A stretch of DNA of 64,000 bases, taken from NCBI GenBank assembly GCA_020073305.1, contig JAIQFK010000005.1:124001-188000 (forward strand), read 5' to 3'. The notes under the pieces were generated by a model that did no database searches, was not told the DNA's origin, and was given only the letters and a program-made list of their open reading frames with translations. The stretch comes from Terriglobia bacterium (GTDB lineage Bacteria > Acidobacteriota > Terriglobia > Bryobacterales > Bryobacteraceae). The translations under genes and the position numbers were made by a program. Numbering within the stretch: the stretch's first letter is position 1; each line of letters begins with the position of its first letter. Shown here one piece after another: positions 1 through 64,000 of the stretch.

Positions 1-1086
1 CGGCAAAGAGATGCCGAGATTAGCGTGCTTGGATTCGCCGGGTCCGTTAACCACGCAGCCCATCACGGCCACGCGCATCTCTTCCACGCCTTTGTGATGC
101 GCCTTCCAGACCGGCATCTGCTCGCGCAAATAGGTCTGGATCTGGTCGGCCATTTCCTGGAAGAACGTGCTGGTGGTCCGGCCGCAGCCTGGGCACGCCG
201 TGACTTGCGGGGTGAAGCTGCGAATGCCGAGCGATTGCAGAATCTGCTGCGAGACGATGACCTCTTCGGTGCGGTCGCCGTTGGGAAGCGGCGTCAGTGA
301 GGTCCGGATGGTATCGCCGATGCCTTCCTGCAGTACCACGGCGAGCGCGGCGGTGGTGGCGACAATGCCTTTCGATCCCATGCCGGCTTCGGTGAGCCCG
401 AGATGAAGCGGGTAATCGCAGCGCGCCGCGAGCGCGCGGTACACGTCGATCAGATCCTGCACGCCGCTGACCTTGGCGCTCAGGATGATTTTGTCGTGCG
501 CCAAGCCATAGCGCTCGGCAGCCTTAGCGGATTCGGTGGCGCTCACCACGATGGCTTCGAGCGTGACCTCGCGGGCGTCCTTGGGTTCGGCGAGCTGGGA
601 GTTCTCGTCCATGAGGCGCGTGAGCAACACCTGATCGAGCGAGCCCCAGTTCACGCCGATGCGAACGGGTTTGTCATATTCGACGGCCACTTCGATCATG
701 GTGCGGAAATTATCGTCGTGTTTCTTGCCGATGTTGACGTTTCCGGGATTGATGCGGTACTTGGCGAGCGCCCGCGCGCATTCCGGATATTTCCTCAGCA
801 GGATGTGGCCGTTGTAATGAAAATCGCCAATGATGGGTACCGGGACACCGAACTTATCCAGGCAGTCGACGATCTTGGGGACCGCGGCGGCGGCCTCCTC
901 GGTGTTCACCGTAACCCGCACCAACTCGGAGCCGGCGCGCGCCAGCGCCATCACCTGGTTGATGGTGGAAGCGGTGTCAGCGGTGTCGGTGTTCGTCATG
1001 GACTGGACGACGATGGGATGATTGCCGCCCACCTTCACGCCCGATACATCGACCACAGCCGCCGCGCGGCGGCATTTCACAGCCAT
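1..1086 (-). CDS. ispG: 4-hydroxy-3-methylbut-2-enyl diphosphate synthase IspG, C-terminus cut by window edge
   Basis: IspG (GcpE) is the [4Fe-4S] enzyme that reductively converts MEcPP to HMBPP in the cytosolic MEP isoprenoid pathway. Translating the reverse strand gives 362 open codons with no stop before position 1. The N-terminus has the family pattern [17 protein letters not shown], followed by VRVTVN, a GDFHYNG segment, the RINPGN segment, HLGLTEAG, and near the edge ACPGCGRT and a GCVVNGPGE segment, which carry the cluster cysteines. The ATG at 1086 has a GGAGG about 7 bases upstream. The gene is divergent from the M28 peptidase over a 66 bp gap. Only the last few residues are missing. 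Confidence 0.95.
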
Positions 1087-1152
1087 CAAAACCTCCGGGA
1101 ACTATTGATCTTAGCATTCGATTAGCGATAGCATGGGCGTCCGCGCATTCAG

Positions 1153-2718
1153 GTGAGTGGCACTCACGGAGATCTCCGCATTCAACACTCTTCACGCAAA
1201 GGACAGGCGCGTTTCCGGCTCGCCGCGGGTTCTGCGCTCCTTTTATTTGTTTTTCTGCTCGCGGCGGAGCAGGCGCCGCTCGCGCCGCAGATCCAGGCCG
1301 CGGTCGATCACGTCTCCGCTAATTCCCTGCGCGGACATCTCGCCTTTATCGCGTCGGATCTGCTGGAAGGCCGCGCCACTCCCTCGCGCGGGCTGGATCT
1401 GGCGGCGGAGTATATCGCCGCGCAGTTTCGCCGTGCCGGTCTCGAGCCCGCAGGCGACGACGGATATTACCAGACCGCGGAAATGATCGAGATCGAACCG
1501 CCGAAAGACGGATTTGAGATGACGATCGTGGACCATGGCCGTGCGATTTCGGTGAACAGCGAGGAAGTCACTCCGCGATTTCATACAGCGCTCGAGATCC
1601 CGGGAAAGAGCCTCTACAAGCTGGACGGGCACGACGAACCGGCGATGAAGGATCTCAAGGCGGAGGATGTCGACGGCAAGGTCGTGGTGACGGAACTGCC
1701 GGATTTCTCGGGCGCCGTTGCGGGCGATGCGATCCGTAGGTTCCGCATGCTGTTGAGCGCCATCCGGCGAGCCAGGCCGGCGCTGACGGTGATGCTCACG
1801 CGGGACGGCATCGCCGAGTTAAACACCCGGCTGGTCACTCCCGAGGAGGACAAAACGGCTGGGCCTTTGCGCCTGATCGTGCGCAATTCCGAAGCGCTGA
1901 AGTGGTACGCTGCGCTCGGGCCCGGCCCAACCCTGGCGGTGCTGAAGTTGCGCCTGCCGGAGCCCAGGGAAACACGGGTGAAACTGCGCAATGTGATCGG
2001 GCTGCTGCGCGGATCCGACCCCGCTCTCAAACAGAGCTACGTGCTGGTGACGGCGCACTACGATCACCTGGGCATGCGGCCAGAAGGCGACGGTGACCGA
2101 ATTTTTAACGGCGCCAACGACGACGGAAGCGGAACGGTCTCGGTCATCGAGCTGGCTTCCGCTCTGGCAACGCTCAACCCGCGGCCCAAGCGAAGCATCG
2201 TCTTCATGACCTTCTTTGGCGAGGAGGAAGGCGATCTTGGCTCCCACTATTACGCAGACCACCCGGTCTTTCCGATCGAGAAGACGGTGGCCGATGTGAA
2301 CCTCGAGCAGGTGGGCCGTACTGATGCGGCCGATGGCCCGAAGCTCTCGCAGGGCACGTTTACCGGCGACGATTACTCCGATCTGCCGCGCGTGTTTCGA
2401 GCCGCGGGCAAGCGGACGGGCGTGCGCGTTCTCAGCGACAAACCGTATGGCGACTCCTTTTTTGCGCGCAGCGATAACGTCGCCTTTGCCGAGAAAGGGA
2501 TTCCCGCTCACACTCTGGCCGTGGCATTTGAGTTTTCCGACTATCACCAGGTCGGCGATAAATGGCAGAAGATCGATTACGATAACATGGCCAAAGTCGA
2601 CCGGATGCTGGCGTTGGGCTTGATCATGCTGGCTGACAGTCCCCGTGCGCCTCGATGGAACGAATCCATTCCGGAAGCCGAGAAGTATGTGGAGGCGTGG
2701 CGGGAGCATCACCGGTAG
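1153..2718 (+). CDS. Secreted M28 family zinc aminopeptidase
   Basis: A 521-residue exported peptidase of family M28, which cleaves N-terminal residues from peptides with two zinc ions. A hydrophobic stretch at about residues 24-38 follows a basic n-region and looks like a signal peptide or anchor. Zinc and catalytic signatures are AHYDHLG (His302, Asp304), NGANDDGSG (Asp323/Asp324) and FFGEEEGDLGS (Glu357-359). The region between about 130 and 240 probably holds a PA-like insert, as in many M28 enzymes. The only start codon before the hydrophobic stretch in this frame is the GTG at 1153, so the n-region is rather long (about 22 residues). Substrate is unknown; extracellular protein scavenging is the usual role. 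Confidence 0.85.
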   Translation: MSGTHGDLRIQHSSRKGQARFRLAAGSALLLFVFLLAAEQAPLAPQIQAAVDHVSANSLRGHLAFIASDLLEGRATPSRGLDLAAEYIAAQFRRAGLEPAGDDGYYQTAEMIEIEPPKDGFEMTIVDHGRAISVNSEEVTPRFHTALEIPGKSLYKLDGHDEPAMKDLKAEDVDGKVVVTELPDFSGAVAGDAIRRFRMLLSAIRRARPALTVMLTRDGIAELNTRLVTPEEDKTAGPLRLIVRNSEALKWYAALGPGPTLAVLKLRLPEPRETRVKLRNVIGLLRGSDPALKQSYVLVTAHYDHLGMRPEGDGDRIFNGANDDGSGTVSVIELASALATLNPRPKRSIVFMTFFGEEEGDLGSHYYADHPVFPIEKTVADVNLEQVGRTDAADGPKLSQGTFTGDDYSDLPRVFRAAGKRTGVRVLSDKPYGDSFFARSDNVAFAEKGIPAHTLAVAFEFSDYHQVGDKWQKIDYDNMAKVDRMLALGLIMLADSPRAPRWNESIPEAEKYVEAWREHHR

Positions 2719-2941
2719 CGCGCGGGCCGTCAAACTCCTGACAGCCCGACCCGTCCGTCAGAATCCTGACAGGCGATCACCTGACTTCAGCGCAATAGGT
2801 CAAGAGCCGCGCTCGGGTAACCCGTTGCCAGTGCAGAGGGTCGCGGTCTCTCCTTTCGATGATCCAATTGGCCCCTCGCTTGCCACGAACTCTACCGGCG
2901 CATCTCGTGGCTGGAGCGTTCGTGTTCACTGGAGATAACCA

Positions 2942-3787
2942 TTGTCACCTTCACCGGCATTCATAAGAGGAGTCCCCGAACCTAGATCCGCTTCGTACGC
3001 CGGCTCGGTTCGGCCCCGGCGGCTCGATCTAGGGATGCTGGCAGGCGTCGTGATCGCCCTGGTGGCAACCGTGGCCGGTATCGCTTCCACCGGAGTCAGC
3101 CTGAAATATTTCCTGCAACCAACCGGCGCGCTCATCGTGCTGGGCGGGACCCTGGGCGTCACCATCATCACCACGCCGCACACCAGCTTGTTCTACGCGG
3201 CGCGGCGGGTTAGCCAGCTTTTCCGGAATTCAGTCTTCGACCGTGAAGCCCTGATTGAAGAGATCGTCTCCTATTCGAGGGTTGCCCGGAGCAAAGGCTT
3301 GTTTGCCATCGAGCCTTTGATTGAACAAGCCAGCAATAAATTTCTCGCGGACGCATTGCTGCTTGCCATGGATGTGAAGCAGCGGTCGGAATTGCAGTCG
3401 GCACTGGAGGACAAAGTCCGGTTGCGTGAGCGCCAAGGCGAAGGGGACGCCCGCATTCTCGAGGTTGCGGGCGGTTTCGCTCCTACGATCGGCGTAGTGG
3501 GAACCGTGGTTGGGTTAATCGACGTGTTCCGGCAATTTTCCACGCCCAGCTCGGTGGTGAACGGCGTTGGCACGGCTTTCGTTTCCACGATCTACGGCCT
3601 GGTTTTGGCGAACGTGGTGCTGCTGCCGGCGGCACAACGCATCCGCGCCAGGGTGGCCGAGGCATTCGAAACTCAGGAACTCATGATGGAGGGTGTGCTT
3701 TGCGTTTTCGACGGCATCCATCCCTCGGTGATGCGCCAGCGGCTGCATTGCTTCCTCCGCGAGACCGAAGAGCCGCATGACGCCTAG
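2942..3787 (+). CDS. motA: MotA/TolQ/ExbB-type proton channel subunit (MotA family)
   Basis: A 281-residue inner-membrane protein of the MotA family, which pairs with MotB to form a proton-driven stator. Four hydrophobic segments are visible at about 33-52, 60-80, 178-196 and 205-228. The cytoplasmic loop between the second and third is charged, and the TIGVVGTVVGLI segment of the third helix is typical. The chosen start is TTG at 2942, with GGAG 8 bases upstream. The core alignment begins at about residue 27, so a later start such as the ATG at 3035 is possible. It overlaps the MotB-like gene by 11 bases. No flagellar genes are in the window, so the energised machine (flagellum, gliding or envelope) cannot be told. 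Confidence 0.85.
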   Translation: MSPSPAFIRGVPEPRSASYAGSVRPRRLDLGMLAGVVIALVATVAGIASTGVSLKYFLQPTGALIVLGGTLGVTIITTPHTSLFYAARRVSQLFRNSVFDREALIEEIVSYSRVARSKGLFAIEPLIEQASNKFLADALLLAMDVKQRSELQSALEDKVRLRERQGEGDARILEVAGGFAPTIGVVGTVVGLIDVFRQFSTPSSVVNGVGTAFVSTIYGLVLANVVLLPAAQRIRARVAEAFETQELMMEGVLCVFDGIHPSVMRQRLHCFLRETEEPHDA

Positions 3788-4412
3788 CTACCTTCGCCGC
3801 GACACGGCCATCCGCGACCGCTGGATGATCAGCTACATGGACGTGCTGACGATTCTGCTGATCTTCTTCGTGGCCATCGCGGCACAGATCCGTCTGCATC
3901 CGGATCAGAAACCGGTTACCGCGCCCGCGCCGACGCCCGCGCCGACGCCTGCACCCCCGCCGGTAGCAACTGCACCTTCCGATCCGCGCCAGACCCTGCT
4001 CGCGCTCCGGCAGAAGCTTGAGCCATATGGTCTGGAGATGCGAATCGAGCCCCGTGGCCTCGTCATCAGCCTTCCGCAGGCCATTTTGTTTTCGTCCGGA
4101 GAAGACCGGGTTAGCCCGCGCGGCTTGCCGATCATTGAGCACATCGCGGACGTGCTGCGTGACGTTCCAAACGAAGTCACCCTCATCGGGCATGCCGACG
4201 CGGTCCCCATTCACAACCGTCATTTCCTGAACAACTGGGATCTGGCGGCGGCTCGCAGCCTGAGAATGCTCGAACTGCTGAGCCAGCGCTACGGGATTCC
4301 GGAGTCGCGCTTATCGATCTCCAGCTATGGCACTTATCGTCCCGCCAGCCCGAACGACACACCCGACGGCCGCGCGCACAACCGGCGTGTCGAAGTTGTA
4401 ATCGCACAGTAA
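3777..4412 (+). CDS. motB: MotB-like stator protein with OmpA peptidoglycan-binding domain
   Basis: A 211-residue partner of the upstream MotA. The single membrane helix at about 18-40 contains YMDVLTILLIFFV, whose Asp22 sits where MotB carries its proton-accepting aspartate. An Ala/Pro-rich linker (about 48-68) leads to an OmpA-like domain with LIGHADAVP, NWDLAAARSLRML and a terminal NRRVEVV, which anchors to peptidoglycan. At 211 residues it is shorter than classical MotB (about 260-310), mainly in the periplasmic linker. Translational coupling with motA is expected from the 11-base overlap. The protein could serve a non-flagellar stator; sequence alone does not decide. Confidence 0.85.
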   Translation: MTPSYLRRDTAIRDRWMISYMDVLTILLIFFVAIAAQIRLHPDQKPVTAPAPTPAPTPAPPPVATAPSDPRQTLLALRQKLEPYGLEMRIEPRGLVISLPQAILFSSGEDRVSPRGLPIIEHIADVLRDVPNEVTLIGHADAVPIHNRHFLNNWDLAAARSLRMLELLSQRYGIPESRLSISSYGTYRPASPNDTPDGRAHNRRVEVVIAQ

Positions 4413-4438
4413 TCAAAGGTCCGCGGGCGGGGCCCGAA

Positions 4439-4570
4439 CTACCGTTTGATGAGGTGCACGCCAATCAAGTACATCGCGACACCGGCCAGCACGAAGACGG
4501 CGATCAGCGCGATCGCCATCCATCCGGGGCGTTCTTTTTGGGGAATGGGCTGATTTTCCTGGTCTGCCAT
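4439..4570 (-). CDS. Small single-pass membrane protein, 43 residues
   Basis: A short reverse-strand gene that is easily missed. Its ATG at 4570 has GGGAGG at a normal distance of 8 bases. The product has a polar N-terminus (MADQENQPIPQKERPG) and one strongly hydrophobic helix at about 18-39, ending in a basic tail. It ends 26 bases from the convergent motB stop and is divergent from ftsY. No function can be assigned. The good ribosome site and amphipathic layout argue that it is real, possibly a small subunit or modulator of a membrane complex. Confidence 0.6.
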   Translation of the reverse strand: MADQENQPIPQKERPGWMAIALIAVFVLAGVAMYLIGVHLIKR

Positions 4571-4617
4571 CCGAAGAGCCTCCCGAGTATATCGCGAATC
4601 CCGTTTTGGCCGGTTGT

Positions 4618-4623
4618 TACAAT
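4618..4623 (+). promoter_or_regulatory. Candidate -10 element for ftsY
   Basis: TACAAT lies 8 bases before the ftsY ATG at 4632, so transcription would start at or within a couple of bases of the start codon. No Shine-Dalgarno is present between. A convincing -35 was not found. Confidence 0.4.
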
Positions 4624-4631
4624 GAATCAAA

Positions 4632-5582
4632 ATGATCCAAACGTTATTCGGCTCGGTGGAGCAAGAGCCATCCCTGCTGGAACGGCTGAAGAGCGGAGTC
4701 GAGAAGACACGCGCCGGGCTGGTTTCACGCCTCGAAGATGCGCTCGCGGGCAAGAAAGAGATTGACGCCGATCTGCTGGATGAGCTGGAATACACGCTCA
4801 TCAGCGCCGATATTGGGGTCCAGACCACAAACGAGATCCTGGAGCGCATCCGGCAGCAGGTGGACCGCAAGCTGGTGGGTGATGCCGCTGAATTGCGCGG
4901 TCTAATTCGCCAGCACCTGCTCGAGATTCTGCAGTCGACCGAGCGTCCGGTGACCCATGTGAACGAGCCGCCGGCCGTGGTCATGGTCGTGGGTGTCAAC
5001 GGGGCGGGAAAAACCACCAGTATCGGCAAACTCGCGCATCGCTACAAAGCCGAGGGCCGCTCGGTGCTGCTGTGCGCCGCCGACACCTTCCGCGCCGCGG
5101 CCGTTGAGCAGCTCGAGATCTGGGGTGAGCGCACCGCCACCGACGTGATCCGCCAGCAGCCGGGCGCCGATCCCAGCGCGGTGCTGTTCGATGCCTTGCA
5201 GGCGGCGCGCGCGCGAAAAGCGGATTACGTGATCGTCGACACTGCGGGCCGTCTGCAAACCAAGGCGAACCTCATGGCTGAGCTGGAGAAAATGCGGCGG
5301 ACGGCGGGCCGCGTGATTCCGGGAGCGCCGCATGAAGTGCTCCTCGTGCTCGACGCCACCACGGGGCAGAACGGGCTTGAGCAGGCACGGCGTTTCACCG
5401 AAACCTCCGGCGTGACGGGTATCCTTCTGGCCAAGCTCGATGGCACGGCCAAGGGTGGTGTGGTGGTGGCTATCGCCCGCGAACTCAACCTGCCGATCCG
5501 TTATGTGGGCATCGGCGAGAAGGCCGATGATCTCCTGCCATTTGATCCGGAGAAATTCATCGCGTCGCTGTTCGAACCATGA
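4632..5582 (+). CDS. ftsY: Signal recognition particle receptor FtsY
   Basis: FtsY is the membrane-associated SRP receptor GTPase that docks ribosome-SRP complexes at the Sec translocon. The 316-residue protein lacks the long acidic N-terminal A domain of E. coli FtsY and begins almost directly with the four-helix N domain (about 10-100). The G domain shows the P-loop GVNGAGKTT (121-129), [11 protein letters not shown], the DTAGR motif, LDATTGQNG and the specificity motif [11 protein letters not shown]. It starts at an ATG with no visible ribosome site. Its stop overlaps the ribD start in an ATGA, giving an ftsY-ribD-ribE unit. Confidence 0.97.
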
Positions 5583-6682
5583 ACTCCGCGTTTTTGCGCG
5601 AGGCGCTGGAACTGGCGCGCCAGGGAAAGGGGCAAACCAGTCCCAATCCAGCAGTGGGCGCGGTGGTGGTGCGGGACGGTGAAGTGGTCGGCCGCGGTTT
5701 TCATACCTACGGCGGCACAAAACACGCCGAGATCCGGGCGCTCGACGAAGCGGGCCAACGGGCGCGAGGCGCCACGCTCTACATCAATCTGGAGCCTTGC
5801 TCGCACGAGGGACGCACGGGGCCATGTGCGGACGCGCTGATCACGGCGGGAGTCAGCCGCGTGATCGCCGCCATGCAGGATCCCAATCCGCGCGTCGCCG
5901 GGGAAGGATTCAGCAAGCTGCGCTCGGCCGGCATCGAGGTCGAGCTGGCGCCGGAGTTCGCCGCCGAAGCGGAGAAGCTGAACGAGGAATTCGTGCATTT
6001 CATGCGAACCGGCCGGCCGCTGGTGACGCTGAAGACCGCGCTTACGCTCGATGGGAAGATCGCGGCCCCCGACGACAATCGCGGCTGGATTACGAGTGGC
6101 GTGGCCCGCGCTCACGTTCAGCAGTTGCGCCACAACGCAGATGCTATCCTGACCGGCGTGGGAACGGTGCTGGCGGATGACTGCCTCCTGACAGACCGGA
6201 CGGGCCTGCCGCGCAGCCGGCCGCTCCTCCGGCTGGTGGCTGATTCCCTGCTCCGCATTCCACTCGACTCCAGAATGTTGACAAGCTCTGAAAGCGATCT
6301 GGCGATCATGACTACCTCGGCAGCTTCCGCCGAGCGGCGCAAGTCCTTGGAGGATCGGGGTGTGAGGGTGCTGACGTTCGATGGCCCCGGCGGAAGAACC
6401 GATCTGCGGCGCCTGGTGGAATGGCTGGGCGAGGCGAAATACCTGTCTCTGCTCATCGAGGCGGGAAGCATGCTGAACTGGTCGGCGCTGGATAGCGGAA
6501 TCGTCGACAAGATCTTCTTTTACTATGCGCCGAAGATTCTGGGAGGCATGGAATCGTTGCCGATGGCGGGCGGAAAAGGACGCCGGCGGCGCACGGACGC
6601 GATCGTGCTCAACGGCATCCAGGTGCACCCTATCGCCGAAGATGAATTTGCAGTGGAAGGGTACGTCCGGAAGGAGCTCTAG
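5579..6682 (+). CDS. ribD: Bifunctional riboflavin biosynthesis deaminase/reductase RibD
   Basis: RibD carries out two successive cytosolic steps of riboflavin synthesis: deamination of the pyrimidine and NADPH-dependent reduction of the ribose chain. The N-terminal cytidine-deaminase-like domain has the zinc ligands in KHAEIRAL (His49, catalytic Glu51) and [12 protein letters not shown] (Cys74, Cys83). The reductase domain follows from about residue 145 with [12 protein letters not shown] and a GVGTVLADD segment. Length (367) is normal. The start overlaps the ftsY stop by four bases and the next gene is ribE, so the three are probably co-transcribed. Confidence 0.97.
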
Positions 6683-7294
6683 GTGTTCACCGGGATCATT
6701 GAGGAACTGGGGACGGTCGACTCGCTGGTGAAACAAACGGCGGGCGCGCGTTTGCGCGTTCGATGCGCGCGCGTGCTCGAGGATCTGAAGCAGGGATCGA
6801 GCATTGCGGTGAATGGTGTGTGCCTCACCGCGGTCGATCTGGGCCGCGACTCCTTTTCAGCCGATCTCGCGCCCGAAACGCTGCGCCGAAGCAACCTCGG
6901 CGATCTGGCAGCGGGATCACGCGTGAATCTGGAGCGGCCGCTTTCGCCAACCGACCGCTTGAGCGGCCACATCGTGCAGGGACACGTGGATGGGACCGGC
7001 GAGTTTCTGTCGCTCGAACTGGTGGGTGATGAAAACTGGTGGCTGAAGCTTCGCGTGCCCCCGGAGTTGGACCGCTACCTGGTGTTTAAGGGATCGATTG
7101 CCATCGACGGCATCAGTCTCACCATCGCTTCACTCGAACAAAGCGTGCTCGGCGTCACAATTATTCCACACACATATCAGATGACTTCCCTGGGCGCTCA
7201 CAAGCCGGGAGATCGCGTGAATCTGGAATGCGATGTGCTCGCCAAACACGTGGAGAAGCTATTGCAGAGCCTGGAATATTTCGGGAAGCGGTAA
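6683..7294 (+). CDS. ribE: Riboflavin synthase alpha chain
   Basis: Dismutates two 6,7-dimethyl-8-ribityllumazine molecules to riboflavin. The 203-residue protein starts at GTG, immediately after the ribD stop, with the hallmark MFTGIIEELG. It contains two lumazine-binding repeats, the first with GSSIAVNGVCLT and the second with GSIAIDGISLT. GHIVQGHVDGTG lies at the junction. The ribBA and ribH genes are not in the window. The 3' end overlaps the convergent Uma2 gene by 36 bases. Confidence 0.96.
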   Translation: MFTGIIEELGTVDSLVKQTAGARLRVRCARVLEDLKQGSSIAVNGVCLTAVDLGRDSFSADLAPETLRRSNLGDLAAGSRVNLERPLSPTDRLSGHIVQGHVDGTGEFLSLELVGDENWWLKLRVPPELDRYLVFKGSIAIDGISLTIASLEQSVLGVTIIPHTYQMTSLGAHKPGDRVNLECDVLAKHVEKLLQSLEYFGKR

Positions 7295-7774
7295 TTCGAT
7301 TTCGGGGTCCTGGGTGCGCAGGATGCCGTCCTTCGATTCGTGACTGCCTTCTTTCGTGTACACCCAGGCGCGATGAGTGCACGGGTTTATAACCCAAACG
7401 TAACGCACGCCAAAGTTCAGGTAATCGTCGATCCTCTCCTGCATTTCCGACACGCGGTCGTCTTTGGAGAGGATCTCGATGGCGATGAGGGGTGGCTTTG
7501 TGAAGATCTGTTCGGTGGGCCGCGCTCCGTACATGACGCAGATATCCAGCATGCGAAAGCGCGCCGAATCAACTTGCACGCGCTGTTCGATGTACGGGCG
7601 GATGTTCAGTTTGCGTTTCAGGGAGCGGAAATAAGCGTATATCTCGCCTTGAAGTTCACTGTGATCTCGTTCTCCCACATTCCTCTCCACGATCGCGCCA
7701 TCTACGTAATCGCAGTCGGGATCGTAGCTGGTTTGCAGGTATTCATCCACCGAAACGAGCGTTCGGGAGGGCAT
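7259..7774 (-). CDS. Uma2 family (DUF820) putative restriction-endonuclease-fold protein
   Basis: A 171-residue member of the Uma2/DUF820 family, which has a PD-(D/E)XK nuclease-like fold but mostly unknown biology and is very abundant in cyanobacteria and acidobacteria. Visible family features are the N-terminal VSVDEYLQTS, the acidic DYVDGAIVER, the RMLDICVM strand, the LIAIEILSKDDR segment with candidate active-site residues, and RYVWVINP. Its C-terminus overlaps the end of ribE on the other strand. It stands upstream of nothing obviously related; the DHH phosphoesterase gene ends only 9 bases before its start and may share a transcript. Confidence 0.8.
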   Translation of the reverse strand: MPSRTLVSVDEYLQTSYDPDCDYVDGAIVERNVGERDHSELQGEIYAYFRSLKRKLNIRPYIEQRVQVDSARFRMLDICVMYGARPTEQIFTKPPLIAIEILSKDDRVSEMQERIDDYLNFGVRYVWVINPCTHRAWVYTKEGSHESKDGILRTQDPEIELPLPEIFQALQ

Positions 7775-7783
7775 AGGTCTATT

Positions 7784-8737
7784 CTAGCGCTTGAGCTCTT
7801 CGATGATCTCCGCCGCCACGGCGCGCGCCTTTTCGAGTTCGCCCGGCGGGAAGCTGATAGCGCCAACGCGCGGATGGCCGCCACCGCCGTAGCGCTCACA
7901 GATGGTTGCCAGGTTGTGCCTTGGCTCCTGGGGCGCCCAGGGATTCGAACCCACGGAGATCTTGGTGCGGAAGCTGGAAGGACTTACCGAAACCGTGTAA
8001 GTGGAATCGGGAAAAAGGTAGTACGGAATGAATTTGCTGTAGCCCTCGAGATCACAACCTGTCAGGTCGAAGTAAACCACGCCGTTATCCTGATGCGCAC
8101 GGCTTTGGATCAGGTCCACAGAGGCGAGATGCCGCTGATACAGCGTATCAAATAGCTTCTCCACTTCAGGCTCGGCCACGATCTCTTCCAGCGTGCGGTG
8201 CTGCATCCAGAGGATGATCTTCTGCACCATTTCCGACCCTTTCGATCCCTCGATGACCAGCGTCAGTTTCATGGCCGGCGCGGCCATTTCAACAGCCGCC
8301 TTCGCGTCCGCATATTGAGCGCCATCGATGATGTTGGCCCAGTGGACTAACTGGTCGAGGTCGGAGGCTTCGAAGCCGTACTTGTTCTTGGCCACCGTGC
8401 TGATGAAGAGAGTGCACGACTTGAACGAGGGATCGTACAGCTTGCGGCCGCTGGTGTCCTGCCGGTAATGCTCGGCATCTTCGGGAGTCAGGAACGCGCT
8501 CTGGTGATGATCGAACCACCAGGTGAGATGAGGATTGCTCGAATACTTGAAATCGACAATCGCGTTCTCATCGCCGTCGAAGAGCTCGGGCTCGAACATT
8601 TGCGAAGCCTTGTGCATCATGCCCGTGAAGGCGAATTTCGCGTTGGGGTGAAATACGCCCTGCATGAAGCGGCTGAAGAAAGCCGCCGAAGCCGCGCCGT
8701 CAAAGCAGTGATCGTGGTAGAGGATGCGGATGCGCAT
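7784..8737 (-). CDS. DHH superfamily phosphoesterase
   Basis: A 317-residue protein of the DHH/DHHA1 phosphoesterase superfamily, which includes nanoRNase/pAp-phosphatase NrnA, c-di-AMP hydrolases and RecJ. Metal-binding motifs are HDHCFDG near residues 8-14, Asp62 in VDFKY, and DHH at 76-78. The C-terminal GGGGHPRVGAISF (about 285-297) matches the DHHA1 substrate-binding GGGH loop. No membrane or regulatory domain is present. It could degrade short oligonucleotides or a cyclic dinucleotide product; the sequence does not say which. Confidence 0.85.
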   Translation of the reverse strand: MRIRILYHDHCFDGAASAAFFSRFMQGVFHPNAKFAFTGMMHKASQMFEPELFDGDENAIVDFKYSSNPHLTWWFDHHQSAFLTPEDAEHYRQDTSGRKLYDPSFKSCTLFISTVAKNKYGFEASDLDQLVHWANIIDGAQYADAKAAVEMAAPAMKLTLVIEGSKGSEMVQKIILWMQHRTLEEIVAEPEVEKLFDTLYQRHLASVDLIQSRAHQDNGVVYFDLTGCDLEGYSKFIPYYLFPDSTYTVSVSPSSFRTKISVGSNPWAPQEPRHNLATICERYGGGGHPRVGAISFPPGELEKARAVAAEIIEELKR

Positions 8738-8808
8738 GGATCGGCGTGAGTAGAAAACCTAATAGATTGCACTAAGCGCGCGACAAATGCAATAGCAATT
8801 CTCAGGAT

Positions 8809-9591
8809 TTACGAATTCGCCGCTGTCCCGCAAAGCCGGGCAAAATTCCGGGTGGTAACCTCCGCGGCATGTTCCGGGGACCAGCCGCGCACCTCCGCCA
8901 GACGGCGGACGGTTTCCGCGATAAATGCCGGCTCATTCCGTTTGCCGCGGTAAGGAACCGGCGCGAGATAAGGCGCGTCCGTCTCGACCAGCAGGCGATT
9001 CTCCGGTGCGAGCGCCGCCGACTTTCGAACATCGTCCGCTTTTGGGAATGTCAGGATGCCGCCGAAGCTGAGATGGAAGCCCAGTTCCAGCGCTCGTTCC
9101 GCTTCGCCGGGACCTCCGGTAAAGCAGTGCATAATACCGCCGAACGGCAGACCATGCTCGCGGAGGATCGCCAGGGTGTCGTCCCAGGCCTCGCGCGTGT
9201 GGATGACGATGGGCTTCCCGGCTCGCGCAGCCAGCGCGAGCTGCGCGGAGAACATGGTGCGCTGCACGTCACGCGGCGAAAAGTCGTAATGGTAATCCAG
9301 GCCGATTTCGCCTACGGCCAGCACCTTGGCAAGGCGCGCGAGTTCGGTCAGGCGGTCCAAAGTCTCTGAAGTGGCTTTGGCGGCGTCGTGGGGATGCACG
9401 CCCACCGTCGCGTAAATGAATGCGTGTCGCTCGGCGAGCCGGATGCCGGCCTCAAGGTCCGGCGGACCGTTGCCGGTTCCGATGGCCACGATGCGCTCGA
9501 TGCCTGCCGCCCGGGCGCGCTCGATGGCGGCATCGCGGTCAGCGTCGAATTGCTCGCTGTCCAGATGACAGTGCGAATCGACCAGCTTCAC
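8809..9591 (-). CDS. tatD: TatD family metal-dependent hydrolase
   Basis: A 260-residue TIM-barrel metallohydrolase of the TatD family, linked to DNA 3' end processing and D-aminoacyl-tRNA-type housekeeping roles. Metal ligands are seen in VDSHCHLDS (His7, His9), VGEIGLDYHY (Glu), VIHTREAWDD (His), GIMHCFTGG (His) and LVETDAPYLAP (Asp). Full length. Its start codon overlaps the metG stop by four bases. The metG-tatD pairing is widespread in bacteria and supports co-expression. A 71 bp gap separates it from the DHH gene downstream. Confidence 0.93.
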   Translation of the reverse strand: MKLVDSHCHLDSEQFDADRDAAIERARAAGIERIVAIGTGNGPPDLEAGIRLAERHAFIYATVGVHPHDAAKATSETLDRLTELARLAKVLAVGEIGLDYHYDFSPRDVQRTMFSAQLALAARAGKPIVIHTREAWDDTLAILREHGLPFGGIMHCFTGGPGEAERALELGFHLSFGGILTFPKADDVRKSAALAPENRLLVETDAPYLAPVPYRGKRNEPAFIAETVRRLAEVRGWSPEHAAEVTTRNFARLCGTAANS

Positions 9592-11537
9592 TTCAGCCGC
9601 GCACCCACGGGGATATCTTCGAGGAAGCCGGCGAGCACAGGCTTGCCGCCCTCGACCGATGCGGCCACGATCATTCCATTCGACGTGAGCCCGCGCAGTT
9701 TCCGCGGCGCGAGATTCGCTACGATGACGACCTTGCGGCCCATCAACTGTTCGGGTGCGTACACTTCGGCGATACCGGCGACGATCGAGCGCGGCTCGGC
9801 TTCGGCGAGATCGACTTGCAGGTGGAGGAGCTTGTCGGCGCCTTTCACGCGCTCGGCGGAAATCACCTGGCCCACGCGCAATTCGACCTTGGCGAAATCG
9901 TCGATGGTGATTTGGGGGCCGGCGGGCGCCGCGGGTTCAGCGCTGGGGGCTGGAGCCTTGCCCAGTAGCACGGCCTGCTCGGCGGAGACCTTGGCTTCGA
10001 GTTCGCGCATCTGCTCGATGGCCGGTTTGGCGTCTCTGCGGGGGAAGACGGCTTCGATGGGGCCGATCTTCTGGCCGGCGCGCAGTTGGCCCCAGGCAAG
10101 GGAGTCGAGACGGACCGATTCCAGCGGCTCCGGCATCCCGAGCTGCGTCCAGATCTTGGCGCAGGATTCGGGCAGGATTGGTGAGAGCAGCGCGGTGGCT
10201 ACACGCAAAGCCTCGGCTGATGTGTAGAGCGCGCGGTCTAGTTTGGCTTGCGACTCCGAATCCTGTTTTTTGGCCAGGGTCCAAGGCGCCTGCTCCACAA
10301 TGAACTTATCCACGGCGGAGAGCAGCGACCAGATCGATTCCAGGCCTTTTGAGAAATCGAAGTTGTAAAATGCCTCCGCAGACGCGCGAATGGTGCCGCA
10401 TGCGGCTTTCTCAATCGCTTCGTCAGTGCCCGAGGGGATGGCGCCACCGCGATACTGATTAATCATCGTCAGCGTACGGCTCGCAAGATTCCCCAGGCCG
10501 TTAGCCAATTCCGAGTTGTATCGTCCAATCAGCGCGTCGTAGCTGAAGCTGCCGTCTTGCCCGAACACGATCTCGCGCAGCAGGAAATAACGTAGCGCGT
10601 CGGCGCCCATCACCTTGCGGATCGGCTCGGCGCGCACAATGTTGCCGCGCGATTTGCTCATTTTGTCGTGCTCGAATAACAGCCACCCGTGCGCGTAGAT
10701 GCGTTTGGGCAGCGGCAGGTCTGCCGCCATCAGGAACGCCGGCCAGAAGATGGCGTGAAAGCGCACGATCTCTTTGCCGATCAGATGCAGGTCCGCCGGC
10801 CAAAAATCGTGCCCCTCCGTGTCTTTGAGGCCGCGGACCGCCGTCATGTAAGCGACCAACGCGTCAAACCAGACGTAGAAAACGTGGTGGCCTTCGACGG
10901 GAACGGGGATGCCCCATTTAATGGTGGTGCGGCTGATGGAAAGATCGTTGAGCCCCTGCCTGACGAAGGAAAGAACCTCGTTGCGCCGCGATTCCGGCAG
11001 GATGAAATCCGGCTGTTTGGCGTACAGCTCGAGCAGCCGCTCGGTGAACGCCGACAGCTTGAAAAAGTAATTCTCCTCCGTGACCGTCTCCGTGGTCCGG
11101 CCGCAATCCGGACACGCATCGCCGGGCTTGGCCTCGTTCACGTACAACTCGTCGAAAACGCAGTATTGGCCGGTGTAACTGCCTTTGTACACGTAGCCGT
11201 TCTTCATCCAGCGATCGAACAGCCACTGCACGGTTTCACGATGCTTCGGGTCATCGGACGTGCGCACGAAGTGGTCGATCCCCAAGCCGAAGTCGCTCCA
11301 CTGCCGCTTGAACTCGTCGGAGATGGCTCTCGTGAACTCCTGTGGCGATTTCCCCGCCGCCGTGGCGGCGCGCTCCACTTTCTGACCGTGCTCGTCGGTC
11401 CCGGTGGTCAACACGGCTTCGAAGCCCTGCATGCGCTTGAAGCGCTTGATCACGTCGGCCGCGATAGTGGTGTAGGTGTGGCCTATGTGCGGGGCCGCGT
11501 TGACGTAGTAAATGGGTGTGGTCAGGTAGTATTTCAT
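9588..11537 (-). CDS. metG: Methionyl-tRNA synthetase
   Basis: Charges tRNA-Met in the cytosol. The 649-residue class I synthetase has TPIYYVNAAPHIGH at the N-terminus, a zinc-knuckle region with CPDCGRTTE in the connective peptide, and DKMSKSRGN around 291-299 (Met293). The anticodon-binding helical domain follows. After a flexible Ala/Pro-rich linker (about 530-550), a C-terminal EMAP/Trbp111-type tRNA-binding domain begins at ITIDDFAKVELRVG and promotes dimerisation. The gene overlaps larC upstream and tatD downstream by four bases each, forming a tight larC-metG-tatD operon. Confidence 0.97.
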   Translation of the reverse strand: MKYYLTTPIYYVNAAPHIGHTYTTIAADVIKRFKRMQGFEAVLTTGTDEHGQKVERAATAAGKSPQEFTRAISDEFKRQWSDFGLGIDHFVRTSDDPKHRETVQWLFDRWMKNGYVYKGSYTGQYCVFDELYVNEAKPGDACPDCGRTTETVTEENYFFKLSAFTERLLELYAKQPDFILPESRRNEVLSFVRQGLNDLSISRTTIKWGIPVPVEGHHVFYVWFDALVAYMTAVRGLKDTEGHDFWPADLHLIGKEIVRFHAIFWPAFLMAADLPLPKRIYAHGWLLFEHDKMSKSRGNIVRAEPIRKVMGADALRYFLLREIVFGQDGSFSYDALIGRYNSELANGLGNLASRTLTMINQYRGGAIPSGTDEAIEKAACGTIRASAEAFYNFDFSKGLESIWSLLSAVDKFIVEQAPWTLAKKQDSESQAKLDRALYTSAEALRVATALLSPILPESCAKIWTQLGMPEPLESVRLDSLAWGQLRAGQKIGPIEAVFPRRDAKPAIEQMRELEAKVSAEQAVLLGKAPAPSAEPAAPAGPQITIDDFAKVELRVGQVISAERVKGADKLLHLQVDLAEAEPRSIVAGIAEVYAPEQLMGRKVVIVANLAPRKLRGLTSNGMIVAASVEGGKPVLAGFLEDIPVGARLK

Positions 11538-12688
11538 CTGGGGTTCTTCAGATACGCAAAATTCGCTTCGGCGATAATGTCTTTCAACGCAACGCCCGTC
11601 GCGCGGGCCAGAGCACGGCAGTCTTCGTATTCCGGCGCGAAAGAATGATCCGAGACTTTCATCCGCACCTTCCCGTGCGGCGTCTCCACCTCCACCCAGC
11701 GGCGCATCTCGACCAGGCGCTCGGCGGTGTAGAGGCGCACGCCGAGCGTGGTGGTTTCGTGGAAGACGATTTTCGCAAGCTCCGTGCGCTGCTCGGGGGT
11801 TGAGATGACGCGCAGCAGTGTGCCGGGCCGGCCCTTCTTCATTTGGATCGGCTCGAGGGTGGTATCGAGCGCGCCGGCTTCGAGTAGCCGCTCCATGGCA
11901 TATCCCAATACTTGCGGGCTCGAGTCGTCGATGTTCGCTTCGATCACCACCACGCTGGCAGCTTCCACCGCGCCCGACGGCTCGCCTACGAAGACGCGCA
12001 ACACGTTGGCCTGCTCGGTGAAATCGCGATCTCCCGCGCCATATCCGATGCTCGAAATCCTCATGGGCGGCAAGGGGCCGAACTCACGGGCAAGCGTGAC
12101 CGCAACCGCGGCACCGGTCGGCGTGGTCAATTCCACAGCCGGGCCGCGCGAATAAACGGGTTTGCCCGCCACCAAAGCCGCGGTGGCCGGCGCCGGCACC
12201 GGCATCACGCCGTGTTCGCCTTTCACGGTTCCGCTGCCGAGGTTAAGAGGGGAGCTATAGATCGCATCGACGCCCAGCAGTTCGAAGCCGAGACACGCGC
12301 CAACGATGTCGGCAATCGAATCGAGCGCCCCCACCTCGTGAAAATGGACCTTCTCTATCGGCGTCTGGTGAACGGCCGCTTCCGCTTCCCCCAGCCTTTG
12401 AAACACCGCTGAGGCATTTTGTTTCACGCGATCCGGCAGGGATGCGCCCTCGATCATCTTCAAAACGCCCGAGAGATGGCGGTGCTTGGGCGCTTCTTCG
12501 GCGGCCACATGAAACTTGGACGCCGCGATGCCGCAGCGTTTGACCTTTTCGAAAGACACAGCCGCGCCACCCGCGAGCGAGCGCAGAGCATCGATGATGG
12601 CGGACGAGTCCGCGCCGGCATCGACCAGCGCGCCGACCAGCATGTCTCCGCTGATGCCCGAAAAGGCGTCCAGATAGCAAATGCGCAT
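11534..12688 (-). CDS. larC: Nickel-pincer cofactor nickel chelatase LarC (DUF111)
   Basis: LarC inserts nickel into pyridinium-3,5-bisthiocarboxylic acid mononucleotide, the last step in making the nickel-pincer cofactor of lactate racemase and related LarA enzymes. The 384-residue protein opens with the signature YLDAFSGISGDMLVGALVDAG and shows the VHFHEVGALDSIADIVG motif, with its metal-binding histidines and glutamate. GAGDRDF and EANIDDSSPQVLGYAMERLL mark the C-terminal half. It is one continuous gene, whereas lactobacilli encode LarC1/LarC2 with a programmed frameshift. No larB, larE or larA is nearby. Confidence 0.92.
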   Translation of the reverse strand: MRICYLDAFSGISGDMLVGALVDAGADSSAIIDALRSLAGGAAVSFEKVKRCGIAASKFHVAAEEAPKHRHLSGVLKMIEGASLPDRVKQNASAVFQRLGEAEAAVHQTPIEKVHFHEVGALDSIADIVGACLGFELLGVDAIYSSPLNLGSGTVKGEHGVMPVPAPATAALVAGKPVYSRGPAVELTTPTGAAVAVTLAREFGPLPPMRISSIGYGAGDRDFTEQANVLRVFVGEPSGAVEAASVVVIEANIDDSSPQVLGYAMERLLEAGALDTTLEPIQMKKGRPGTLLRVISTPEQRTELAKIVFHETTTLGVRLYTAERLVEMRRWVEVETPHGKVRMKVSDHSFAPEYEDCRALARATGVALKDIIAEANFAYLKNPR

Positions 12689-12746
12689 GGCGTGTCTTGC
12701 TTTGCTGGCCCGAGAGCCAAAAGAAATTTCATTATCCTACACGCGG

Positions 12747-12775
12747 TTGCGCCCGCCCCAATTATTCCTTATCTT
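12747..12775 (+). promoter_or_regulatory. Candidate promoter for icd-purE
   Basis: TTGCGC (12747-12752), a 17-base spacer and TATCTT (12770-12775) precede the icd ATG at 12791. The predicted start of transcription would leave a leader of about 8 bases, and no Shine-Dalgarno is seen. Confidence 0.4.
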
Positions 12776-12790
12776 GGGTAATCCACCTCT

Positions 12791-14242
12791 ATGGCAGCGA
12801 AAGTTCCTATTACGGTCGCGCATGGCGACGGCATCGGGCCGGAAATCATGGATGCCACGCTTCGCATCATCCTGGCCGCCGGCGCACCGCTCGACATTGA
12901 GACCATCGAAATCGGCGAGAAGGTTTATTTGCGCGGCAACTCGGCGGGGATCGAGCCCAGCGCGTGGGAGTCCCTGCGGCGCACCAAGGTTTTTTTGAAA
13001 GCTCCCATCACCACCCCTCAGGGCGGCGGATTCAAAAGCCTCAACGTGACCACACGCAAGACACTCGGCCTCTACGCCAACGTGCGGCCGTGCGTGTCCT
13101 ACCATCCGTTCGTCGAAACCAAGCACCACAACATGAACGTTGTGATTGTGCGCGAAAACGAAGAGGATCTCTATGCGGGCATCGAATACCGGCTCACGGA
13201 TGGCGAAATGGAGTGCCTGAAGCTGATCTCACGGCCGGGTTCGGAAAAAATTGTGCGCTACGCCTTCGAGTATGCGCGGCAGCACAATCGGAAGAAGGTC
13301 ACCTGCTTCACCAAAGATAACATCATGAAGATGACCGACGGTCTCTTCCACAAGGTCTTTGACGAGATCGCCGCGGAATATCCGGAAGTGCAGAATGAGC
13401 ACTGGATCGTGGACATCGGCGCGGCCAAGCTGGCTGACACTCCCGAAGCTTTCGACGTGATCGTGATGCCGAATCTGTACGGCGACATCCTCTCGGACGT
13501 TGCGGCGCAGATTGCCGGCTCGGTCGGTCTCGCGGGATCGGCAAACATCGGGGACCACTGCGCGATGTTCGAGGCCATTCACGGGTCGGCGCCCCGGCGC
13601 GCCGGACAGAATCTGGCCAATCCGTCGGGCCTGCTGCTGGGCGCAGTGCTTATGCTGGTGCATATCGATCAGCCGGAAGCTGCCGAGCGCGTGCACAACG
13701 CCTGGCTGCGCACGCTGGAAGAAGGCGTGCACACCTACGACATCTACGCCGAGAACGTCAGCAAACAAAAAGTCGGAACCAGGGAGTTCGCCGATGCTGT
13801 CATCGCGCGGCTTGGAAAGAAGCCGGAGACCTTCCGCCCCGTAAGCTATGCGCACAGGCGTCCGGCCGCCGCCGCAAAGGACAGACGCGCGCAGGCTCGT
13901 TCAAAAACCGAGCTTGTGGGTGTGGACATTTTCCTGGAGTGGCCCAGCCGGAATCCCGATGAGCTGGCCAAGACGATCAAGCGCGTCGATGGCGACGGGC
14001 TGAAGTTATTGGTTATCTCGAACCGCGGTTTGAAAGTCTGGCCCGACGGGGTTCCGGAGACATTCTGCACCGACAGCTTTCGCTGCCGCTATACCGCGGC
14101 CGAGCCCGGCACGCCGGTCACCCAGCGCCAGGTCCTCGCGCTGCTGGAGCGCGTGGACGCCGCCGGCCTCGCGGTCGTCAAGACCGAGAGCCTGCGGAAT
14201 TTCGACGGCAAGCCGGGTTACACGCTCTCTCAAGGAGAATAA
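12791..14242 (+). CDS. icd: Isocitrate dehydrogenase, Thermus/alphaproteobacterial type with C-terminal extension
   Basis: Oxidatively decarboxylates isocitrate to 2-oxoglutarate in the TCA cycle. The 483-residue protein carries the decarboxylating-dehydrogenase core (about 1-340) with AHGDGIGPEI, the substrate-binding VRENEEDLYAGIEYR, VIVMPNLYGDILSDV and EAIHGSAP. The extra C-terminal domain of about 120 residues (ELVGVDIFLEWPSRNP onwards) is typical of the Thermus-like subfamily of roughly 490 residues. NADP is the usual cofactor there, but I cannot fix it from sequence. purE begins 9 bases after its stop. No ribosome site precedes the ATG, consistent with a very short leader. Confidence 0.9.
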   Translation: MAAKVPITVAHGDGIGPEIMDATLRIILAAGAPLDIETIEIGEKVYLRGNSAGIEPSAWESLRRTKVFLKAPITTPQGGGFKSLNVTTRKTLGLYANVRPCVSYHPFVETKHHNMNVVIVRENEEDLYAGIEYRLTDGEMECLKLISRPGSEKIVRYAFEYARQHNRKKVTCFTKDNIMKMTDGLFHKVFDEIAAEYPEVQNEHWIVDIGAAKLADTPEAFDVIVMPNLYGDILSDVAAQIAGSVGLAGSANIGDHCAMFEAIHGSAPRRAGQNLANPSGLLLGAVLMLVHIDQPEAAERVHNAWLRTLEEGVHTYDIYAENVSKQKVGTREFADAVIARLGKKPETFRPVSYAHRRPAAAAKDRRAQARSKTELVGVDIFLEWPSRNPDELAKTIKRVDGDGLKLLVISNRGLKVWPDGVPETFCTDSFRCRYTAAEPGTPVTQRQVLALLERVDAAGLAVVKTESLRNFDGKPGYTLSQGE

Positions 14243-14251
14243 TTCCCACAC

Positions 14252-14746
14252 ATGGCTGAGCAAGTGAAACCCTTGGTCGCAGTGATCATGGGCAGCAAAT
14301 CCGACTGGGAGGTCATGCGTGCGGCGAGCGACACCCTGCAGGACTTCGGCGTACCACACGAAAGCCGCGTGCTCTCCGCGCATCGCACGCCGGACCTTGC
14401 CGCCGAATTCGCATCCGGGGCAGAGGCGCGCGGTCTGGAAGTGATCATCGCCGGCGCAGGCGGCGCGGCGCACCTGGCGGGAGTCACCGCTGCTTACACC
14501 ACTCTGCCGGTGCTAGGCGTGCCGATGGAGAGCCCGTCGCTCAAGGGCCTTGACTCGCTGCTGTCCACGGTGCAAATGCCGGGAGGTGTGCCGGTCGGCA
14601 CTCTGGCTATCGGTAAGGCCGGTGCCAAGAACGCTGCGCTGTTGGCCATCGCGATCCTGGCAAACCACCGCCCGGACCTTCGGCAAAAGCTGCATCAATT
14701 CCGTGAGGAACAAAAGAAGAAAGTGATGAACGAAACGCTGCCGTAG
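14252..14746 (+). CDS. purE: N5-carboxyaminoimidazole ribonucleotide mutase PurE
   Basis: Rearranges N5-CAIR to CAIR in de novo purine synthesis. The 164-residue class I PurE shows [15 protein letters not shown] near the N-terminus and [10 protein letters not shown] with the catalytic histidine, followed by the glycine-rich [14 protein letters not shown] and the loop [17 protein letters not shown]. It follows icd after 9 bases and is presumably co-transcribed. No purK is seen nearby. A PilZ gene converges with only four bases between the stops. Confidence 0.96.
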
Positions 14747-14750
14747 CCTT

Positions 14751-15128
14751 CTAGTGCACCGATCGGGTCAGCGGATTCGGGAAATGCAGGCCGATGAGAA
14801 ACTTCGATCCTTTAATCGTGCAGTGCCGCACCGTGGCCTCGCCCATCAGACCCAGCTCCGGGGCCTTGATATAAATGGCGCTACCGACGGCGAGCGGCTG
14901 GGGCGCCTCAACCAGCGCACCGGCTTTACTCATGTTGATCCCACGCGCCGCCATGGACCGCTGCTTTGCCTCGGGATGGTTGCCATAGATGGAAAACCGG
15001 TACTTCACGGGCAGCCGCGGTTGAGAGCGCTGGTTTTGAACGGGTGGCAGCGCGGATTTCGCAGCGGCGACCACCGGTGCGGGGATTTCTGGTTTCCACT
15101 TGATAACAAGTTTCACGGTCATGGCCAT
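14751..15128 (-). CDS. PilZ domain protein
   Basis: A small protein, 125 residues from the chosen ATG at 15128, with a single PilZ-like domain. PilZ proteins bind cyclic di-GMP or act as adaptors in surface motility and exopolysaccharide control. The N-terminal RSQPRLPVKYRF resembles the RxxxR ligand loop, and GINMSKAGALVEAP stands where the (D/N)xSxxG motif occurs. IGLHF closes the barrel. The open frame extends 35 codons upstream to 15233, but the extension looks like intergenic sequence. C-di-GMP binding is an inference. Confidence 0.75.
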   Translation of the reverse strand: MAMTVKLVIKWKPEIPAPVVAAAKSALPPVQNQRSQPRLPVKYRFSIYGNHPEAKQRSMAARGINMSKAGALVEAPQPLAVGSAIYIKAPELGLMGEATVRHCTIKGSKFLIGLHFPNPLTRSVH

Positions 15129-15261
15129 GCACAGCTTACAATTTCCGGGCCAACTTTTGAACACTGATCTGAAATGAGTTACAGGTTCCGCGCGAACTCG
15201 GTAAACGAAAGTTAGCGGTCGACCGGCGCACAATCTGTCACAGCCCCTGCCAAAATGTCAC

Positions 15262-16932
15262 TCAATGCGCGCCCGGGTCCAGGGCCGCAAATAGTTCCGC
15301 CTGCAGGCTGCGAAACGTCGCAACATCGCGAATGTAGCCAGTGACCTCGGGGATTGCTTTGCGGGCAAGCTGCCGGGCCTTGTCCGGATTCCTGGCGGCG
15401 AGTGTCTGCAGCAGTTCGTAGTCCTCGATACCATCGCGCATGGTCTCGAGCCGGATCGAGCTGTGAATGCTGTTCTTCTCGCGCCATGGGTAGGTGATGA
15501 ACGCGTCGCCCGCGGGCAGCACTTCCTTGCCGTCTTCGATGGCCGGCTCGGCGTTTCCAAACGGATCGGACGCCCAGTAGTTCCCTCCCCAATGCAGGAA
15601 ACCGGTGAAATCGTACCGGAAATTGAACCAGTGGAGCAGCCGGGTTTTTAGCAACGGGTAATCGATGAAGCGGTTGAGGTGACGGCCCTGCGGGTACAGG
15701 CACGTGTAAAACCATGCCTGGCCGCCTTTCTTTACATGCGCCCGAATGGCCTCGAAGCCGTCATCGAATTTTCCGAGCTGCGGCACCCAGATATCGCAGG
15801 CGTCGCCAAGGAGCCCGGCAGTCTGGTCGATGGCATCAATTGTCGGCACGCCCGGCAGCGCTTTGCGAATCAGGTTGACGTACCGCAAGTAGACTGGCGG
15901 CTCGGGGCCGTGCGCTTCATCCAGAACGTGTTGGACATAAGTATCGAGCCAGCCCTTCTCCTTCAAGTGCGCGTAGAGTGCCGGCAGGAACGAGTTGAGG
16001 TGCGCCTCGGCGCGCGGGTCTTCGGGATCCAGTGACGCACGACGGACAGCGCCATTTTCAACCACGAACGCCGGGATCTTCAGCGGCGAATCGTAACCCG
16101 AAGCACGGTCGATGAGGTGGCCACCCTCGATGATCTCGGCTGTTCCCGCTTTGCGGAAAGTCTCAACCCAACGGTCGAGCTTCGAGAAATCGTACCGGAG
16201 ATCCGGAGAATTCAACTTCGGCTCGGTCAGCGACAGGACCGGCGTGAGGATGACGTTCTGCTTGTGATCCGCCAGCACTCGCGCAATGTTGCCGAGCACT
16301 TGCCAATAGCGCTCGGAGTTGCCGGCCAGGTCGTAATAATGACCGAGTTCCGTTTCATCGAGATTGAACCAGTTGGTGACTTTGAGGGTCTGTTTCACCG
16401 GCACGGTGGCGCGGACAACGCGGATTTGAAACGGTGCCGTGGCCAGGCGTTCTTTTCCCGACCGGAAGACGGCTTCGCCCTTGTACAGACCAGATCTTGT
16501 TCCGGCCGGCGCGTAGACCGTAATCCACAAGGAGGCCGTTTGATCTGCCGCCAAAGCGATCGGCGACTCTTCAAATAGCGGGTCGGGAAACTTTCCGGGT
16601 GCCGGACGAACGACCTCATCGGCAGGCGAACCTGGAGGGTTCGATCGCACGGGAACGTAGCCCACCCGGCGAACCTCGGTCCGGAGGCCACCGCCGAGCT
16701 TCACGTCCACCTCAACTTCGGGTAACGGCGCGTTGGCACGAACGGCGATCTGGAGGCTGGCATGGCCGTTGCGCGCGATGAGCCATGCCCCGTCGGGCGC
16801 ACGGTCTTTTCCCGGCGGATCGTCCTGGAACACCTTGATCAGCGAGTCGACCGGCCACACAGAGACCGTTGTGGATGCAACCGCGGGGGAAATAATCAGG
16901 AGCGTAGCGACAAGCGAGTGGGCAAGTCTCAT
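15262..16932 (-). CDS. Secreted DUF4091 / GH123-like glycoside hydrolase
   Basis: A 556-residue exported protein with a signal peptide (hydrophobic run about 4-17, cleavage near AVAS). The architecture is an N-terminal beta-sandwich (about 30-190) followed by a TIM-barrel-like region and a C-terminal DUF4091 block with SIRLETMRDGIEDYELL, a hallmark of the family. GH123 enzymes act on beta-N-acetylgalactosaminides using neighbouring Asp-Glu residues; here VLDEAHGPEP offers such a pair. The substrate is therefore probably an N-acetylated glycan, but this is inference. It stands alone between purE/PilZ and deoB and is divergent from deoB. Confidence 0.8.
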   Translation of the reverse strand: MRLAHSLVATLLIISPAVASTTVSVWPVDSLIKVFQDDPPGKDRAPDGAWLIARNGHASLQIAVRANAPLPEVEVDVKLGGGLRTEVRRVGYVPVRSNPPGSPADEVVRPAPGKFPDPLFEESPIALAADQTASLWITVYAPAGTRSGLYKGEAVFRSGKERLATAPFQIRVVRATVPVKQTLKVTNWFNLDETELGHYYDLAGNSERYWQVLGNIARVLADHKQNVILTPVLSLTEPKLNSPDLRYDFSKLDRWVETFRKAGTAEIIEGGHLIDRASGYDSPLKIPAFVVENGAVRRASLDPEDPRAEAHLNSFLPALYAHLKEKGWLDTYVQHVLDEAHGPEPPVYLRYVNLIRKALPGVPTIDAIDQTAGLLGDACDIWVPQLGKFDDGFEAIRAHVKKGGQAWFYTCLYPQGRHLNRFIDYPLLKTRLLHWFNFRYDFTGFLHWGGNYWASDPFGNAEPAIEDGKEVLPAGDAFITYPWREKNSIHSSIRLETMRDGIEDYELLQTLAARNPDKARQLARKAIPEVTGYIRDVATFRSLQAELFAALDPGAH

Positions 16933-16986
16933 CGGCCTCGATTATAGGACAAACTGGTCCGCAAAGCTTGATGTTACGCTCGAATC

Positions 16987-18150
16987 ATGTTCGGTCGCGT
17001 CATCTGGATCGTGCTGGACAGCGTCGGCATCGGCGCCATGCCGGATGCCGCAGACTACGGCGATGTCGGCAGCGACACGCTGGGCAACATCGCGCGCATC
17101 CGCGGACTTCGACTGCCTAATCTTTGCCGTCTGGGGCTGGCCAATATCAAACCGCTTGCGGGTCTGGATCCTGTGCCGACTCCGGCAGGAGCATTCGGTC
17201 GGTGTGCGCTGGCTTCCCCCGGCAAAGACACGACTACGGGCCATTGGGAGATGGCCGGCATCCATCTCGAAAAGCCGTTTCCTCTCTATCCGCACGGTTT
17301 CCCTCGGGAAATCATGGATGAATTCGAGCGGCGCATCGGCCGGCGCGCTCTTGGCAACAAGGCAGCATCCGGCACCGAGATCATCAAGGAACTTGGCACG
17401 GAGCATCTGCGCACGGGCTCGCCGATCGTCTACACTTCCGCTGACAGTGTGTTCCAGATCGCCGCGCATGAGGAAGTAATTCCTCTTCGGGAGCTCTACA
17501 AAATCTGCGAAACGGCTCGCGAAATCCTCCGCGGGCCGCACGAGGTGGGACGGGTAATTGCGCGTCCATTCGCCGGCGCGCCCGGCGCCTTCACGCGGAC
17601 CCCCAACCGCAAGGACTACGCCGTGCCGCCTCCCAAGGGCATGCTGCTCGACTGTCTCGAGAGCCGCAATGTCGAGGTCTATAGCATCGGGAAAATCTTC
17701 GATGTGTTCCTAGGGCGCGGGATTCGCGATCACGTCAAAACCAAAAACAATGATGACGGCATGGCGAAGACGATCGAGGCGATGGGCTTGGTTCCGAGCG
17801 GCCTCATTTTCGTCAACCTTGTCGACTTCGACCAGCAATACGGTCACCGCAACGATGTGGCGGGCTATGCCGCGGCGCTCGAGCAGTTCGATGCCTGGCT
17901 GCCCGACTTACTTCGCCGGCTAGACGAAACGGATCTCGCCATTATCACGGCCGACCACGGATGTGATCCCACCACGCCATCGACGGACCACAGCCGTGAA
18001 TATGTGCCGCTGATTGTTTATGGGCCAAACGCGCGAGCAGGGGTGGCTTTGGGATTGCGGCAAACGCTATCGGATATCGGTCAAACGGTCGCTGAGAATT
18101 TCGGGACGTCCATCGGCAACGGAGCCAGTTTCCTCCGCTCCGTTTCCTGA
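16987..18150 (+). CDS. deoB: Phosphopentomutase DeoB
   Basis: Interconverts ribose/deoxyribose 1- and 5-phosphates in nucleoside salvage, using two manganese ions and a phosphothreonine. The 387-residue alkaline-phosphatase-superfamily protein begins with [17 protein letters not shown] (metal aspartate). It contains KDTTTGHWE with the phosphorylated threonine, and ends with metal-binding motifs [13 protein letters not shown] and [19 protein letters not shown]. There is no Shine-Dalgarno before the ATG. Other deo genes are not adjacent. Confidence 0.96.
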
Positions 18151-18157
18151 GAGGCTG

Positions 18158-18466
18158 CTACCAGCGCGGCTCGCGCCGCTGCCGGGGCGGACCACCGCCG
18201 CCAGGGCCATTCCGGCGGGCCGGCTTCGGCCGGGCCTCATTCACGTTCAGAGCGCGGCCGGCGAGGTTCGTGCCGTTAACCGCCTTGATGGCTTCGTCTG
18301 CTTCGTTCCCGTTGGTCATTTCGACGAATGCGAATCCGCGCGACCGGCCTGTATCACGATCGGTCATGATGGTGACGCGTTCCACCGCTCCATGTGCTTC
18401 GAACAGTGGCCGGAGCATGTCTTCGGTCACGCCAAAATCCAGGTTCCCTACGAAAATACTCTTCAC
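18158..18466 (-). CDS. Single-RRM RNA-binding protein
   Basis: A 102-residue cytosolic protein with one RNA recognition motif (about 2-80) and a Gly/Arg/Pro-rich tail. RNP2 is SIFVGNLDF and RNP1 is SRGFAFVEM, so the aromatic RNA-stacking residues are kept. Such bacterial glycine-rich RRM proteins are known in cyanobacteria and acidobacteria, often linked to cold adaptation or mRNA handling. The start is set at the GTG at 18466 because GAGGAG lies 7 bases upstream; an in-frame extension of 11 codons to 18499 has no such support. It converges with deoB over 7 bases. Confidence 0.88.
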   Translation of the reverse strand: MKSIFVGNLDFGVTEDMLRPLFEAHGAVERVTIMTDRDTGRSRGFAFVEMTNGNEADEAIKAVNGTNLAGRALNVNEARPKPARRNGPGGGGPPRQRREPRW

Positions 18467-18657
18467 AGTGAATCTCCTCGGCGATTTGAGAGCGGGCAAT
18501 CGAGGCGGACAGAAAAGCGTTAGAAGCCCTTCTCGGCCGTGAGCTGCTGGACAGTCAAATCTCTGTGACGGAGTTTACCAGAGTCAAAAAGGATTTGCAC
18601 GCACACCTCGCCTCAGATCCTCCGCGGCGCTCTATCTGCTACCCTCGAAAAGAGCGC

Positions 18658-18678
18658 GGTCGCGTAATCTACGCGACC
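18658..18678. promoter_or_regulatory. Perfect palindrome upstream of tpiA
   Basis: A 9-base perfect inverted repeat (GGTCGCGTA, 3-base centre ATC, TACGCGACC) ends 13 bases before the tpiA ATG. It could be an operator or a leader hairpin. No consensus -10/-35 pair was identified with confidence around it. Confidence 0.5.
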
Positions 18679-18691
18679 AAGCCTCTACCTT

Positions 18692-19447
18692 ATGAGAAAA
18701 CCCGTGATGGCGGGCAATTGGAAAATGTACAAAACCCCCGCCGAAACTCGCGCCTTCTTCGAGGCGTTCCGGCCACTCGTCGCAGCGGCCGGCCATTGTG
18801 AGATTGTGATTTGCCCGCCGTTTCCCGACCTCGCGGTGGCCGTGGACTCCGCCCGCGGAACCAGCATCCAGGTGGGAGCACAGAACCTCTATTGGGCGAA
18901 GGAGGGCGCATTCACCGGCGAAGTCTCCGGGCCCATGATTCGGGCGGCGGGCGCTACCCATGTGATTGTCGGACATAGCGAGCGCCGCCAGTATTTCGGC
19001 GAGACCGACGAGACTGTGCTGAAACGAACGGTGGCGGCGCTCGACGCCGGCCTAACGCCCATCGTCTGCGTGGGCGAGCTGCTGGAACACCGCGAGGCGG
19101 GCCGGACCGAAGCCGTGCTGTGCCAGCAATGCCTCCATGGCATCCACGGCCTCGACGAGCGGCAGTTTGCGCAAATCGTCATCGCGTACGAACCGGTGTG
19201 GGCCATCGGCACCGGCAAAACGGCAACGCCCGAAATCGCCGCCGACGCGCATGCCGTCATCCGCCGTGAGATGGGAAACCGTTACGGCACTGGCGCGGCC
19301 GCGGACATCCGCATTCTCTATGGCGGCAGCGTGAAGCCCGATAACGTGAAGAGCCTCATGGCGCAGGACGATATTGACGGCGTCCTGGTGGGCGGCGCCA
19401 GCTTGGATGCGAAATCGTTCGCCACCATCGTGAATTTCCCGTCGTGA
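18692..19447 (+). CDS. tpiA: Triosephosphate isomerase
   Basis: Interconverts dihydroxyacetone phosphate and glyceraldehyde 3-phosphate in glycolysis and gluconeogenesis. The 251-residue TIM barrel has MAGNWKMYKT at the N-terminus (catalytic Lys), VIVGHSERRQYF with the catalytic histidine, IAYEPVWAIGTGKTA with the catalytic glutamate and the flexible lid, and the phosphate loop LYGGSVKPDN followed by GVLVGGASL. Length is normal. The stop overlaps the GTG start of a MFS transporter by four bases. A perfect palindrome lies just upstream. Confidence 0.97.
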   Translation: MRKPVMAGNWKMYKTPAETRAFFEAFRPLVAAAGHCEIVICPPFPDLAVAVDSARGTSIQVGAQNLYWAKEGAFTGEVSGPMIRAAGATHVIVGHSERRQYFGETDETVLKRTVAALDAGLTPIVCVGELLEHREAGRTEAVLCQQCLHGIHGLDERQFAQIVIAYEPVWAIGTGKTATPEIAADAHAVIRREMGNRYGTGAAADIRILYGGSVKPDNVKSLMAQDDIDGVLVGGASLDAKSFATIVNFPS

Positions 19448-20682
19448 AGGCCCTGAACGCAGAAGAGGTCGCATCGCGGGGCCGGTCGCCGCTGCTGCCG
19501 ATTTTTCTGATCGTCATGGTGGATGTGCTGGGCCTGACGATCATTCTGCCACTGCTTCCTTTCTATGCCGAGCGCTTGGGCGCAAGCCCTACGGTGGTTG
19601 GCCTGCTCGTCTCCACCTACGCGGCGTGCCAGCTGGTTGCCGGCCCGGTGCTCGGCCAGATCTCCGATCGCATGGGCCGGCGGCCCCTGTTGCTGGTCAG
19701 CCAAATGGGCACGTTTATCGGTTTCCTCATTCTGGCGTGGGCCGGTTCGCTGTGGATGGTGTTTCTGGCGAGGGTCATCGACGGCCTGACCGCGGGCAAC
19801 CTCTCTCTGGCGCAAGCCTACATCTCCGACGTCACGCGGCCGGAGGAGCGCGCCAAGTCATTCGGCGTCATCGGCGTCGCGTTCGGCATCGGATTCTTGA
19901 TCGGCCCGGCGATCTCCGGTTTCTTATCGACGTTCGGTTACCAATATCCAATCTTCATGGCTGCGGCTCTCTCCGCCACCAGCATTCTCTCCACTTATTT
20001 CCTCTTGCCTACAGCGCCCGTGATCCCGGAATCCGAAAGGCGCGAGGGTCCGCCGCTCCCCGCGGGCCGGCGGCTGCGCGTGCTCGACTGGGGTAACTAC
20101 GCCACCTATTTCAAGCGGCCCGTGCTGGCGCAACTGCTGTGGCAGTTCTTCTCCTTCGCATTTGCTTTCGCCATCTTCATGTCGGGTTTCGCGCTCTTCT
20201 CTGAACGGCGCTTCACCTGGAACGGCCATCCTTTCGGAGTCAAGGAAGTCGGCTACATTTTTGCGTACGTGGGATTCCTCGGGATCATCCTGCAAGGTGG
20301 TTTGATAGGCCGGTTGGTACGCATCTTCGGTGAAGAGAAGCTGGTCACCTCGGGATTCATCAGCGCCACCGCCGGCTTCGCCCTGATCGGTTTCGTGTAT
20401 CGCCTGCCGGGCCTCTTGTTGGCCAGCAGCATCGCGTCTTTCGGAACCGGCGTGCTGCGACCGGCTCTAACCAGCCTGATCACGCAACGTGCGGGCCGCG
20501 AGGAGCAGGGCGTCGTGCTCGGACTTACGCAGTCGCTGATGTCGATTGCCCAAATCATTGGGCCGGTGATTGCCGGGTTTTTGATCGACCGCGGACTCTT
20601 GACAACCTGGGCCCTGGTCGGCGCGGCCGCCAGTTTCATGGGCGTAGCCATCGAGAGGTTCAGGACAGCCGGCGCGAGCTGA
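19444..20682 (+). CDS. MFS transporter, drug-efflux (TetA-like) type
   Basis: A 412-residue integral membrane protein with 12 expected helices of the major facilitator superfamily. The loop between helices 2 and 3 carries the motif GQISDRMGRRPLLL, and an LSLAQAYISDVT segment follows in the region of helix 4-5. These features resemble the tetracycline/multidrug proton antiporters (DHA1 family). It starts with GTG overlapping the tpiA stop, so it probably depends on the tpiA promoter. It converges with the next MFS gene, the two 3' ends overlapping by 23 bases. The substrate cannot be inferred. Confidence 0.85.
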   Translation: MKALNAEEVASRGRSPLLPIFLIVMVDVLGLTIILPLLPFYAERLGASPTVVGLLVSTYAACQLVAGPVLGQISDRMGRRPLLLVSQMGTFIGFLILAWAGSLWMVFLARVIDGLTAGNLSLAQAYISDVTRPEERAKSFGVIGVAFGIGFLIGPAISGFLSTFGYQYPIFMAAALSATSILSTYFLLPTAPVIPESERREGPPLPAGRRLRVLDWGNYATYFKRPVLAQLLWQFFSFAFAFAIFMSGFALFSERRFTWNGHPFGVKEVGYIFAYVGFLGIILQGGLIGRLVRIFGEEKLVTSGFISATAGFALIGFVYRLPGLLLASSIASFGTGVLRPALTSLITQRAGREEQGVVLGLTQSLMSIAQIIGPVIAGFLIDRGLLTTWALVGAAASFMGVAIERFRTAGAS

Positions 20683-21859
20683 TCCAGAGCCAGCCTAGGT
20701 ATCCCGCCACAGGAAACAATCCCGCAATCAAGAACGCGGCCTCGTAGCGATGCTGGTCAAACAGCCGGCCGAACAGCGGCATAGTGATGGCTACGGCTGC
20801 GCTCCACGACCCGGCTCCCACACCCGCGATGAGTCCCGAATGCGCCGGTGAAAAAACGTGCGTGGCATGCGCCACCGACAGGATGATGAATCCCGATGCA
20901 ACAAACATCGCGAGAAACAACGCTGGCATAACCATCCACATGGCCGGAAGGTAGGGGACCACAGTGAGCGGCAGGCTGAGAATCGCGCAGACGGCCATCC
21001 CGCGCCTTGCTGCCGTGGTCACCGGGGTTCCGGAGCGGACCGCGGAATCTGAGAACCAGCCCCAGAAAAAGTAGCCCACTTCCCATCCGAGTGGTGGAAT
21101 CCACAGCACCATTCCAATGAATCCCTGGCTCTCGCCGCGCGCCTGGCCCAGATAATTCGCGGCTTCATACAGCACGAATCCGATTGGAAGCGAGCCCAGT
21201 GCATAAGCGGAGATCAGACTCCACAAGCGGGAATCGGTGAAACGCGGAAGCGGCGTCACTGCCAGAGGCGCCTTCTGGTGCGCGGGACCGAATCTGCGTG
21301 AGACAGTCCACCACACCACGAGCCACGCCGCCCCGATCATTCCGGTGAACAGAAACGCCGCGCGCCAGCCCCACCGCAGCGCAATCGGTGTGACCACGAT
21401 CGGCGTAATGATTGCGCCCAGCGATCCGCCCGAGTAAGCCACCGCGACCCCGCGCCCTCGTTCCGCCGGCGAGAGGGTTTGAGTCACCGTGCGCAATCCG
21501 CCCGGAAACGTGGCGCCCTCGCCGCAGCCCAGCGCGATACGTGCGGCCGCGAAACTGGCGAATCCCGACGAAAGGGAATGAGCGGCCGACGCCAGCGTCC
21601 ACCAGGCCACCGACAGCGTCATGCCGGTGCGCAATCCGATGCGATCCAGAACCCGCCCCCAGATCGGATTGCTGAGCATGTACGCGACGGAAAATCCCGA
21701 AATGATGAATCCGTACTGCTCGCCCGAGAGGTGCGTTTCGCGGAGAATCGTCGGCGAGAGCAGCGCCAGCGTCTGCCGGTCGATATAGCTGATCACCGAG
21801 ACCAGCAACATCGAGGCCGCCGGCGCCCAACGCGGCCAGGAGGGTTTTGGGTCGCGCAA
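20660..21859 (-). CDS. MFS transporter, ACS-like family
   Basis: A 399-residue 12-helix MFS protein, distinct from the neighbouring TetA-like one. The segment SYIDRQTLALLSPTI in helix 1 and the loop GRVLDRIGLRTGM resemble the anion:cation symporter group (hexuronate, galactonate and similar organic acids). The start is a TTG at 21859 with a GTAGGA ribosome site. It is the last gene of a reverse-strand run with an alpha/beta hydrolase (8 bases upstream) and a sugar isomerase/epimerase. Uptake of a sugar acid or sugar ester used by those enzymes is a reasonable inference. Confidence 0.8.
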   Translation of the reverse strand: MRDPKPSWPRWAPAASMLLVSVISYIDRQTLALLSPTILRETHLSGEQYGFIISGFSVAYMLSNPIWGRVLDRIGLRTGMTLSVAWWTLASAAHSLSSGFASFAAARIALGCGEGATFPGGLRTVTQTLSPAERGRGVAVAYSGGSLGAIITPIVVTPIALRWGWRAAFLFTGMIGAAWLVVWWTVSRRFGPAHQKAPLAVTPLPRFTDSRLWSLISAYALGSLPIGFVLYEAANYLGQARGESQGFIGMVLWIPPLGWEVGYFFWGWFSDSAVRSGTPVTTAARRGMAVCAILSLPLTVVPYLPAMWMVMPALFLAMFVASGFIILSVAHATHVFSPAHSGLIAGVGAGSWSAAVAITMPLFGRLFDQHRYEAAFLIAGLFPVAGYLGWLWISSRRLS

Positions 21860-21867
21860 GTGCGATC

Positions 21868-23043
21868 CTACCTGATCGGGGTCTCTTTTAGCCAGCGCTC
21901 AAAGAACTCCTGCCAGGCGGGATCGATCGCCGGCCCGGCGGCCTTGTGCCCATTGTTGGTAGACACGTACTGGATGCGCTCGGGCACACCAAGCAGTTGA
22001 TAAACTTCACGCGCGCGGTTGACGTAACCCCAGCTTTCGAGGTCATCTGAATCGCCGCCACGATCCTCGGACTGGCTGCCGCCAATCAGCAGAAACGCAC
22101 GCGGCGCGGTCAGCGCCATCACTTCGTGATGATCGTGCTCGAATCCGGGCCGCGCCGGATTGGGGTTCAGAAGGCTCAGCACGGTGTGTTGCGGCGTAGG
22201 AATGTCCGGAAAGGGCCGAAGCCAGTCCAGGTACCACGGTTCGTACCAATTCGAGCTGCCGTTCACCGCAATGTGCGGGTCGAGCGCGACCGTGGCTTTG
22301 AACTCCGTCGCAAATGCCGCTACATAGACGGCGGCTTTCGCTCCTAGCGAGAAGCCGATGAACCCCAGACGGCCGGCATCTACTTGCTTGAGCGAGCGCA
22401 GATATTCGGCTTCGCGGCGCGCGTCGTCGACCATTTTCCCGAGTCCCAGCCAGTGTCCGAAGCGCTCGTAGACTTTCTCGGCCGCGCCACTGGCGTAGTT
22501 CGTGTCGTCGCGGTAATGGCGGATGAAAGACCAACTCGTCAGCACCACGTAGCCGTGCGCGGCCAGCCAACCTCCCCACCACTGTTCGGGCGCCGTGTAG
22601 TCCGGCGTCGTCGAGGTCCAGCAAACCACGGCCGGAAACGGGCCGCTTCCCTGGTTCTTAGGCAAGAGCAGAAGGTGGTGCTGGTAGAAATCCTTTTCGA
22701 TGGGGAGGTCGACTTCGAGTCGTGTGTACTTCTCCAGTTCGCGCCGGTCGCGGATGACGGCTTTGCGAATGTCGCCAAACCAGTGGCGGTCACGCGCATC
22801 CGGCTCCAGTTTGCCCAGGATTTGCGTCCAGAGTTTCACCAGTTCCGGGCGTTTCTTGCCGTACCAGTCTTCGGGCGAATCGAGGCCATCCACCAAGGAC
22901 GGAATCAGCTCGTTCTCCGCGCCGGGCTCGGGGGCGGGGCTATGTTTTGCGGTGACCTTGTGCTGGTGCAGGCGGGCGAGATGATCCTCTTCGGCGGAAC
23001 CTGCGCAGCAGATAAGAAGGAACACCGAGAATGTCCGCCGCAC
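21868..23043 (-). CDS. Secreted alpha/beta hydrolase (dienelactone hydrolase/esterase-like)
   Basis: About 391 residues from the GTG at 23043, which directly precedes a signal peptide (basic start, then FSVFLLICCAGSA). The alpha/beta hydrolase fold is shown by the nucleophile elbow FIGFSLGAKAA, by ALDPHIAVNG, and by a candidate acid/histidine region near the C-terminus (NNGHKAAGPA). The annotated frame runs 28 codons further upstream, but that part overlaps the preceding gene. An esterase acting on acylated sugars would fit the operon with a sugar isomerase-like protein and an organic-acid-type MFS transporter. The substrate is not determinable. Confidence 0.75.
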   Translation of the reverse strand: MRRTFSVFLLICCAGSAEEDHLARLHQHKVTAKHSPAPEPGAENELIPSLVDGLDSPEDWYGKKRPELVKLWTQILGKLEPDARDRHWFGDIRKAVIRDRRELEKYTRLEVDLPIEKDFYQHHLLLLPKNQGSGPFPAVVCWTSTTPDYTAPEQWWGGWLAAHGYVVLTSWSFIRHYRDDTNYASGAAEKVYERFGHWLGLGKMVDDARREAEYLRSLKQVDAGRLGFIGFSLGAKAAVYVAAFATEFKATVALDPHIAVNGSSNWYEPWYLDWLRPFPDIPTPQHTVLSLLNPNPARPGFEHDHHEVMALTAPRAFLLIGGSQSEDRGGDSDDLESWGYVNRAREVYQLLGVPERIQYVSTNNGHKAAGPAIDPAWQEFFERWLKETPIR

Positions 23044-23057
23044 GGGCAAGGCCAATC

Positions 23058-23972
23058 TCAAAGATACTTCAAGCTTGCGTCGATCAGCTTCTGCGTGCCT
23101 TCGTAGGGTCCGCCCTCGCCCTCCCACTCCATGGAGAAATAACCGCGATAGCCAGTCTTCTTGGCGATGGCGAAGGTCTTGCCCACGTCCACACGAAAGA
23201 CTTTGCCGTTGTCGACCTCGGAATCCTTCACGTGCGAGATGTTGTAGGCATGCTTGAACATGGCGGTGACCGAATCGTAGTTATACTTTTCGTCGCCTTT
23301 GAGCATGGAGTTGCAGAAGTCGGGAAGGCCGTGCAGCCAAGGGCTGTTCACCTGCTCGATGACCTTCACCAGGTAGAAGGCATCTTCGGTCTCCGGGTCA
23401 TCATTTTCCAGGTTGATGACGATGTTCTTCTCCGCGCCGTAATCGGCCACGGCACGCAGGCTCTCTGCGGCGCGGCCCACATCCGGTGTGATTCCCTGGA
23501 CGCCAGAAATATGAACGCGGAGGCTGGGAGAGCCCAGCGCAACGGCTGCATCCACCCACTTCTTGGCGTTGCCCACGCCGGTTTTGCGCTTGGCTGCGCC
23601 GGGGTCGTAGAGACTCTCGCCGACACCGACAGGGATATTGATCACGCGGCAGCCGGCCTTCTCCACGGCATTCCGCAGCTCGCCCAGGTACGCCGCTTCG
23701 AGCGATACGAAATGCGAATCCAGGGGCTCGATATTGCGCACGTGGAATTTCTCGCGCACCATGGCCGGAAACTGCAGCAGCGTCATGCCGGGCTTCCCGC
23801 GCTCGCGGTCCCGATTGCGCGGTCCGTCGATGAAGGCGCGAAATGGATACGATGCCACACCCAGCCGCGCACGCGGCTCGGTTACGAATGAAATGTTGGG
23901 CTCGGCCGCGCCCGAGAGACCTCGGGGCACAGCCGCAACCAGGGCGGCTTCTAGAAACTGTCGTCGATTCAT
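23058..23972 (-). CDS. Tat-exported sugar phosphate isomerase/epimerase-like TIM barrel
   Basis: A 304-residue protein of the xylose-isomerase-like TIM-barrel superfamily. Its N-terminus MNRRQFLEAALVAAV is a twin-arginine signal, a common arrangement for this family in Acidobacteria and Planctomycetes. Metal-binding positions are suggested by NLENDDPETED, SHVKDSEVDNG and the terminal YRGYFSMEWEGEG. It begins the operon isomerase, hydrolase, MFS transporter, with 14- and 8-base gaps. A role in periplasmic conversion of a plant- or soil-derived sugar is inferred; no substrate is proposed. Confidence 0.8.
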   Translation of the reverse strand: MNRRQFLEAALVAAVPRGLSGAAEPNISFVTEPRARLGVASYPFRAFIDGPRNRDRERGKPGMTLLQFPAMVREKFHVRNIEPLDSHFVSLEAAYLGELRNAVEKAGCRVINIPVGVGESLYDPGAAKRKTGVGNAKKWVDAAVALGSPSLRVHISGVQGITPDVGRAAESLRAVADYGAEKNIVINLENDDPETEDAFYLVKVIEQVNSPWLHGLPDFCNSMLKGDEKYNYDSVTAMFKHAYNISHVKDSEVDNGKVFRVDVGKTFAIAKKTGYRGYFSMEWEGEGGPYEGTQKLIDASLKYL

Positions 23973-23983
23973 TCCTGAATTGT

Positions 23984-24015
23984 ACAGGCAGGACAGGCAT
24001 CGCTGCCTGCCCTGT
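23984..24015. repeat. GC-rich hairpin repeat between TonB receptor and isomerase genes
   Basis: The arms GGACAGGCA (23991-23999) and TGCCTGCCC (24004-24012) form a 4-base-loop hairpin with one mismatch, extended outward by further ACAGG/CCTGT pairing. It sits 15 bases past the TonB receptor stop on the reverse strand. It may act as an mRNA-end stem, although no T-run follows. The style resembles interspersed repeats of soil bacteria. Confidence 0.5.
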
Positions 24016-24030
24016 AGCCGGTTGAATTTG

Positions 24031-27000
24031 TCAGAAGATGAACTTCAGCGCGAACTGAATTTGGCGAGAAGGCCATGCAGCGGAGTACTGCCCGGCACTG
24101 GCCTGATAATACCTGACGTTTAGGCTATCGCTCTTGAAGTTGGGATGATTCAGCATGTTGAAGAACTCCGAACGAAACTGCAGCTTCTTGCCTTCCGTGA
24201 CACGGAAATCCTTGAACAGCGACGTATCGATATTGACTTGAGTCGCCGTGGTGATGATATTCCGGCCCGAGTCGCCAAACGTGCCAAACGCCGGGTCTGT
24301 AAAGGCGGCCGTGTTGAACCAGTTGCTGGCGCTCTGGTTCGAGGGATAAAGCGATGCCCCCGCGATAACGTCCGGACGCCCCTCGCCATCGCAGTTACAT
24401 AGGCTGCGACCGCGTACGGTTCGAGGAGTGCCGCTGTTCACCGACTGGATGCCCTGCAATTCCCATCCGCCGAGCAGCGCTTCACCGACGCCGTGCAAGC
24501 CGCTGGCAAAACGTTTGCCTTTGCCGATCGGCAACTCGTAGGAGAGGCTGTTCACGAATCTGTGCGTGATATCAAAATCGGCTCGCGCTTTTTCCCACTG
24601 GGGATTATCGGGTGAACGGAACCCTCCACCGCTGGCGAATCCAAGAGATGCCTGCGAACTCTCGTCAATCACCTTGCCGTAGGTATATGCCGTCAGAAAG
24701 CTCAGGCCGCTGGAAAACCGCTTCTCCAACTTTGTTTGCAACGAATCATAGTGGGAGCTGTTGCAGGCGCACCAGTAAGTCAGGCTACCCAGGTACGGGC
24801 GCAGTCGTCGGCTGGCTGAGTCGGCGTTGGGATCGGAAGACGGCTCTACCGGATTGGCTTCGCGGAACTCGTACAGTTTGGTCCCCTTAGACCCGGCGTA
24901 CGCGATCTCCCATACGGTATTCCAACCCAACTCCTGCTGCACGCTGAGGTTCCAATGCTGCACGTACGGGTTGTGGAACCTGGGGTCCAAAGCGAACAAT
25001 GAGGGCGCGTCCGGGTTGGACAGCGTGTTCGCCGGAAAACCCTGGGACAGGTTGTTCACCTTCGGATTGGGCTGCAGGAAACTGATCGGCAGGAAGGTGG
25101 TCTGCTCGAAAAAGGGCGGGTTGTTGCCGGGGTTCGGAATGCTCAACGGCCCGGCTTCGTAGGACGAATAGAACATCCCATAACCGCCTCGAATCACCGT
25201 GTTCTTAAACAGGTTATACGCAAACCCGACTCTGGGACCGAAGTCGTGTTTCTCGTTCGGCACCAGGCTGCGCGGCGCGTTCCGGTTCACGGCAATCTGT
25301 GGATACCAGTTGGGCGGCAGCGCATCCTGCCGGCCGTGCGCGATATCCAGCGTATTGGTTGCAATATTGAAACTCGCCTCGGCGTTGTATTTCTCCATCG
25401 CAAAGGTTACAAACTCATAGCGCAAACCCAGATTGAGGGTGAGCTTCTTGGTCACCTTGAAATCGTCCTGGACGTAATAAAACTGGCCCGGCTGTTGGAA
25501 GGTGTCATTGATGAACGACGAGAGGATCGAAGTGTCCAGGGCTCCCAGTAGAAAGTCAGCCGCACCCATGCCGGTGTTGGCGATATTGTTCGGATCGCGC
25601 GTGAAATTTCCAGAGAAATTGAGTTCACCGCGGGGATACGGCGGCTGCAAAATCGTGAAGTTCACGCGCGGCTTGATCTCCGCGCCGATCTTGATGGTAT
25701 GCCGGCCCCGAATCAGGGTCAGGCTGTCGACAATGTGATAAATGTTCTGAACTTCAACCGTCGGCTGATACTCCGCGCTGCCGAAGGTGGTGAGGCCATC
25801 CACATTGAATTGCGGCAATCCGCCATTGGTCGGGCCAAATGGGACTCCTTGAATGCCGTACTGCGCCGAAAGATTCTTGGTGGAGTTGAACTGAAGGCGC
25901 TCCGAGCGGTTGCGCGAGTACCCCAGGCGCAGTTCATTGACCGTACGCGGCGTAAAAATATGTGTTTCGGTAATGACCAAATTGCGCGCGTTGTTCAAGA
26001 AATCGCCCGACGCGAAATCAGCGGAATCAATGGGAGGGGGGATCTCGCCCGGCGGCGACAGGTGGTTGTTCGAGAAGCTGAACCTGCCAAAGATGGAATC
26101 GGACTCCGAGATCTTGTGGTCGATGCGGACGTCGAACTGGTTCGTGGTATCCGGCTCCACAGGATTGATGAGGTAGTTGTTGCCAACGCCGGTAACATCC
26201 ACAGACCCCGGGATATTCGGCGCGGGGAACAGCCCCAGCATGGTTTGGGCCACCGGATTGAATCGACTCTGCGGGATTTGATTGTTGGCGAAAGGCTGGC
26301 GCGTTGCGTTCCCGTTCGCGTCGATGACCGTGGTAGCGGGGTCGAAAATCGGCTGGAATCCGCTGAAGTCTCCGTTGCGCCAGGCATCAGGCGGTAGCGT
26401 AGCAAACGACGTGTGGCCAGTGCGCTGGCGCGTCCCTTGATAATCGAAAAAGAAGAACGTCCGGTTCTTTACGATCGGCGCGCCCACCGAACCACCGAAC
26501 TGGTTCAGCTTGAACGGCGGGATGGGGTTATCCGGCGAGTCGAAGTAGTTCTTCGCATCCAGGTCGCTGTTCCGCAGAAATTCATACAAGGTCCCGTGCA
26601 GTTGGTTGGTGCCCGATTTGATGGTTACGTTGAGAACCGCGCCGCCTGACCGGCCGAACTCGGCGCTCATCGAGTTCGTTTGCACCTTGAACTCCGCAAT
26701 GGCGTCGGGAGGAGGGCCCACCACGTAGGCCGCCTGACTCACCATGTCCTCGGACATGCTGTTGTTGTCCACCCCGTCCAGCAGGTAGTTGTTCTGATAC
26801 GGTCGCACGCCGTTCGAGCTGAACCCGCCCGTCTTTTCGTCGCGCGCGCCCGCCGGCGTCGGAGCCGTGCCCGCGGTCAGGATGGCAAGCCGGCTGAAGT
26901 AACGCCCGTTCAGTGGCAGGTCGACGATGCTCTGGCTGTCCACCACCTGGCCCAGGTAGGAAGTGTCCGTCTGAAGCAACGGCGCGGCTGCTTGCACTTC

Positions 27001-27345
27001 TACCGTGTCCGTGACGGCGCCGACTTCGAGCGTGGCGTCGACGCGAACGCGATCCTGCACGTTCACCGTAATGTCGGAACGAACCGATTTCTTGAAACCC
27101 GCGGCCTCAACCGTGACCGAATACCGCCCCACTTGGAGGGGTGTAATCACGTAACTGCCTGAGGCATCACTGGTTGTCTTCACCGCGATGGCTGTATCCA
27201 TGTTGGTCACGGTGACGGTCGCGCCTCCAATGACGGCGTTGCTTGGATCCATCACGGTCCCAACAATCGATCCGGTCGTGGTTTGGGCGCTGAGCGAAAC
27301 CCCGATGAAGCAAAGCAGCAGCCCGAGAACGAGAAACTTACGCAT
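24031..27345 (-). CDS. TonB-dependent receptor with carboxypeptidase-regulatory-like domain (Oar-like)
   Basis: An outer-membrane protein of 1104 residues from the ATG at 27345, chosen because GGAGGAGG lies just upstream and a clean signal peptide follows (FLVLGLLLCFIGVSLSAQ). Residues about 20-110 form a carboxypeptidase-regulatory-like beta domain (TGSIVGTVMDPSNAVIGGA). A plug-like region follows with NYLLDGVDNN, then a long beta-barrel ending in an aromatic residue (QFALKFIF). Such Oar-like receptors are strongly expanded in Acidobacteria and probably take up large polymers or their breakdown products. The open frame extends 13 codons upstream without support. A TATAAT lies 21 bases before the start. 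Confidence 0.92.
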   Translation of the reverse strand: MRKFLVLGLLLCFIGVSLSAQTTTGSIVGTVMDPSNAVIGGATVTVTNMDTAIAVKTTSDASGSYVITPLQVGRYSVTVEAAGFKKSVRSDITVNVQDRVRVDATLEVGAVTDTVEVQAAAPLLQTDTSYLGQVVDSQSIVDLPLNGRYFSRLAILTAGTAPTPAGARDEKTGGFSSNGVRPYQNNYLLDGVDNNSMSEDMVSQAAYVVGPPPDAIAEFKVQTNSMSAEFGRSGGAVLNVTIKSGTNQLHGTLYEFLRNSDLDAKNYFDSPDNPIPPFKLNQFGGSVGAPIVKNRTFFFFDYQGTRQRTGHTSFATLPPDAWRNGDFSGFQPIFDPATTVIDANGNATRQPFANNQIPQSRFNPVAQTMLGLFPAPNIPGSVDVTGVGNNYLINPVEPDTTNQFDVRIDHKISESDSIFGRFSFSNNHLSPPGEIPPPIDSADFASGDFLNNARNLVITETHIFTPRTVNELRLGYSRNRSERLQFNSTKNLSAQYGIQGVPFGPTNGGLPQFNVDGLTTFGSAEYQPTVEVQNIYHIVDSLTLIRGRHTIKIGAEIKPRVNFTILQPPYPRGELNFSGNFTRDPNNIANTGMGAADFLLGALDTSILSSFINDTFQQPGQFYYVQDDFKVTKKLTLNLGLRYEFVTFAMEKYNAEASFNIATNTLDIAHGRQDALPPNWYPQIAVNRNAPRSLVPNEKHDFGPRVGFAYNLFKNTVIRGGYGMFYSSYEAGPLSIPNPGNNPPFFEQTTFLPISFLQPNPKVNNLSQGFPANTLSNPDAPSLFALDPRFHNPYVQHWNLSVQQELGWNTVWEIAYAGSKGTKLYEFREANPVEPSSDPNADSASRRLRPYLGSLTYWCACNSSHYDSLQTKLEKRFSSGLSFLTAYTYGKVIDESSQASLGFASGGGFRSPDNPQWEKARADFDITHRFVNSLSYELPIGKGKRFASGLHGVGEALLGGWELQGIQSVNSGTPRTVRGRSLCNCDGEGRPDVIAGASLYPSNQSASNWFNTAAFTDPAFGTFGDSGRNIITTATQVNIDTSLFKDFRVTEGKKLQFRSEFFNMLNHPNFKSDSLNVRYYQASAGQYSAAWPSRQIQFALKFIF

Positions 27346-27366
27346 GTACCTCCTCCAGTTCCGTGG

Positions 27367-27372
27367 ATTATA
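27367..27372 (-). promoter_or_regulatory. Candidate -10 element for the TonB receptor gene
   Basis: Reading the reverse strand, TATAAT is followed by the ribosome site GGAGGAGG (27349-27356) and the ATG at 27345. The predicted leader is about 15 bases. The -35 region is weak. Confidence 0.5.
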
Positions 27373-27455
27373 ACCTGAAGACACTAGGCTTGTGTGGAAT
27401 TTTTTTCAAATTTTTAGGGGTTGACAGCGACCTGACCGTCACGCTTGTAACAGCC

Positions 27456-29486
27456 CTAAATCCGGTGAAACGCCTTCAAGATTTCCCTCATGGAATACTC
27501 AAGCGCAATCGGCCGGCCGTGCGGGCAACTCATCGGACAGTCGGTCGCGGCCAGCGAGCGCAACAGCCACTCCATTTTGCTCTGGTCCAGCCGCATGTTG
27601 ATCTTAATAGCGGCGCGGCACGCAATGGATGCGGCAATCCCGCGGCGAATGTCATCGAGCGAAACGCGCCGCAACTCCCCCTCGGCGATTTCCAGCACCT
27701 CATACAGCACCTTCTCGAGATCCGGGGGAGCGATGGCGGCCGGCGACGCCTTCACCGCGATGGTGCGATTGCCGAATGGCTCGGTTTCGAAGCCCATCGA
27801 TTCCAGCTCACCGGCGATGCGCGCATACTCAATCTGCTGCTCCGCGGTCAGTTGCAACACGAGCGGCATGAGCAAGCGCTGCACTTCCACATTGCCGGCG
27901 GCACGCTGTTTGAGAACCTTCTCGAAAAGGATGCGCTCGTGCGCCACGTGCTGATCGATGATCCACAGGCCATCGCGCCCGGCGGCAATGATGAAGCTGT
28001 CGTGAATCTGCCCGAGCGGCCGTAGATCGGAGAGCGCGGACAAAGAACCGGATGCCGGCAGCGCCTCCGCGGGAAAACTGCCGTGCGTATCGGGCACACG
28101 GAGGCGAATGCCCGATGGCGGCTCAGGACCGAGTGCGATCGCGGCGTCGCCGAAGTCGAATCGCGGCTCGGGCGCTCGTGAGGGACGCAGATGGTACTCG
28201 GGCGCGGAGGAATGGGTCTGGTCGTCGTCCGGCAGCTCGAACGCCGGCTGAGACTCGAGACCGGGCGGCTGTGACGGCGCGTCGGCGGCGGCCTCGTTTT
28301 CGAGCATCTGCGAGAACTCGGAATACGGCATCCCAGCCGCGGGTTGGGCAGGCGACACCGGCTGTGCGTGCACGGCTTGGGGGGTTGGGCTCACGGCAAA
28401 GGCGGGTGCGGGCCGCGATTCAATCAACCGGTCGCGAATCGCGTCGCGCACAAAATCGTGCACGAAGGACTGATGCCGGAATCGAACCTCGGTTTTCGAA
28501 GGGTGCACATTGACGTCCACTTCCTCATAGTCGCATTCCAGAAACAGCAGCGCGAACGGGAAGCAGGCCGCGGGCATCAGATTGTGATACGCGGAGGAGA
28601 GCGCATGCAAGAGGGACCGGTCGCGAATCAGCCGCCCATTGACGAAAATGAAAATCGAATTGCGGTTGGCCTTCTGCACCTGCGGCCGGGAGACGAAGCC
28701 TCGCAACCGGAACAGCCGCGTGGAAGGTTCTTCCGGCTCGCGGCGGAACTCCGCAATGGCTTCCGAAGGCGGGACCGATGGCGGCGGCAAGAGGATCTGT
28801 TTCTCACAGGCGCCCAGGTCCACCAGTTCGTCTAATGCCCCCGTGCCAAATACCTGGAAGACGCGCTCGCGCAACGTGGCCACTGGGGTGACGTGAAGCA
28901 GTTCGCCTCCGCCGCTCGAAAGCCAAAACGTTTTGTCGGGGTGCGCGAGGCTGTAGTGCGTCACGAGAGAAGCGATGTGCGCCAGTTCGGTCTGGTCCGA
29001 GCGCAGAAATTTCTTGCGCGCCGGGACATTGAAAAACAGATCGCGCACCGCGATGGATGTACCCGCCGCGAGCGCCGTTTCTTCCGAGCGCAGCATTTTC
29101 CCGCCAGCGATCTCCACGCACGAGCCGGTGGATTCCTCCGCCGAGCGCGTTTCCAGAAGCAGCCGCGACACCGAACCGATGGAAGGCAGCGCTTCCCCGC
29201 GAAAACCCAGCGTGGTGATGGAGAGCAGGTCCTTGACGTCGCGCAGCTTGCTGGTTGCGTGGCGCTCAAACGCCAGCATGGCATCATCGCGCAACATGCC
29301 GCATCCGTTGTCCACGACGCGAATCAGGCGCCGCCCGCCATTTTCAATTTCGATGCGAAACGACGTTGCGCCGGCGTCCAGCGAGTTTTCCAGAAGTTCT
29401 TTGACCACCGATGCAGGCCGTTCCACCACCTCACCGGCCGCGATCTTGTTGGCGACCTGATCGGGAAGAACGCGAATGCGGCCCAT
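27456..29486 (-). CDS. mutL: DNA mismatch repair protein MutL (endonuclease type)
   Basis: MutL couples MutS mismatch recognition to strand incision. The 676-residue protein has the GHKL ATPase N-terminus (VANKIAAGEVVERP, LLENSLDAGA, DNGCGM, GFRGEALPSI), a low-complexity linker (about 370-470) and a C-terminal dimerisation domain. The latter contains the metal-binding endonuclease motif DQHVAHERILFE together with ACRAAIK and CPHGRP. It therefore belongs to the nicking MutL class, expected where no MutH is used. It is divergent from scpA across a 98 bp gap containing a long hairpin repeat. Confidence 0.96.
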   Translation of the reverse strand: MGRIRVLPDQVANKIAAGEVVERPASVVKELLENSLDAGATSFRIEIENGGRRLIRVVDNGCGMLRDDAMLAFERHATSKLRDVKDLLSITTLGFRGEALPSIGSVSRLLLETRSAEESTGSCVEIAGGKMLRSEETALAAGTSIAVRDLFFNVPARKKFLRSDQTELAHIASLVTHYSLAHPDKTFWLSSGGGELLHVTPVATLRERVFQVFGTGALDELVDLGACEKQILLPPPSVPPSEAIAEFRREPEEPSTRLFRLRGFVSRPQVQKANRNSIFIFVNGRLIRDRSLLHALSSAYHNLMPAACFPFALLFLECDYEEVDVNVHPSKTEVRFRHQSFVHDFVRDAIRDRLIESRPAPAFAVSPTPQAVHAQPVSPAQPAAGMPYSEFSQMLENEAAADAPSQPPGLESQPAFELPDDDQTHSSAPEYHLRPSRAPEPRFDFGDAAIALGPEPPSGIRLRVPDTHGSFPAEALPASGSLSALSDLRPLGQIHDSFIIAAGRDGLWIIDQHVAHERILFEKVLKQRAAGNVEVQRLLMPLVLQLTAEQQIEYARIAGELESMGFETEPFGNRTIAVKASPAAIAPPDLEKVLYEVLEIAEGELRRVSLDDIRRGIAASIACRAAIKINMRLDQSKMEWLLRSLAATDCPMSCPHGRPIALEYSMREILKAFHRI

Positions 29487-29490
29487 AAGA

Positions 29491-29562
29491 AGGTGTTAGG
29501 TGCCAGGTCTTAGGTGTTGGTGTTGCCTTTCCCTGACACCTAGCACCTGGAACCTAATACCT
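29491..29562. repeat. Long imperfect inverted repeat in the mutL/scpA gap
   Basis: Arms at 29491-29517 and 29536-29562, 27 bases each, pair with about four mismatches around an 18-base loop. Each arm is itself built from near-copies of the unit TTAGGTG, so the structure is both a direct and an inverted repeat. It occupies most of the divergent intergenic region and may overlap both promoters. Confidence 0.8.
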
Positions 29563-29584
29563 ATTGATGCTATCGTAGTCCTCA

Positions 29585-30370
29585 GTGTCGTCGTCTCTCA
29601 ATTTTCATCTGGAGCACTACGAAGGCCCGCTGGACCTGCTTCTCGATTTAATTCGCAAGCAGCAGATCGATATTCGCGACATCCCCATCGCTAAAATCAC
29701 CGCCCAGTATTTCGAGTACATGGAAAAGGCGCGCCAAATGGACATTGACCTCAGCGCCGAGTTCGTCTACATGGCGGCAACGCTGATTTACATCAAGTCC
29801 AAGATGCTGCTGCCGGAGGACCCCATACTCGCCAAGGATGGCGCCGAAGAGGATCCCCGCCAGGAACTGGTCGATCGCCTGCTCGAGCACGAGCAGTATA
29901 AGAATGCCGCCGAGATGCTCCAGCAGAAGCGTTTGATCGAGGAAAATGTCTGGTCTAATCCGCAGGTGAAAGCCTTCATTTCGGAGGACGAAGATCCGGG
30001 CATCAGCACCACGCTGTTCGACCTGGTGAAGGCGTTCGGCGAGGTCTTAGAGCGCGCGAAGAACCGTCCCATCTACGAGGTCGCGGGAGAGGACGTCAGC
30101 GTGGCCGACATGATGCTCTACTTGAAATCAATCTTTCTTTCCGTTGGAGACGATGAGCCGGTCTTCATCGTGCGCATTTTCGAGCGGCAGCGCAGCCGCC
30201 GCGCCATGATCGCTCTGTTTCTCGCGGTCCTCGAGATGGTGAAATTGCAGGCCGTTGAGGTCTGCCAGCAGGATCTGTTTGGAGAGATTGCGCTGCGGCG
30301 CCAGAAGTCGTTCGATACGGTCTTCGCCGGTGGCGATCCCGTTTCGGCAATCGAGAAGGATTACAGATAA
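29585..30370 (+). CDS. scpA: Segregation and condensation protein A
   Basis: ScpA is the kleisin subunit that bridges SMC heads in the chromosome-condensing SMC-ScpAB complex. The 261-residue protein starts at GTG with FHLEHYEGPLDLLLDLI, then IDIRDIPIAKITAQY and the EFVYMAATLIYIKSKMLLP segment, the conserved SMC-neck-binding N-terminal region. A winged-helix C-terminus follows. scpB begins 6 bases downstream. No smc gene is in the window. The 5' flank carries the long inverted repeat described separately. Confidence 0.95.
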   Translation: MSSSLNFHLEHYEGPLDLLLDLIRKQQIDIRDIPIAKITAQYFEYMEKARQMDIDLSAEFVYMAATLIYIKSKMLLPEDPILAKDGAEEDPRQELVDRLLEHEQYKNAAEMLQQKRLIEENVWSNPQVKAFISEDEDPGISTTLFDLVKAFGEVLERAKNRPIYEVAGEDVSVADMMLYLKSIFLSVGDDEPVFIVRIFERQRSRRAMIALFLAVLEMVKLQAVEVCQQDLFGEIALRRQKSFDTVFAGGDPVSAIEKDYR

Positions 30371-30376
30371 CCAGGC

Positions 30377-31057
30377 ATGGAAGACACATTTGCAAGCGCA
30401 TCGACCCCGCCAGAAGCCGTTTCCGCCGATGAGCTTTTGACCTCGTCTGCCGGTCAGGCTGTGGCCCTTTCGTCCACCGACGCCCAGTTGAAGGCCGTAC
30501 TCGAGGCCATCGTCTACGTGACGGAGGAGCCGCTCTCGGCCATCCAGATCGCCGATGCGCTGGGCGAGCCGCGCGAGCGCGTGGAGAAGCTGCTGGAGCT
30601 TCTGGTCGGTCAATTTGACCTGCCCGAGCACGGCGTGACCATTCGCGAAGTGGCTGGCGGCTACAAGATGGCCACCAAGGCGGAGCACCACGAGCGCGTG
30701 CGCGCTTTCGTCAAGAGCTTGCGTCCGCAGCTGAAACTCTCGCTGCCCGCGCTCGAGACTCTCGCCGTCATCGCGTACAAACAGCCCGTCACGGCGCCCG
30801 AGATTCTCGAAATCCGGGGTGTTCAGGGCGCGGGCGTCCTCAAGACCCTTCTCGACCGCAAACTCATCGCTACCGCGGGCCGGAAGGACGTCATCGGCAA
30901 GCCTATCCTCTATAAGACGACCAAAGAGTTTATGGTCCAGTTCGGCTTGAAGGACTTGAGCGAGCTGCCCACGCTCAAGGAGTTCGAAGAGATCCGGCGC
31001 CTGGCCTTGTCGGACGAGCCCGCGGCGTCCGAAGCGGATCAAGGCGCCGCATCGTAA
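30377..31057 (+). CDS. scpB: Segregation and condensation protein B
   Basis: ScpB forms a dimer with two winged-helix domains per subunit and binds ScpA. The 226-residue protein has an N-terminal disordered stretch of about 35 residues. Typical segments follow: LEAIVYVTEEPLSAIQIADAL, REVAGGYKMATK, ETLAVIAYKQPVTAPEI and the RGVQGAGVLKTLLDRKLI hairpin. It lies between scpA (6-base gap) and the rluB gene (10-base gap). The scpA-scpB-rluB order is widely conserved. Confidence 0.95.
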   Translation: MEDTFASASTPPEAVSADELLTSSAGQAVALSSTDAQLKAVLEAIVYVTEEPLSAIQIADALGEPRERVEKLLELLVGQFDLPEHGVTIREVAGGYKMATKAEHHERVRAFVKSLRPQLKLSLPALETLAVIAYKQPVTAPEILEIRGVQGAGVLKTLLDRKLIATAGRKDVIGKPILYKTTKEFMVQFGLKDLSELPTLKEFEEIRRLALSDEPAASEADQGAAS

Positions 31058-31067
31058 GAGACCCGAG

Positions 31068-31829
31068 ATGGCGGAAGAGCGGCTGCAGAAGATTCTGTCC
31101 CGCGCGGGAGCTGCGTCCCGCCGCAAAGCCGAACAGATGATTCTCGAGGGCCGTGTCGCCGTCAATGGCGCCGTCGTCACCGAGATGGGCAGCAAAGCCG
31201 ATCTCGAGCGAGATCACGTGCGCGTCGATGGCAAGCTGCTGCACGCTCCCAAGCGCCTCGTGTATATCGCGCTCCACAAGCCCAACAACTGCGTCACGAC
31301 TGTCGCGGATCCCCAGGGCCGTGGCACGGTCATGGACCTGCTGCACGGCGTCAAAGAGCGTGTGTACCCGGTGGGCCGGCTGGATTACCACAGCGAGGGC
31401 TTGTTGCTGCTTACCAACGATGGCGATCTGGCGAATGGCGTCACTTCCGCCGCCAGCCATCTTCCCAAGACCTATCTCGTGAAAGTCAATGGCGCGCTGA
31501 CGGCCGAGCAGGAGCAGGCTTTTCGCGGCGGAGTGCCCGTCGAGGGCCGCCGCACCGCGCCCGCGGGCCTGAAATTGGTGCGCAGCGCCGAAAACCCCTG
31601 GTATGAAGTGCGCCTGTTCGAAGGGCGCAAGAACCAGATCCGGATGATGTTCAAACATTTCGGACGGCTGGTGGAGAAGCTCAAGCGCGTCAAGATAGGT
31701 CCGCTGGACCTGGGACCATTAAGGCCAGGCGAATTTCGGCACTTGACGCCGTCTGAAGTAGTCCAGTTGCGGAAAGCCATCCAGCGGCGAAAGGAAGTGG
31801 TCCTCGGCGCCTCGGCGTCTCGGCGGTAA
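31068..31829 (+). CDS. rluB: 23S rRNA pseudouridine synthase RluB family
   Basis: Isomerises a uridine in 23S rRNA (U2605 in E. coli for RluB). The 253-residue protein has an S4 RNA-binding domain at about 4-50 (RLQKILSRAGAASRRKAEQ) and the RsuA/RluB catalytic domain, with the catalytic Asp106 in VGRLDYHSEGLLLLTND. EGRKNQIRMM lies near the C-terminus. RluB is chosen over RsuA/RluE because of the scpA-scpB neighbourhood, the usual location of rluB. The last codons and start of the next gene are 4 bases apart. Confidence 0.9.
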   Translation: MAEERLQKILSRAGAASRRKAEQMILEGRVAVNGAVVTEMGSKADLERDHVRVDGKLLHAPKRLVYIALHKPNNCVTTVADPQGRGTVMDLLHGVKERVYPVGRLDYHSEGLLLLTNDGDLANGVTSAASHLPKTYLVKVNGALTAEQEQAFRGGVPVEGRRTAPAGLKLVRSAENPWYEVRLFEGRKNQIRMMFKHFGRLVEKLKRVKIGPLDLGPLRPGEFRHLTPSEVVQLRKAIQRRKEVVLGASASRR

Positions 31830-31833
31830 ATCC

Positions 31834-32241
31834 ATGGCGAACCCTGCCGGCATCCTGCGCTCTTGCCACACCATCGCCGTGGTCGGTCTCTCCAGCAAGC
31901 GCTACCGCCCCAGTTTCGGGGTTGCGGAATACATGAAGGACGCGGGCTTCCGCATCATTCCGGTCAATCCATTCGAGAGCGAAGTTCTCGGTGAAAAATC
32001 CTATAAGACGCTCGACAGCATCCCGGAGCCTATCGACGTCGTCGACATTTTCCGCAGATCGGAGTTTGTACCGGAGATTGTCGAGGCTGCGATTCGCATC
32101 GGCGCGCGCGTCATCTGGATGCAAGAGGGCGTGATCCATGAAGAGGCCGCGGCGAAAGCCCGCGCCGCCGGGCTCCAGGTGGTAATGGACCGGTGCATCC
32201 TCAAAGAACACCGCCGCATGATGGTCAGCTCAAATTCTTGA
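31834..32241 (+). CDS. CoA-binding domain protein (YccU-like)
   Basis: A 135-residue Rossmann-type protein of the CoA-binding family. Visible features are the nucleotide loop IAVVGLSSKRYRPSFGV, the segment IIPVNPFESEVLGEKSY and VIWMQEGVIHEEAA, with the conserved final MDRCILKEH containing the invariant Cys-x-x-x-Glu-His region. Family members bind CoA, but a catalytic role is not established. It is the fourth gene of the scpA-scpB-rluB run. Its last 17 bases overlap the convergent DUF192 gene. Confidence 0.85.
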   Translation: MANPAGILRSCHTIAVVGLSSKRYRPSFGVAEYMKDAGFRIIPVNPFESEVLGEKSYKTLDSIPEPIDVVDIFRRSEFVPEIVEAAIRIGARVIWMQEGVIHEEAAAKARAAGLQVVMDRCILKEHRRMMVSSNS

Positions 32242-32578
32242 TTTCCAGTTGATCGCCGCGTTCGGTCCCCGTGCGCGCGATGGTGCCCGCCGGCAACTCG
32301 AGAACCGAGTGCGCCGTCAGACACGCGGAAACACGCCACGGCGCCATCTCCGGACGGATTTTCTTGACGCGGTGCTTGCGGTCGAGATAGATCACATCGA
32401 TCGTGAATTTCATGAAGAAGCAGTGCACGGATTCGCACGGCACGATCCACAGCCCCTCACCGGGTTCCAGACGCGTGTGCTTCAGCAGGCCCGTGCGCCG
32501 CTTGGCGCTGGTATCGGCAACTTCGGCGTTATCCGCCAGCACCACTTCGCGCGTCACATTGCGTACGTGAATTTTCAA
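32225..32578 (-). CDS. DUF192 family protein
   Basis: A 117-residue DUF192 protein. The family motif is clear: RRTGLLKHTRLEPGEGLW, CFFMKFTIDVIYLD, and VLELPAGTIARTGTERGD. No signal peptide is present, although many homologues are secreted. The start is uncertain: I chose the TTG at 32578, where the homology begins, although the nearest AGAGG abuts it too closely. The open frame continues upstream through a repeat-rich region that is unlikely to be coding. Function is unknown. Confidence 0.75.
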   Translation of the reverse strand: MKIHVRNVTREVVLADNAEVADTSAKRRTGLLKHTRLEPGEGLWIVPCESVHCFFMKFTIDVIYLDRKHRVKKIRPEMAPWRVSACLTAHSVLELPAGTIARTGTERGDQLEIKNLS

Positions 32579-32705
32579 ACCTCTGGTTATAGCAAAACCG
32601 GATGGCTTGGCGTGGCGAGCGCGTCGGGGACTGGCTCCACCGTCCCTAATCGAGCCGCCCACAAAACCACCATCCGGCTTGTCGTGGACGGTGGTGCCTG
32701 TCCCC

Positions 32706-32774
32706 TCTGGACGGGAACCCGGACGGGAACCCGGGACGGGAACCCGGGGAACCCGGGGAACCCGGGGAACCCGG
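32706..32774. repeat. Short tandem repeat, GGGAACCC-type units
   Basis: About three units of 12 bases (GGACGGGAACCC, with small changes) are followed by three to four units of 9 bases (GGGGAACCC). The unit is partly self-complementary, so the array can fold. It directly abuts the left arm of the inverted repeat at 32773. Confidence 0.85.
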
Positions 32775-32834
32775 GACAGTACACTCAATTCACTAGCAAC
32801 CGCTCTCAGAAATCCGATTTGAGTGTACTGTCCC
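32773..32834. repeat. Perfect 16-base inverted repeat with 30-base centre
   Basis: GGGACAGTACACTCAA at 32773-32788 is exactly complementary to 32819-32834. The 30-base centre has no obvious gene. Length and perfection suggest a REP/MITE-like element or a strong hairpin. There is no T-run. Confidence 0.8.
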
Positions 32835-32944
32835 CCGTTTCTCTTCCTGCTCCGGTGAGTCGCGGGGGGCGTACCAATCAGTGAGGAGCAAAACGAATCA
32901 GCCTGCCCTGGCACCCTGTCAATGACGGGTACGCTATTGAGCGC

Positions 32945-35146
32945 CTACCGCACCACAACCTTCTCCGCCGCCAGATTCTCGAACTCATCCTGCACTCGCA
33001 CGGCAATCGTGTGTTCGCCCGCCGCGACATCCGGCAGTGTGAGAGCGTAGTCAAGCTCGCGGGAATCGGACAGCTTGGTGACCGGGTCGACCACCATCCA
33101 CTCGCCTCCGTCCACCGAGTACTCGGCTTTGGTGATGACGCTGCGGGCGTCGGCTGCGTGCCAGCGCACTTCGATCCGATTCGCGTTGCGCGTGCCCGCA
33201 AGGCCGGTGACCCGCGGCGGCGTGTTGTCGATGTCAAACACTTCGCTTTCGAGCTGGCCGGTGAGCGCGTCTTCTTTTGTGTTGCCGGGCAGGTCGGATG
33301 CGGTTACGCGCAGCCGGTACTCGCCGTCGGGAAAAGCCGTCGAATCCCAACTGGTGTGCTTTTCGCGGACTTTATCCTTGAGCAGCTTCCACTCGGTTTC
33401 GCCGGCGCCGCGAATTTCCACCGTATAGATCAGGCTATCTCCGTTGTCGTCCACGGCGACCCACCGGGCACCAATGGCACCCTTTGCATACTGCAGAGCC
33501 GGCGTCGAGGTGGTATCGGTTGCGGGTGTCGTGACGGTGTGGCTGGCGGATTTTCCAAGCGGCGGCAAGTTTAGTGTCTGCGGGCTGCCCGCAGAAGACC
33601 CGGGCGCGGGGAACTTGTAATTGGGCGGCGTGATTTCGATCTCCGCAACGCGCGGTGCGACGTTTCTCGGCAGATAGGCGACTTCGACCGAGTCGAGCTG
33701 CGGCGACTTCCCCGATTTATCGGCGGGATCCATGGCCAGTGTGGCTCTCCATTGGATAAACCGCGCGGGTGGCGAGGTTACGCGCGCACCTTCCTCGGAA
33801 GTGATAGCGCCCGACCATGCGCTCCAGTTCCGCTGCGGCCGGTCGAGATTTCCGCTGCGCGTTTCGATGGCGATCCGCCCCGCCGACGCGGAGCCTTTGA
33901 AGCTCAGCCGGCCCCAGTGCGAAAACATCCCCGCATCGAAGACATCGGATTCGACCGATCCCTCGCGTTCCAGCCCCGGCCCGATCTCGTACACCTTTCC
34001 CACGTTTCCCGTGGCTGCGTACAGTTTCCCGTTTTCTCCGCCCACCAGCGCAGTCACCTGCGTAGGGGCGGCGTTCACCAGTTCGGTATAGAGCGCGTCC
34101 GTGTCCACGCGATAAATGCAGCCCTTGTTGCCAGTGCCAATGAGGGGCTTGCCCGTCGCATCGAAGGCGATGCTGTAGATGATGTCGTGCGCATGGCTCC
34201 AGACCTTCTCCGGATAGCTATCCGGGTGGATGCGATAAAGATCCGAACCACCGGAAACGGTGATCGCGCCAGGTCCCGATGCCATGGACGGCGGCGCCGC
34301 CGGCGGCAGATGCGGCGAGCTTGGCCCTGCCGGCTGCCCACTGGGGGACGGAAGAGGCGCTGGAGGCGGCGCGGGCGCTGCCTGCGTGGCAGCCTGTTTG
34401 GTGCCGCTGCCGGCCGCGTATACCGATCCGTCTTTCGCCACGGCCACCGAAGTAATCTCCCGCTTCCCCATTTCATACAGCACGAAACCTTCGCCGGCGG
34501 GCGAAATTCTCAGAACCAGCCCATTCGGCTCCGTGCCCGCGATCAGATTGCCGTGGCTGTCGAAAATCATCGACCGCACATGCGTCTCTTCGCTCTTGAA
34601 GAAGACCGACCCCTTGCCATCGGGCGTTACGCGGTGAATCTCGCCCGGATCGCCGGTTCCCACGAACAGATCGCCCTTCGTGTCGAATGCCATCGCCCAG
34701 ATGTATTTGGCCTTGGGATCGTAGAAAACATCGGCCTTGCCGTCGTTTGAAACTCGATACACTTTGCCGTCCGGCGCCGTAGCCACGAACACACGATCAT
34801 TTTTGTCGATCACGATCGCGTGGATCTCGATCGCCTGAAACTCCGCCAGCGTCTTCTTTTCCCCGCCGGGCGAAACGCGGTAAAGCTTGGCTCCCGGACC
34901 GCCGCCCGTGTACAGGTTCCCCTTGGAATCCCGCGCCAGCGTCCAAAGATAGGCGGACGGGGAGTCGTACAATTCCTCGAAACGTGGCGCCAGCGTCAGC
35001 CGACCATCGCTGCGCAAGGATATATTTTTGATGATTCCTTTTTCGAAATCCGAGAAGTCGGTCTCGACCCAGGTGCGCGTCTGACCGGCCCACGCCCAGA
35101 CGACAAGCGTGCCCAGACAGGCCAAACCGATAATTGATTTTTTCAT
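32945..35146 (-). CDS. Secreted beta-propeller protein with C-terminal Ig-like modules
   Basis: A 733-residue exported protein. A signal peptide (IIGLACLGTLVVWAWAG) leads to repeated propeller blades (about 60-250 and 300-390) with the recurring pattern of a dipeptide-rich strand, such as DSKGNLYTGG, DKNDRVFVATAPDG, DTKGDLFVGTGDPG and DSHGNLIAGTEPNG. A Pro/Ala-rich linker of about 40 residues interrupts the blades near 255-295. Beta-sandwich regions occupy the C-terminal half, including an Ig-like segment with DNTPPRVTGLAG. It lies 22 bases downstream of the S55 peptidase gene and is presumably co-transcribed. It may be a binding partner or substrate scaffold; this is inference. Confidence 0.75.
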   Translation of the reverse strand: MKKSIIGLACLGTLVVWAWAGQTRTWVETDFSDFEKGIIKNISLRSDGRLTLAPRFEELYDSPSAYLWTLARDSKGNLYTGGGPGAKLYRVSPGGEKKTLAEFQAIEIHAIVIDKNDRVFVATAPDGKVYRVSNDGKADVFYDPKAKYIWAMAFDTKGDLFVGTGDPGEIHRVTPDGKGSVFFKSEETHVRSMIFDSHGNLIAGTEPNGLVLRISPAGEGFVLYEMGKREITSVAVAKDGSVYAAGSGTKQAATQAAPAPPPAPLPSPSGQPAGPSSPHLPPAAPPSMASGPGAITVSGGSDLYRIHPDSYPEKVWSHAHDIIYSIAFDATGKPLIGTGNKGCIYRVDTDALYTELVNAAPTQVTALVGGENGKLYAATGNVGKVYEIGPGLEREGSVESDVFDAGMFSHWGRLSFKGSASAGRIAIETRSGNLDRPQRNWSAWSGAITSEEGARVTSPPARFIQWRATLAMDPADKSGKSPQLDSVEVAYLPRNVAPRVAEIEITPPNYKFPAPGSSAGSPQTLNLPPLGKSASHTVTTPATDTTSTPALQYAKGAIGARWVAVDDNGDSLIYTVEIRGAGETEWKLLKDKVREKHTSWDSTAFPDGEYRLRVTASDLPGNTKEDALTGQLESEVFDIDNTPPRVTGLAGTRNANRIEVRWHAADARSVITKAEYSVDGGEWMVVDPVTKLSDSRELDYALTLPDVAAGEHTIAVRVQDEFENLAAEKVVVR

Positions 35147-35168
35147 GATGGGGTGGCGTTGCTCTTGC

Positions 35169-37031
35169 CTACTTCACCGTGATCTTGAGCGAATAGCTGC
35201 CGCTGATCACGCAATCGAAGGGTACCGAAGCCTGTTCGAAAGCGCTTTCCGCGGTCATGACCATGGGGCGATTCGACGTGCGCCCCGCCTGCATCACGTT
35301 CAGCACGGAAGCCGGCAGACTGGGCATGGTCTTGTCGTCGTAATAGGCCGTCGGCGTGGATTCCAGCAACGAGATGTACAGCTTGTTGTTGCTGCGCTCC
35401 TGGTTGATGAGCGAGACCGTCTCGGAAAGGTCCATGTAACGGCTCAGGTAGCCGGCCATGTTCTGCATGTGGTTGAGGGTTTCGGCATCGCTCAGCAGGA
35501 TACGGTGTTCGCCTTTGCTGAGCCCTTCGGGAATGTGCACCTTGAAGTTGCGCTCCATGCGGTCACCGCGATAAGGCCGCAGGAACACCTTCACCGCCGC
35601 GTCGTTCCCGGGACGCACGTCGCTGTCCGCGATCCAGGCGTTTTCGATGCTTGCCACGCGCCGTTCCGGCAGCAGGTCCACCGTCACGCTGACCCGTTTC
35701 AGCCGCGGCGTCTTCACGGCGTTCAAATACAGCCGGTTGAACTTGTCGCCCCACCAGCCCGCCAGCAGCATGGGCGCGGGCATCGGCATCTCGCCCGATG
35801 CCTGCATGGTGTTCAGCGAGAGACTGCCGCCGCCGTCCAGGTCCACTTCGCCGGACAGACGGTAGGTCGCTTCCTCCATGAACTCGTTCAGCGCCGAAAC
35901 GGAATTGAACAGCGTCAGCATCATCAGATTGGGCGTCCACTTCTGCTGCTCGAAGACGTTGAAGTGGAAATCTTTCTCGCTCCTGACCGCGTTGTTCTCG
36001 CCGAATGACCGTACGCTGACGGTCACCGGAATCATCTCCGTCTCCGCGCCCAGCACGCCCATGATGCCGCTGTGCCGGTCCTGGTGCAGCGCCCCTACGA
36101 TTTCCGTCGCGTTGGCGAATTTATTGGGCTGAAACGCCGAAGCGAGCACCATGAGCACTTCGCCTTTGCTCATCGGCATGTCCACCGGCCCGAGATTGAA
36201 GAACGGATGGCCGAACGCCAGCACGCGTTTGCCGTCGTTGTAGGTGACCGTGCCGAGGCCCGTGATGCTCATGTCACCGGAAACCAGCACGCCCGCGACT
36301 GCTTCACCGGGCTTGAGCGAGTCTTTCCAGTCGGGCGCTGGCTTGGTCGTGTAAATCGCGCCACTGGCGCCACCCTGCACGGCGCTGATGCCCAGTTGCT
36401 GGAACACCGGTCCAAACTCCTGCAACACACTCTCATGGAAACCGGAAAACACAAGCGGCGTCTCGATCGGCGTCATCAACGGCGCCTGGCGCCGCAGGTT
36501 GGGTGAGGCGCCCGCCGCTACGGCCTGCGCCAGCAGTTCACTCGGTACGCTGACTTCGCGCCGTCCCGCTGCCTTATCCGGAGTGCGTGCATCCATGGGG
36601 CGCGACTGATCGAGGTCGTTGATCTCCAACATCAGCTCGATGGGTGTGATGCCGCAGATGGCATCTGGCGAAAACATGCTCAGCCGGAGCGCGATGGCGC
36701 CCACCAGCTTCCCGTCGATATAAACCGGGCTCCCGCTCATCCCGCCCGCGACGTTGGTTCGCTGCGCCTTGCCACCCAATTTTGCCAGGATGGTGTCCTG
36801 TTTCGGCCCCCAGGCGTTTTTCCACAGGCCAATGATCTCTACTGGAATGGCTTCCGGTTGAGTGCCCTGAAATACCGTCCAGGCTACGCCTTGCATGCCA
36901 GGGCGCAATTCGGAGGCCTTGAAGATCTCCACTTTGCCTGATTTTGGAGCTTGTAAGGTCAATTCCTCGGGGAATGCGGGAAGAAGCGCGGCCGCCGCCA
37001 GTACCACTACCGCGGCGATGTGTTTTTTCAT
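35169..37031 (-). CDS. SpoIVB-type S55 serine peptidase domain protein, secreted
   Basis: A 620-residue exported protein with a signal peptide (about 4-20). The N-terminal domain contains LRPGMQGVAWTVFQG and the catalytic-type motif NVAGGMSGSPVYIDG (Ser99/Ser101), the hallmark of SpoIVB peptidase S55 domains. The segment VLAFGHPFFNLGPVDMPM is also typical. SpoIVB is a sporulation signalling protease in Bacillus, but there is no sign of sporulation here. In Acidobacteria the family is periplasmic or extracellular and of unknown target. The long C-terminal part (about 300-620) is beta-rich and unassigned. The propeller gene follows 22 bases downstream. Confidence 0.8.
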   Translation of the reverse strand: MKKHIAAVVVLAAAALLPAFPEELTLQAPKSGKVEIFKASELRPGMQGVAWTVFQGTQPEAIPVEIIGLWKNAWGPKQDTILAKLGGKAQRTNVAGGMSGSPVYIDGKLVGAIALRLSMFSPDAICGITPIELMLEINDLDQSRPMDARTPDKAAGRREVSVPSELLAQAVAAGASPNLRRQAPLMTPIETPLVFSGFHESVLQEFGPVFQQLGISAVQGGASGAIYTTKPAPDWKDSLKPGEAVAGVLVSGDMSITGLGTVTYNDGKRVLAFGHPFFNLGPVDMPMSKGEVLMVLASAFQPNKFANATEIVGALHQDRHSGIMGVLGAETEMIPVTVSVRSFGENNAVRSEKDFHFNVFEQQKWTPNLMMLTLFNSVSALNEFMEEATYRLSGEVDLDGGGSLSLNTMQASGEMPMPAPMLLAGWWGDKFNRLYLNAVKTPRLKRVSVTVDLLPERRVASIENAWIADSDVRPGNDAAVKVFLRPYRGDRMERNFKVHIPEGLSKGEHRILLSDAETLNHMQNMAGYLSRYMDLSETVSLINQERSNNKLYISLLESTPTAYYDDKTMPSLPASVLNVMQAGRTSNRPMVMTAESAFEQASVPFDCVISGSYSLKITVK

Positions 37032-37076
37032 TTAAAGCGGCTCCGTTAGATCCATTCTACTATGGGCCGCCGGATT

Positions 37077-37107
37077 TGACGGTCTAATAGTACTGGTTGT
37101 CTATAAT
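37077..37107 (+). promoter_or_regulatory. Promoter for aceE
   Basis: TTGACG (37077-37082) and a perfect TATAAT (37102-37107) are separated by 19 bases, slightly longer than ideal. The ATG at 37119 is 11 bases past the -10, leaving a leader of about 5 bases with no Shine-Dalgarno. Confidence 0.6.
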
Positions 37108-37118
37108 GGAAATATAGA

Positions 37119-39785
37119 ATGCACCAGAAGAAAACGGAACGAATTGACCTGGACCCGCAGGAGACTTCAGAGTGGCTACAGGCCCTGGACCAGGTGGTGG
37201 AGGAGGTGGGTCCCGATCGCGCGTCCTTCCTTTTGGAGCGCCTCGCCCAGCGCGCCCGGACCATTGGCGTCGAGCTGCCAATCCAGCACAACACCCCTTA
37301 CATCAACACCATCAGCCCGCAAGATGAGGTGCCCTACCCGGGCGACCGCTCGCTCGAGCGCCGCATCAAAAGCCTCACTCGCTGGAACGCCATGGCCATG
37401 GTGTCGCGCCAGAACAAGTTCGACCACGGAATTGGCGGCCACATTGCCACTTATGCTTCGGTGGCCACGCTGTTCGAGGTCGGGTTCAACCATTTCTTCC
37501 ACGGCAGCTATGGCGATCAGCCCGGTGACTGCGTCTATTTTCAGGGCCACGCCTCACCCGGCGTTTATGCGCGAGCTTTTCTCGAAGGCCGGCTGAAACC
37601 CGAGCACCTGGAAAACTTCCGCCACGAGCTGCGGGATCATCCGGGTCTGTCGTCCTATCCGCATCCCTGGCTGATGCCGGGATTCTGGAACTTCCCTACG
37701 GTCTCAATGGGCATTGCGCCCATCAATGCCATCTACCAGGCGCGGTTCATGCGCTATCTGGAAAACCGCGGGCTGATTGAGAAAACGCCCCGCCACATCT
37801 GGGCGTTTCTCGGCGACGGTGAGATGGATGAGCCGGAATCCATGGGCTCACTCACGCTGGCCTCGCGCGAGCGGCTCGACAACCTGATCTTCATCATCAA
37901 TTGCAATCTGCAGCGGCTGGACGGTCCTGTTCGCGGCAACGGCAAAATCATCCAGGAACTCGAAGCCGCCTTTCATGGCGCCGGCTGGAACGTCATCAAA
38001 GTCATCTGGGGGACGGACTGGGACGATCTATTGGCTCGCGATAAGACCGGTCTGCTGTTGAAGCGCATGGAAGAGTGCGTAGACGGCGAATATCAGTCCT
38101 TCAAAGCCAAAGGCGGCGCTTTCGTCCGCAAGGAGTTCTTCGGCAAGTATCCGGAGCTTCTCAAACTGGTGGAGCATCTGAGCGACGAACAGGTAATCCG
38201 GCTGCGCCGCGGCGGGCACGATCCGCAAAAAGTGTTCAATGCTTACCGCGCGGCGGTGGAACACCAGGGCCAGCCGACGGTGATCCTGGCCAAGACGGTA
38301 AAGGGCTACGGTGTGGCGGAGATCGAGGCCCGCAACCCGACTCATCAGCAGAAGGAGCTGAACGACCGTGCCGTGCAGCTCTTCCGGCAACGCTTCGATA
38401 TTCAGCTTCCCGAGGATGTGGCTGCGAATGTCCAGTTCTATCGCCCGCCGGATGGCAGCCCGGAAATGGCCTATCTGCACGAGCGGCGCCGGCAACTCGG
38501 CGGCTACGTTCCCCAGCGCAGGCTGATGGCGAGCCGGATCCAGGCTCCGCCCCTCGATGCCTTCCCCGATCTGCTGGCCGCCACCAAGGCACCGCATCCC
38601 TCCACCACCATGGCGGCCGTGCGTATGCTGACGCTGCTCATGAAAAACCCGCAGATCGGCAAACGCGTCGTTCCCATCATTCCCGACGAAGCGCGAACTT
38701 TCGGCATGGAAGGGCTCTTCCGCGTCTTCGGCATCTACGCGTCGGCGGGCCAACTCTATAAGCCGCATGACGCCGACATGTTCCTGTATTACAAGGAACA
38801 GCAGGACGGTCAGATCCTGGAAGAAGGCATTACCGAGGCGGGCTCCATGGCCTCGTTCACGGCGGCGGGCACGGCCTACGCGACGTACCGGACGGAGATG
38901 ATTCCGTTCTTCATCTATTACTCCATGTTCGGATTCCAGCGCGTAGGGGATCTGATCTGGGCATTCGCCGACGCGCGCGGGAAAGGCTTTCTGATGGGCG
39001 GCACTGCCGGACGCACGACGTTGGCGGGCGAAGGCCTGCAGCATCAGGACGGCCACAGCCTGGTGCTGGCGAGCACCGTGCCCACCTGCGCGGCTTACGA
39101 TCCGGCCTACGCGTACGAAATCGCGGTGATCGTGCAGGACGGCATCCGGCGCATGTACCAGGAGCAGGAAGACCGCTTCTACTACCTGACGCTCTACAAC
39201 GAGAACTACGCGATGCCGCCCATGCCCGAAGGCGTCACGGAAGGAATTCTCAAGGGCATCTACCGATTCAAAGCCGGCGAGAATGGCAAAGCGTCGCTGC
39301 AACTATTCGGCAGCGGCCCCATCTTGAACGAGGCCGTACGCGCACAGACCATACTGGCCGAGCGTTATGGAGTTGCCGCGGACGTGTGGAGCGTCACCAG
39401 CTACAACGAACTGCGGCGCGACGCGCTGCGCACGGAACGCTGGAACCGCCTGCACCCCGATCAGCCAGTGCGGCAGCCCTACCTTCTTTCGGCGCTCGGC
39501 GGCGCCGAAGGCCCGGTTGTTGCAGCAACCGACTACATGAAAGTGGTGGCGGATCAGGTTGCCCCCTGGCTTCCCGGTCGCATGGTCACGCTCGGCACCG
39601 ATGGCTTCGGCCGCAGCGACAACCGCGAATATCTGCGCAAGCATTTCGAAGTGAACGCGGAGTCGATTGTCACCGCGGCATTGTCACGCCTCGCGCGCGA
39701 TGGAAAGTTCGACGCTGCAAAGGCGAAGAAAGCGTTCGTCGATCTGAGTATCGACCCCGAAAAGATCGATCCGTCGATCGCGTAG
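37119..39785 (+). CDS. aceE: Pyruvate dehydrogenase E1 component, homodimeric type
   Basis: AceE decarboxylates pyruvate with thiamine diphosphate and transfers the acetyl group to E2 lipoyl domains. The 888-residue single-chain type is normal length. Characteristic segments are GGHIATYASVATLFEVGFNH, YFQGHASPGVYARAFLEG, the TPP/Mg motif FLGDGEMDEPES...NCNLQRLDGPVRGN, and LMGGTAGRTTLAGEGLQHQDG with ATVPT-like context. No aceF or lpd gene follows. The gene has its own strong promoter and stands alone, divergent from the S55 peptidase gene. Confidence 0.97.
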   Translation: MHQKKTERIDLDPQETSEWLQALDQVVEEVGPDRASFLLERLAQRARTIGVELPIQHNTPYINTISPQDEVPYPGDRSLERRIKSLTRWNAMAMVSRQNKFDHGIGGHIATYASVATLFEVGFNHFFHGSYGDQPGDCVYFQGHASPGVYARAFLEGRLKPEHLENFRHELRDHPGLSSYPHPWLMPGFWNFPTVSMGIAPINAIYQARFMRYLENRGLIEKTPRHIWAFLGDGEMDEPESMGSLTLASRERLDNLIFIINCNLQRLDGPVRGNGKIIQELEAAFHGAGWNVIKVIWGTDWDDLLARDKTGLLLKRMEECVDGEYQSFKAKGGAFVRKEFFGKYPELLKLVEHLSDEQVIRLRRGGHDPQKVFNAYRAAVEHQGQPTVILAKTVKGYGVAEIEARNPTHQQKELNDRAVQLFRQRFDIQLPEDVAANVQFYRPPDGSPEMAYLHERRRQLGGYVPQRRLMASRIQAPPLDAFPDLLAATKAPHPSTTMAAVRMLTLLMKNPQIGKRVVPIIPDEARTFGMEGLFRVFGIYASAGQLYKPHDADMFLYYKEQQDGQILEEGITEAGSMASFTAAGTAYATYRTEMIPFFIYYSMFGFQRVGDLIWAFADARGKGFLMGGTAGRTTLAGEGLQHQDGHSLVLASTVPTCAAYDPAYAYEIAVIVQDGIRRMYQEQEDRFYYLTLYNENYAMPPMPEGVTEGILKGIYRFKAGENGKASLQLFGSGPILNEAVRAQTILAERYGVAADVWSVTSYNELRRDALRTERWNRLHPDQPVRQPYLLSALGGAEGPVVAATDYMKVVADQVAPWLPGRMVTLGTDGFGRSDNREYLRKHFEVNAESIVTAALSRLARDGKFDAAKAKKAFVDLSIDPEKIDPSIA

Positions 39786-40125
39786 GGGGCATCGAACCTC
39801 CCAACTGCCGGGTTCGTAGGAGCCAGGTGAGCGCTACGCAAATGTTGTCGCTGGCACTGTGGCGTAGGTCTTTGCCGTAAAAAAAATTCTAATTCAAGTT
39901 AATTAGGACTGTTTATCTCATAATTACTTGCAAAGGCCTTGAAAAAAACGTGCAGTCGTGTTACACTCTCGCCGCAGCGTTGAGAAACATACCTAATTCT
40001 TCCGCTAGAATGCGGAATTGAGTCTTGCTTTTCGGCGTTGACCTTTCGTGCGGCGCTTTGTGCTACGCCGCTGTAATACCCACGAAACCAAGCGCCTAAC
40101 CGGGCGCAAAAAGGAGAGTGTACTC
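39786..40125 (+). promoter_or_regulatory. Intergenic region with long structured leader of the protease gene
   Basis: This 340 bp stretch contains no gene. Its first 150 bases include an AT-rich run (39875-39930). A promoter (annotated separately) would start a leader of about 150 bases. The leader contains two possible hairpins, TTCCGC...GCGGAA (about 39999-40016) and GCGGCG...CGCCGC (about 40051-40072), before AAGGAG and the GTG start. Confidence 0.55.
39939..39967 (+). promoter_or_regulatory. Promoter of the metallopeptidase-inhibitor unit
   Basis: TTGAAA (39939-39944), a 17-base spacer and TACACT (39962-39967) make a good housekeeping-type promoter lying in an AT-rich stretch. The predicted start is near 39974, giving a leader of about 150 bases before the GTG at 40126. 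Confidence 0.6.
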
Positions 40126-41541
40126 GTGTCTACAGCAACCCTCGTGGAGCGACCGCAACCGCTTTATCAGGCGCTGTTACAGCAACAGGGCCGAGCGGCA
40201 GGGCGAGCCATTCCCACTCCAATTCCCATTCCCATTCCTCATCCGCTTCCCGTTGTGGGATCTCGATTCCTCATCTGGAAGCAAGATCCATCGGTTGATC
40301 CTCCCGGTCTTCGCTTGTCCTATGTTCCGAGCCTGGTGCTGGATGGACCGAGGGACAGCCGCATTGCGACCGAACTGCCCAACGTCACGCCGGTCCATGC
40401 CAACACCAACCGTGACTTCATCTTCGCGCCGGGCACTCCCGAAGCGGACTGCGCCCACACGTTCGCCGTCGTGCGCGAAACCCTCGCCATGTACCAGCGA
40501 ATTCGCGGCGGCGCCGCCATACCTTGGGCATGGAACATCGGCGGGAATGCCGATCCCATCACCGCATTTCCCCGCGCCGGTGTGACCGCCAACGCCTTCT
40601 ACAGTCGCGGTCTGAAGGCGCTGAAGTTTTTCTATTTCACTCCGGCGAACGCCACCCAGCCGGTCTACACTTGTCACTCACTCGATATCGTCTCTCACGA
40701 GTGCGGCCATGCAGTTCTCGATGGACTGAAGCCCGGCTGGCTGGGAGCGACCAATCCGCCACAGACCGGCGGACTCCACGAATCCTTCGGTGACCTCACC
40801 GCCATCTTCCTGGCGTGCTCGCAGCTCGATCAGGTGGACGCCGCGGTGGCCATGACCAAAGCGAACCTGCATGACCGGAACTTCCTCGCCGCCCTGGCCG
40901 AGCAGTTCGGCGCCGCCCTCGGGTCCCCCCAGGGGCTCCGCAATGCCGACAACGATCTCAAGCTCAGCCAGGTGGGCAACGAAGTCCATGCCATTTCCCA
41001 GGTATTTACCGGCGCCATGTATCACGTGCTGGCCGATATTTTTGCCTTCGAGAAGAACCGTCAAGCAGCGGTCAAGGATCCCACACGGGTGCTCCTTGAG
41101 GTGGCATCGTGCCTCTGCAAACTGCTCGTGGAGGCGATCGTGAAGGCGCCGCCCGTGGGCGCAACCTATGCCGATGTGGTCAACCAGATGCTCGCGATCT
41201 CCAAAGCACAGGGCGATCCCGCCATATACCGCACATTCCTGCGCAACCGTTTCACCGAGCGCGAAGTGGTCGTCTCACCGGTCCCACTGACGGCCATGGC
41301 CGAAGGCCGAATGAACCTCGCCGACCCCAATTATACGGAAGGCCAGGATCTCGTTAAGATGGAGGCGCGCAAGCACGCCGCCGACCAGGCTCCACAGGAC
41401 CGTTCGGCTTGCTGCGGAACCATGCAGCTTCCCGAATACATGTTAGGCGATCAGAAGAAGCTCGAGAAGGGTGTGGTCATCGTAGAGGAGGACATGATTG
41501 CAGCCGAGGTCGCCGAGCTCAAAAAGATGTTCGCTCGCTAG
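40126..41541 (+). CDS. Thermolysin-like (M4-type) gluzincin metallopeptidase, apparently intracellular
   Basis: A 471-residue protein from the GTG at 40126 (AAGGAG 9 bases upstream). The zinc motif HECGHAVLDG is followed about 30 residues later by GGLHESFGDL, giving the third ligand Glu, as in thermolysin. A later NEVHAISQVFTGAMYH corresponds to the loop bearing the transition-state histidine. There is no signal peptide; instead the N-terminus has a Pro/Ile repeat (IPTPIPIPIPHPLP), and a Cys pair occurs near the C-terminus (ACCGTM). The family's normal HELTH is replaced by HECGH. An emfourin-like gene follows, as in protealysin loci, supporting an intracellular protealysin-like enzyme. The substrate is unknown. 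Confidence 0.78.
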   Translation: MSTATLVERPQPLYQALLQQQGRAAGRAIPTPIPIPIPHPLPVVGSRFLIWKQDPSVDPPGLRLSYVPSLVLDGPRDSRIATELPNVTPVHANTNRDFIFAPGTPEADCAHTFAVVRETLAMYQRIRGGAAIPWAWNIGGNADPITAFPRAGVTANAFYSRGLKALKFFYFTPANATQPVYTCHSLDIVSHECGHAVLDGLKPGWLGATNPPQTGGLHESFGDLTAIFLACSQLDQVDAAVAMTKANLHDRNFLAALAEQFGAALGSPQGLRNADNDLKLSQVGNEVHAISQVFTGAMYHVLADIFAFEKNRQAAVKDPTRVLLEVASCLCKLLVEAIVKAPPVGATYADVVNQMLAISKAQGDPAIYRTFLRNRFTEREVVVSPVPLTAMAEGRMNLADPNYTEGQDLVKMEARKHAADQAPQDRSACCGTMQLPEYMLGDQKKLEKGVVIVEEDMIAAEVAELKKMFAR

Positions 41542-41548
41542 AGTTGTG

Positions 41549-41576
41549 CTGGCGCCGGCTCTCGGGTCGGCGCCAG
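41549..41576 (+). promoter_or_regulatory. GC-rich hairpin between protease and inhibitor genes
   Basis: CTGGCGCCG and CGGCGCCAG form a perfect 9-base stem with a 10-base loop. It is followed by AATTAAT, not a T-run, so a complete intrinsic terminator is unlikely. The inhibitor start codon lies 7 bases after the stem with no Shine-Dalgarno. It may set the relative expression of the two genes. Confidence 0.55.
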
Positions 41577-41583
41577 AATTAAT

Positions 41584-41886
41584 ATGACCATTCTGATCAA
41601 GCGATCCGGGGGCTTCGCTGGCCGCGAGGAGCGCTTGGCCGCAATAGACACCAGCGAACTGCCAACGACAATCGCCGATCGGGTCCGCGAGCGAATTGCT
41701 CGCTTGACGGCATTGAGTGCACAAGAGCCATCAGCCGGCGCGGACCGCCTCCAGTACGAGATCGAAATCACCGAGCCCGGTACCGGAGGACGGAAACTAA
41801 CGGTGGTCGATGAGGGGGATCCGGATGATCCCGCCATGAAGGAGGTCATAGCCATCCTCGAGTCGGCCGGCGGAAAGCCGTGGTGA
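41584..41886 (+). CDS. Emfourin-like metallopeptidase inhibitor
   Basis: A 100-residue cytosolic protein, 42 bases after the M4-type peptidase. The N-terminal IKRSGGFAGREERLAAIDTS matches the pattern of emfourin, the protealysin inhibitor of Serratia, whose homologues often sit beside protealysin-like genes. Also present are the beta-strand pair LQYEIEITEPG and RKLTVVDEGD, and the final helix MKEVIAILES. No signal peptide is seen. The assignment comes from remembered family pattern plus gene context, not from a search. An alternative is an unrelated small hypothetical protein. Confidence 0.65.
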   Translation: MTILIKRSGGFAGREERLAAIDTSELPTTIADRVRERIARLTALSAQEPSAGADRLQYEIEITEPGTGGRKLTVVDEGDPDDPAMKEVIAILESAGGKPW

Positions 41887-41924
41887 TCTCGCCGCTGGGC
41901 GAAGCTCAAGTCGGGCTATTACAC

Positions 41925-42396
41925 ATGACGAGCAGAGTCGTGAAGACCGTAATCTTCACGATCCGTGTGCCCGGCACCGTGGCGGTGGTCATCCCGCGCG
42001 CCATCGCTGACGACGCCGTCAGACCCACACTTTTCTCCTCGATCGGATTCCTGCCGGTCGCTATGGGAGCCGCGGTCTATTTCTAGTGCGCCTGGGATTT
42101 TGCAACCGCGGGGCAGGGAACTCCAGCGGCCGATCGACGCTCCCAAACGTCTGGTGGTGCGAGACCTCTACCGTTTCGTGCGCAATCCTATGTATCTGGG
42201 CGTTCTGCTGGTTCTGACCGGCGAGAGCCTGGCGTTCCAATCCGCGCGGATTCTCACTTACGCGGCCATTGTCTTCGTGTTCTTCAACCTGTTCGTGGTG
42301 TTCTAGGAAGAGCCGGCGCTCAAGCGCAAGTTCGGCGCCACGTACGAGGAGTATTTGAGAACGGTGTCCCGGTGGATACCGCGCGGGGGTATGTAA
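41925..42396 (+). pseudogene. Decayed isoprenylcysteine carboxyl methyltransferase-like (ICMT/PEMT family) gene
   Basis: Joined frames reconstruct an integral-membrane methyltransferase. The N-terminal part reads from the ATG at 41925 through a helix ending GAAVYF, then meets a TAG at 42084 where an aromatic residue would precede CAWDFATAG. A one-base insertion near 42130 shifts the frame to PIDAPKRLVVRDLYRFVRNPMYLGVLL, the family hallmark. A second TAG at 42304 sits in FVVF-stop-EEPALKRKFG, where homologues have Tyr. The frame then runs to RWIPRGGM and a TAA at 42394. Two nonsense changes and one indel make function very unlikely. It follows the inhibitor by 38 bases. Confidence 0.8.
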
Positions 42397-42564
42397 TCCG
42401 GGTGGCGCCGCTCCGTTACCGTCGCGGCTCGGAAGCAGGCCCAAGTGCGATCAAGCACTTACGGAGCCGCAAATGTGAACGAGCGGTCGTGCAAGCGGTT
42501 TTTTCACACTTTCCTGTGGAATCGCTCCCGGCGCCCGCGAGCTCTCCGCATACTCACCTAGAGT

Positions 42565-42570
42565 AGAATC
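42565..42570 (+). promoter_or_regulatory. Candidate -10 element for the kinase gene
   Basis: TAGAAT lies 12 bases before the ATG at 42583, implying a leader of about 6 bases. No Shine-Dalgarno is visible. Confidence 0.4.
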
Positions 42571-42582
42571 GTTCGACGCCCC

Positions 42583-44985
42583 ATGACCCTCGCTGCTGGA
42601 ACTCGCCTTGGTCCGTATGAGATCGTCGGCCCCATTGGTGAGGGCGGCATGGGCGTGGTGTACCGTGCGCGCGACCCACGGCTGGATCGTCAGGTCGCCA
42701 TCAAGCTGCTGCCGGCCGGCAGGGCTGCTGACCAACACGCGCGGGAACGTCTCCGCCTCGAGGCGATGGCGGCCGCCGCGCTCGATCACCCCTACATTTG
42801 CAAAATCTTCGAAATCGGCGAAGACGCGGATGCCCTGTTTCTGGTGATGGAATACATCACCGGAGAAACCCTGGATCACCGGTTGCGAGCCGGCCGGATG
42901 CCTCTGCCCGACACCCTTCACGTGATTGGGGAGATCGCCGAGGCGCTCCAGGAAGCCCATGCCGGCGGGATTCTGCACCGCGACCTGAAGCCCGCCAATA
43001 TCATGTTGACCCAACAGGGTCACGTAAAGATCATGGACTTCGGTCTCGCCAAGCGGCTGGCGGATCTGGCTCCGGCCGGCGATGCGACGGTCGAGATGCC
43101 CGCGCAACTTACCACGCCAGGAACCATCATCGGCACGCCCGACTACATGTCTCCGGAACAAGTGAAGGGTCTGTCGCTCGACGTGCGCTCCGATTTGTTT
43201 TCCTTCGGCGTGATTCTGGCCGAGATGGTCAGCGGAAAGCATCCGTTCCACAAACCATCGATGGCGGAAACCCTGTCCGCCGTGCTCCGCGAACCGCCCG
43301 AGTTCAGCGGTGACGTCCCTCCTCGGTTGGTAGTCATGCTACGGCGTCTGCTGGCCAAAGCTGTCGAGGATCGCTACGCGGCCATCGCGGACGTGCGTGC
43401 CGAGCTAGCGCGGCTGGCGGCTTCGTCCAACACAGTCGCCGAGGAGAAGGCCAAGGCCGGCGGTGCGCCCGCACTGTGGAGATGGCCGGCATTGGCCGCT
43501 CTCGCAATCCTCCTGGGATTGGGAGTGGTGTATCTGGTGGGGCGTTCCGGAGTCTTGCACCCGGCATCTCGCGCGTCAGAGGCTGCGATCAGTCCCCATG
43601 TCATTCGATCGATTGCCGTGCTTCCGCTCGACAATTACTCGGGCGACCCCAACCAGGAGTATTTCGCCGAAGGGATGACCGATGAATTGACGGCTGACCT
43701 GGCGACCATCAGCCAGCTTCGAGTGATCTCGCGCGGCTCCACGATGCAGTTCAAAGGCGAGCATCGGCCGCCCACTCCTGAAATCGCCAAAACGCTCAAC
43801 GTGGATGCGGTGGTGGAGGGTTCGGTGCTTCGCGTCGGCGACAAAGTGCGGATCACGGCCCAATTGATCGACGCGCCGGCGGACAAGCATCTGTGGGCCA
43901 AGAGTTTCGAGCGCAACTCGCGCGATGTGCTTGCGCTCCAGGATGAATTGGCGTCGGCAATTGCGCGTGAGATCCAAGTTCAATTGACTCCGAGCGAGCA
44001 GTCACGGCTGACCAGCGCGCCCCGCGTGAATCCCGAGGCGCACGACGCCTACCTGAAGGGCCGGTACTTTTTCAACCGCCCGAGTGACGAAAACCTGACG
44101 AAAGCGATCGCGCAATTCGAAGAGGCGGTCAAGTTGGACCCGAACTTTGCGCCTGCGTTCTCGGGACTGTCGGACGCCTACCTGTGGGCCGGTTACAACG
44201 AAGGAGTCCTTACCGCCGCGGAAGCGAAGCCCAAGGCCAAAGCGGCGGCTGAGAAGGCTATCCAACTGGACGATAGTTCCGCCGAAGCTCACACCTCTCT
44301 TGCCGTATTCAAACTTTTCTACGAATACGATTGGACAGGCTGCGAGATCGAATTTCGGCGGGCATTCGCACTCAATCCAAATTATGCGTTCGCGCATGAT
44401 CAGTTTGGTCTGGGGCTTGCCTTCCAGGGAAGGCTCGACGAATCGATAGCTGAGGGCAAGCGCGCGTCCGAATTAGACCCGCTGTCCCCGCAAATACCGA
44501 TTGACGCTCTCTCCGCGTTCGCCTGGCAAGGCAAGTACCAAGCGGCCAAGGAGCAAGTAAAGAGGGCTGCGGATCTCGATCCGACGTACTTCTTTCCTCC
44601 CTGGGCATACGGGTGGATCGATATTCAAGCAGGCAAAATCAGCGACGCTATCCCGGAAATGCGGAAGGCCGAAACGATGGAGTCGCCCGGGTTCGTTGCC
44701 GCGTGGCTCGGGTACGCCTATGGGGCTTCAGGCGATCGAACCCATGCGATGGCAAAGATTGAGGAAGTGAAAAGAAGGTCGTTGCGTGGTTATGTTCCGC
44801 CGTTCAACCTGGCAATTGTGTACCTCGGTCTGGGCGATCGCGAGCACGCGTTGGATTACCTGGAACGGGCCTACGCCTCCAATTCACAATGGCTGGGGTG
44901 GCTTAAGGCGGACCGGATCTTCGATCCGCTCCGCGCAGAGCCGCGCTTCGTTGCGCTGATGAAGAAGCTGAGATTCGAAAAGTGA
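42583..44985 (+). CDS. Ser/Thr protein kinase with TolB-like domain and TPR repeats
   Basis: An 800-residue membrane protein. The PknB-type kinase (about 10-275) has the glycine loop IGEGGMGVVY, Lys41, HRDLKPANIM (132-141), DFG (152-154) and GTPDYMSPEQ. A membrane helix at about 301-320 leads to a periplasmic region. That region opens with IRSIAVLPLDNYSGDPNQEYFAEGM..., a TolB/FlgO-like fold that extends to about residue 450 (quoted here only in part), and closes with TPR units (about 480-790, for example AIAQFEEAVKLDPNFAPAFS). This architecture is abundant in Acidobacteria and is thought to sense envelope signals. All kinase catalytic residues are present. Confidence 0.9.
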   Translation: MTLAAGTRLGPYEIVGPIGEGGMGVVYRARDPRLDRQVAIKLLPAGRAADQHARERLRLEAMAAAALDHPYICKIFEIGEDADALFLVMEYITGETLDHRLRAGRMPLPDTLHVIGEIAEALQEAHAGGILHRDLKPANIMLTQQGHVKIMDFGLAKRLADLAPAGDATVEMPAQLTTPGTIIGTPDYMSPEQVKGLSLDVRSDLFSFGVILAEMVSGKHPFHKPSMAETLSAVLREPPEFSGDVPPRLVVMLRRLLAKAVEDRYAAIADVRAELARLAASSNTVAEEKAKAGGAPALWRWPALAALAILLGLGVVYLVGRSGVLHPASRASEAAISPHVIRSIAVLPLDNYSGDPNQEYFAEGMTDELTADLATISQLRVISRGSTMQFKGEHRPPTPEIAKTLNVDAVVEGSVLRVGDKVRITAQLIDAPADKHLWAKSFERNSRDVLALQDELASAIAREIQVQLTPSEQSRLTSAPRVNPEAHDAYLKGRYFFNRPSDENLTKAIAQFEEAVKLDPNFAPAFSGLSDAYLWAGYNEGVLTAAEAKPKAKAAAEKAIQLDDSSAEAHTSLAVFKLFYEYDWTGCEIEFRRAFALNPNYAFAHDQFGLGLAFQGRLDESIAEGKRASELDPLSPQIPIDALSAFAWQGKYQAAKEQVKRAADLDPTYFFPPWAYGWIDIQAGKISDAIPEMRKAETMESPGFVAAWLGYAYGASGDRTHAMAKIEEVKRRSLRGYVPPFNLAIVYLGLGDREHALDYLERAYASNSQWLGWLKADRIFDPLRAEPRFVALMKKLRFEK

Positions 44986-45017
44986 AGGTTGGACTCTCGG
45001 ACGGCGGCCCTCAAATT

Positions 45018-45524
45018 CTAGAATTGATACTCGGCCGGCGTAATCCCCTTGGCCCGCAGGTACATCTCGGCTGAAGCCCGATGGTGCGTGGTGTGATCGA
45101 GGAGGCCCATCAGCATCTCCAGACCCGTCATGGTCCCCTCGTCGCTCTTGTACGATTTCGAAATCTGCTCCGGCGTCAGTTTCGACACTTTCTCGATCGA
45201 GGCGTCAAACGACATCTTTACAAAGGCGATCACGTCCGCTTTTTTCATCGATGCCGGCTTCGCCGGATTCGGCTTCTCGCCAAAGATCGGCGAAAGAAAA
45301 TACTCGCCTCCTTGTGAGAGATGGACCAACTGTTCCGCAAAACTCATCTGCGGCGGAGTGAGCTTGAAATTGTAGTCCGACTCCGGCATTTGTTCGGCAA
45401 CTTTCAGCGTAAAGTCGCGTGACGTCTTCAGGTGCTTCAGGACCGTCGCCTTGACATCGCTCTGCGCGAACGCCGGCGCCCCAAGCGCCGCAATCAGTGT
45501 CATCAAACAAGAGAATCTGTGCAT
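45018..45524 (-). CDS. Secreted DinB family protein
   Basis: A 168-residue four-helix DinB/YfiT-type protein. The N-terminal hydrophobic segment (CLMTLIAALGAPAFAQ) is a signal peptide, so the domain acts outside the cytoplasm. Three histidines in the usual metal-binding layout are seen: LVHLSQGG, then LLDHTTHHRASAEMYLR. DinB-fold proteins include bacillithiol transferases and thiol-dependent enzymes, but secreted acidobacterial versions have no known activity. It converges with the kinase gene across 32 bases. Confidence 0.82.
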   Translation of the reverse strand: MHRFSCLMTLIAALGAPAFAQSDVKATVLKHLKTSRDFTLKVAEQMPESDYNFKLTPPQMSFAEQLVHLSQGGEYFLSPIFGEKPNPAKPASMKKADVIAFVKMSFDASIEKVSKLTPEQISKSYKSDEGTMTGLEMLMGLLDHTTHHRASAEMYLRAKGITPAEYQF

Positions 45525-45614
45525 AATCGCTTCAGATTGTACCCTAGTGGGGCGTTAGCCGCTTGCTTCGCGCGCGGCTCGGTTTTAATGCCCCCAAATG
45601 CCTTTCGTTACGTG

Positions 45615-45620
45615 TATAAT
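45615..45620 (+). promoter_or_regulatory. Candidate -10 element for the DEAD-box helicase gene
   Basis: A TATAAT 91 bases before the helicase ATG, with a weak -35. The leader would be about 85 bases and pyrimidine-rich, as in cold-induced helicase genes, though this is speculative. Confidence 0.35.
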
Positions 45621-45711
45621 GGAAGCTACCTGGAAGTTTATCCGCCACCCCTCTCCCTTGATTGGTCGTCGGCTCGCTGATTCTCCTCCTCAAAAACCTA
45701 AAAAAGACTAA

Positions 45712-46959
45712 ATGAAAAATTTCTCTGAATTCTCACTCTCTGCTCACGTAAAGAGCAATCTTGTAAAGCACCGCTTTACCGAACCAACCCCGGTCCAGGC
45801 ATTAGCCATCGGGCCGGCGCTCGCGGGACACGACGTTGTCGCCACGGCGCAAACGGGCACGGGCAAAACGCTAGCGTTTGTCCTGCCCATCCTCGAACGG
45901 ATCGGGAAGCACCCATCACATTCCGGCATTCGCGCCGTCATCCTGAGCCCCACCCGCGAACTCGCCATCCAAATCGACGAGACGTTCGCCAAAATGGCGG
46001 CGGGCACCGGTATTCGCGCCACCGTCGTAGTCGGCGGGCTCAACGAGCGATCGCAGTTGCAGTCCATTCGCAAGGGTGCACAAGTGCTGATCGCCACACC
46101 GGGGAGACTGTACGATTTCCTCAGCCGGCAGCTCGTGGATCTAGGCGGCGTCCGCATGCTGGTTCTGGATGAGGCCGACCGGATGTTGGACATGGGATTC
46201 CTGCCCACGATCAAAAGGATTATGGCGGCGATACCCGCCGATCGCCAGACTCTGTTCTTCTCGGCAACCATTGAAAGTTCGGTCAAGCACCTGGTGGAGA
46301 AGCACGTCCGCAACGCAGTGCGCGTTGAAGTCGGTTCCACCACCAAGCCCATCGAAAAGGTAGAACTGCATCTCTACGAAGTCGAGCAGGATCGAAAGCT
46401 GAGCCTCCTCGAACAGATGCTGCGCCAGGAGGAGGGCTCCTTCCTGGTATTCGCCCGCACCAAGCGCGGCGCCGACCGGCTGTCGAAAAAGCTCTCGCGC
46501 GAAGGCGTGAAGACCGCGGCCATCCACGGCGATCGCAGCCAGAACCAGCGCAACCAGGCGCTGCGAGGGTTCCAGGATGGATACTACCGGGTCCTGGTGG
46601 CGACCGATGTCGCAGCGCGCGGGATTCACGTGGAGGGAATCGCCCACGTGGTGAATTATGATCTTCCCCAAGTCCCGGAGGACTTCATTCACCGGGTGGG
46701 CCGCACGGGACGCGCAGGCGCGCGCGGAACCGCTTCCACCTTCGCCACACGCTCCGAGCGCGCGGACATTGCCCATATCGAGCGGACACTAGATACCAGG
46801 CTGGTACGGCGCCAGGTGTCGCCCGATGTTACTGCGGAGCAAAAGCACAGCGCTCCGGTCATCGTCATGCCCGCCACGTCGTCCCGTCCGCAGCGGCATG
46901 TGAGATCGTTCGGGCCCAGGCGCAAAGCCGGCAGGCGCCTCGTCGGGTCCGCGGTTTAG
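45712..46959 (+). CDS. DEAD-box ATP-dependent RNA helicase (RhlE-like)
   Basis: A 415-residue RNA helicase that unwinds RNA during ribosome assembly or mRNA decay. Motifs in order: Q motif (TEPTPVQALAIG), I AQTGTGKT, Ia PTRELAIQ, II VLDEADRMLD, III FFSAT, IV-V region with VATDVAARGIHVEG, and VI HRVGRTGRAG. A short basic tail (RRKAGRRLVG) follows, as in the RhlE group. The region upstream contains a TATAAT and a leader of roughly 85 bases. The gene converges with the DUF885 gene over 27 bases. Confidence 0.95.
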   Translation: MKNFSEFSLSAHVKSNLVKHRFTEPTPVQALAIGPALAGHDVVATAQTGTGKTLAFVLPILERIGKHPSHSGIRAVILSPTRELAIQIDETFAKMAAGTGIRATVVVGGLNERSQLQSIRKGAQVLIATPGRLYDFLSRQLVDLGGVRMLVLDEADRMLDMGFLPTIKRIMAAIPADRQTLFFSATIESSVKHLVEKHVRNAVRVEVGSTTKPIEKVELHLYEVEQDRKLSLLEQMLRQEEGSFLVFARTKRGADRLSKKLSREGVKTAAIHGDRSQNQRNQALRGFQDGYYRVLVATDVAARGIHVEGIAHVVNYDLPQVPEDFIHRVGRTGRAGARGTASTFATRSERADIAHIERTLDTRLVRRQVSPDVTAEQKHSAPVIVMPATSSRPQRHVRSFGPRRKAGRRLVGSAV

Positions 46960-46986
46960 ACGCGGCACACGCGCGCTACAGTTTGC

Positions 46987-48741
46987 TCACCGCGCGGACG
47001 GAGTGCGCATCGCGGCTTCGCTTAAATGCCCGGTGACGAACTGATCGAGCACATCCAGCGGCAGCACGCCGTTGCGCAAGATCAGATCGTGGAATTCCCG
47101 GATGTCGAATTGCGGGCCGAGAGTCTCTTCGACCCTGGTGCGCAGTTGCCGGATCTTCAATTGGCCGATCTTGTACGCCAGCGCCTGCCCCGGCATGGCG
47201 ATGTAGCGGTCGATTTCGGCCATGGACTCCGACGGGGCGTGCTCGCGAAAATACTGCCGCGCCTGCTCGCGGCTCCAGCCCTTCGCGTGCAGCCCCGTAT
47301 CCACCACCAGCCGGACGGCGCGAAAACGCTCGCTGGCCAGCCGTCCGAAGCGGTTGTATGGATCGCTATAAATTCCGATCTCTTCGCCCAACGACTCCGC
47401 ATAGAGCGCCCAACCCTCGATGTAAGCCGAATTTGCGAACGCGAACAGCTTCCGAAATTCGGGAAGATCGGACATCTCCTTCGTCAATGAGACTTGCAGG
47501 TGATGGCCCGGGACCGCTTCATGCAGCACCAGCGCCGTTTTGTCGTACCGCACCTGCTTCTCGGGCCGGTAGGTGTTGAGATTGAAGTAGCCCGCACGCG
47601 TCACATCGGGTGTCCCCGCGGTGTAATGCGAGGCGGTTGCGGCCTCCCGGTCGGGCGGAATGGCCCGGACACCGACGGGGGTTCGGGGCAGCAGCTTGAA
47701 GAGGCGCGGCAGTTCCGGCTCCGCCAGCGTGAGGATGTTCCGCGAGTAGACCAGCATCTCCTCCTTGCTGGCGAAATGCTGCGCGGGATCGGCATCCAGT
47801 TTCTTCTCGAATTCGGCGAGAGTGCCCGTAAACCCCGCCTGTTGGGCCGCGGTCTCCATCTCCGCTTCGAGGCGCGCCACCTCCTTCAGTCCGAGTTCAT
47901 GGATCTCCTCCGGCGTCATGTGCGTGGTGGTCATCACGCGCACGCGGAAGGCATAGATCGCGTCGCCGCCAGGCACCGCGTTCAACCCGGTCGACGCTCG
48001 CGCTTTGGGCGCGTAGGTGTCGGTCATGTATCGCAGCAGCCTGCGCCACGCGGGCAAGAAACTCTTTTCGAAGGCGGCAACCGCGTGCTGTTCCAGGCGG
48101 TCCTTTTCGTCTTTCGGCAGTGCCGGCGGAAAACGGCGGAACGCAGCCAGAAGCGGCGTAGCATCCGGTTGCTGCCGCACTTGGGCCGCCAGTTGCTGAA
48201 TCATGAGATCGGCCACCACGCGCGGCTGCACCAGGCCCTTGGCGGCCGCGGATTCGAATAGAGCGATCGTCTGGTCCACATAGGCGGGAACCGCATCGAT
48301 ACGAGCGATGATGTTTTCGTAGTCTTTGACCGTCCGCGCGGGCATCAAGTCGATGGTTTGATACACGTGCGTGTGAGCGCCGAACATCTGCGACACTCTC
48401 AACATGCCGTCCAGGTTGAGCCGCAGCGTCTCGAGGTCTCTGTCCAGGCCGTACCGTAAGACCTCGGCGTTGATCCGTTCCTTTTCACTCAGGCGGTCGA
48501 GCGGAATTTCTTTGAGCCGCAGCAGGTATTTTTCGGCGAGGCGGGCCCGCTGGGTCAATCCGGCAGAGGACCAGTTGGTCCAGTGGTCGTTGTAGTCGTT
48601 GCGCCCGAAATCGGTGGCGGCTTCCGGGTTCTGCCGCAAGAACTCTTCGAAGAATTCACTAAAAAGCTTCCGCGCGCGCAAATCGGCGGTCTGGGCGCAA
48701 AGCAGCGTGGGAAGGAGCAGGGCGAGAACAATCCGGTTCAT
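46987..48741 (-). CDS. Secreted DUF885 family metallohydrolase
   Basis: A 584-residue protein from the ATG at 48741, chosen because it opens a signal peptide (MNRIVLALLLPTLLCAQ). DUF885 proteins are M32-like zinc peptidases; here LVLHEAVPGHHLQ supplies HExxxxxH-type ligands, and EGWALYAESLGEEIGIY is the conserved downstream acidic motif. The open frame extends 29 codons further upstream, across a sequence shared with the flavin reductase gene, and is not believed. Substrates are probably peptides, but no activity is known. The VOC gene ends 65 bases upstream. Confidence 0.82.
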   Translation of the reverse strand: MNRIVLALLLPTLLCAQTADLRARKLFSEFFEEFLRQNPEAATDFGRNDYNDHWTNWSSAGLTQRARLAEKYLLRLKEIPLDRLSEKERINAEVLRYGLDRDLETLRLNLDGMLRVSQMFGAHTHVYQTIDLMPARTVKDYENIIARIDAVPAYVDQTIALFESAAAKGLVQPRVVADLMIQQLAAQVRQQPDATPLLAAFRRFPPALPKDEKDRLEQHAVAAFEKSFLPAWRRLLRYMTDTYAPKARASTGLNAVPGGDAIYAFRVRVMTTTHMTPEEIHELGLKEVARLEAEMETAAQQAGFTGTLAEFEKKLDADPAQHFASKEEMLVYSRNILTLAEPELPRLFKLLPRTPVGVRAIPPDREAATASHYTAGTPDVTRAGYFNLNTYRPEKQVRYDKTALVLHEAVPGHHLQVSLTKEMSDLPEFRKLFAFANSAYIEGWALYAESLGEEIGIYSDPYNRFGRLASERFRAVRLVVDTGLHAKGWSREQARQYFREHAPSESMAEIDRYIAMPGQALAYKIGQLKIRQLRTRVEETLGPQFDIREFHDLILRNGVLPLDVLDQFVTGHLSEAAMRTPSAR

Positions 48742-48766
48742 ATTCTTCTGCAACAACCTGGCCCGG

Positions 48767-48800
48767 CACGCGATGGATGCCGCACTCGAACCAGGCGAGC
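48767..48800. repeat. 34-base segment shared with the flavin reductase gene (copy 1)
   Basis: This stretch just upstream of the DUF885 start matches 49331-49364, inside the flavin reductase coding region, with only two mismatches, in the same orientation. It is non-coding here. Confidence 0.75.
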
Positions 48801-48806
48801 CATGAT

Positions 48807-49175
48807 CTACCGCTGCAGTTGTTCCCACAACCCGCAGACGTTCCCCTGCGGATCGATGATGGCCGCGACCGCGCCGACGCCCGGCACCGGCATCTTGGGC
48901 AGCGCCACCTTCGCGCCAAGTCGCGTTGCCTTCTCGATCGCCTCGTCGATGCTCGGCACGTCAACATAATTCATCCAGGGCTGTTGCGGGTGCTGGCGCT
49001 GCGTCACCGCTCCGTTAATGCCCGGCCCGTCCGATCCGGTGTCGCAGAGCCAGTATTCGGTCCCGGGGACTGGAGCCTTCTGAAACGTCCAGCCGAACAG
49101 ATCGCTGTAGAACTTGGTCAGCGCCTCCGGCTGATTGGCGGGAATCTCAAAATGGACGACGCGGTTGTTGGCCAT
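48807..49175 (-). CDS. VOC (glyoxalase/bleomycin resistance) superfamily protein
   Basis: A 122-residue vicinal-oxygen-chelate protein. The two half-barrel repeats are visible as VVHFEIPANQPEALTKFYSD...W and MNYVDVPSIDEAIEKATRLG, with a DPQGNVCGLWE segment near the end that supplies a metal-type Glu. VOC proteins bind a divalent metal and act as lyases, isomerases or binding proteins; which one is not clear. The nearest neighbour, flavin reductase, is 35 bases upstream on the same strand and may share a transcript. Confidence 0.85.
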   Translation of the reverse strand: MANNRVVHFEIPANQPEALTKFYSDLFGWTFQKAPVPGTEYWLCDTGSDGPGINGAVTQRQHPQQPWMNYVDVPSIDEAIEKATRLGAKVALPKMPVPGVGAVAAIIDPQGNVCGLWEQLQR

Positions 49176-49210
49176 AATGTTCTGAGCTTATCGTAACGAA
49201 CGAACATGGG

Positions 49211-49717
49211 TCAGCCTATCTCGCCGTCCAGTTTGTGATAACCGCTACTGAAGTAAACCAGCGGCCGGCCGCCGCCGTATTCAGCGTCGAGTACCTCGGT
49301 GATCAGGATGGTGTGGTCGCCGGCGTCCACCATGCGATGGATGCTGCACTCGAACCAGGCGAGCGCGCCGGGAAGGAGCGGCACCCCGCCGTGTCCCGCC
49401 CGCCACTCGACTCCGTCGAACCGGTCGTGCCCCCGGCGCGCAAAGTGGGCGGAAAGATCCTGCTGGCTCTCGCTCAAAATGTTGATGCCGATATGTTGCG
49501 CGCGGCGTAGATGCGCCAGCACGCTGGCGCCATGATCCACGCACACCAGAACGAGCGGCGGATCGAGCGAAACCGAGGTGAAAGAACTCGCCGTCATGCC
49601 GTGCGGACTGCCTTCGGCATCGAGGACGGTGACGATGGTGACCCCGGTCGGAAACTTCGCGCACGCGCGGCAGAACTCGGTTTTGCTGAGGCTTTTAGGT
49701 TGCGTGCGGCGGGGCAT
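49211..49717 (-). CDS. Flavin reductase-like FMN-binding protein
   Basis: A 168-residue split-barrel flavin reductase from the ATG at 49717. It contains the FMN-binding segments FPTGVTIVTVLD, GMTASSFTSVSLDPPLVLVCV, a central FARRGHDRFDGVEW segment and YFSSGYHKL at the end. Such proteins give reduced FMN to partner monooxygenases, none of which is nearby. The frame could start 11 codons upstream at 49750, but that would overlap the HU promoter. A 34-base piece of this gene recurs upstream of the DUF885 gene. Confidence 0.88.
   Translation of the reverse strand: MPRRTQPKSLSKTEFCRACAKFPTGVTIVTVLDAEGSPHGMTASSFTSVSLDPPLVLVCVDHGASVLAHLRRAQHIGINILSESQQDLSAHFARRGHDRFDGVEWRAGHGGVPLLPGALAWFECSIHRMVDAGDHTILITEVLDAEYGGGRPLVYFSSGYHKLDGEIG
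49331..49364. repeat. 34-base segment shared with the DUF885 upstream region (copy 2)
   Basis: Coding copy, on the strand opposite to the gene, encoding the AWFECSIHRM region of flavin reductase. It matches 48767-48800 with two mismatches. Confidence 0.75.
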
Positions 49718-49720
49718 TGC

Positions 49721-49750
49721 TTGACATGTGGATAAGCCTAATCTTATCAT
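49721..49750 (+). promoter_or_regulatory. Strong promoter for the HU gene
   Basis: A perfect TTGACA (49721-49726) and TATCAT (49745-49750), 18 bases apart, precede the ribosome site AGGGGAGG (49764-49771) and the TTG start at 49777. The predicted leader is about 20 bases. The -35 lies 4 bases from the divergent flavin reductase start. Confidence 0.75.
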
Positions 49751-49776
49751 GATGTTTCCGCGTAGGGGAGGCTGCT

Positions 49777-50046
49777 TTGATCAAGTTGGACATCATCAAC
49801 GAAGTGGTAAACAGGACCGGCATCACCAAGACCAAAGCGGAAATGGCGGTCGAAACCGTTTTTGAAACCATGAAGAAGGCGCTGGAGCATGGCGATCGCA
49901 TTGAGTTGCGCGGCTTCGGCGTTTTCAATGTGAAGCCCCGGAAGACGGGGATCGGCCGGAATCCTCGGACGGGCGCCGAGGTATCCATCCCTCCCGGCAA
50001 GGCGGTCCGCTTCAAACCCGGCAAGGAGTTGCAGACGCTGCAGTAA
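49777..50046 (+). CDS. HU/IHF family DNA-bending protein
   Basis: An 89-residue nucleoid protein that bends DNA as a dimer. The start is TTG with a strong ribosome site. The sequence follows the family: helices at about 3-40 (VNRTGITKTKAEMAVETVFE), the saddle strand RIELRGFGVFNVKPRKTG, and the beta-arm GRNPRTGAEVSIPPGKAVRF, which contains the conserved intercalating-proline region. It could be HU or an IHF-like subunit. The M50 protease gene begins 21 bases later. Confidence 0.95.
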   Translation: MIKLDIINEVVNRTGITKTKAEMAVETVFETMKKALEHGDRIELRGFGVFNVKPRKTGIGRNPRTGAEVSIPPGKAVRFKPGKELQTLQ

Positions 50047-50067
50047 AAACGCCCGTAACGGACTATC

Positions 50068-51039
50068 GTGTCCCCGCAGGATCTTTCGCCGGCATACTAC
50101 CCTTCCGCCGCTAACGGCTCTCACGCCCGAGTCATGGCTCCGGCCCGGCCCGGGGAGCGCTACTGGCTGCACGCGCTGATGTTTGTGTTGACGCTGGCCA
50201 GCACCACCATCGTGGGCGCGCGCATGCAGGACAACTTCGATCGCAATCTGGCGTTCTTTGATTTTGACCGCGACCTGGCGGCCTTCATCACGTGGTGGCA
50301 TCATCCGGCTCTCTTGTTGCAGGGGCTGCCGTTCTCTCTGACTTTGCTGGCGATCCTGCTGGCTCACGAGTTCGGCCACTACATCGCCTGTCTCCATTAC
50401 CACGTGGATGCCAGCCTGCCCTACTTTCTGCCGGCGCCCACGTTCACCGGCACTCTGGGCGCGTTTATCCGCATCCGGGCGCCCATCTACAGCAAGCGGG
50501 TGTTGTTCGACGTGGGCGTTGCGGGACCGATCGCCGGATTCGTATTCTTGCTGCCGGCGTTGGCCATCGGGCTGGCGTTCTCGAAAGTGATTCCCGGCAT
50601 CGCGTATCAAGGCACGCTGAAATTCGGCACGCCGGCGTTACTCTGGCTGATCGAGCGCGCCGTCTTCCCCGGCACGCCTCTCGCCGATATCTACCTGCAT
50701 CCGGTGGCTCGCGCCGCATGGATTGGAATTCTGGCCACGGCTCTGAATCTTCTTCCCATCGGCCAGCTCGATGGGGGCCACATTCTTTACTCGATCGCCG
50801 GCGACCGTCACAAACTCCTGTCCCGAGTCTTCACCGCGTTGCTGGTGCCCATTGGAATTCTCTTCTGGCCGGGCTGGCTGGTGTGGGCGGTGCTGCTGCT
50901 CTTTTTCGGCATGCGGCACCCGGCCATCTACGATCCCACGGAACTTAGCCCAGGACGCAAAAAGCTCGCCCTACTTTCGCTCGCCATTTTCCTGCTCTCC
51001 TTCACCCTGGCTCCCATCGCTTATAGCGGCGGGTTTTGA
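50068..51039 (+). CDS. Site-2 protease family (M50) membrane metallopeptidase
   Basis: A 323-residue polytopic membrane protein. The catalytic LLAHEFGHYIA (HExxH) lies in one hydrophobic helix and the third metal ligand is in LLPIGQLDGGHIL, the LDG motif of the family. Several other hydrophobic segments (about 35-55, 90-115, 145-175, 220-250, 265-285) place the active site in the membrane. It lacks an obvious PDZ domain. M50 proteases perform regulated intramembrane proteolysis; the target here is unknown. It starts with GTG and runs to 9 bases before a glycosyltransferase gene. Confidence 0.85.
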   Translation: MSPQDLSPAYYPSAANGSHARVMAPARPGERYWLHALMFVLTLASTTIVGARMQDNFDRNLAFFDFDRDLAAFITWWHHPALLLQGLPFSLTLLAILLAHEFGHYIACLHYHVDASLPYFLPAPTFTGTLGAFIRIRAPIYSKRVLFDVGVAGPIAGFVFLLPALAIGLAFSKVIPGIAYQGTLKFGTPALLWLIERAVFPGTPLADIYLHPVARAAWIGILATALNLLPIGQLDGGHILYSIAGDRHKLLSRVFTALLVPIGILFWPGWLVWAVLLLFFGMRHPAIYDPTELSPGRKKLALLSLAIFLLSFTLAPIAYSGGF

Positions 51040-51048
51040 TCCGCGCGC

Positions 51049-51786
51049 ATGAAGATCACGGCTACGATCATCACGCTCAACGAAGAGCGCAACATTGCGC
51101 GCTCCATCGAGAGCCTTCGCTGCTGTGACGAAATCCTGGTGGTGGATTCGGGCTCGATCGACCGGACTGTGGAGCTGGCCGCGAAGCTCGGCGCGCGCGT
51201 GATTGAAAGCCCCTGGCATGGGTACGCCACGCAGAAAAATTACGCCGCGGAACACGCGTGCAACGATTGGATTTTGTCCCTGGATGCCGACGAGGCGCTG
51301 AGCGAATCGCTCGAAGGTGAGATCTGGACGCTCAAGAAAAAAGGGCCGGCTTACGACGCCTACACCATGCCCCGGCTGGCACAGTATCTGGGCCGCTGGA
51401 TCCTGCACTGCGGCTGGTATCCGGACCGGAAAGTGCGGCTGTATCATCGCGCCAAGGCGCAATGGGTCGGAGATTTCGTACACGAAAGCGTCGAAGTGAA
51501 CGGCCGCGTGGGACACTTGGAATCCAACCTGCTCCATTTCACCTGCGACTCGCTGTCCGAGCATTTGAAGACCATGGATCGCTACACCACGCTGGCGGCT
51601 GAAGAACTGGTCTCGCGCCAGGAGAAGATCCACCTGCGCAACATGATTCTCGATCCGGCATGGACCTTCACCAAGACTTATTTTTTTCAGCGCGGGTTTC
51701 AGGATGGCCTCGAAGGCCTGACCATCGCCTACATGGCGGCGCTCTACACCTTTCTCAAGTACGCGAAAGCGCGCAACATGAGTTGA
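51049..51786 (+). CDS. Glycosyltransferase family 2, LPS-core WaaE/KdtX type
   Basis: A 245-residue GT-A fold protein. TATIITLNEERNIARSIESL opens the nucleotide-binding domain. VVDSGSIDRTVELA and WILSLDADEALS contain the metal-binding DxD, and WHGYATQKNYA matches the KdtX/WaaE group that decorates lipopolysaccharide core. The later part (FLKYAK) is basic and membrane-peripheral. It is 9 bases after the M50 protease gene. It is followed by a repeat hairpin, then a second glycosyltransferase gene. A role in envelope glycan assembly is likely. Confidence 0.87.
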   Translation: MKITATIITLNEERNIARSIESLRCCDEILVVDSGSIDRTVELAAKLGARVIESPWHGYATQKNYAAEHACNDWILSLDADEALSESLEGEIWTLKKKGPAYDAYTMPRLAQYLGRWILHCGWYPDRKVRLYHRAKAQWVGDFVHESVEVNGRVGHLESNLLHFTCDSLSEHLKTMDRYTTLAAEELVSRQEKIHLRNMILDPAWTFTKTYFFQRGFQDGLEGLTIAYMAALYTFLKYAKARNMS

Positions 51787-51794
51787 GAGTTTTT

Positions 51795-51854
51795 ACCGCA
51801 GAGACGCGGAGAACCGGTTCCAGTTCGCTCTCTGCGCCTTTGCGCCTCTGCGGT
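51795..51854. repeat. ACCGCAGAG-type inverted repeat between glycosyltransferase genes
   Basis: Arms ACCGCAGAGACGC (51795-51807) and its complement GCGCCTCTGCGGT (51842-51854) pair over 13 bases with one mismatch, and the inner bases TCTCTGCGCC add a second short stem. It fills most of the 85-base gap after the GT2 gene. The style is a recurring intergenic repeat of soil bacteria. No T-run is present. Confidence 0.7.
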
Positions 51855-51871
51855 GAAGCAATGTCCTTTTC

Positions 51872-52753
51872 ATGCGGATTCTCCATCTCGATTCCGGAGC
51901 TGAAATGCGCGGCGGCCAGTGGCAGGTCTTGCGTCTGATCGAGGGTCTTCGCGACCGCGGCCATGCGAACCTGTTGCTTTCGCGCAAAGGATCGCCGCTC
52001 GCCGTTGAGGCGCAGCGCCGCGGCTTCGAGACGCATGAACTGACGTTGCTGTCCGTGGCCCGGAGTCGTGCCGATATCACGCATGCTCACGATGCGCGAT
52101 CGCACACCACCGCCGCGCTCGCCGGGCCCGCGAGGCTGGTAGTGTCGCGCCGCGTGGGTTTTCCCGTTCAGGTGAATCCGCTCTCCCGTTGGAAATACCG
52201 GCGCGCCGCTCACTATATCGCGGTGTCGCATTTCGTCGAACGCAGGTTGCTCGACTCGGGAATCGCGGCCTCGAAAATTACGGTAGTCTATGACGGTGTG
52301 CCCATGCTGCCACCATCGAAAGGCGCGGAGATTGTGGTGCCGCAGAGCCAGGACCCGGCCAAGGGTATGGAACTGGCGTTAAAGGGCGTCCGGCTTGCCG
52401 GTTTCCAGGCGCGCGTCTCCGGTAATCTGGAGAAGGACTTGACGCAAGCCGGACTGTTTCTCTACATCACGTATGCCGAAGGACTCGGCTCGGCGGCGCT
52501 GCTCGCCATGGCCGCGGGTGTGCCCGTGATTGCCAGCAATGTGGGCGGCCTTCCGGAGATCGTGGAGCACGAGCGCACGGGTCTGTTAACCGAGAATACG
52601 TCCGAAGCCATATCTGCCGCGGTACGGCACCTCACTGGGGACCGTGAGTTCGCCGGGTCGCTGGCCGCTCAGGCCCGCCTGGCGGTCGAGCAGAAGTTTT
52701 CAGTGGATCGCATGGTGGCGGACACACTCGGCCTTTACGAGGCGCTCCTGTGA
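51872..52753 (+). CDS. Glycosyltransferase family 4
   Basis: A 293-residue GT-B fold protein, shorter than the usual 350-380. The N-terminal domain has LHLDSGAEMRGGQWQVLRL, ITHAHDARSHTT and SRRVGFPVQ. The C-terminal part has LFLYITYAEGLGSAALLAMA, which corresponds to the acceptor/donor motif E-x7-E, and GVPVIASNVGGLPEIVE. The middle of the sugar-nucleotide domain is compact, so one segment may be lost compared with relatives. The stop overlaps the prepilin peptidase start. An envelope polysaccharide role is inferred. Confidence 0.8.
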   Translation: MRILHLDSGAEMRGGQWQVLRLIEGLRDRGHANLLLSRKGSPLAVEAQRRGFETHELTLLSVARSRADITHAHDARSHTTAALAGPARLVVSRRVGFPVQVNPLSRWKYRRAAHYIAVSHFVERRLLDSGIAASKITVVYDGVPMLPPSKGAEIVVPQSQDPAKGMELALKGVRLAGFQARVSGNLEKDLTQAGLFLYITYAEGLGSAALLAMAAGVPVIASNVGGLPEIVEHERTGLLTENTSEAISAAVRHLTGDREFAGSLAAQARLAVEQKFSVDRMVADTLGLYEALL

Positions 52754-53577
52754 TGCTCGAATCCGTCCTCGCCACAATCGCCGGACTGCTGATCGGCAGC
52801 TTTCTCAACGTATGCATCTACCGGTTGCCGCGCGACCTCTCGGTGGTCCGCCCGCGCTCCTTCTGCCCGGCCTGCGAACACGGCATCGCCTGGTACGACA
52901 ACATTCCGGTGGTCAGTTATTTCCTGCTGCGCCGGCGATGCCGCCACTGCGGGGCGCAGATTCCTGTCCGCTATGTGATGGTCGAGATCCTGACGGCGGC
53001 TCTGTTTTGCTTGATCGTAACTGCGCTCGGTGTGACGGCAGTCGCCCTAAAGCTCTGCCTGTTGACAGCGCTCCTGGTTGGGCTCTCATTCGCCGATCTT
53101 GAAGAGCGCATTCTTCCCGATGAGTTCACGCTCGGCGGCACAGCCATCGGCTTGGTCCTTTCCTATTTTGTACCGGTGGATGACGTGATCGCGCACGTTT
53201 TTCTCCCGGCCCTCGGATATCACCTCGGTCCACAGTGGTTGTCGGTGGCGGAATCGGTGCTGGGGTCGGCGTTGCCGGCGGGTTTTCTATGGCTCGGAGG
53301 ATTTCTCTTTGAGAAACTCCGTCATAAAGAGGGCCTGGGCCTGGGCGACGTAAAGATGATGGCTATGTTCGGCGCGTTTTTGGGACTGCGTGCCACTCTG
53401 CTCACGCTCATCCTGGGATCGGTCGCGGGTTCGATCCTCGGCCTCATTTACATTCGCGTTACCAAGAAGGACGCCGCCAGCTACCAGTTGCCGTTCGGCA
53501 CGTTTCTGGGGTTCGCCGGAATTTTCGTAGCGCTGGTGGGTGAACAGGTCATTCGCTGGTACGTGGGAATGCTGTAA
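52750..53577 (+). CDS. pilD: Prepilin leader peptidase PilD (type IV prepilin peptidase)
   Basis: A bifunctional membrane enzyme that cleaves and N-methylates type IV pilin and type II secretion pseudopilins. The 275-residue protein has the zinc-binding cysteines C39, C42, C64 and C67 (CPACEHG and CRHCG), and the catalytic aspartates are Asp116 (FADLEERILPDE) and Asp200 in the GLGDVKMM motif. Helices fill the rest. Starts GTG at 52750 or ATG at 52753, overlapping the preceding gene's stop. Pilin or pil genes are not in the window. Confidence 0.93.
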   Translation: MMLESVLATIAGLLIGSFLNVCIYRLPRDLSVVRPRSFCPACEHGIAWYDNIPVVSYFLLRRRCRHCGAQIPVRYVMVEILTAALFCLIVTALGVTAVALKLCLLTALLVGLSFADLEERILPDEFTLGGTAIGLVLSYFVPVDDVIAHVFLPALGYHLGPQWLSVAESVLGSALPAGFLWLGGFLFEKLRHKEGLGLGDVKMMAMFGAFLGLRATLLTLILGSVAGSILGLIYIRVTKKDAASYQLPFGTFLGFAGIFVALVGEQVIRWYVGML

Positions 53578-53659
53578 GGCCTGAAAAGCGGATTTACAAT
53601 TTGGTCCGCCGCTACGCGCGATCCGGGCGGCACTCTGCAGCCAGGTCCCAAACCCAGCT

Positions 53660-55234
53660 TTACTGGTTTCCGCCTTCGGTCTTCGGAGGTTGCGCCTGAC
53701 CGCCGGCCTGATCGAGCAGTTCGCGGACCCGCCGCACCAGAGCCAGAGGCGTGAAAGGCTTCTGCAGGAACCGTGCACCGGCAGTCAGATCGCCGCTGCG
53801 TGCCACCGTGGTTTCCGTATACCCTGAGACGTAAAGCACCTGAAGGCCGGGGCGCAGAGCCCTGAGCTTCTCGGCCGCTTCCCGTCCGCTCATCTGCGGC
53901 ATAACGACATCGGTAATCAAGAGGTGAATGGGACCACCGTGATGTTCAGCTAGACTGACGGCGTCAGCGCCGCCGGCCGCCACCAGCAAGTGGTATCCCT
54001 GCCTTTCCAATGTCCGGCGCACCAGCTTGCGGACTGCTTCCTCGTCCTCCACCAGCAAAATCGTCTCCGAGCCTGTCTGTGTGTTCTCTGCCGCTTCCTC
54101 GGCCGGATCTTCCATCGCGGGCTCGTTCACCGAGGGGAAGTAGATCTTCACGCAGGTCCCGTGGCCGGGTTCGCTGTAAACCACCACCTCGCCGCCGCTC
54201 TGCTTCACAATGCTGTAAACGGTGGAAAGCCCCAGCCCCGTGCCCTGACCCTGGGCCTTGGTGGTGAAAAAAGGCTCGAACAGATGCGATCGTGTTTGCG
54301 CATCCATTCCGATGCCGGTGTCGGTCACCGCCAGCATGGCGTAACGGCCAGGCTTCAACGTGGTATGGGGGCCGGAATACGGTTCCTCGAAATCCACATT
54401 CTGCGTTTCGAGAATCAGCGTGCCGCCGATGGGCATGGCATCGCGCGAATTCACCGCCAGATTCAGAATGACTTGTTCGAGCTGCCCTGAGTCGGCGTGC
54501 ACCTTGGCCAGGTCCGGGCCTTCCACGATCCGCAGCTCAATGTGCTCACCGATCAGCCTGCGCAACATGACTGCCGTGGACGCGACCTCGGTGTTGAGGT
54601 CGAGAACCTTGGGCCGCACTACCTGCCGTCTGCTGAAGGTCAGCAATTGGCGCGTCAGCGCGGCCGCTCGCTCGCCCGCTTTCATGATCTGCTCGACCGA
54701 GCTGCGGTTCTCGTCGTTTTCCGGGAGGCCGCCCAGCAGCATCTGGCTATAGCCGTTGATGATGGTCAACAGGTTATTGAAGTCGTGCGCGATGCCGCCG
54801 GCCAACATGCCGACGGCTTCCATCTTCTGCGCCTGCTGCAGCTGGTCTTCGAGCTGCTTGCGCCGCGTATCATCCTGCGGCACCACCAGCGCAGCGGGTT
54901 CGCCCGCATAGCGGACGCGGTACACGCGCATATCGATGTCTACGGATTGCCCGTTCTTCAACAGGTAGCGGACTTGGCAAGGTTCGGAAAGTCCCAACGG
55001 GTCTTTCCGGACAGCATCTGTCACACGGGTCTGGTTCTCGGAGGGAACAAGATCGATAAGCCGCATGCGCCGGAACTCATCACGGCTGTACCCGTACTTG
55101 TTGATAGCCGCGGCGTTGACTTCCCGGAGCTGGAGCGTGCGCTGATCGACAACCAGCATCGGCTGAGGACTCTCCTCAAACCCAAGCAGGATTTCCGGCT
55201 CGTGCTTGCGCTGTCGTTTTCGGCCGGCTTCCAT
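53660..55234 (-). CDS. Soluble PAS-containing hybrid sensor histidine kinase
   Basis: About 524 residues from the ATG at 55234, which has a GGGG-rich ribosome site; an upstream ATG at 55297 is less supported. A PAS domain (about 15-125 here) precedes a DHp/CA pair with AGGIAHDFNNLLTIINGYSQ (catalytic His150), NLAVNSRDAMP, DTGIGMD and GQGTGLGLS, the typical PAS-kinase signature of the NtrB-like HATPase type. A C-terminal receiver has ILLVEDEEAV, LLITDVVMPQMSG (phospho-Asp) and FLQKPF (Lys). There is no membrane helix and no adjacent response regulator, so the partner is unknown. Confidence 0.88.
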   Translation of the reverse strand: MEAGRKRQRKHEPEILLGFEESPQPMLVVDQRTLQLREVNAAAINKYGYSRDEFRRMRLIDLVPSENQTRVTDAVRKDPLGLSEPCQVRYLLKNGQSVDIDMRVYRVRYAGEPAALVVPQDDTRRKQLEDQLQQAQKMEAVGMLAGGIAHDFNNLLTIINGYSQMLLGGLPENDENRSSVEQIMKAGERAAALTRQLLTFSRRQVVRPKVLDLNTEVASTAVMLRRLIGEHIELRIVEGPDLAKVHADSGQLEQVILNLAVNSRDAMPIGGTLILETQNVDFEEPYSGPHTTLKPGRYAMLAVTDTGIGMDAQTRSHLFEPFFTTKAQGQGTGLGLSTVYSIVKQSGGEVVVYSEPGHGTCVKIYFPSVNEPAMEDPAEEAAENTQTGSETILLVEDEEAVRKLVRRTLERQGYHLLVAAGGADAVSLAEHHGGPIHLLITDVVMPQMSGREAAEKLRALRPGLQVLYVSGYTETTVARSGDLTAGARFLQKPFTPLALVRRVRELLDQAGGQAQPPKTEGGNQ

Positions 55235-55307
55235 CACCCCACTCTCTCGAATGGCACGTGGTCCCTTGCGGGAGGCATTTGGTCCCAAAGGTACCATGAA
55301 AACTTGA

Positions 55308-56264
55308 TCAGCTCAGCCTTCCCTGGCGATTCAACTGTACGAAATAATCCAGAGTTTTCCGAATGCCGGTTTCGAAGGGCGTCTGCGGAATTCCAGTCAC
55401 GAGCGCTCGGAGCTGCGCTCCGTCCATTCGGTATGCCACCGGTACTTGAGGACCCTGCGCGGTGATGAGCGCCGCCGCGCCCGGCCAGGCACGCTCCAGC
55501 TCGGCAATAAAATCAGCCATGGTGATCACCGTGCCTTCCAGGTTAAACACGTGCGCTCCTTCAAGAGGCGAGAGCAGGCATTGCACGAACGCTGCCGCGA
55601 CATCTTCCACGTATTGCAGATCCATGTGGCCCGTCAGACGAATCTGAAATGGCTTGCCCATCGCCAGAGCTTTCATTGCGAGCGTGGGATCCGCGGTCAG
55701 CCCCGCATCGCGCCCCACGCCGAAAACTGTCCACGGCCTCAGACCAATGCTCGAGATGCCGTTCAGGGAATAAAAAACGCGCGCGTTTCCTTCATTAGCC
55801 TGCTTGAACACACCGTAGTTCGTGGAAGGCTTGAGCGGATCCGCTTCGGTGAGTTTGCCGGCCCCATAAGCTTCTTCCGGACCCCACACCGCTGACGAAC
55901 TGGCATAGACCACGCGAACGGGCCTGCCCGCATCGCGCGCTGCTTCGAAAATGTTCAACGTGCCGATCACGTTCACCATGGCGCCGGCGACGGGATTCGC
56001 CTGGCACGCCGGCATAAGTTGCGCTGCCAGATGTACGATGTGCGTGATCCCCTCATCTTTGACCAGCGCCTTGACCTTGGCTGTGTCCCCGATGTTCCCG
56101 GTGTGAATCGCGACGCGCGACACTTGCTCAGGAGGCGCGATCAGCGCCAGCCTGCGCGAATGCGGATCGAGATCGTAAACGACTACGTCGAGGCCTCGAT
56201 CGAGTAGCGCCTTCACGGTCCAGGCCCCGATACAGCCGTGGGCGCCGGTCACCAAAATCTTCAT
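55308..56264 (-). CDS. NAD-dependent epimerase/dehydratase family protein
   Basis: A 318-residue extended short-chain dehydrogenase. The Rossmann loop is ILVTGAHGCIGAW, with Asp at VYDLDP suiting NAD. The catalytic pattern TNYGVFKQANE carries Tyr-x-x-x-Lys, with YASSSAVWGPE as the Ser/Thr strand. It resembles UDP-sugar 4-epimerases and dehydratases but lacks substrate-specific features that I can read. It ends 73 bases downstream of the kinase start and runs in the same direction; co-transcription with it is possible. The upstream gap to the radical SAM gene (56265-56527) contains the promoter region. Confidence 0.85.
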   Translation of the reverse strand: MKILVTGAHGCIGAWTVKALLDRGLDVVVYDLDPHSRRLALIAPPEQVSRVAIHTGNIGDTAKVKALVKDEGITHIVHLAAQLMPACQANPVAGAMVNVIGTLNIFEAARDAGRPVRVVYASSSAVWGPEEAYGAGKLTEADPLKPSTNYGVFKQANEGNARVFYSLNGISSIGLRPWTVFGVGRDAGLTADPTLAMKALAMGKPFQIRLTGHMDLQYVEDVAAAFVQCLLSPLEGAHVFNLEGTVITMADFIAELERAWPGAAALITAQGPQVPVAYRMDGAQLRALVTGIPQTPFETGIRKTLDYFVQLNRQGRLS

Positions 56265-56527
56265 TCGTCTTCTCCTGGGCGATGTCGCAGGTGTTTTCTC
56301 TCTAAGCTGGCTGAATTCATGGTGTTATCGGATGCCTCCGATGCCCAAAACTGCCGTTCAACAGCCGACTGGCCCCACACAAATAACAAAACAAGCAGCT
56401 TAATTCATAAATGTAGTCCCCTAGATCCAGGTGGACTATACTTGGGAACACACCACGGGTAAAAGTAGCATGTCCGCTCGCGCTTAGGTGCTGCGGATGC
56501 TCGTATCTTTAGTAAAAGAGAGAGGAT

Positions 56528-58645
56528 ATGCACAAACCGATCAAGTTCGCCGAAAAAGCACTTACGGTTGCCGCAGGCGCTGCCTGGACCGTATTCGACA
56601 AGCTGAACCAGATCCATCAGAACCCGTCTTTTACGCCGAAGTGGTCGGAAAAGCCGTTGCTGAAGTCTTATCAGAAGACCAAGCCTCCGCTGGGCTGGCC
56701 GCGCGAGACGGATTCGCTGTGCCCCCGCTGCATTCCCGAGATCCGCAAAGAGATTCTCGACGGCAAGCGCGACTACACGATTCTCCTGAAGGAAAAGGTC
56801 GGCGAGATCAAGGCCAAGATCATCGAGCGCGATGGCAAAATCCTCATGGTGAAGGATTGCCCGGTTCACGGCCATTTTGAAGACGTGATGGCCATCGACA
56901 CGGCTTTCTTCCGGCATTTGGAACAGGTTTTCCCGGGCCGTGACATCCGCGCTCACAACGACGAGAAACTGCACAACCACGGTTCGAGCACCATCCAGCA
57001 CGGGCGCGGCTCGGTCCTGACCGTTGATCTCACGAACCGCTGCAACATGATGTGCGATCCGTGTTTCATGGACGCCAACCAGGTGGGGTTCGTACACGAG
57101 CTGAGCTGGGAAGAGATCCAGACCCTGCTCGACAACGCCATTTCGATCAAACCCAAGCGGCAGATGTCGGTGCAGTTTTCCGGCGGCGAGCCCACGCTTT
57201 CGCCGTACTTTCTGGACGCGGTCCGCTACTCGCGCAAGGTGGGCTACAACAGCGTGCAGGCGGCCACCAACGGCATCGAATTCGCCAAGAGCGCTGAGTT
57301 CGCCAAGCAGGCTGCGGAAGCAGGGCTGCGTTACGTCTACCTGCAATTCGACGGCATCGGCAACGCAGCCAATTCGCACCGCAAGGTGGGCAATCTCTTC
57401 GATGTCAAGCTGCAAGCCATCGAGAACCTGCACAATGCCGGAGTGGAGATCGTCCTGGTCATCACCATTCTGAACGGCATCAACAACGAGCAGGTGGGGC
57501 GCATCGTCGAGTTCGCGCTCGACAATCCCAAGAAGATTTCGTTCTGCTCCTTCCAGCCGGTGTCTTTCACCGGGCGCGACGAAGCCATTACGGACGACCG
57601 CCGGCATGCGCAGCGCTACACCCTCTCGCACCTGGCCCACGATGTCAAGAACCAGACCGGCATTGGCGAGCCCGTGCGCGACTGGTTCCCCATCTCCTTC
57701 ATGGGCACGTTCTCGGACTGGGCGGACCTGGTGCATGGCCCGCAGCATGATTGGGGCCAGTTGAATTGCGGCTGCCATCCCAATTGCGGCGTCGGGCTGG
57801 CGATCATGGTTGACAAGGAAACCAAGGAGCGGGCGCCGGTCACCTCCTTCCTGAACGCTGAGCAGCTGGCCAAGGATGTGGCGCGCGTGAACGACGCGGC
57901 GCGCGGCAGGTTCCTGTCGGTTTTCGGCGTGGCGCTGTCGCTGCTGCGCAACTACGATCCCTTCCAATCACCCACGCACTTCAAGCTGACCGATCTGTTG
58001 ACGAAGTTCGACAAGTGCTTCGGCGCGACCGGCCGCAATTATGGCAAAGTCTCGGGCGACCGCACCATGGGCGACATCCAGAAAAGACGCAACGACCGCT
58101 GGAACTTCCTGTTCATCGCCGGCATGTGGTTCCAGGACCTGTTCAATTACGATTTCCGGCGCACCGAGCAGTGCATCATTCCTTACGCCACGCAGGAAGG
58201 CGAGATTTCCTTCTGCGCGTATAACACGGGCGTCGGCTGGCGCAACATTATCGAGAAGATGCACATGACCGCCACGCTCACCAAGTGGTATGACGAGCAT
58301 GGGCGCCACGAGATCTTCGCCGGCAATCACTCCGTGCCGCTGCCTGCCGTCGATCACCACCTGGTGCTGAATAAGGCCGCGGTGGAAGCCGGCGCGCAGA
58401 CGGATCTCGATAAACTGGGCATCGCCAAGAACGCGCGCGAGGAGAAGATTCGCGAGCGCAACGAAAAGCTCCGGCAGGAAGCGCAGAACAACGAACAGAT
58501 GATGAAGTTGTATCGACAGGTCGTGTTGAAAGAGAAAACTGACGACGCCGGGTTTGTGCCACTCAACAGCATCGCCGGTTCGAAGCCCGCCGCACCCTCC
58601 AAGCCGGCCGAAGATCGTGAAGCGGTCGGTTCGTTCGGCGACTAG
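56528..58645 (+). CDS. Large radical SAM protein, tetraether-lipid-synthase-like
   Basis: A 705-residue cytosolic protein. The radical SAM cluster is NRCNMMCDPCFM (C172, C176, C179, spacing CX3CX2C), followed by FSGGEPTLSPYFLDA. Extra Cys clusters occur at the N-terminus (SLCPRC, C65/C68, and CPVHGH), the centre (NCGCHPNCG) and near the C-terminus (TEQCIIPYATQEGEISFCAYN), suggesting more Fe-S clusters. This layout resembles the MJ0619/Tes family that couples lipid chains into tetraether or membrane-spanning lipids; Acidobacteria make such iso-diabolic lipids. The lipid role is inference. ATG with GAGAGGA upstream; TATACT near 56437 may be its -10. A coiled-coil-like charged tail (about 640-690) ends it. 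Confidence 0.7.
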   Translation: MHKPIKFAEKALTVAAGAAWTVFDKLNQIHQNPSFTPKWSEKPLLKSYQKTKPPLGWPRETDSLCPRCIPEIRKEILDGKRDYTILLKEKVGEIKAKIIERDGKILMVKDCPVHGHFEDVMAIDTAFFRHLEQVFPGRDIRAHNDEKLHNHGSSTIQHGRGSVLTVDLTNRCNMMCDPCFMDANQVGFVHELSWEEIQTLLDNAISIKPKRQMSVQFSGGEPTLSPYFLDAVRYSRKVGYNSVQAATNGIEFAKSAEFAKQAAEAGLRYVYLQFDGIGNAANSHRKVGNLFDVKLQAIENLHNAGVEIVLVITILNGINNEQVGRIVEFALDNPKKISFCSFQPVSFTGRDEAITDDRRHAQRYTLSHLAHDVKNQTGIGEPVRDWFPISFMGTFSDWADLVHGPQHDWGQLNCGCHPNCGVGLAIMVDKETKERAPVTSFLNAEQLAKDVARVNDAARGRFLSVFGVALSLLRNYDPFQSPTHFKLTDLLTKFDKCFGATGRNYGKVSGDRTMGDIQKRRNDRWNFLFIAGMWFQDLFNYDFRRTEQCIIPYATQEGEISFCAYNTGVGWRNIIEKMHMTATLTKWYDEHGRHEIFAGNHSVPLPAVDHHLVLNKAAVEAGAQTDLDKLGIAKNAREEKIRERNEKLRQEAQNNEQMMKLYRQVVLKEKTDDAGFVPLNSIAGSKPAAPSKPAEDREAVGSFGD

Positions 58646-58672
58646 CGCCATCACAACAACAACCCTTGGGAC

Positions 58673-58704
58673 GCCGCCGGATGCGAGTCCGGCGGCTTTT
58701 TTTT
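58673..58704 (+). terminator. Intrinsic terminator after the radical SAM gene
   Basis: A 9-base GC-rich stem GCCGCCGGA/TCCGGCGGC with a 6-base loop (58682-58687) is followed by eight T residues. It lies 28 bases after the radical SAM stop and ends that transcript. Confidence 0.9.
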
Positions 58705-58785
58705 GATGCGGCTTACCGCACTGCGGGCGTTTCTGGCACAGGGGCCGGAACAACTAAGTCCGCCCTCCGGCTATCATGAAACAGA

Positions 58786-59871
58786 GTGGCCGGCGTCTAC
58801 ATCTCCTATCCGTTCTGCGCCCAGAAATGTACCTACTGTAATTTCGCCTCCGGCGTGTTTCCGCGCGAGCTGGAACCGCGATACCTCGCTGGGCTGCGCC
58901 GCGAAATCGAGCGGCACGCTTGGGACTGGCAGCCACAAACGATTTACCTCGGCGGCGGCACGCCAAGCCTCATCGATCCGGATGCTTTGTGCGCGTTGCT
59001 TGAAGCCGTTCCCGGAAAGCCGTGGAGCGAAGCCACCCTTGAGGCCGCGCCGGGAACCCTGGCGCCGGAGCGCATCGCAGCCTGGTGCGCGAGTGGGATC
59101 AACCGCGTCAGCCTGGGCGTCCAAAGCTTCGTCCCGCGCGAAATCGCGCGTACCGGGCGCAAGCACTCGGCCCAGATCGTAGAGCAAGAACTGACGCTGC
59201 TGCGCGCGCGAGGCATCGAGAACATCAACATCGACCTGATCGCCGGACTCTCCGGCCAGACGGCTTCGTCCTGGAGCGAATCACTCGACTGGATCGAGCG
59301 CCTCGCGCCTCCGCATGTCTCCGTTTATATGTTCGAGATCGACGAGGACAGCCGGCTGGGCCACGAAGTGCTGCTCAACGGCAAACGATACGGCGCGCCC
59401 GAGATTCCGCCGGAAGATATGACGGCTGAACTGTATGAAATGGCCGTTGCGCGCCTGGCGTCGCTTGGAATTCAGCGCTACGAAGTATCGAATTTCGCGC
59501 GGCCGGGCTGGGAGTCAAAACACAACTTGAAGTACTGGCGCCTCAAGCCGTATGTCGGGTTCGGCGCCGACGCGCATTCGTTCGACGGCATGCGCCGCTG
59601 GTGGAATGTGGAGACGCCGGCCGAGTATGTGGAGCGTGAAACGCCGCGCGTGGATTCCGCGGCGGCGAACCTGGACGAAGAGAAATTTTTCGTTGGCTTG
59701 CGGCTCTCGGAGGGCATCCGCCCGAGTCCCGACGAGTGGCGCCGCTACCGCCTGCCCATCACCCAGTTCCTCAGCGATGGCCTGCTCGAGCGGCAGGGCG
59801 ACACGCTGCGTTTAACGGATCGCGGCGTTCTTCTTTCCAACGAAGTGTTTCAGGAGTTTCTGGCCACATGA
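58786..59871 (+). CDS. hemW: HemW-like radical SAM coproporphyrinogen III oxidase family protein
   Basis: A 361-residue radical SAM protein with [10 protein letters not shown] (C11, C15, C18) at the N-terminus. The following [12 protein letters not shown], the LGVQSFVP strand, and [14 protein letters not shown] are HemN/HemW hallmarks. HemW is a heme chaperone rather than a true oxygen-independent coproporphyrinogen oxidase; the extra N-terminal residues of HemN are missing. The start is a GTG at 58786; a nearby ATG is out of frame. Its stop overlaps the ltaE start. The preceding terminator separates it from the Tes-like gene. Confidence 0.85.
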
Positions 59872-60920
59872 CCATCGATCTGCGCAGCGACACCGTCACC
59901 AAACCGACGCCAGCCATGCGGCGGGCCATGTTCGAAGCCGAAGTGGGCGATGACGTGTACGGCGAAGACCCCACCGTCAACCGCCTGGAGCAGCGCGCCG
60001 CCGAGATCACCGGCAAAGAGGCCGCGCTTTTTGTCCCCACCGGCACCATGGGCAACACCATCGGCATCAAGGTGCATACCGAGCACGGGCAAGAGGTGAT
60101 CTGCGAAGCACGGTCGCACGTCTTGAACTATGAGCTGGCCATGATGGCGTGGTTTTCGGGATGCGTGGCGCGGCCGGTTTTCGCCGACGGCGGCATCTTG
60201 AGTTGGGCGCAGATTGAGCGCGAGATCCGCCCGCTGGGCCCTCACTGGGCGCCGACTGGCTTGATCGAGATCGAGAACACACACAATATGGGCGGCGGCA
60301 CAGTGTATCCGATGGACACGGTCCGCGAGATCTCGGACGGCGCCCACGCGCTAGGACTCAAAGTTCACATGGACGGCGCGCGTGTCTTCAACGCCGCGGA
60401 AGCGCTGGGCGTTCCGGTGCGAGAGATCGTGGCCCCCGTGGATACGGTGATGTTCTGTTTGTCGAAAGCGCTGGGCGCGCCCGTGGGGTCCATGCTGGCT
60501 GGCACCCGCGACGACATGGCACGCGCGCGTCTCTATCGCAAACGGCTGGGCGGTGGCATGCGGCAGGCCGGCGTGCTGGCGGCCGCCGGGTTGATTGCGC
60601 TCGAAGAACACCCGCAACTGCTCGCCCGCGATCACGCCAACGCGCGCTTCCTGGCCGAGGCGCTGGCCAAAATCCCGGGAATCACCATCGACCCGGGAAA
60701 GGTGCAGACCAACATCCTGATCTTCGACGTCTCGAGCACGGGCCTCTCCGCCGCGGAATTCAGCGCGCGCCTCAAATCGCGCGGCGTGCTGATCAACGGA
60801 ATCAACGCGCGCGAGATGCGCATCGTGACGCACTACGACGTCGACCGCGCCGGTTGCGAGCAGGCACTGGAAGCGATCGAGCAAGTGGCTGCGGGAGCGG
60901 TGACGGGGGCGAGAGCGTAG
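59868..60920 (+). CDS. ltaE: Low-specificity L-threonine aldolase
   Basis: A PLP enzyme of 350 residues that cleaves L-threonine (and allo-threonine) to glycine and acetaldehyde. It starts at ATG 59868, overlapping the hemW stop, with [17 protein letters not shown]. Other signatures are [30 protein letters not shown], and [14 protein letters not shown], whose Lys binds [16 protein letters not shown] completes the family pattern. The open frame extends 44 codons upstream inside hemW and is not used. Confidence 0.95.
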
Positions 60921-60953
60921 AAACCGGGCTGCTTCTAAATCTGCTTTGCTGCG

Positions 60954-61187
60954 CTACGGGTAAATCGCCCGGATCAATATCCGACCCACCAGGAAGAACA
61001 TTATGGCTGCTAGGACTCGATATGCAGCCTGAATCCAACGCCTATCGATCAGTTTAGGAAGCGGCCTTCCAAATGCCAACAAATAGAAGAACTTTCGCGG
61101 GTCAAAGAAAAGGGCAATGCATGCGATCATAAAAAAAACGCAACATCCTACCAAAACGTATCCAGCGCTCGTCGGTAGGTGCGGCAT
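60954..61187 (-). CDS. Small two-helix membrane protein
   Basis: A 77-residue reverse-strand protein with two hydrophobic segments (about 9-29 and 50-73) separated by a basic FGRPLPKLIDRRW loop. Homologous short membrane proteins of unknown function occur in soil bacteria, but I did not recognise a named family. The region is AT-richer than the surroundings and lies between ltaE and the toxin-antitoxin pair, which suggests local transfer or relaxed selection. Confidence that it is coding is moderate. Confidence 0.5.
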   Translation of the reverse strand: MPHLPTSAGYVLVGCCVFFMIACIALFFDPRKFFYLLAFGRPLPKLIDRRWIQAAYRVLAAIMFFLVGRILIRAIYP

Positions 61188-61265
61188 CCCACCAAGTACT
61201 CATACCAAATTGACTCTTGGATGAAAATGGGCAAGCTGGTTAGTAAATTATTGCGACGACACGAT

Positions 61266-61297
61266 GTACGTATGAGTGCTCTTGATATAATACGTAC
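61266..61297 (+). promoter_or_regulatory. Toxin-antitoxin promoter with flanking palindrome
   Basis: GTACGTAT (61266-61273) and its exact complement ATACGTAC (61290-61297) lie 16 bases apart. A perfect TATAAT (61286-61291) falls between and on the right arm, and the right arm ends one base before the GTG start at 61298. Binding here by the antitoxin would block transcription. No ribosome site is present, so the mRNA may be leaderless. Confidence 0.6.
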
Positions 61298-61522
61298 GTG
61301 CCGAAGCTCACGCTCAGCATCGAAGGGGCTGTGATCGAACGCGCGAAGCGCTATGCCAAGGCCCGGCGCACCTCGGTTTCAGAGCTGGTTGAGACGTACC
61401 TCGATATTTTATCCAAGCCGATCAAACCGGTTGATGCCCCCGTGCTTCGTTCGCTTCGAGGGACGCTCAAAAGAGCGGATCTCAAAGACTATCGGAAGTA
61501 CTTGGCTCGCAAGTATCGATGA
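61298..61522 (+). CDS. DUF6364-like antitoxin of a type II toxin-antitoxin system
   Basis: A 74-residue protein beginning at GTG. The N-terminal KLTLSIEGAVIERAKRYAKARRTSVSEL forms a short strand and two helices like a ribbon-helix-helix DNA-binding domain, common in DUF6364 antitoxins. The basic C-terminal tail (LKDYRKYLARKY) would occupy the PIN toxin active site. It overlaps the toxin gene by four bases. The palindrome at its start is consistent with autoregulation. Family assignment is by pattern and context. Confidence 0.72.
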   Translation: MPKLTLSIEGAVIERAKRYAKARRTSVSELVETYLDILSKPIKPVDAPVLRSLRGTLKRADLKDYRKYLARKYR

Positions 61523-61938
61523 GGAAAATCCTTCTCGACATCAATGTCATTCTCGACATACTTCTCGACCGCACTCCCCACGTCACCGCCAGTGCCGTTG
61601 TATGGACGGCCATTGAAAACGGGAACGCCAGAGGATGGGTTCCGGCGCACGGCCTGACGACCATCCACTACCTGGTTCGGAATGTCCGGGGCGCTGCCGC
61701 GGCGCGCCGCACCGTGAATGCGATCGTGGACGTGCTCGAAGTGGCCCGCGTCGATAGCGCGGTGATCCGCCGAGCCCTTAGACTGGGGTGGCCTGACTTC
61801 GAAGATGCCGTCACGGCTGCCGCCGCAGAGGGCGCGCACTGCGACGTGATCGTGAGCCGCGACCCGAAAGGATTTCCGGACTCGCCTGTGCGCGTCATGA
61901 CACCTGAGGCAGCCTTTCCACTGTTTACGAAAACATAG
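61519..61938 (+). CDS. PIN domain toxin (putative ribonuclease)
   Basis: A 139-residue VapC-like PIN protein. The PIN acidic quartet is recognisable in LLDINVILDILLDR (Asp7 region), the middle segment WPDFEDAVTAAAAE and DVIVSRDPKGF. VapC-type toxins cut tRNA or rRNA. The short overlap with the preceding antitoxin-like gene supports a functional pair. There is no other evidence about its target. A small direct repeat lies just after its stop. Confidence 0.85.
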   Translation: MRKILLDINVILDILLDRTPHVTASAVVWTAIENGNARGWVPAHGLTTIHYLVRNVRGAAAARRTVNAIVDVLEVARVDSAVIRRALRLGWPDFEDAVTAAAAEGAHCDVIVSRDPKGFPDSPVRVMTPEAAFPLFTKT

Positions 61939-61958
61939 GCTCTTGCCGCGCCAAACCT

Positions 61959-61986
61959 ATTCGCGTTGATTCGCGTTCATTCGCCA
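61959..61986. repeat. ATTCGCG short direct repeats
   Basis: ATTCGCG-type heptamers occur three times at about 9-10-base spacing between the PIN gene and the convergent SBP gene. The style resembles an interspersed intergenic repeat. Confidence 0.6.
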
Positions 61987-61994
61987 AACGCGTC

Positions 61995-62996
61995 TTAGTG
62001 CAGCTTCTTCACATCCGGATTCAGCAGCTTTTGAACCTCCGGCTTATCCAAGTCCGCTTTGGTGATTACCCGCGCGCTCAGGTCGATGCGCTTGGGCGGG
62101 GTCTTGCCGTTTAGCTTGTCGACCAGCGTCTGCACGGCCTGGTAACCGATGCGGTAGGGGTCCTGGGCCACCAGCGCGTCGATGGTGCCACCTTTTAAGT
62201 CTTCGATCATCCCCTCGGCGGCATCGAAGGCGACGAATTTGATTTTGCCCGACAGGCCTCGCGATTTGAGGGCCAGCGCAGTGCCGATCGAGCTGGGCTC
62301 GGTGGAGCCGAAGATTCCGTCGAGATTGGGATGCGCCGTCAGGATATTTTCCGCCGCGGCCATGGCTTTGGAGCGGTCCGACATGCCGTATTGCTTCTGC
62401 ACAATCTGAATCTTCGGGAACTCCTTGGCCATGGCATCTTCGAAACCGCGCTCGCGTTCCATGGTGGAAAAACTGCCCGGAACGTGCAGCACCATGGCAA
62501 TCGATCCCTTGCCGTGAACGAGCTCGGCCAGCTTGCGCGCGGCCATCTGCCCGGCTTCGTAGTTGTTGGTAGCGACGAAACTCATGTAGTTCGTCGAATC
62601 GACGCCCGAGTCGAACACGGTCACGGGAATGCCTTCCCTCGCGGCGCGATCGAGCGAGCCATCGAGTGCCGTGCGGTCCTGGGCCGCCAGCGCCAGGCCG
62701 TCCACGTGGCGCGCGATCATGGAATCGACAATCTCGATTTGGCGGCTGAAATCGATCTCGGTGGCGGGTCCGTTCCAAAGGACCTCCACGCCGAGATCGC
62801 GCCCCGCGGCCATGGCGCCCGCCTCGATGGAAACCCAGAACAGGTGCGAAGTCGCTTTTGGCACCACGCCGATTACCTTCCTTCGGCTGGCGTTGCAGCC
62901 TAGGAGAGTGAGAAGGAGAAGACAGACAAGGAGACGGGGAGATGGGGGGACGGGGAGACAGGGAGACGACCGAATATTATGGAATCGTCCAGTCAT
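61995..62996 (-). CDS. Sugar ABC transporter substrate-binding lipoprotein (RbsB-like)
   Basis: A 333-residue periplasmic-binding protein of family Peripla_BP_4. The lipobox LLGC (Cys34) follows a hydrophobic run (residues 22-32) and is the anchor. After it come VIGVVPKATSHLFWVS, DGLALAAQDRTALDGS, SFVATNNYEAGQMAARKL and a late FDAAEGMIEDLKGGTIDALVAQDPYRIG, all typical. The only in-frame start is the ATG at 62996, which lies inside the last codons of the four-helix gene; residues about 9-19 are encoded by the left inverted-repeat arm. No permease or ATPase gene is in the window. Confidence 0.87.
   Translation of the reverse strand: MTGRFHNIRSSPCLPVPPSPRLLVCLLLLTLLGCNASRRKVIGVVPKATSHLFWVSIEAGAMAAGRDLGVEVLWNGPATEIDFSRQIEIVDSMIARHVDGLALAAQDRTALDGSLDRAAREGIPVTVFDSGVDSTNYMSFVATNNYEAGQMAARKLAELVHGKGSIAMVLHVPGSFSTMERERGFEDAMAKEFPKIQIVQKQYGMSDRSKAMAAAENILTAHPNLDGIFGSTEPSSIGTALALKSRGLSGKIKFVAFDAAEGMIEDLKGGTIDALVAQDPYRIGYQAVQTLVDKLNGKTPPKRIDLSARVITKADLDKPEVQKLLNPDVKKLH
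62941..62970. repeat. Left inverted-repeat arm of the four-helix cassette
   Basis: The 20 bases 62941-62960 match the complement of 63379-63398 with one mismatch, and the inner part extends the similarity after an 8-base indel. The arm ends 6 bases from the four-helix stop. It encodes part of the N-terminus of the SBP lipoprotein. Confidence 0.8.
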
Positions 62997-63354
62997 TGGG
63001 AGTTGACCGCATGCGGACAATCTTACCGACGATATTGTTGTACTGGGCATCCAGATCTTCGACCTCAGGTTTCTTAAGGTAGCCACAGCGGTCCGCGAAT
63101 TCGAGCCAGACTCGCGTTTCTTCGGCTTCACTTTCTGCATCGCTCAATTTGCTGATGAAATGCGCTCTGTAACGCCGTTTTCGCCAAGCTTCGGCAATGT
63201 TGGCGCAGACGGATCGAGAGGAACGTCGAATCTGATCTACCATGGAGTACCTCTCTTCGACGGGAAACGTCTTCGTCAGCTCAAAGATCCGCATCGCCGA
63301 CTCCATAGCGATCTGACAAACCTGCAGCTCTTTGTAGGTGCTGATCTTCGGCAT
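62977..63354 (-). CDS. Four-helix bundle protein, 23S rRNA intervening-sequence (IVP) family
   Basis: A 125-residue protein from the ATG at 63354, matching the family's MPKISTYKELQVCQIAMES start. The family core is clear: FPVEERYSMVDQIRRSSRSVCANIAEAWRKR (given here only to indicate the region about 36-65) and a later LSDAESEAEETRVWL helix. IVP-like four-helix proteins relate to the Avd accessory proteins of diversity-generating retroelements, and their role is unknown. The gene is framed by an inverted repeat 6 bases from both ends, so it may be a mobile or self-contained cassette. The longer frame to 63417 covers the right arm. Confidence 0.85.
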   Translation of the reverse strand: MPKISTYKELQVCQIAMESAMRIFELTKTFPVEERYSMVDQIRRSSRSVCANIAEAWRKRRYRAHFISKLSDAESEAEETRVWLEFADRCGYLKKPEVEDLDAQYNNIVGKIVRMRSTPNDWTIP

Positions 63355-63360
63355 CCAGCC

Positions 63361-63398
63361 GTTGTCTCCCCGTCCCCTTGTCTCCCCATCCCCCCATC
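63361..63398. repeat. Right inverted-repeat arm of the four-helix cassette
   Basis: Bases 63379-63398 pair with 62941-62960 (19 of 20). The inner part GTTGTCTCCC continues the match to the left arm after an 8-base indel. The arm starts 6 bases before the four-helix ATG. Confidence 0.8.
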
Positions 63399-63435
63399 CG
63401 CGATGCGCCAGCATCACCGGGTGCGCAGCGCCCGC

Positions 63436-64000
63436 TCACTGCGCCGTCCAGCCGCCGTCGATCACCACGTCGGTTCCGGTGATGAAGCCGGCTTCCTCGG
63501 AGCACAGGTAGAGCGCGAGCTTCCCGATCTCCTCCACGCGGCCCCAGCGGCCCAGCGGAATCCTGGAAATGAACTGCTGGTTGACCTCCGGATTCTGCAT
63601 CAGCACGGTATTCATCTCGGTAGCGAAAGGGCCGGGACTGATGGCGTTCACGGTGATGGCATCGCCGGCCAGTTCGAGCGCCAGAGCCCGCGTGACGCCC
63701 AGCAGCGCCGTCTTGCTCGCCGAATAGGCCGCTCGCCCGGGCAGCGAGACCCAGCTCATGATAGAGGTCATGTTGATAATGCGGCCGTAGCTAGCGCCTT
63801 TCATGTGCGGGATAAAGGAGCGGCACATGAGAAAAACGCTCGTCAGGTTGGTGTTGAGCACCCGCTGCCATTCTTCGAGCGTGAACTCGACCAGCGGCTT
63901 GCGGACGTTGATGCCGGCGTTGTTGATCAGAATATGCACTTTGCCGCACGATGCGAGAACGTCCCGTTCGAGCTTGCGCACCTGCTCTTCTTCGGAGACA
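63436..64000 (-). CDS. SDR family oxidoreductase, N-terminus cut by window edge
   Basis: The visible part has about 188 residues of a classical short-chain dehydrogenase; the Rossmann glycine motif is beyond 64000. Seen are HILINNAGINVRKP (NNAG), the catalytic Ser in NMTSIMSWVS, YSASK with the catalytic Tyr and Lys, NAISPGPFATEM, and a C-terminal TGTDVVIDGGW. It resembles gluconate 5-dehydrogenase and 3-oxoacyl reductases. The neighbouring sugar-binding lipoprotein, separated by the four-helix cassette, suggests a sugar or sugar-acid pathway. Confidence 0.9.
   Translation of the reverse strand, partial: VSEEEQVRKLERDVLASCGKVHILINNAGINVRKPLVEFTLEEWQRVLNTNLTSVFLMCRSFIPHMKGASYGRIINMTSIMSWVSLPGRAAYSASKTALLGVTRALALELAGDAITVNAISPGPFATEMNTVLMQNPEVNQQFISRIPLGRWGRVEEIGKLALYLCSEEAGFITGTDVVIDGGWTAQ

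What the first reader, a model, noticed from the sequence alone, without database searches (positions are those of the whole stretch)
40126..41886. Intracellular thermolysin-like protease paired with an emfourin-like inhibitor
The protease keeps HExxH, the distant Glu ligand (HESFGDL) and the His loop (NEVHAISQ), but has HECGH, a Pro/Ile N-terminus and no signal peptide. The next gene encodes a 100-residue protein with the RSGGFAG start of emfourin. Emfourin-protealysin pairs are known mainly from enterobacteria and a few other lineages. An acidobacterial version with an unusual protease N-terminus would be a divergent and little-described example of a protease-inhibitor module.
Basis: partly seen in the sequence, partly recalled or inferred. 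Interest (0 to 1): 0.7.

Follow-up and report, generated by a model that had tools for sequence, protein, structure and literature searches.

The report
Divergent thermolysin-fold protease paired with emfourin
Next to a gene for a known kind of protease-blocking protein lies a thermolysin-fold protease at or beyond the edge of the family that this blocker is tied to, and the pairing recurs in several bacterial groups, so the blocker may control a wider range of enzymes than assumed.

Summary
Window 40126-41541 encodes a 471-residue protease with HECGH, LHESFGD and EVHAIS; 41584-41886 encodes an emfourin (PF20242, 43.1 bits, cut-off 27). The unusual part is the protease, not the phylum. It is below the M4 and M36 cut-offs; of 19 members scanned, two just reach the M4 catalytic-domain cut-off (L012 22.7, L008 22.4; cut-off 22.4) and none the M4 helical-domain or M36 cut-off. 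Nine canonical emfourin neighbours score 102-206 bits. The model has the thermolysin/fungalysin fold, nearer to fungalysins (Z 27-28) than M4 (Z 19-22). Emfourin lies directly downstream in 35 of 41 members with readable DNA, 28 of them from one family. The window genome has one such protease, one emfourin, no M4_C or M36 match. Two cyanobacterial loci hold M4 protease, this protease and emfourin in a row. Against: three genomes keep an intact protease with no emfourin found; docking was not confident (pTM 0.70). Verdict: real, a new variant of a known protease-inhibitor module; inhibition untested.

The parts
39939..39967 (+). Possible promoter (TTGAAA, 17 nt, TACACT with TG before it) upstream of the protease
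   Evidence: Consensus scan: 4 sites on both strands of the region against 0.7 expected; not evidence of function
40126..41541 (+). Zinc metalloprotease (predicted) of the thermolysin/fungalysin fold, CGTM-tailed family, 471 aa
40126..40254 (+). N-terminal segment (residues 1-43), low-confidence, one predicted helix (12-26), Pro/Ile-rich 29-42; ends about where mature M4/M36 chains begin
   Evidence: pLDDT under 50 for 1-43; structural alignments with LasB and M36 start at model residues 44-46
40672..40674 (+). Invariant Cys183, 8 residues before the first zinc-ligand His
   Evidence: 44 of 44 family members
40696..40710 (+). HECGH zinc site with catalytic Glu192 (residues 191-195)
40774..40794 (+). 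LHESFGD, candidate third zinc ligand Glu219 and Asp223 (residues 217-223)
40984..40995 (+). VHAI with His288, candidate transition-state histidine
   Evidence: the role is inferred from thermolysin
41410..41424 (+). C-terminal CCGTM motif (residues 429-433)
   Evidence: Cys430 in 42 of 42 members that reach it; beyond the end (421) of the best structural alignments
41549..41576 (+). Uninterrupted 12-pair RNA hairpin between the genes (two G-U pairs), no T run
   Evidence: -24.4 kcal/mol, z -4.0, 0 of 200 shuffles as low
41584..41886 (+). Emfourin, 100 aa
   Evidence: PF20242 43.1 bits; predicted beta-beta-alpha-beta-beta-alpha

Best explanation
The two genes are a protease and its own inhibitor. 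The protease is a cytoplasmic zinc endopeptidase of the thermolysin/fungalysin fold, from a family at or beyond the edge of M4. Emfourin, made from the next gene, is inferred to bind the active-site region one-to-one, as it does with protealysin, and to keep the enzyme silent inside the producing cell; the enzyme acts when the balance is broken (stress, death, lysis or release). Shown here: the genes, the conserved catalytic residues, the predicted fold, the emfourin match, the recurrent gene order and the lack of any detected M4_C or M36 protease in this genome. Inferred: zinc binding, proteolysis, inhibition, cytoplasmic location and the trigger.
For: Emfourin match over the cut-off in the window, and at E <= 0.1 in 18 of 18 aligned family emfourins, the window's included. 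Emfourin directly downstream in 35 of 41 protease family members with readable downstream DNA (spacing from a 4-base overlap to 298 bases). Window genome: one emfourin, one protease of this type, no PF02868 match, no PF02128 match. Of 24 genomes searched for PF02868, 8 have no match; 6 of those 8 carry the pair (G002, G003, G008, G540, G643, G595; adjacency, that of G003 cut by a contig end). Catalytic residues intact in 43 of 44 members. Fold: first 27 Foldseek matches all M4 or M36; Z 27.9-27.2 for M36, 21.8-19.3 for M4. Tree of 33 emfourins: 18 of 20 beside this protease fall in one group (support 94/81); 3 changes of partner label against 10.5 in shuffles. Emfourin inhibits protealysin and thermolysin, binds the active-site region 1:1, and its deletion in S. 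proteamaculans lowers viable counts by 20-30% (PMC9505478, passages read).
Against: Three genomes with an intact protease have no emfourin detected (G593, G649, G621; completeness not told), nor has the MAG G444 (88% complete). In Calothrix (L013) the one emfourin found by the family profile stands beside an M4 protease elsewhere. The fused read-through model did not dock emfourin with confidence: pTM 0.70 against 0.82 for the protease alone, and no coordinates could be read. 28 of the 35 pairs come from the family of Pseudoduganella, so they are not independent. Two of 19 scanned members reach the PF01447 cut-off and the zinc site is nearer to M4 than to M36 by profile, so the family may be a fringe of M4.
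Confidence: 0.7

Rival explanations
1. The family is simply a far-diverged branch of M4, so the pair is the known M4-emfourin module and emfourin's target range is not widened.
For: Two of 19 scanned members reach the PF01447 cut-off (L012 22.7, L008 22.4; cut-off 22.4), and 12 of 15 match PF01447 at E <= 0.1. hhalign against a same-phylum M4 set gives 91.6% at the zinc site, M36 52.8%. Two loci hold it beside a canonical M4 gene.
Against: 17 of 19 scanned members, the window included, are below PF01447 and none reaches PF02868 (best 17.4, cut-off 24.4). No propeptide match. The predicted structure is nearer to M36. Extra C-terminal tail with CCGTM.
Confidence: 0.3
2. The protease is an effector delivered to competing cells (by vesicles, lysis or a secretion system) and emfourin is the immunity protein that protects the maker and its kin.
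For: Toxin-plus-inhibitor gene order; the same role was proposed for protealysin and emfourin, whose protease cleaves FtsZ and RecA (PMC9505478, passages). Patchy distribution: neither of the two same-genus genomes searched has the protease.
Against: No delivery gene among nine neighbouring ORFs scanned (27456-51039; shorter ORFs and the rest of the genome not searched). No delivery domain or signal peptide seen. Some genomes keep the protease without a detected inhibitor.
Confidence: 0.15
3. Emfourin does not control the adjacent protease but another target, or serves as a folding helper; the adjacency is inherited from an older M4-protease/emfourin locus.
For: In two cyanobacterial loci an M4 gene precedes this protease and one emfourin follows, and their emfourins group with M4-linked ones. 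Three intact proteases stand without a detected emfourin.
Against: In the window genome and six others with the pair no PF02868 protease was found. 18 of 20 emfourins beside this protease group together rather than with M4-linked ones.
Confidence: 0.12

Closest known systems
Protealysin-emfourin operon of Serratia proteamaculans
   Same: Thermolysin-fold protease gene paired with an emfourin gene; emfourin family shared
   Different: The window partner is below the M4 cut-offs, has no match to the protealysin propeptide, and carries a CCGTM tail
Fungalysins (MEROPS M36)
   Same: Best structural match of the model: Z 27.9, 307 residues, rmsd 3.1
   Different: Below PF02128 cut-off (12.6 against 23.3 bits); Glu motif HESFGD here, mostly GE(G/A)WSD-like in the M36 set; no signal peptide seen; an emfourin neighbour is not known to me for M36 (recalled)
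Thermolysin, LasB and other secreted M4 enzymes
   Same: Fold (Z 20.7-21.8), HExxH, a downstream Glu-x-x-x-Asp, His in a V-H-x-x-S loop
   Different: 13-16% identity in the structural alignments; no signal peptide or large propeptide seen
IMPI-aureolysin complex (7skl, 7skm)
   Same: A protein inhibitor of a thermolysin-fold protease
   Different: Inhibitor not compared here; the hits are to the protease

Membership tests
Emfourin (PF20242) | Profile match over the curated cut-off | tested here: met
   43.1 bits, cut-off 27; 18 of 18 aligned sequences match at E <= 0.1; by genome search 11 of 14 relatives' genomes have a match over the cut-off
Emfourin (PF20242) | Inhibits a thermolysin-fold protease 1:1 at the active site | not testable with these tools
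   Needs an assay; fused model pTM 0.70, no coordinates
Peptidase family M4 | PF01447 / PF02868 over the cut-off | tested here: not met
   Window: PF01447 12.8 bits (cut-off 22.4), PF02868 not listed. Of 18 relatives scanned, L012 (22.7) and L008 (22.4) reach the PF01447 cut-off, none reaches PF02868. Nine canonical neighbours score 102-115 and 151-206 bits. So not met for the window protein; borderline for the family
Peptidase family M4 | Thermolysin fold with HExxH and downstream Glu | tested here: met
   the fold is shared with M36
Protealysin-like proteases | Propeptide with PPL motif (PF16485) | tested here: not met
   No PF16485 match for the window protein at E <= 10 (filters drop most above 0.1), none in 15 members at E <= 0.1, and no PP pair in the first 58 window residues. 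The control is weak: 9 of 9 canonical neighbours match at E <= 0.04 but only 1 (L108) passes that model's cut-off, and the two M4 genes of the cyanobacterial loci do not match at E <= 0.01. Definition from PMC6778150, passages
Peptidase family M36 (fungalysin) | PF02128 over the cut-off | tested here: not met
   Window 12.6 bits, cut-off 23.3; none of 18 relatives over it
Peptidase family M36 (fungalysin) | Fold similarity above that to other families | tested here: met
   Z 27.9-27.2 against 21.8 for the best M4; Z grows with aligned length, so this alone does not make it M36
Peptidase family M36 (fungalysin) | M36-type Glu signature (GEGWSD and variants) | tested here: not met
   Here LHESFGD; M36 set of 18 shown
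Effector-immunity pair | Delivery route linked to the gene | tested here: inconclusive
   No delivery gene among nine neighbours; the rest of the genome was not searched for one

The most novel reading that the evidence does not exclude
A separate, uncharacterised family of cytoplasmic metallopeptidases, between M4 and M36, that replaced the built-in protealysin propeptide by outside control: emfourin was taken over from a neighbouring M4-protease locus (the three-gene cyanobacterial order being the intermediate), and the invariant Cys183 and Cys430 give a second, redox- or metal-dependent lock on the C-terminal tail.
Probability: 0.2. Interest if true: 0.7.

Novelty: new variant of a known kind. 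Interest (0 to 1): 0.45.

Why it matters
Emfourin is a recently described inhibitor family, worked out on M4 enzymes. If it also controls this distant thermolysin-fold family, found here in six lineages, its target range is wider than assumed. The loci that hold both protease types with one emfourin allow a direct test of how an inhibitor changes partner. The family also offers a natural catalytically dead member without a detected emfourin.

Tried and rejected
Rejected: 'emfourin is lost when the protease dies' as a rule. One dead member (L032: HQTGH, VQTLS) lacks emfourin in a 99%-complete genome, but five intact members with downstream DNA also lack it there (L013, L050, L058, L079, L080), so the single case has no statistical weight.

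Rejected: a conserved hairpin between the genes. Strong in the window (z -4.0) and L002 (z -4.5), not in the other 11 of 13 spacers folded. No Rfam match in 39700-42200; no T run, so not a simple terminator.

Rejected: anti-phage defence membership (no PADLOC match at E <= 0.1), phage carriage (27 pattern matches in viral contigs, none confirmed; two partial matches of 31-32% identity among 50,697 phage records), plasmid carriage (matches in 129 records, all below 60% identity, none covering 80%).

Softened after a recount: 'the family is outside M4'. Searches show two of 18 relatives at the PF01447 cut-off, so I now write 'at or beyond the edge of M4', raised the odds of the diverged-M4 rival from 0.1 to 0.3 and lowered those of the novel case from 0.25 to 0.2.

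Led nowhere: searches of PDB sequences gave only chance-level hits or none for protease and emfourin. NCBIfam gave nothing over a cut-off. Docking by a single-chain read-through model: emfourin folds well but pTM fell to 0.70. Aminopeptidases and LTA4 hydrolase (Z 10-11) share only the catalytic region. M36 was searched by family only in the 61 genomes.

Papers: PMC9505478 and PMC6778150, passages only; others seen only in listings. The first emfourin paper (Int J Biol Macromol 2021, 169, 583) was seen only as a reference; a partner of this kind may be reported there. Searches of print: ('emfourin' in 2 held papers, 'protealysin inhibitor' in 1). How sequence databases name this protease was not checked.

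Full report
What is there. Window 40126-41541 (+) encodes a 471-residue protein starting at GTG with AGGAG nine bases upstream; 41584-41886 (+) encodes a 100-residue protein. The spacer is 42 bases. The first has HECGH (191-195), LHESFGD (217-223) and EVHAIS (286-291); the second has RSGGFAG at 7-13. The second matches Emfourin PF20242 at 43.1 bits (cut-off 27); the first reaches no Pfam cut-off: M4 catalytic domain 12.8 of 22.4 bits, M36 12.6 of 23.3 bits, no protealysin propeptide match at E <= 10. NCBIfam and PADLOC give nothing over a cut-off or at E <= 0.1.

The genome. The window lies in a 6.98-Mb assembly, 99.89% complete with 4.96% contamination. That it is acidobacterial follows: G246, of the same phylum, carries its match at the same contig place as L002, titled Acidobacteria. 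The genome holds one emfourin, one protease of this type, no PF02868 match and no PF02128 match (row G000). If emfourin acts on a thermolysin-fold enzyme at home, the neighbour is the only candidate these searches found.

The family. A scan of genome contigs gave 14 relatives (by record titles Acidobacteria, Gemmatimonadetes, Deltaproteobacteria, Duganella, Pseudoduganella, Massilia, Janthinobacterium, Sphingomonas, Cyanobacteria). Relatives' genomes added G062, 55% identical; a phylum sample added G444 and G348; 145 genomes of the family of Pseudoduganella (group not named by the tool) gave 30 with a match at E <= 1e-30, one of them, G664, only short and distant. In the phylum sample 4 of 396 genomes match at E <= 1e-30, the window's own included. 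Neither of the two same-genus genomes searched has it. Aligning 45 sequences and dropping the distant fragment L081 leaves 44 members. The catalytic residues are intact in 43; L032 has HQTGH and VQTLS. Cys183 is present in 44 of 44 and Cys430 in 42 of 42 that reach it. Cys193, the first x of HExxH in the window, occurs only in the window, L004 and L009.

M4 or not. Besides the window, 18 relatives were scanned singly. PF01447 reaches its cut-off of 22.4 in two (L012 22.7, L008 22.4) and stays at 12-21 bits or unlisted in the others; PF02868 stays at or below 17.4 (cut-off 24.4); M36 at or below 12.6 (cut-off 23.3). hhalign gives 91.6% with a 15-sequence M4 set over 36 columns at the zinc site and 52.8% with an 18-sequence M36 set over 185 columns. 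The structure points the other way (below). I therefore place the family at or beyond the edge of M4, unassigned.

Gene order. Three of the 44 stop at a contig end (L051, L075, L078). Of the other 41, 35 have an emfourin directly downstream on the same strand (L004 is cut by its contig end but begins like one, 15.8 bits). The six without are L013, L032, L050, L058, L079, L080. Searches with the emfourin alignment found none in the genomes of five of these (G062, G444, G593, G649, G621), nor in G348, G614 and G636, whose proteases are cut by contig ends; G012 (L013) has one, next to an M4 protease. 28 of the 35 pairs are from the family of Pseudoduganella; the other seven are the window, L002, L003, L004, L009, L012 and L014.

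Control: the usual partner. In 396 genomes of the phylum 23 have an emfourin at E <= 0.001, 18 over the cut-off. Of the 23 loci fetched besides the window's own, 12 show an M4-type gene (HE(L/M)(T/S)HG with a downstream NE/HE..D motif; two of them, L121 and L125, on the opposite strand), one (L117, the genome of L002) the present protease, and 10 neither within the DNA held. Nine M4 neighbours, seven of them from this phylum and two cyanobacterial, score 102-115 bits on PF01447 and 151-206 on PF02868. So the models detect ordinary partners easily. The propeptide model is a weaker control: all nine match at E <= 0.04, but only one passes its cut-off.

A joint locus. In L012 and L014 (Cyanobacteria) an M4 protease gene (PF02868 159-160 bits) lies directly before this protease, and one emfourin follows. 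In the Scytonema genome a second M4-emfourin pair stands elsewhere (L016). In a tree of 33 emfourins 18 of the 20 next to the present protease fall together (94/81), while the two cyanobacterial ones group with M4-linked L110 and L118 (88/98); the label changes 3 times against 10.5 in shuffles. Few branches are starred and several rows are long, so single placements are unsure. I read this as at least one change of partner.

Fold. The AlphaFold2 model has pLDDT 80.5 and pTM 0.82, residues 1-43 below 50; the other four models had mean pLDDT 75.8 to 54.3. The first 27 Foldseek matches in the PDB are all M4 or M36 enzymes. VIA-align puts four M36 structures first (Z 27.9-27.2, 305-310 residues, rmsd 2.9-3.2, model 46-421), then M4 (Z 21.8-20.7, rmsd 3.3-4.0; protealysin precursor 19.3, rmsd 3.2). 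Z grows with length and the M36 chains are longer. The N-terminal 43 residues end about where mature M4 and M36 chains begin, so an unrecognised short prosegment is not excluded.

Mechanism. By analogy with protealysin, whose emfourin binds the active-site region 1:1 and whose emfourin deletion lowers viable counts (PMC9505478, passages), emfourin should silence the protease in the cytoplasm. A read-through chain of protease, spacer and emfourin was modelled to look for docking: emfourin's ten-residue blocks are mostly at pLDDT 88-94 (one loop block 71, ends 68-78), as beta-beta-alpha-beta-beta-alpha, but pTM drops to 0.70. That is inconclusive and gives no support to docking.

Surroundings. 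No delivery system among nine neighbouring ORFs. A promoter-like site lies 160-190 bases before the protease and none on the + strand in the spacer. The spacer forms a strong hairpin 7 bases before the emfourin ATG, which has no clear ribosome-binding site by eye; this is not conserved.

Verdict. A real, recurrent module with an unusual protease: a new variant of the protease-emfourin pair. That emfourin inhibits this enzyme is inferred.

Noticed in passing
L032:1420-2883 (+): Catalytically dead member of the protease family (HQTGH, VQTLS) in a same-family genome (G062), with CCGTM kept and no emfourin detected in the genome.
   Followed up: yes
L079, about 2880-2966 (+): By eye, a short reading frame after an intact protease resembles the two ends of an emfourin with the middle missing; possibly a decayed inhibitor gene. 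The emfourin profile did not detect it.
   Followed up: partly
L038:763-3864 (-); by eye also L039, L040, L044: Distant relatives (28-39% identity over parts) in the same bacterial family; L038 carries a subtilase domain (PF00082) before a HExxH region that Pfam does not name. Distant matches on Rhizobium plasmids are annotated 'serine protease'.
   Followed up: partly
window 41549-41576: Strong uninterrupted hairpin between the two genes, 7 bases before the emfourin start; a strong hairpin of different sequence lies at the same place in L002.
   Followed up: yes
window 41965-42380: By eye an apparently broken phospholipid/isoprenylcysteine methyltransferase-like gene (PF04191, 32.1 bits over part of the profile) downstream of emfourin.
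   Followed up: partly
window 35169-37031 (-): SpoIVB-type S55 peptidase-like protein (PF05580, 31.7 bits).
   Followed up: no
L069, L073, L076, L077, L079, L080: Six family members have HETAH instead of HExGH; two of the six lack a downstream emfourin.
   Followed up: no
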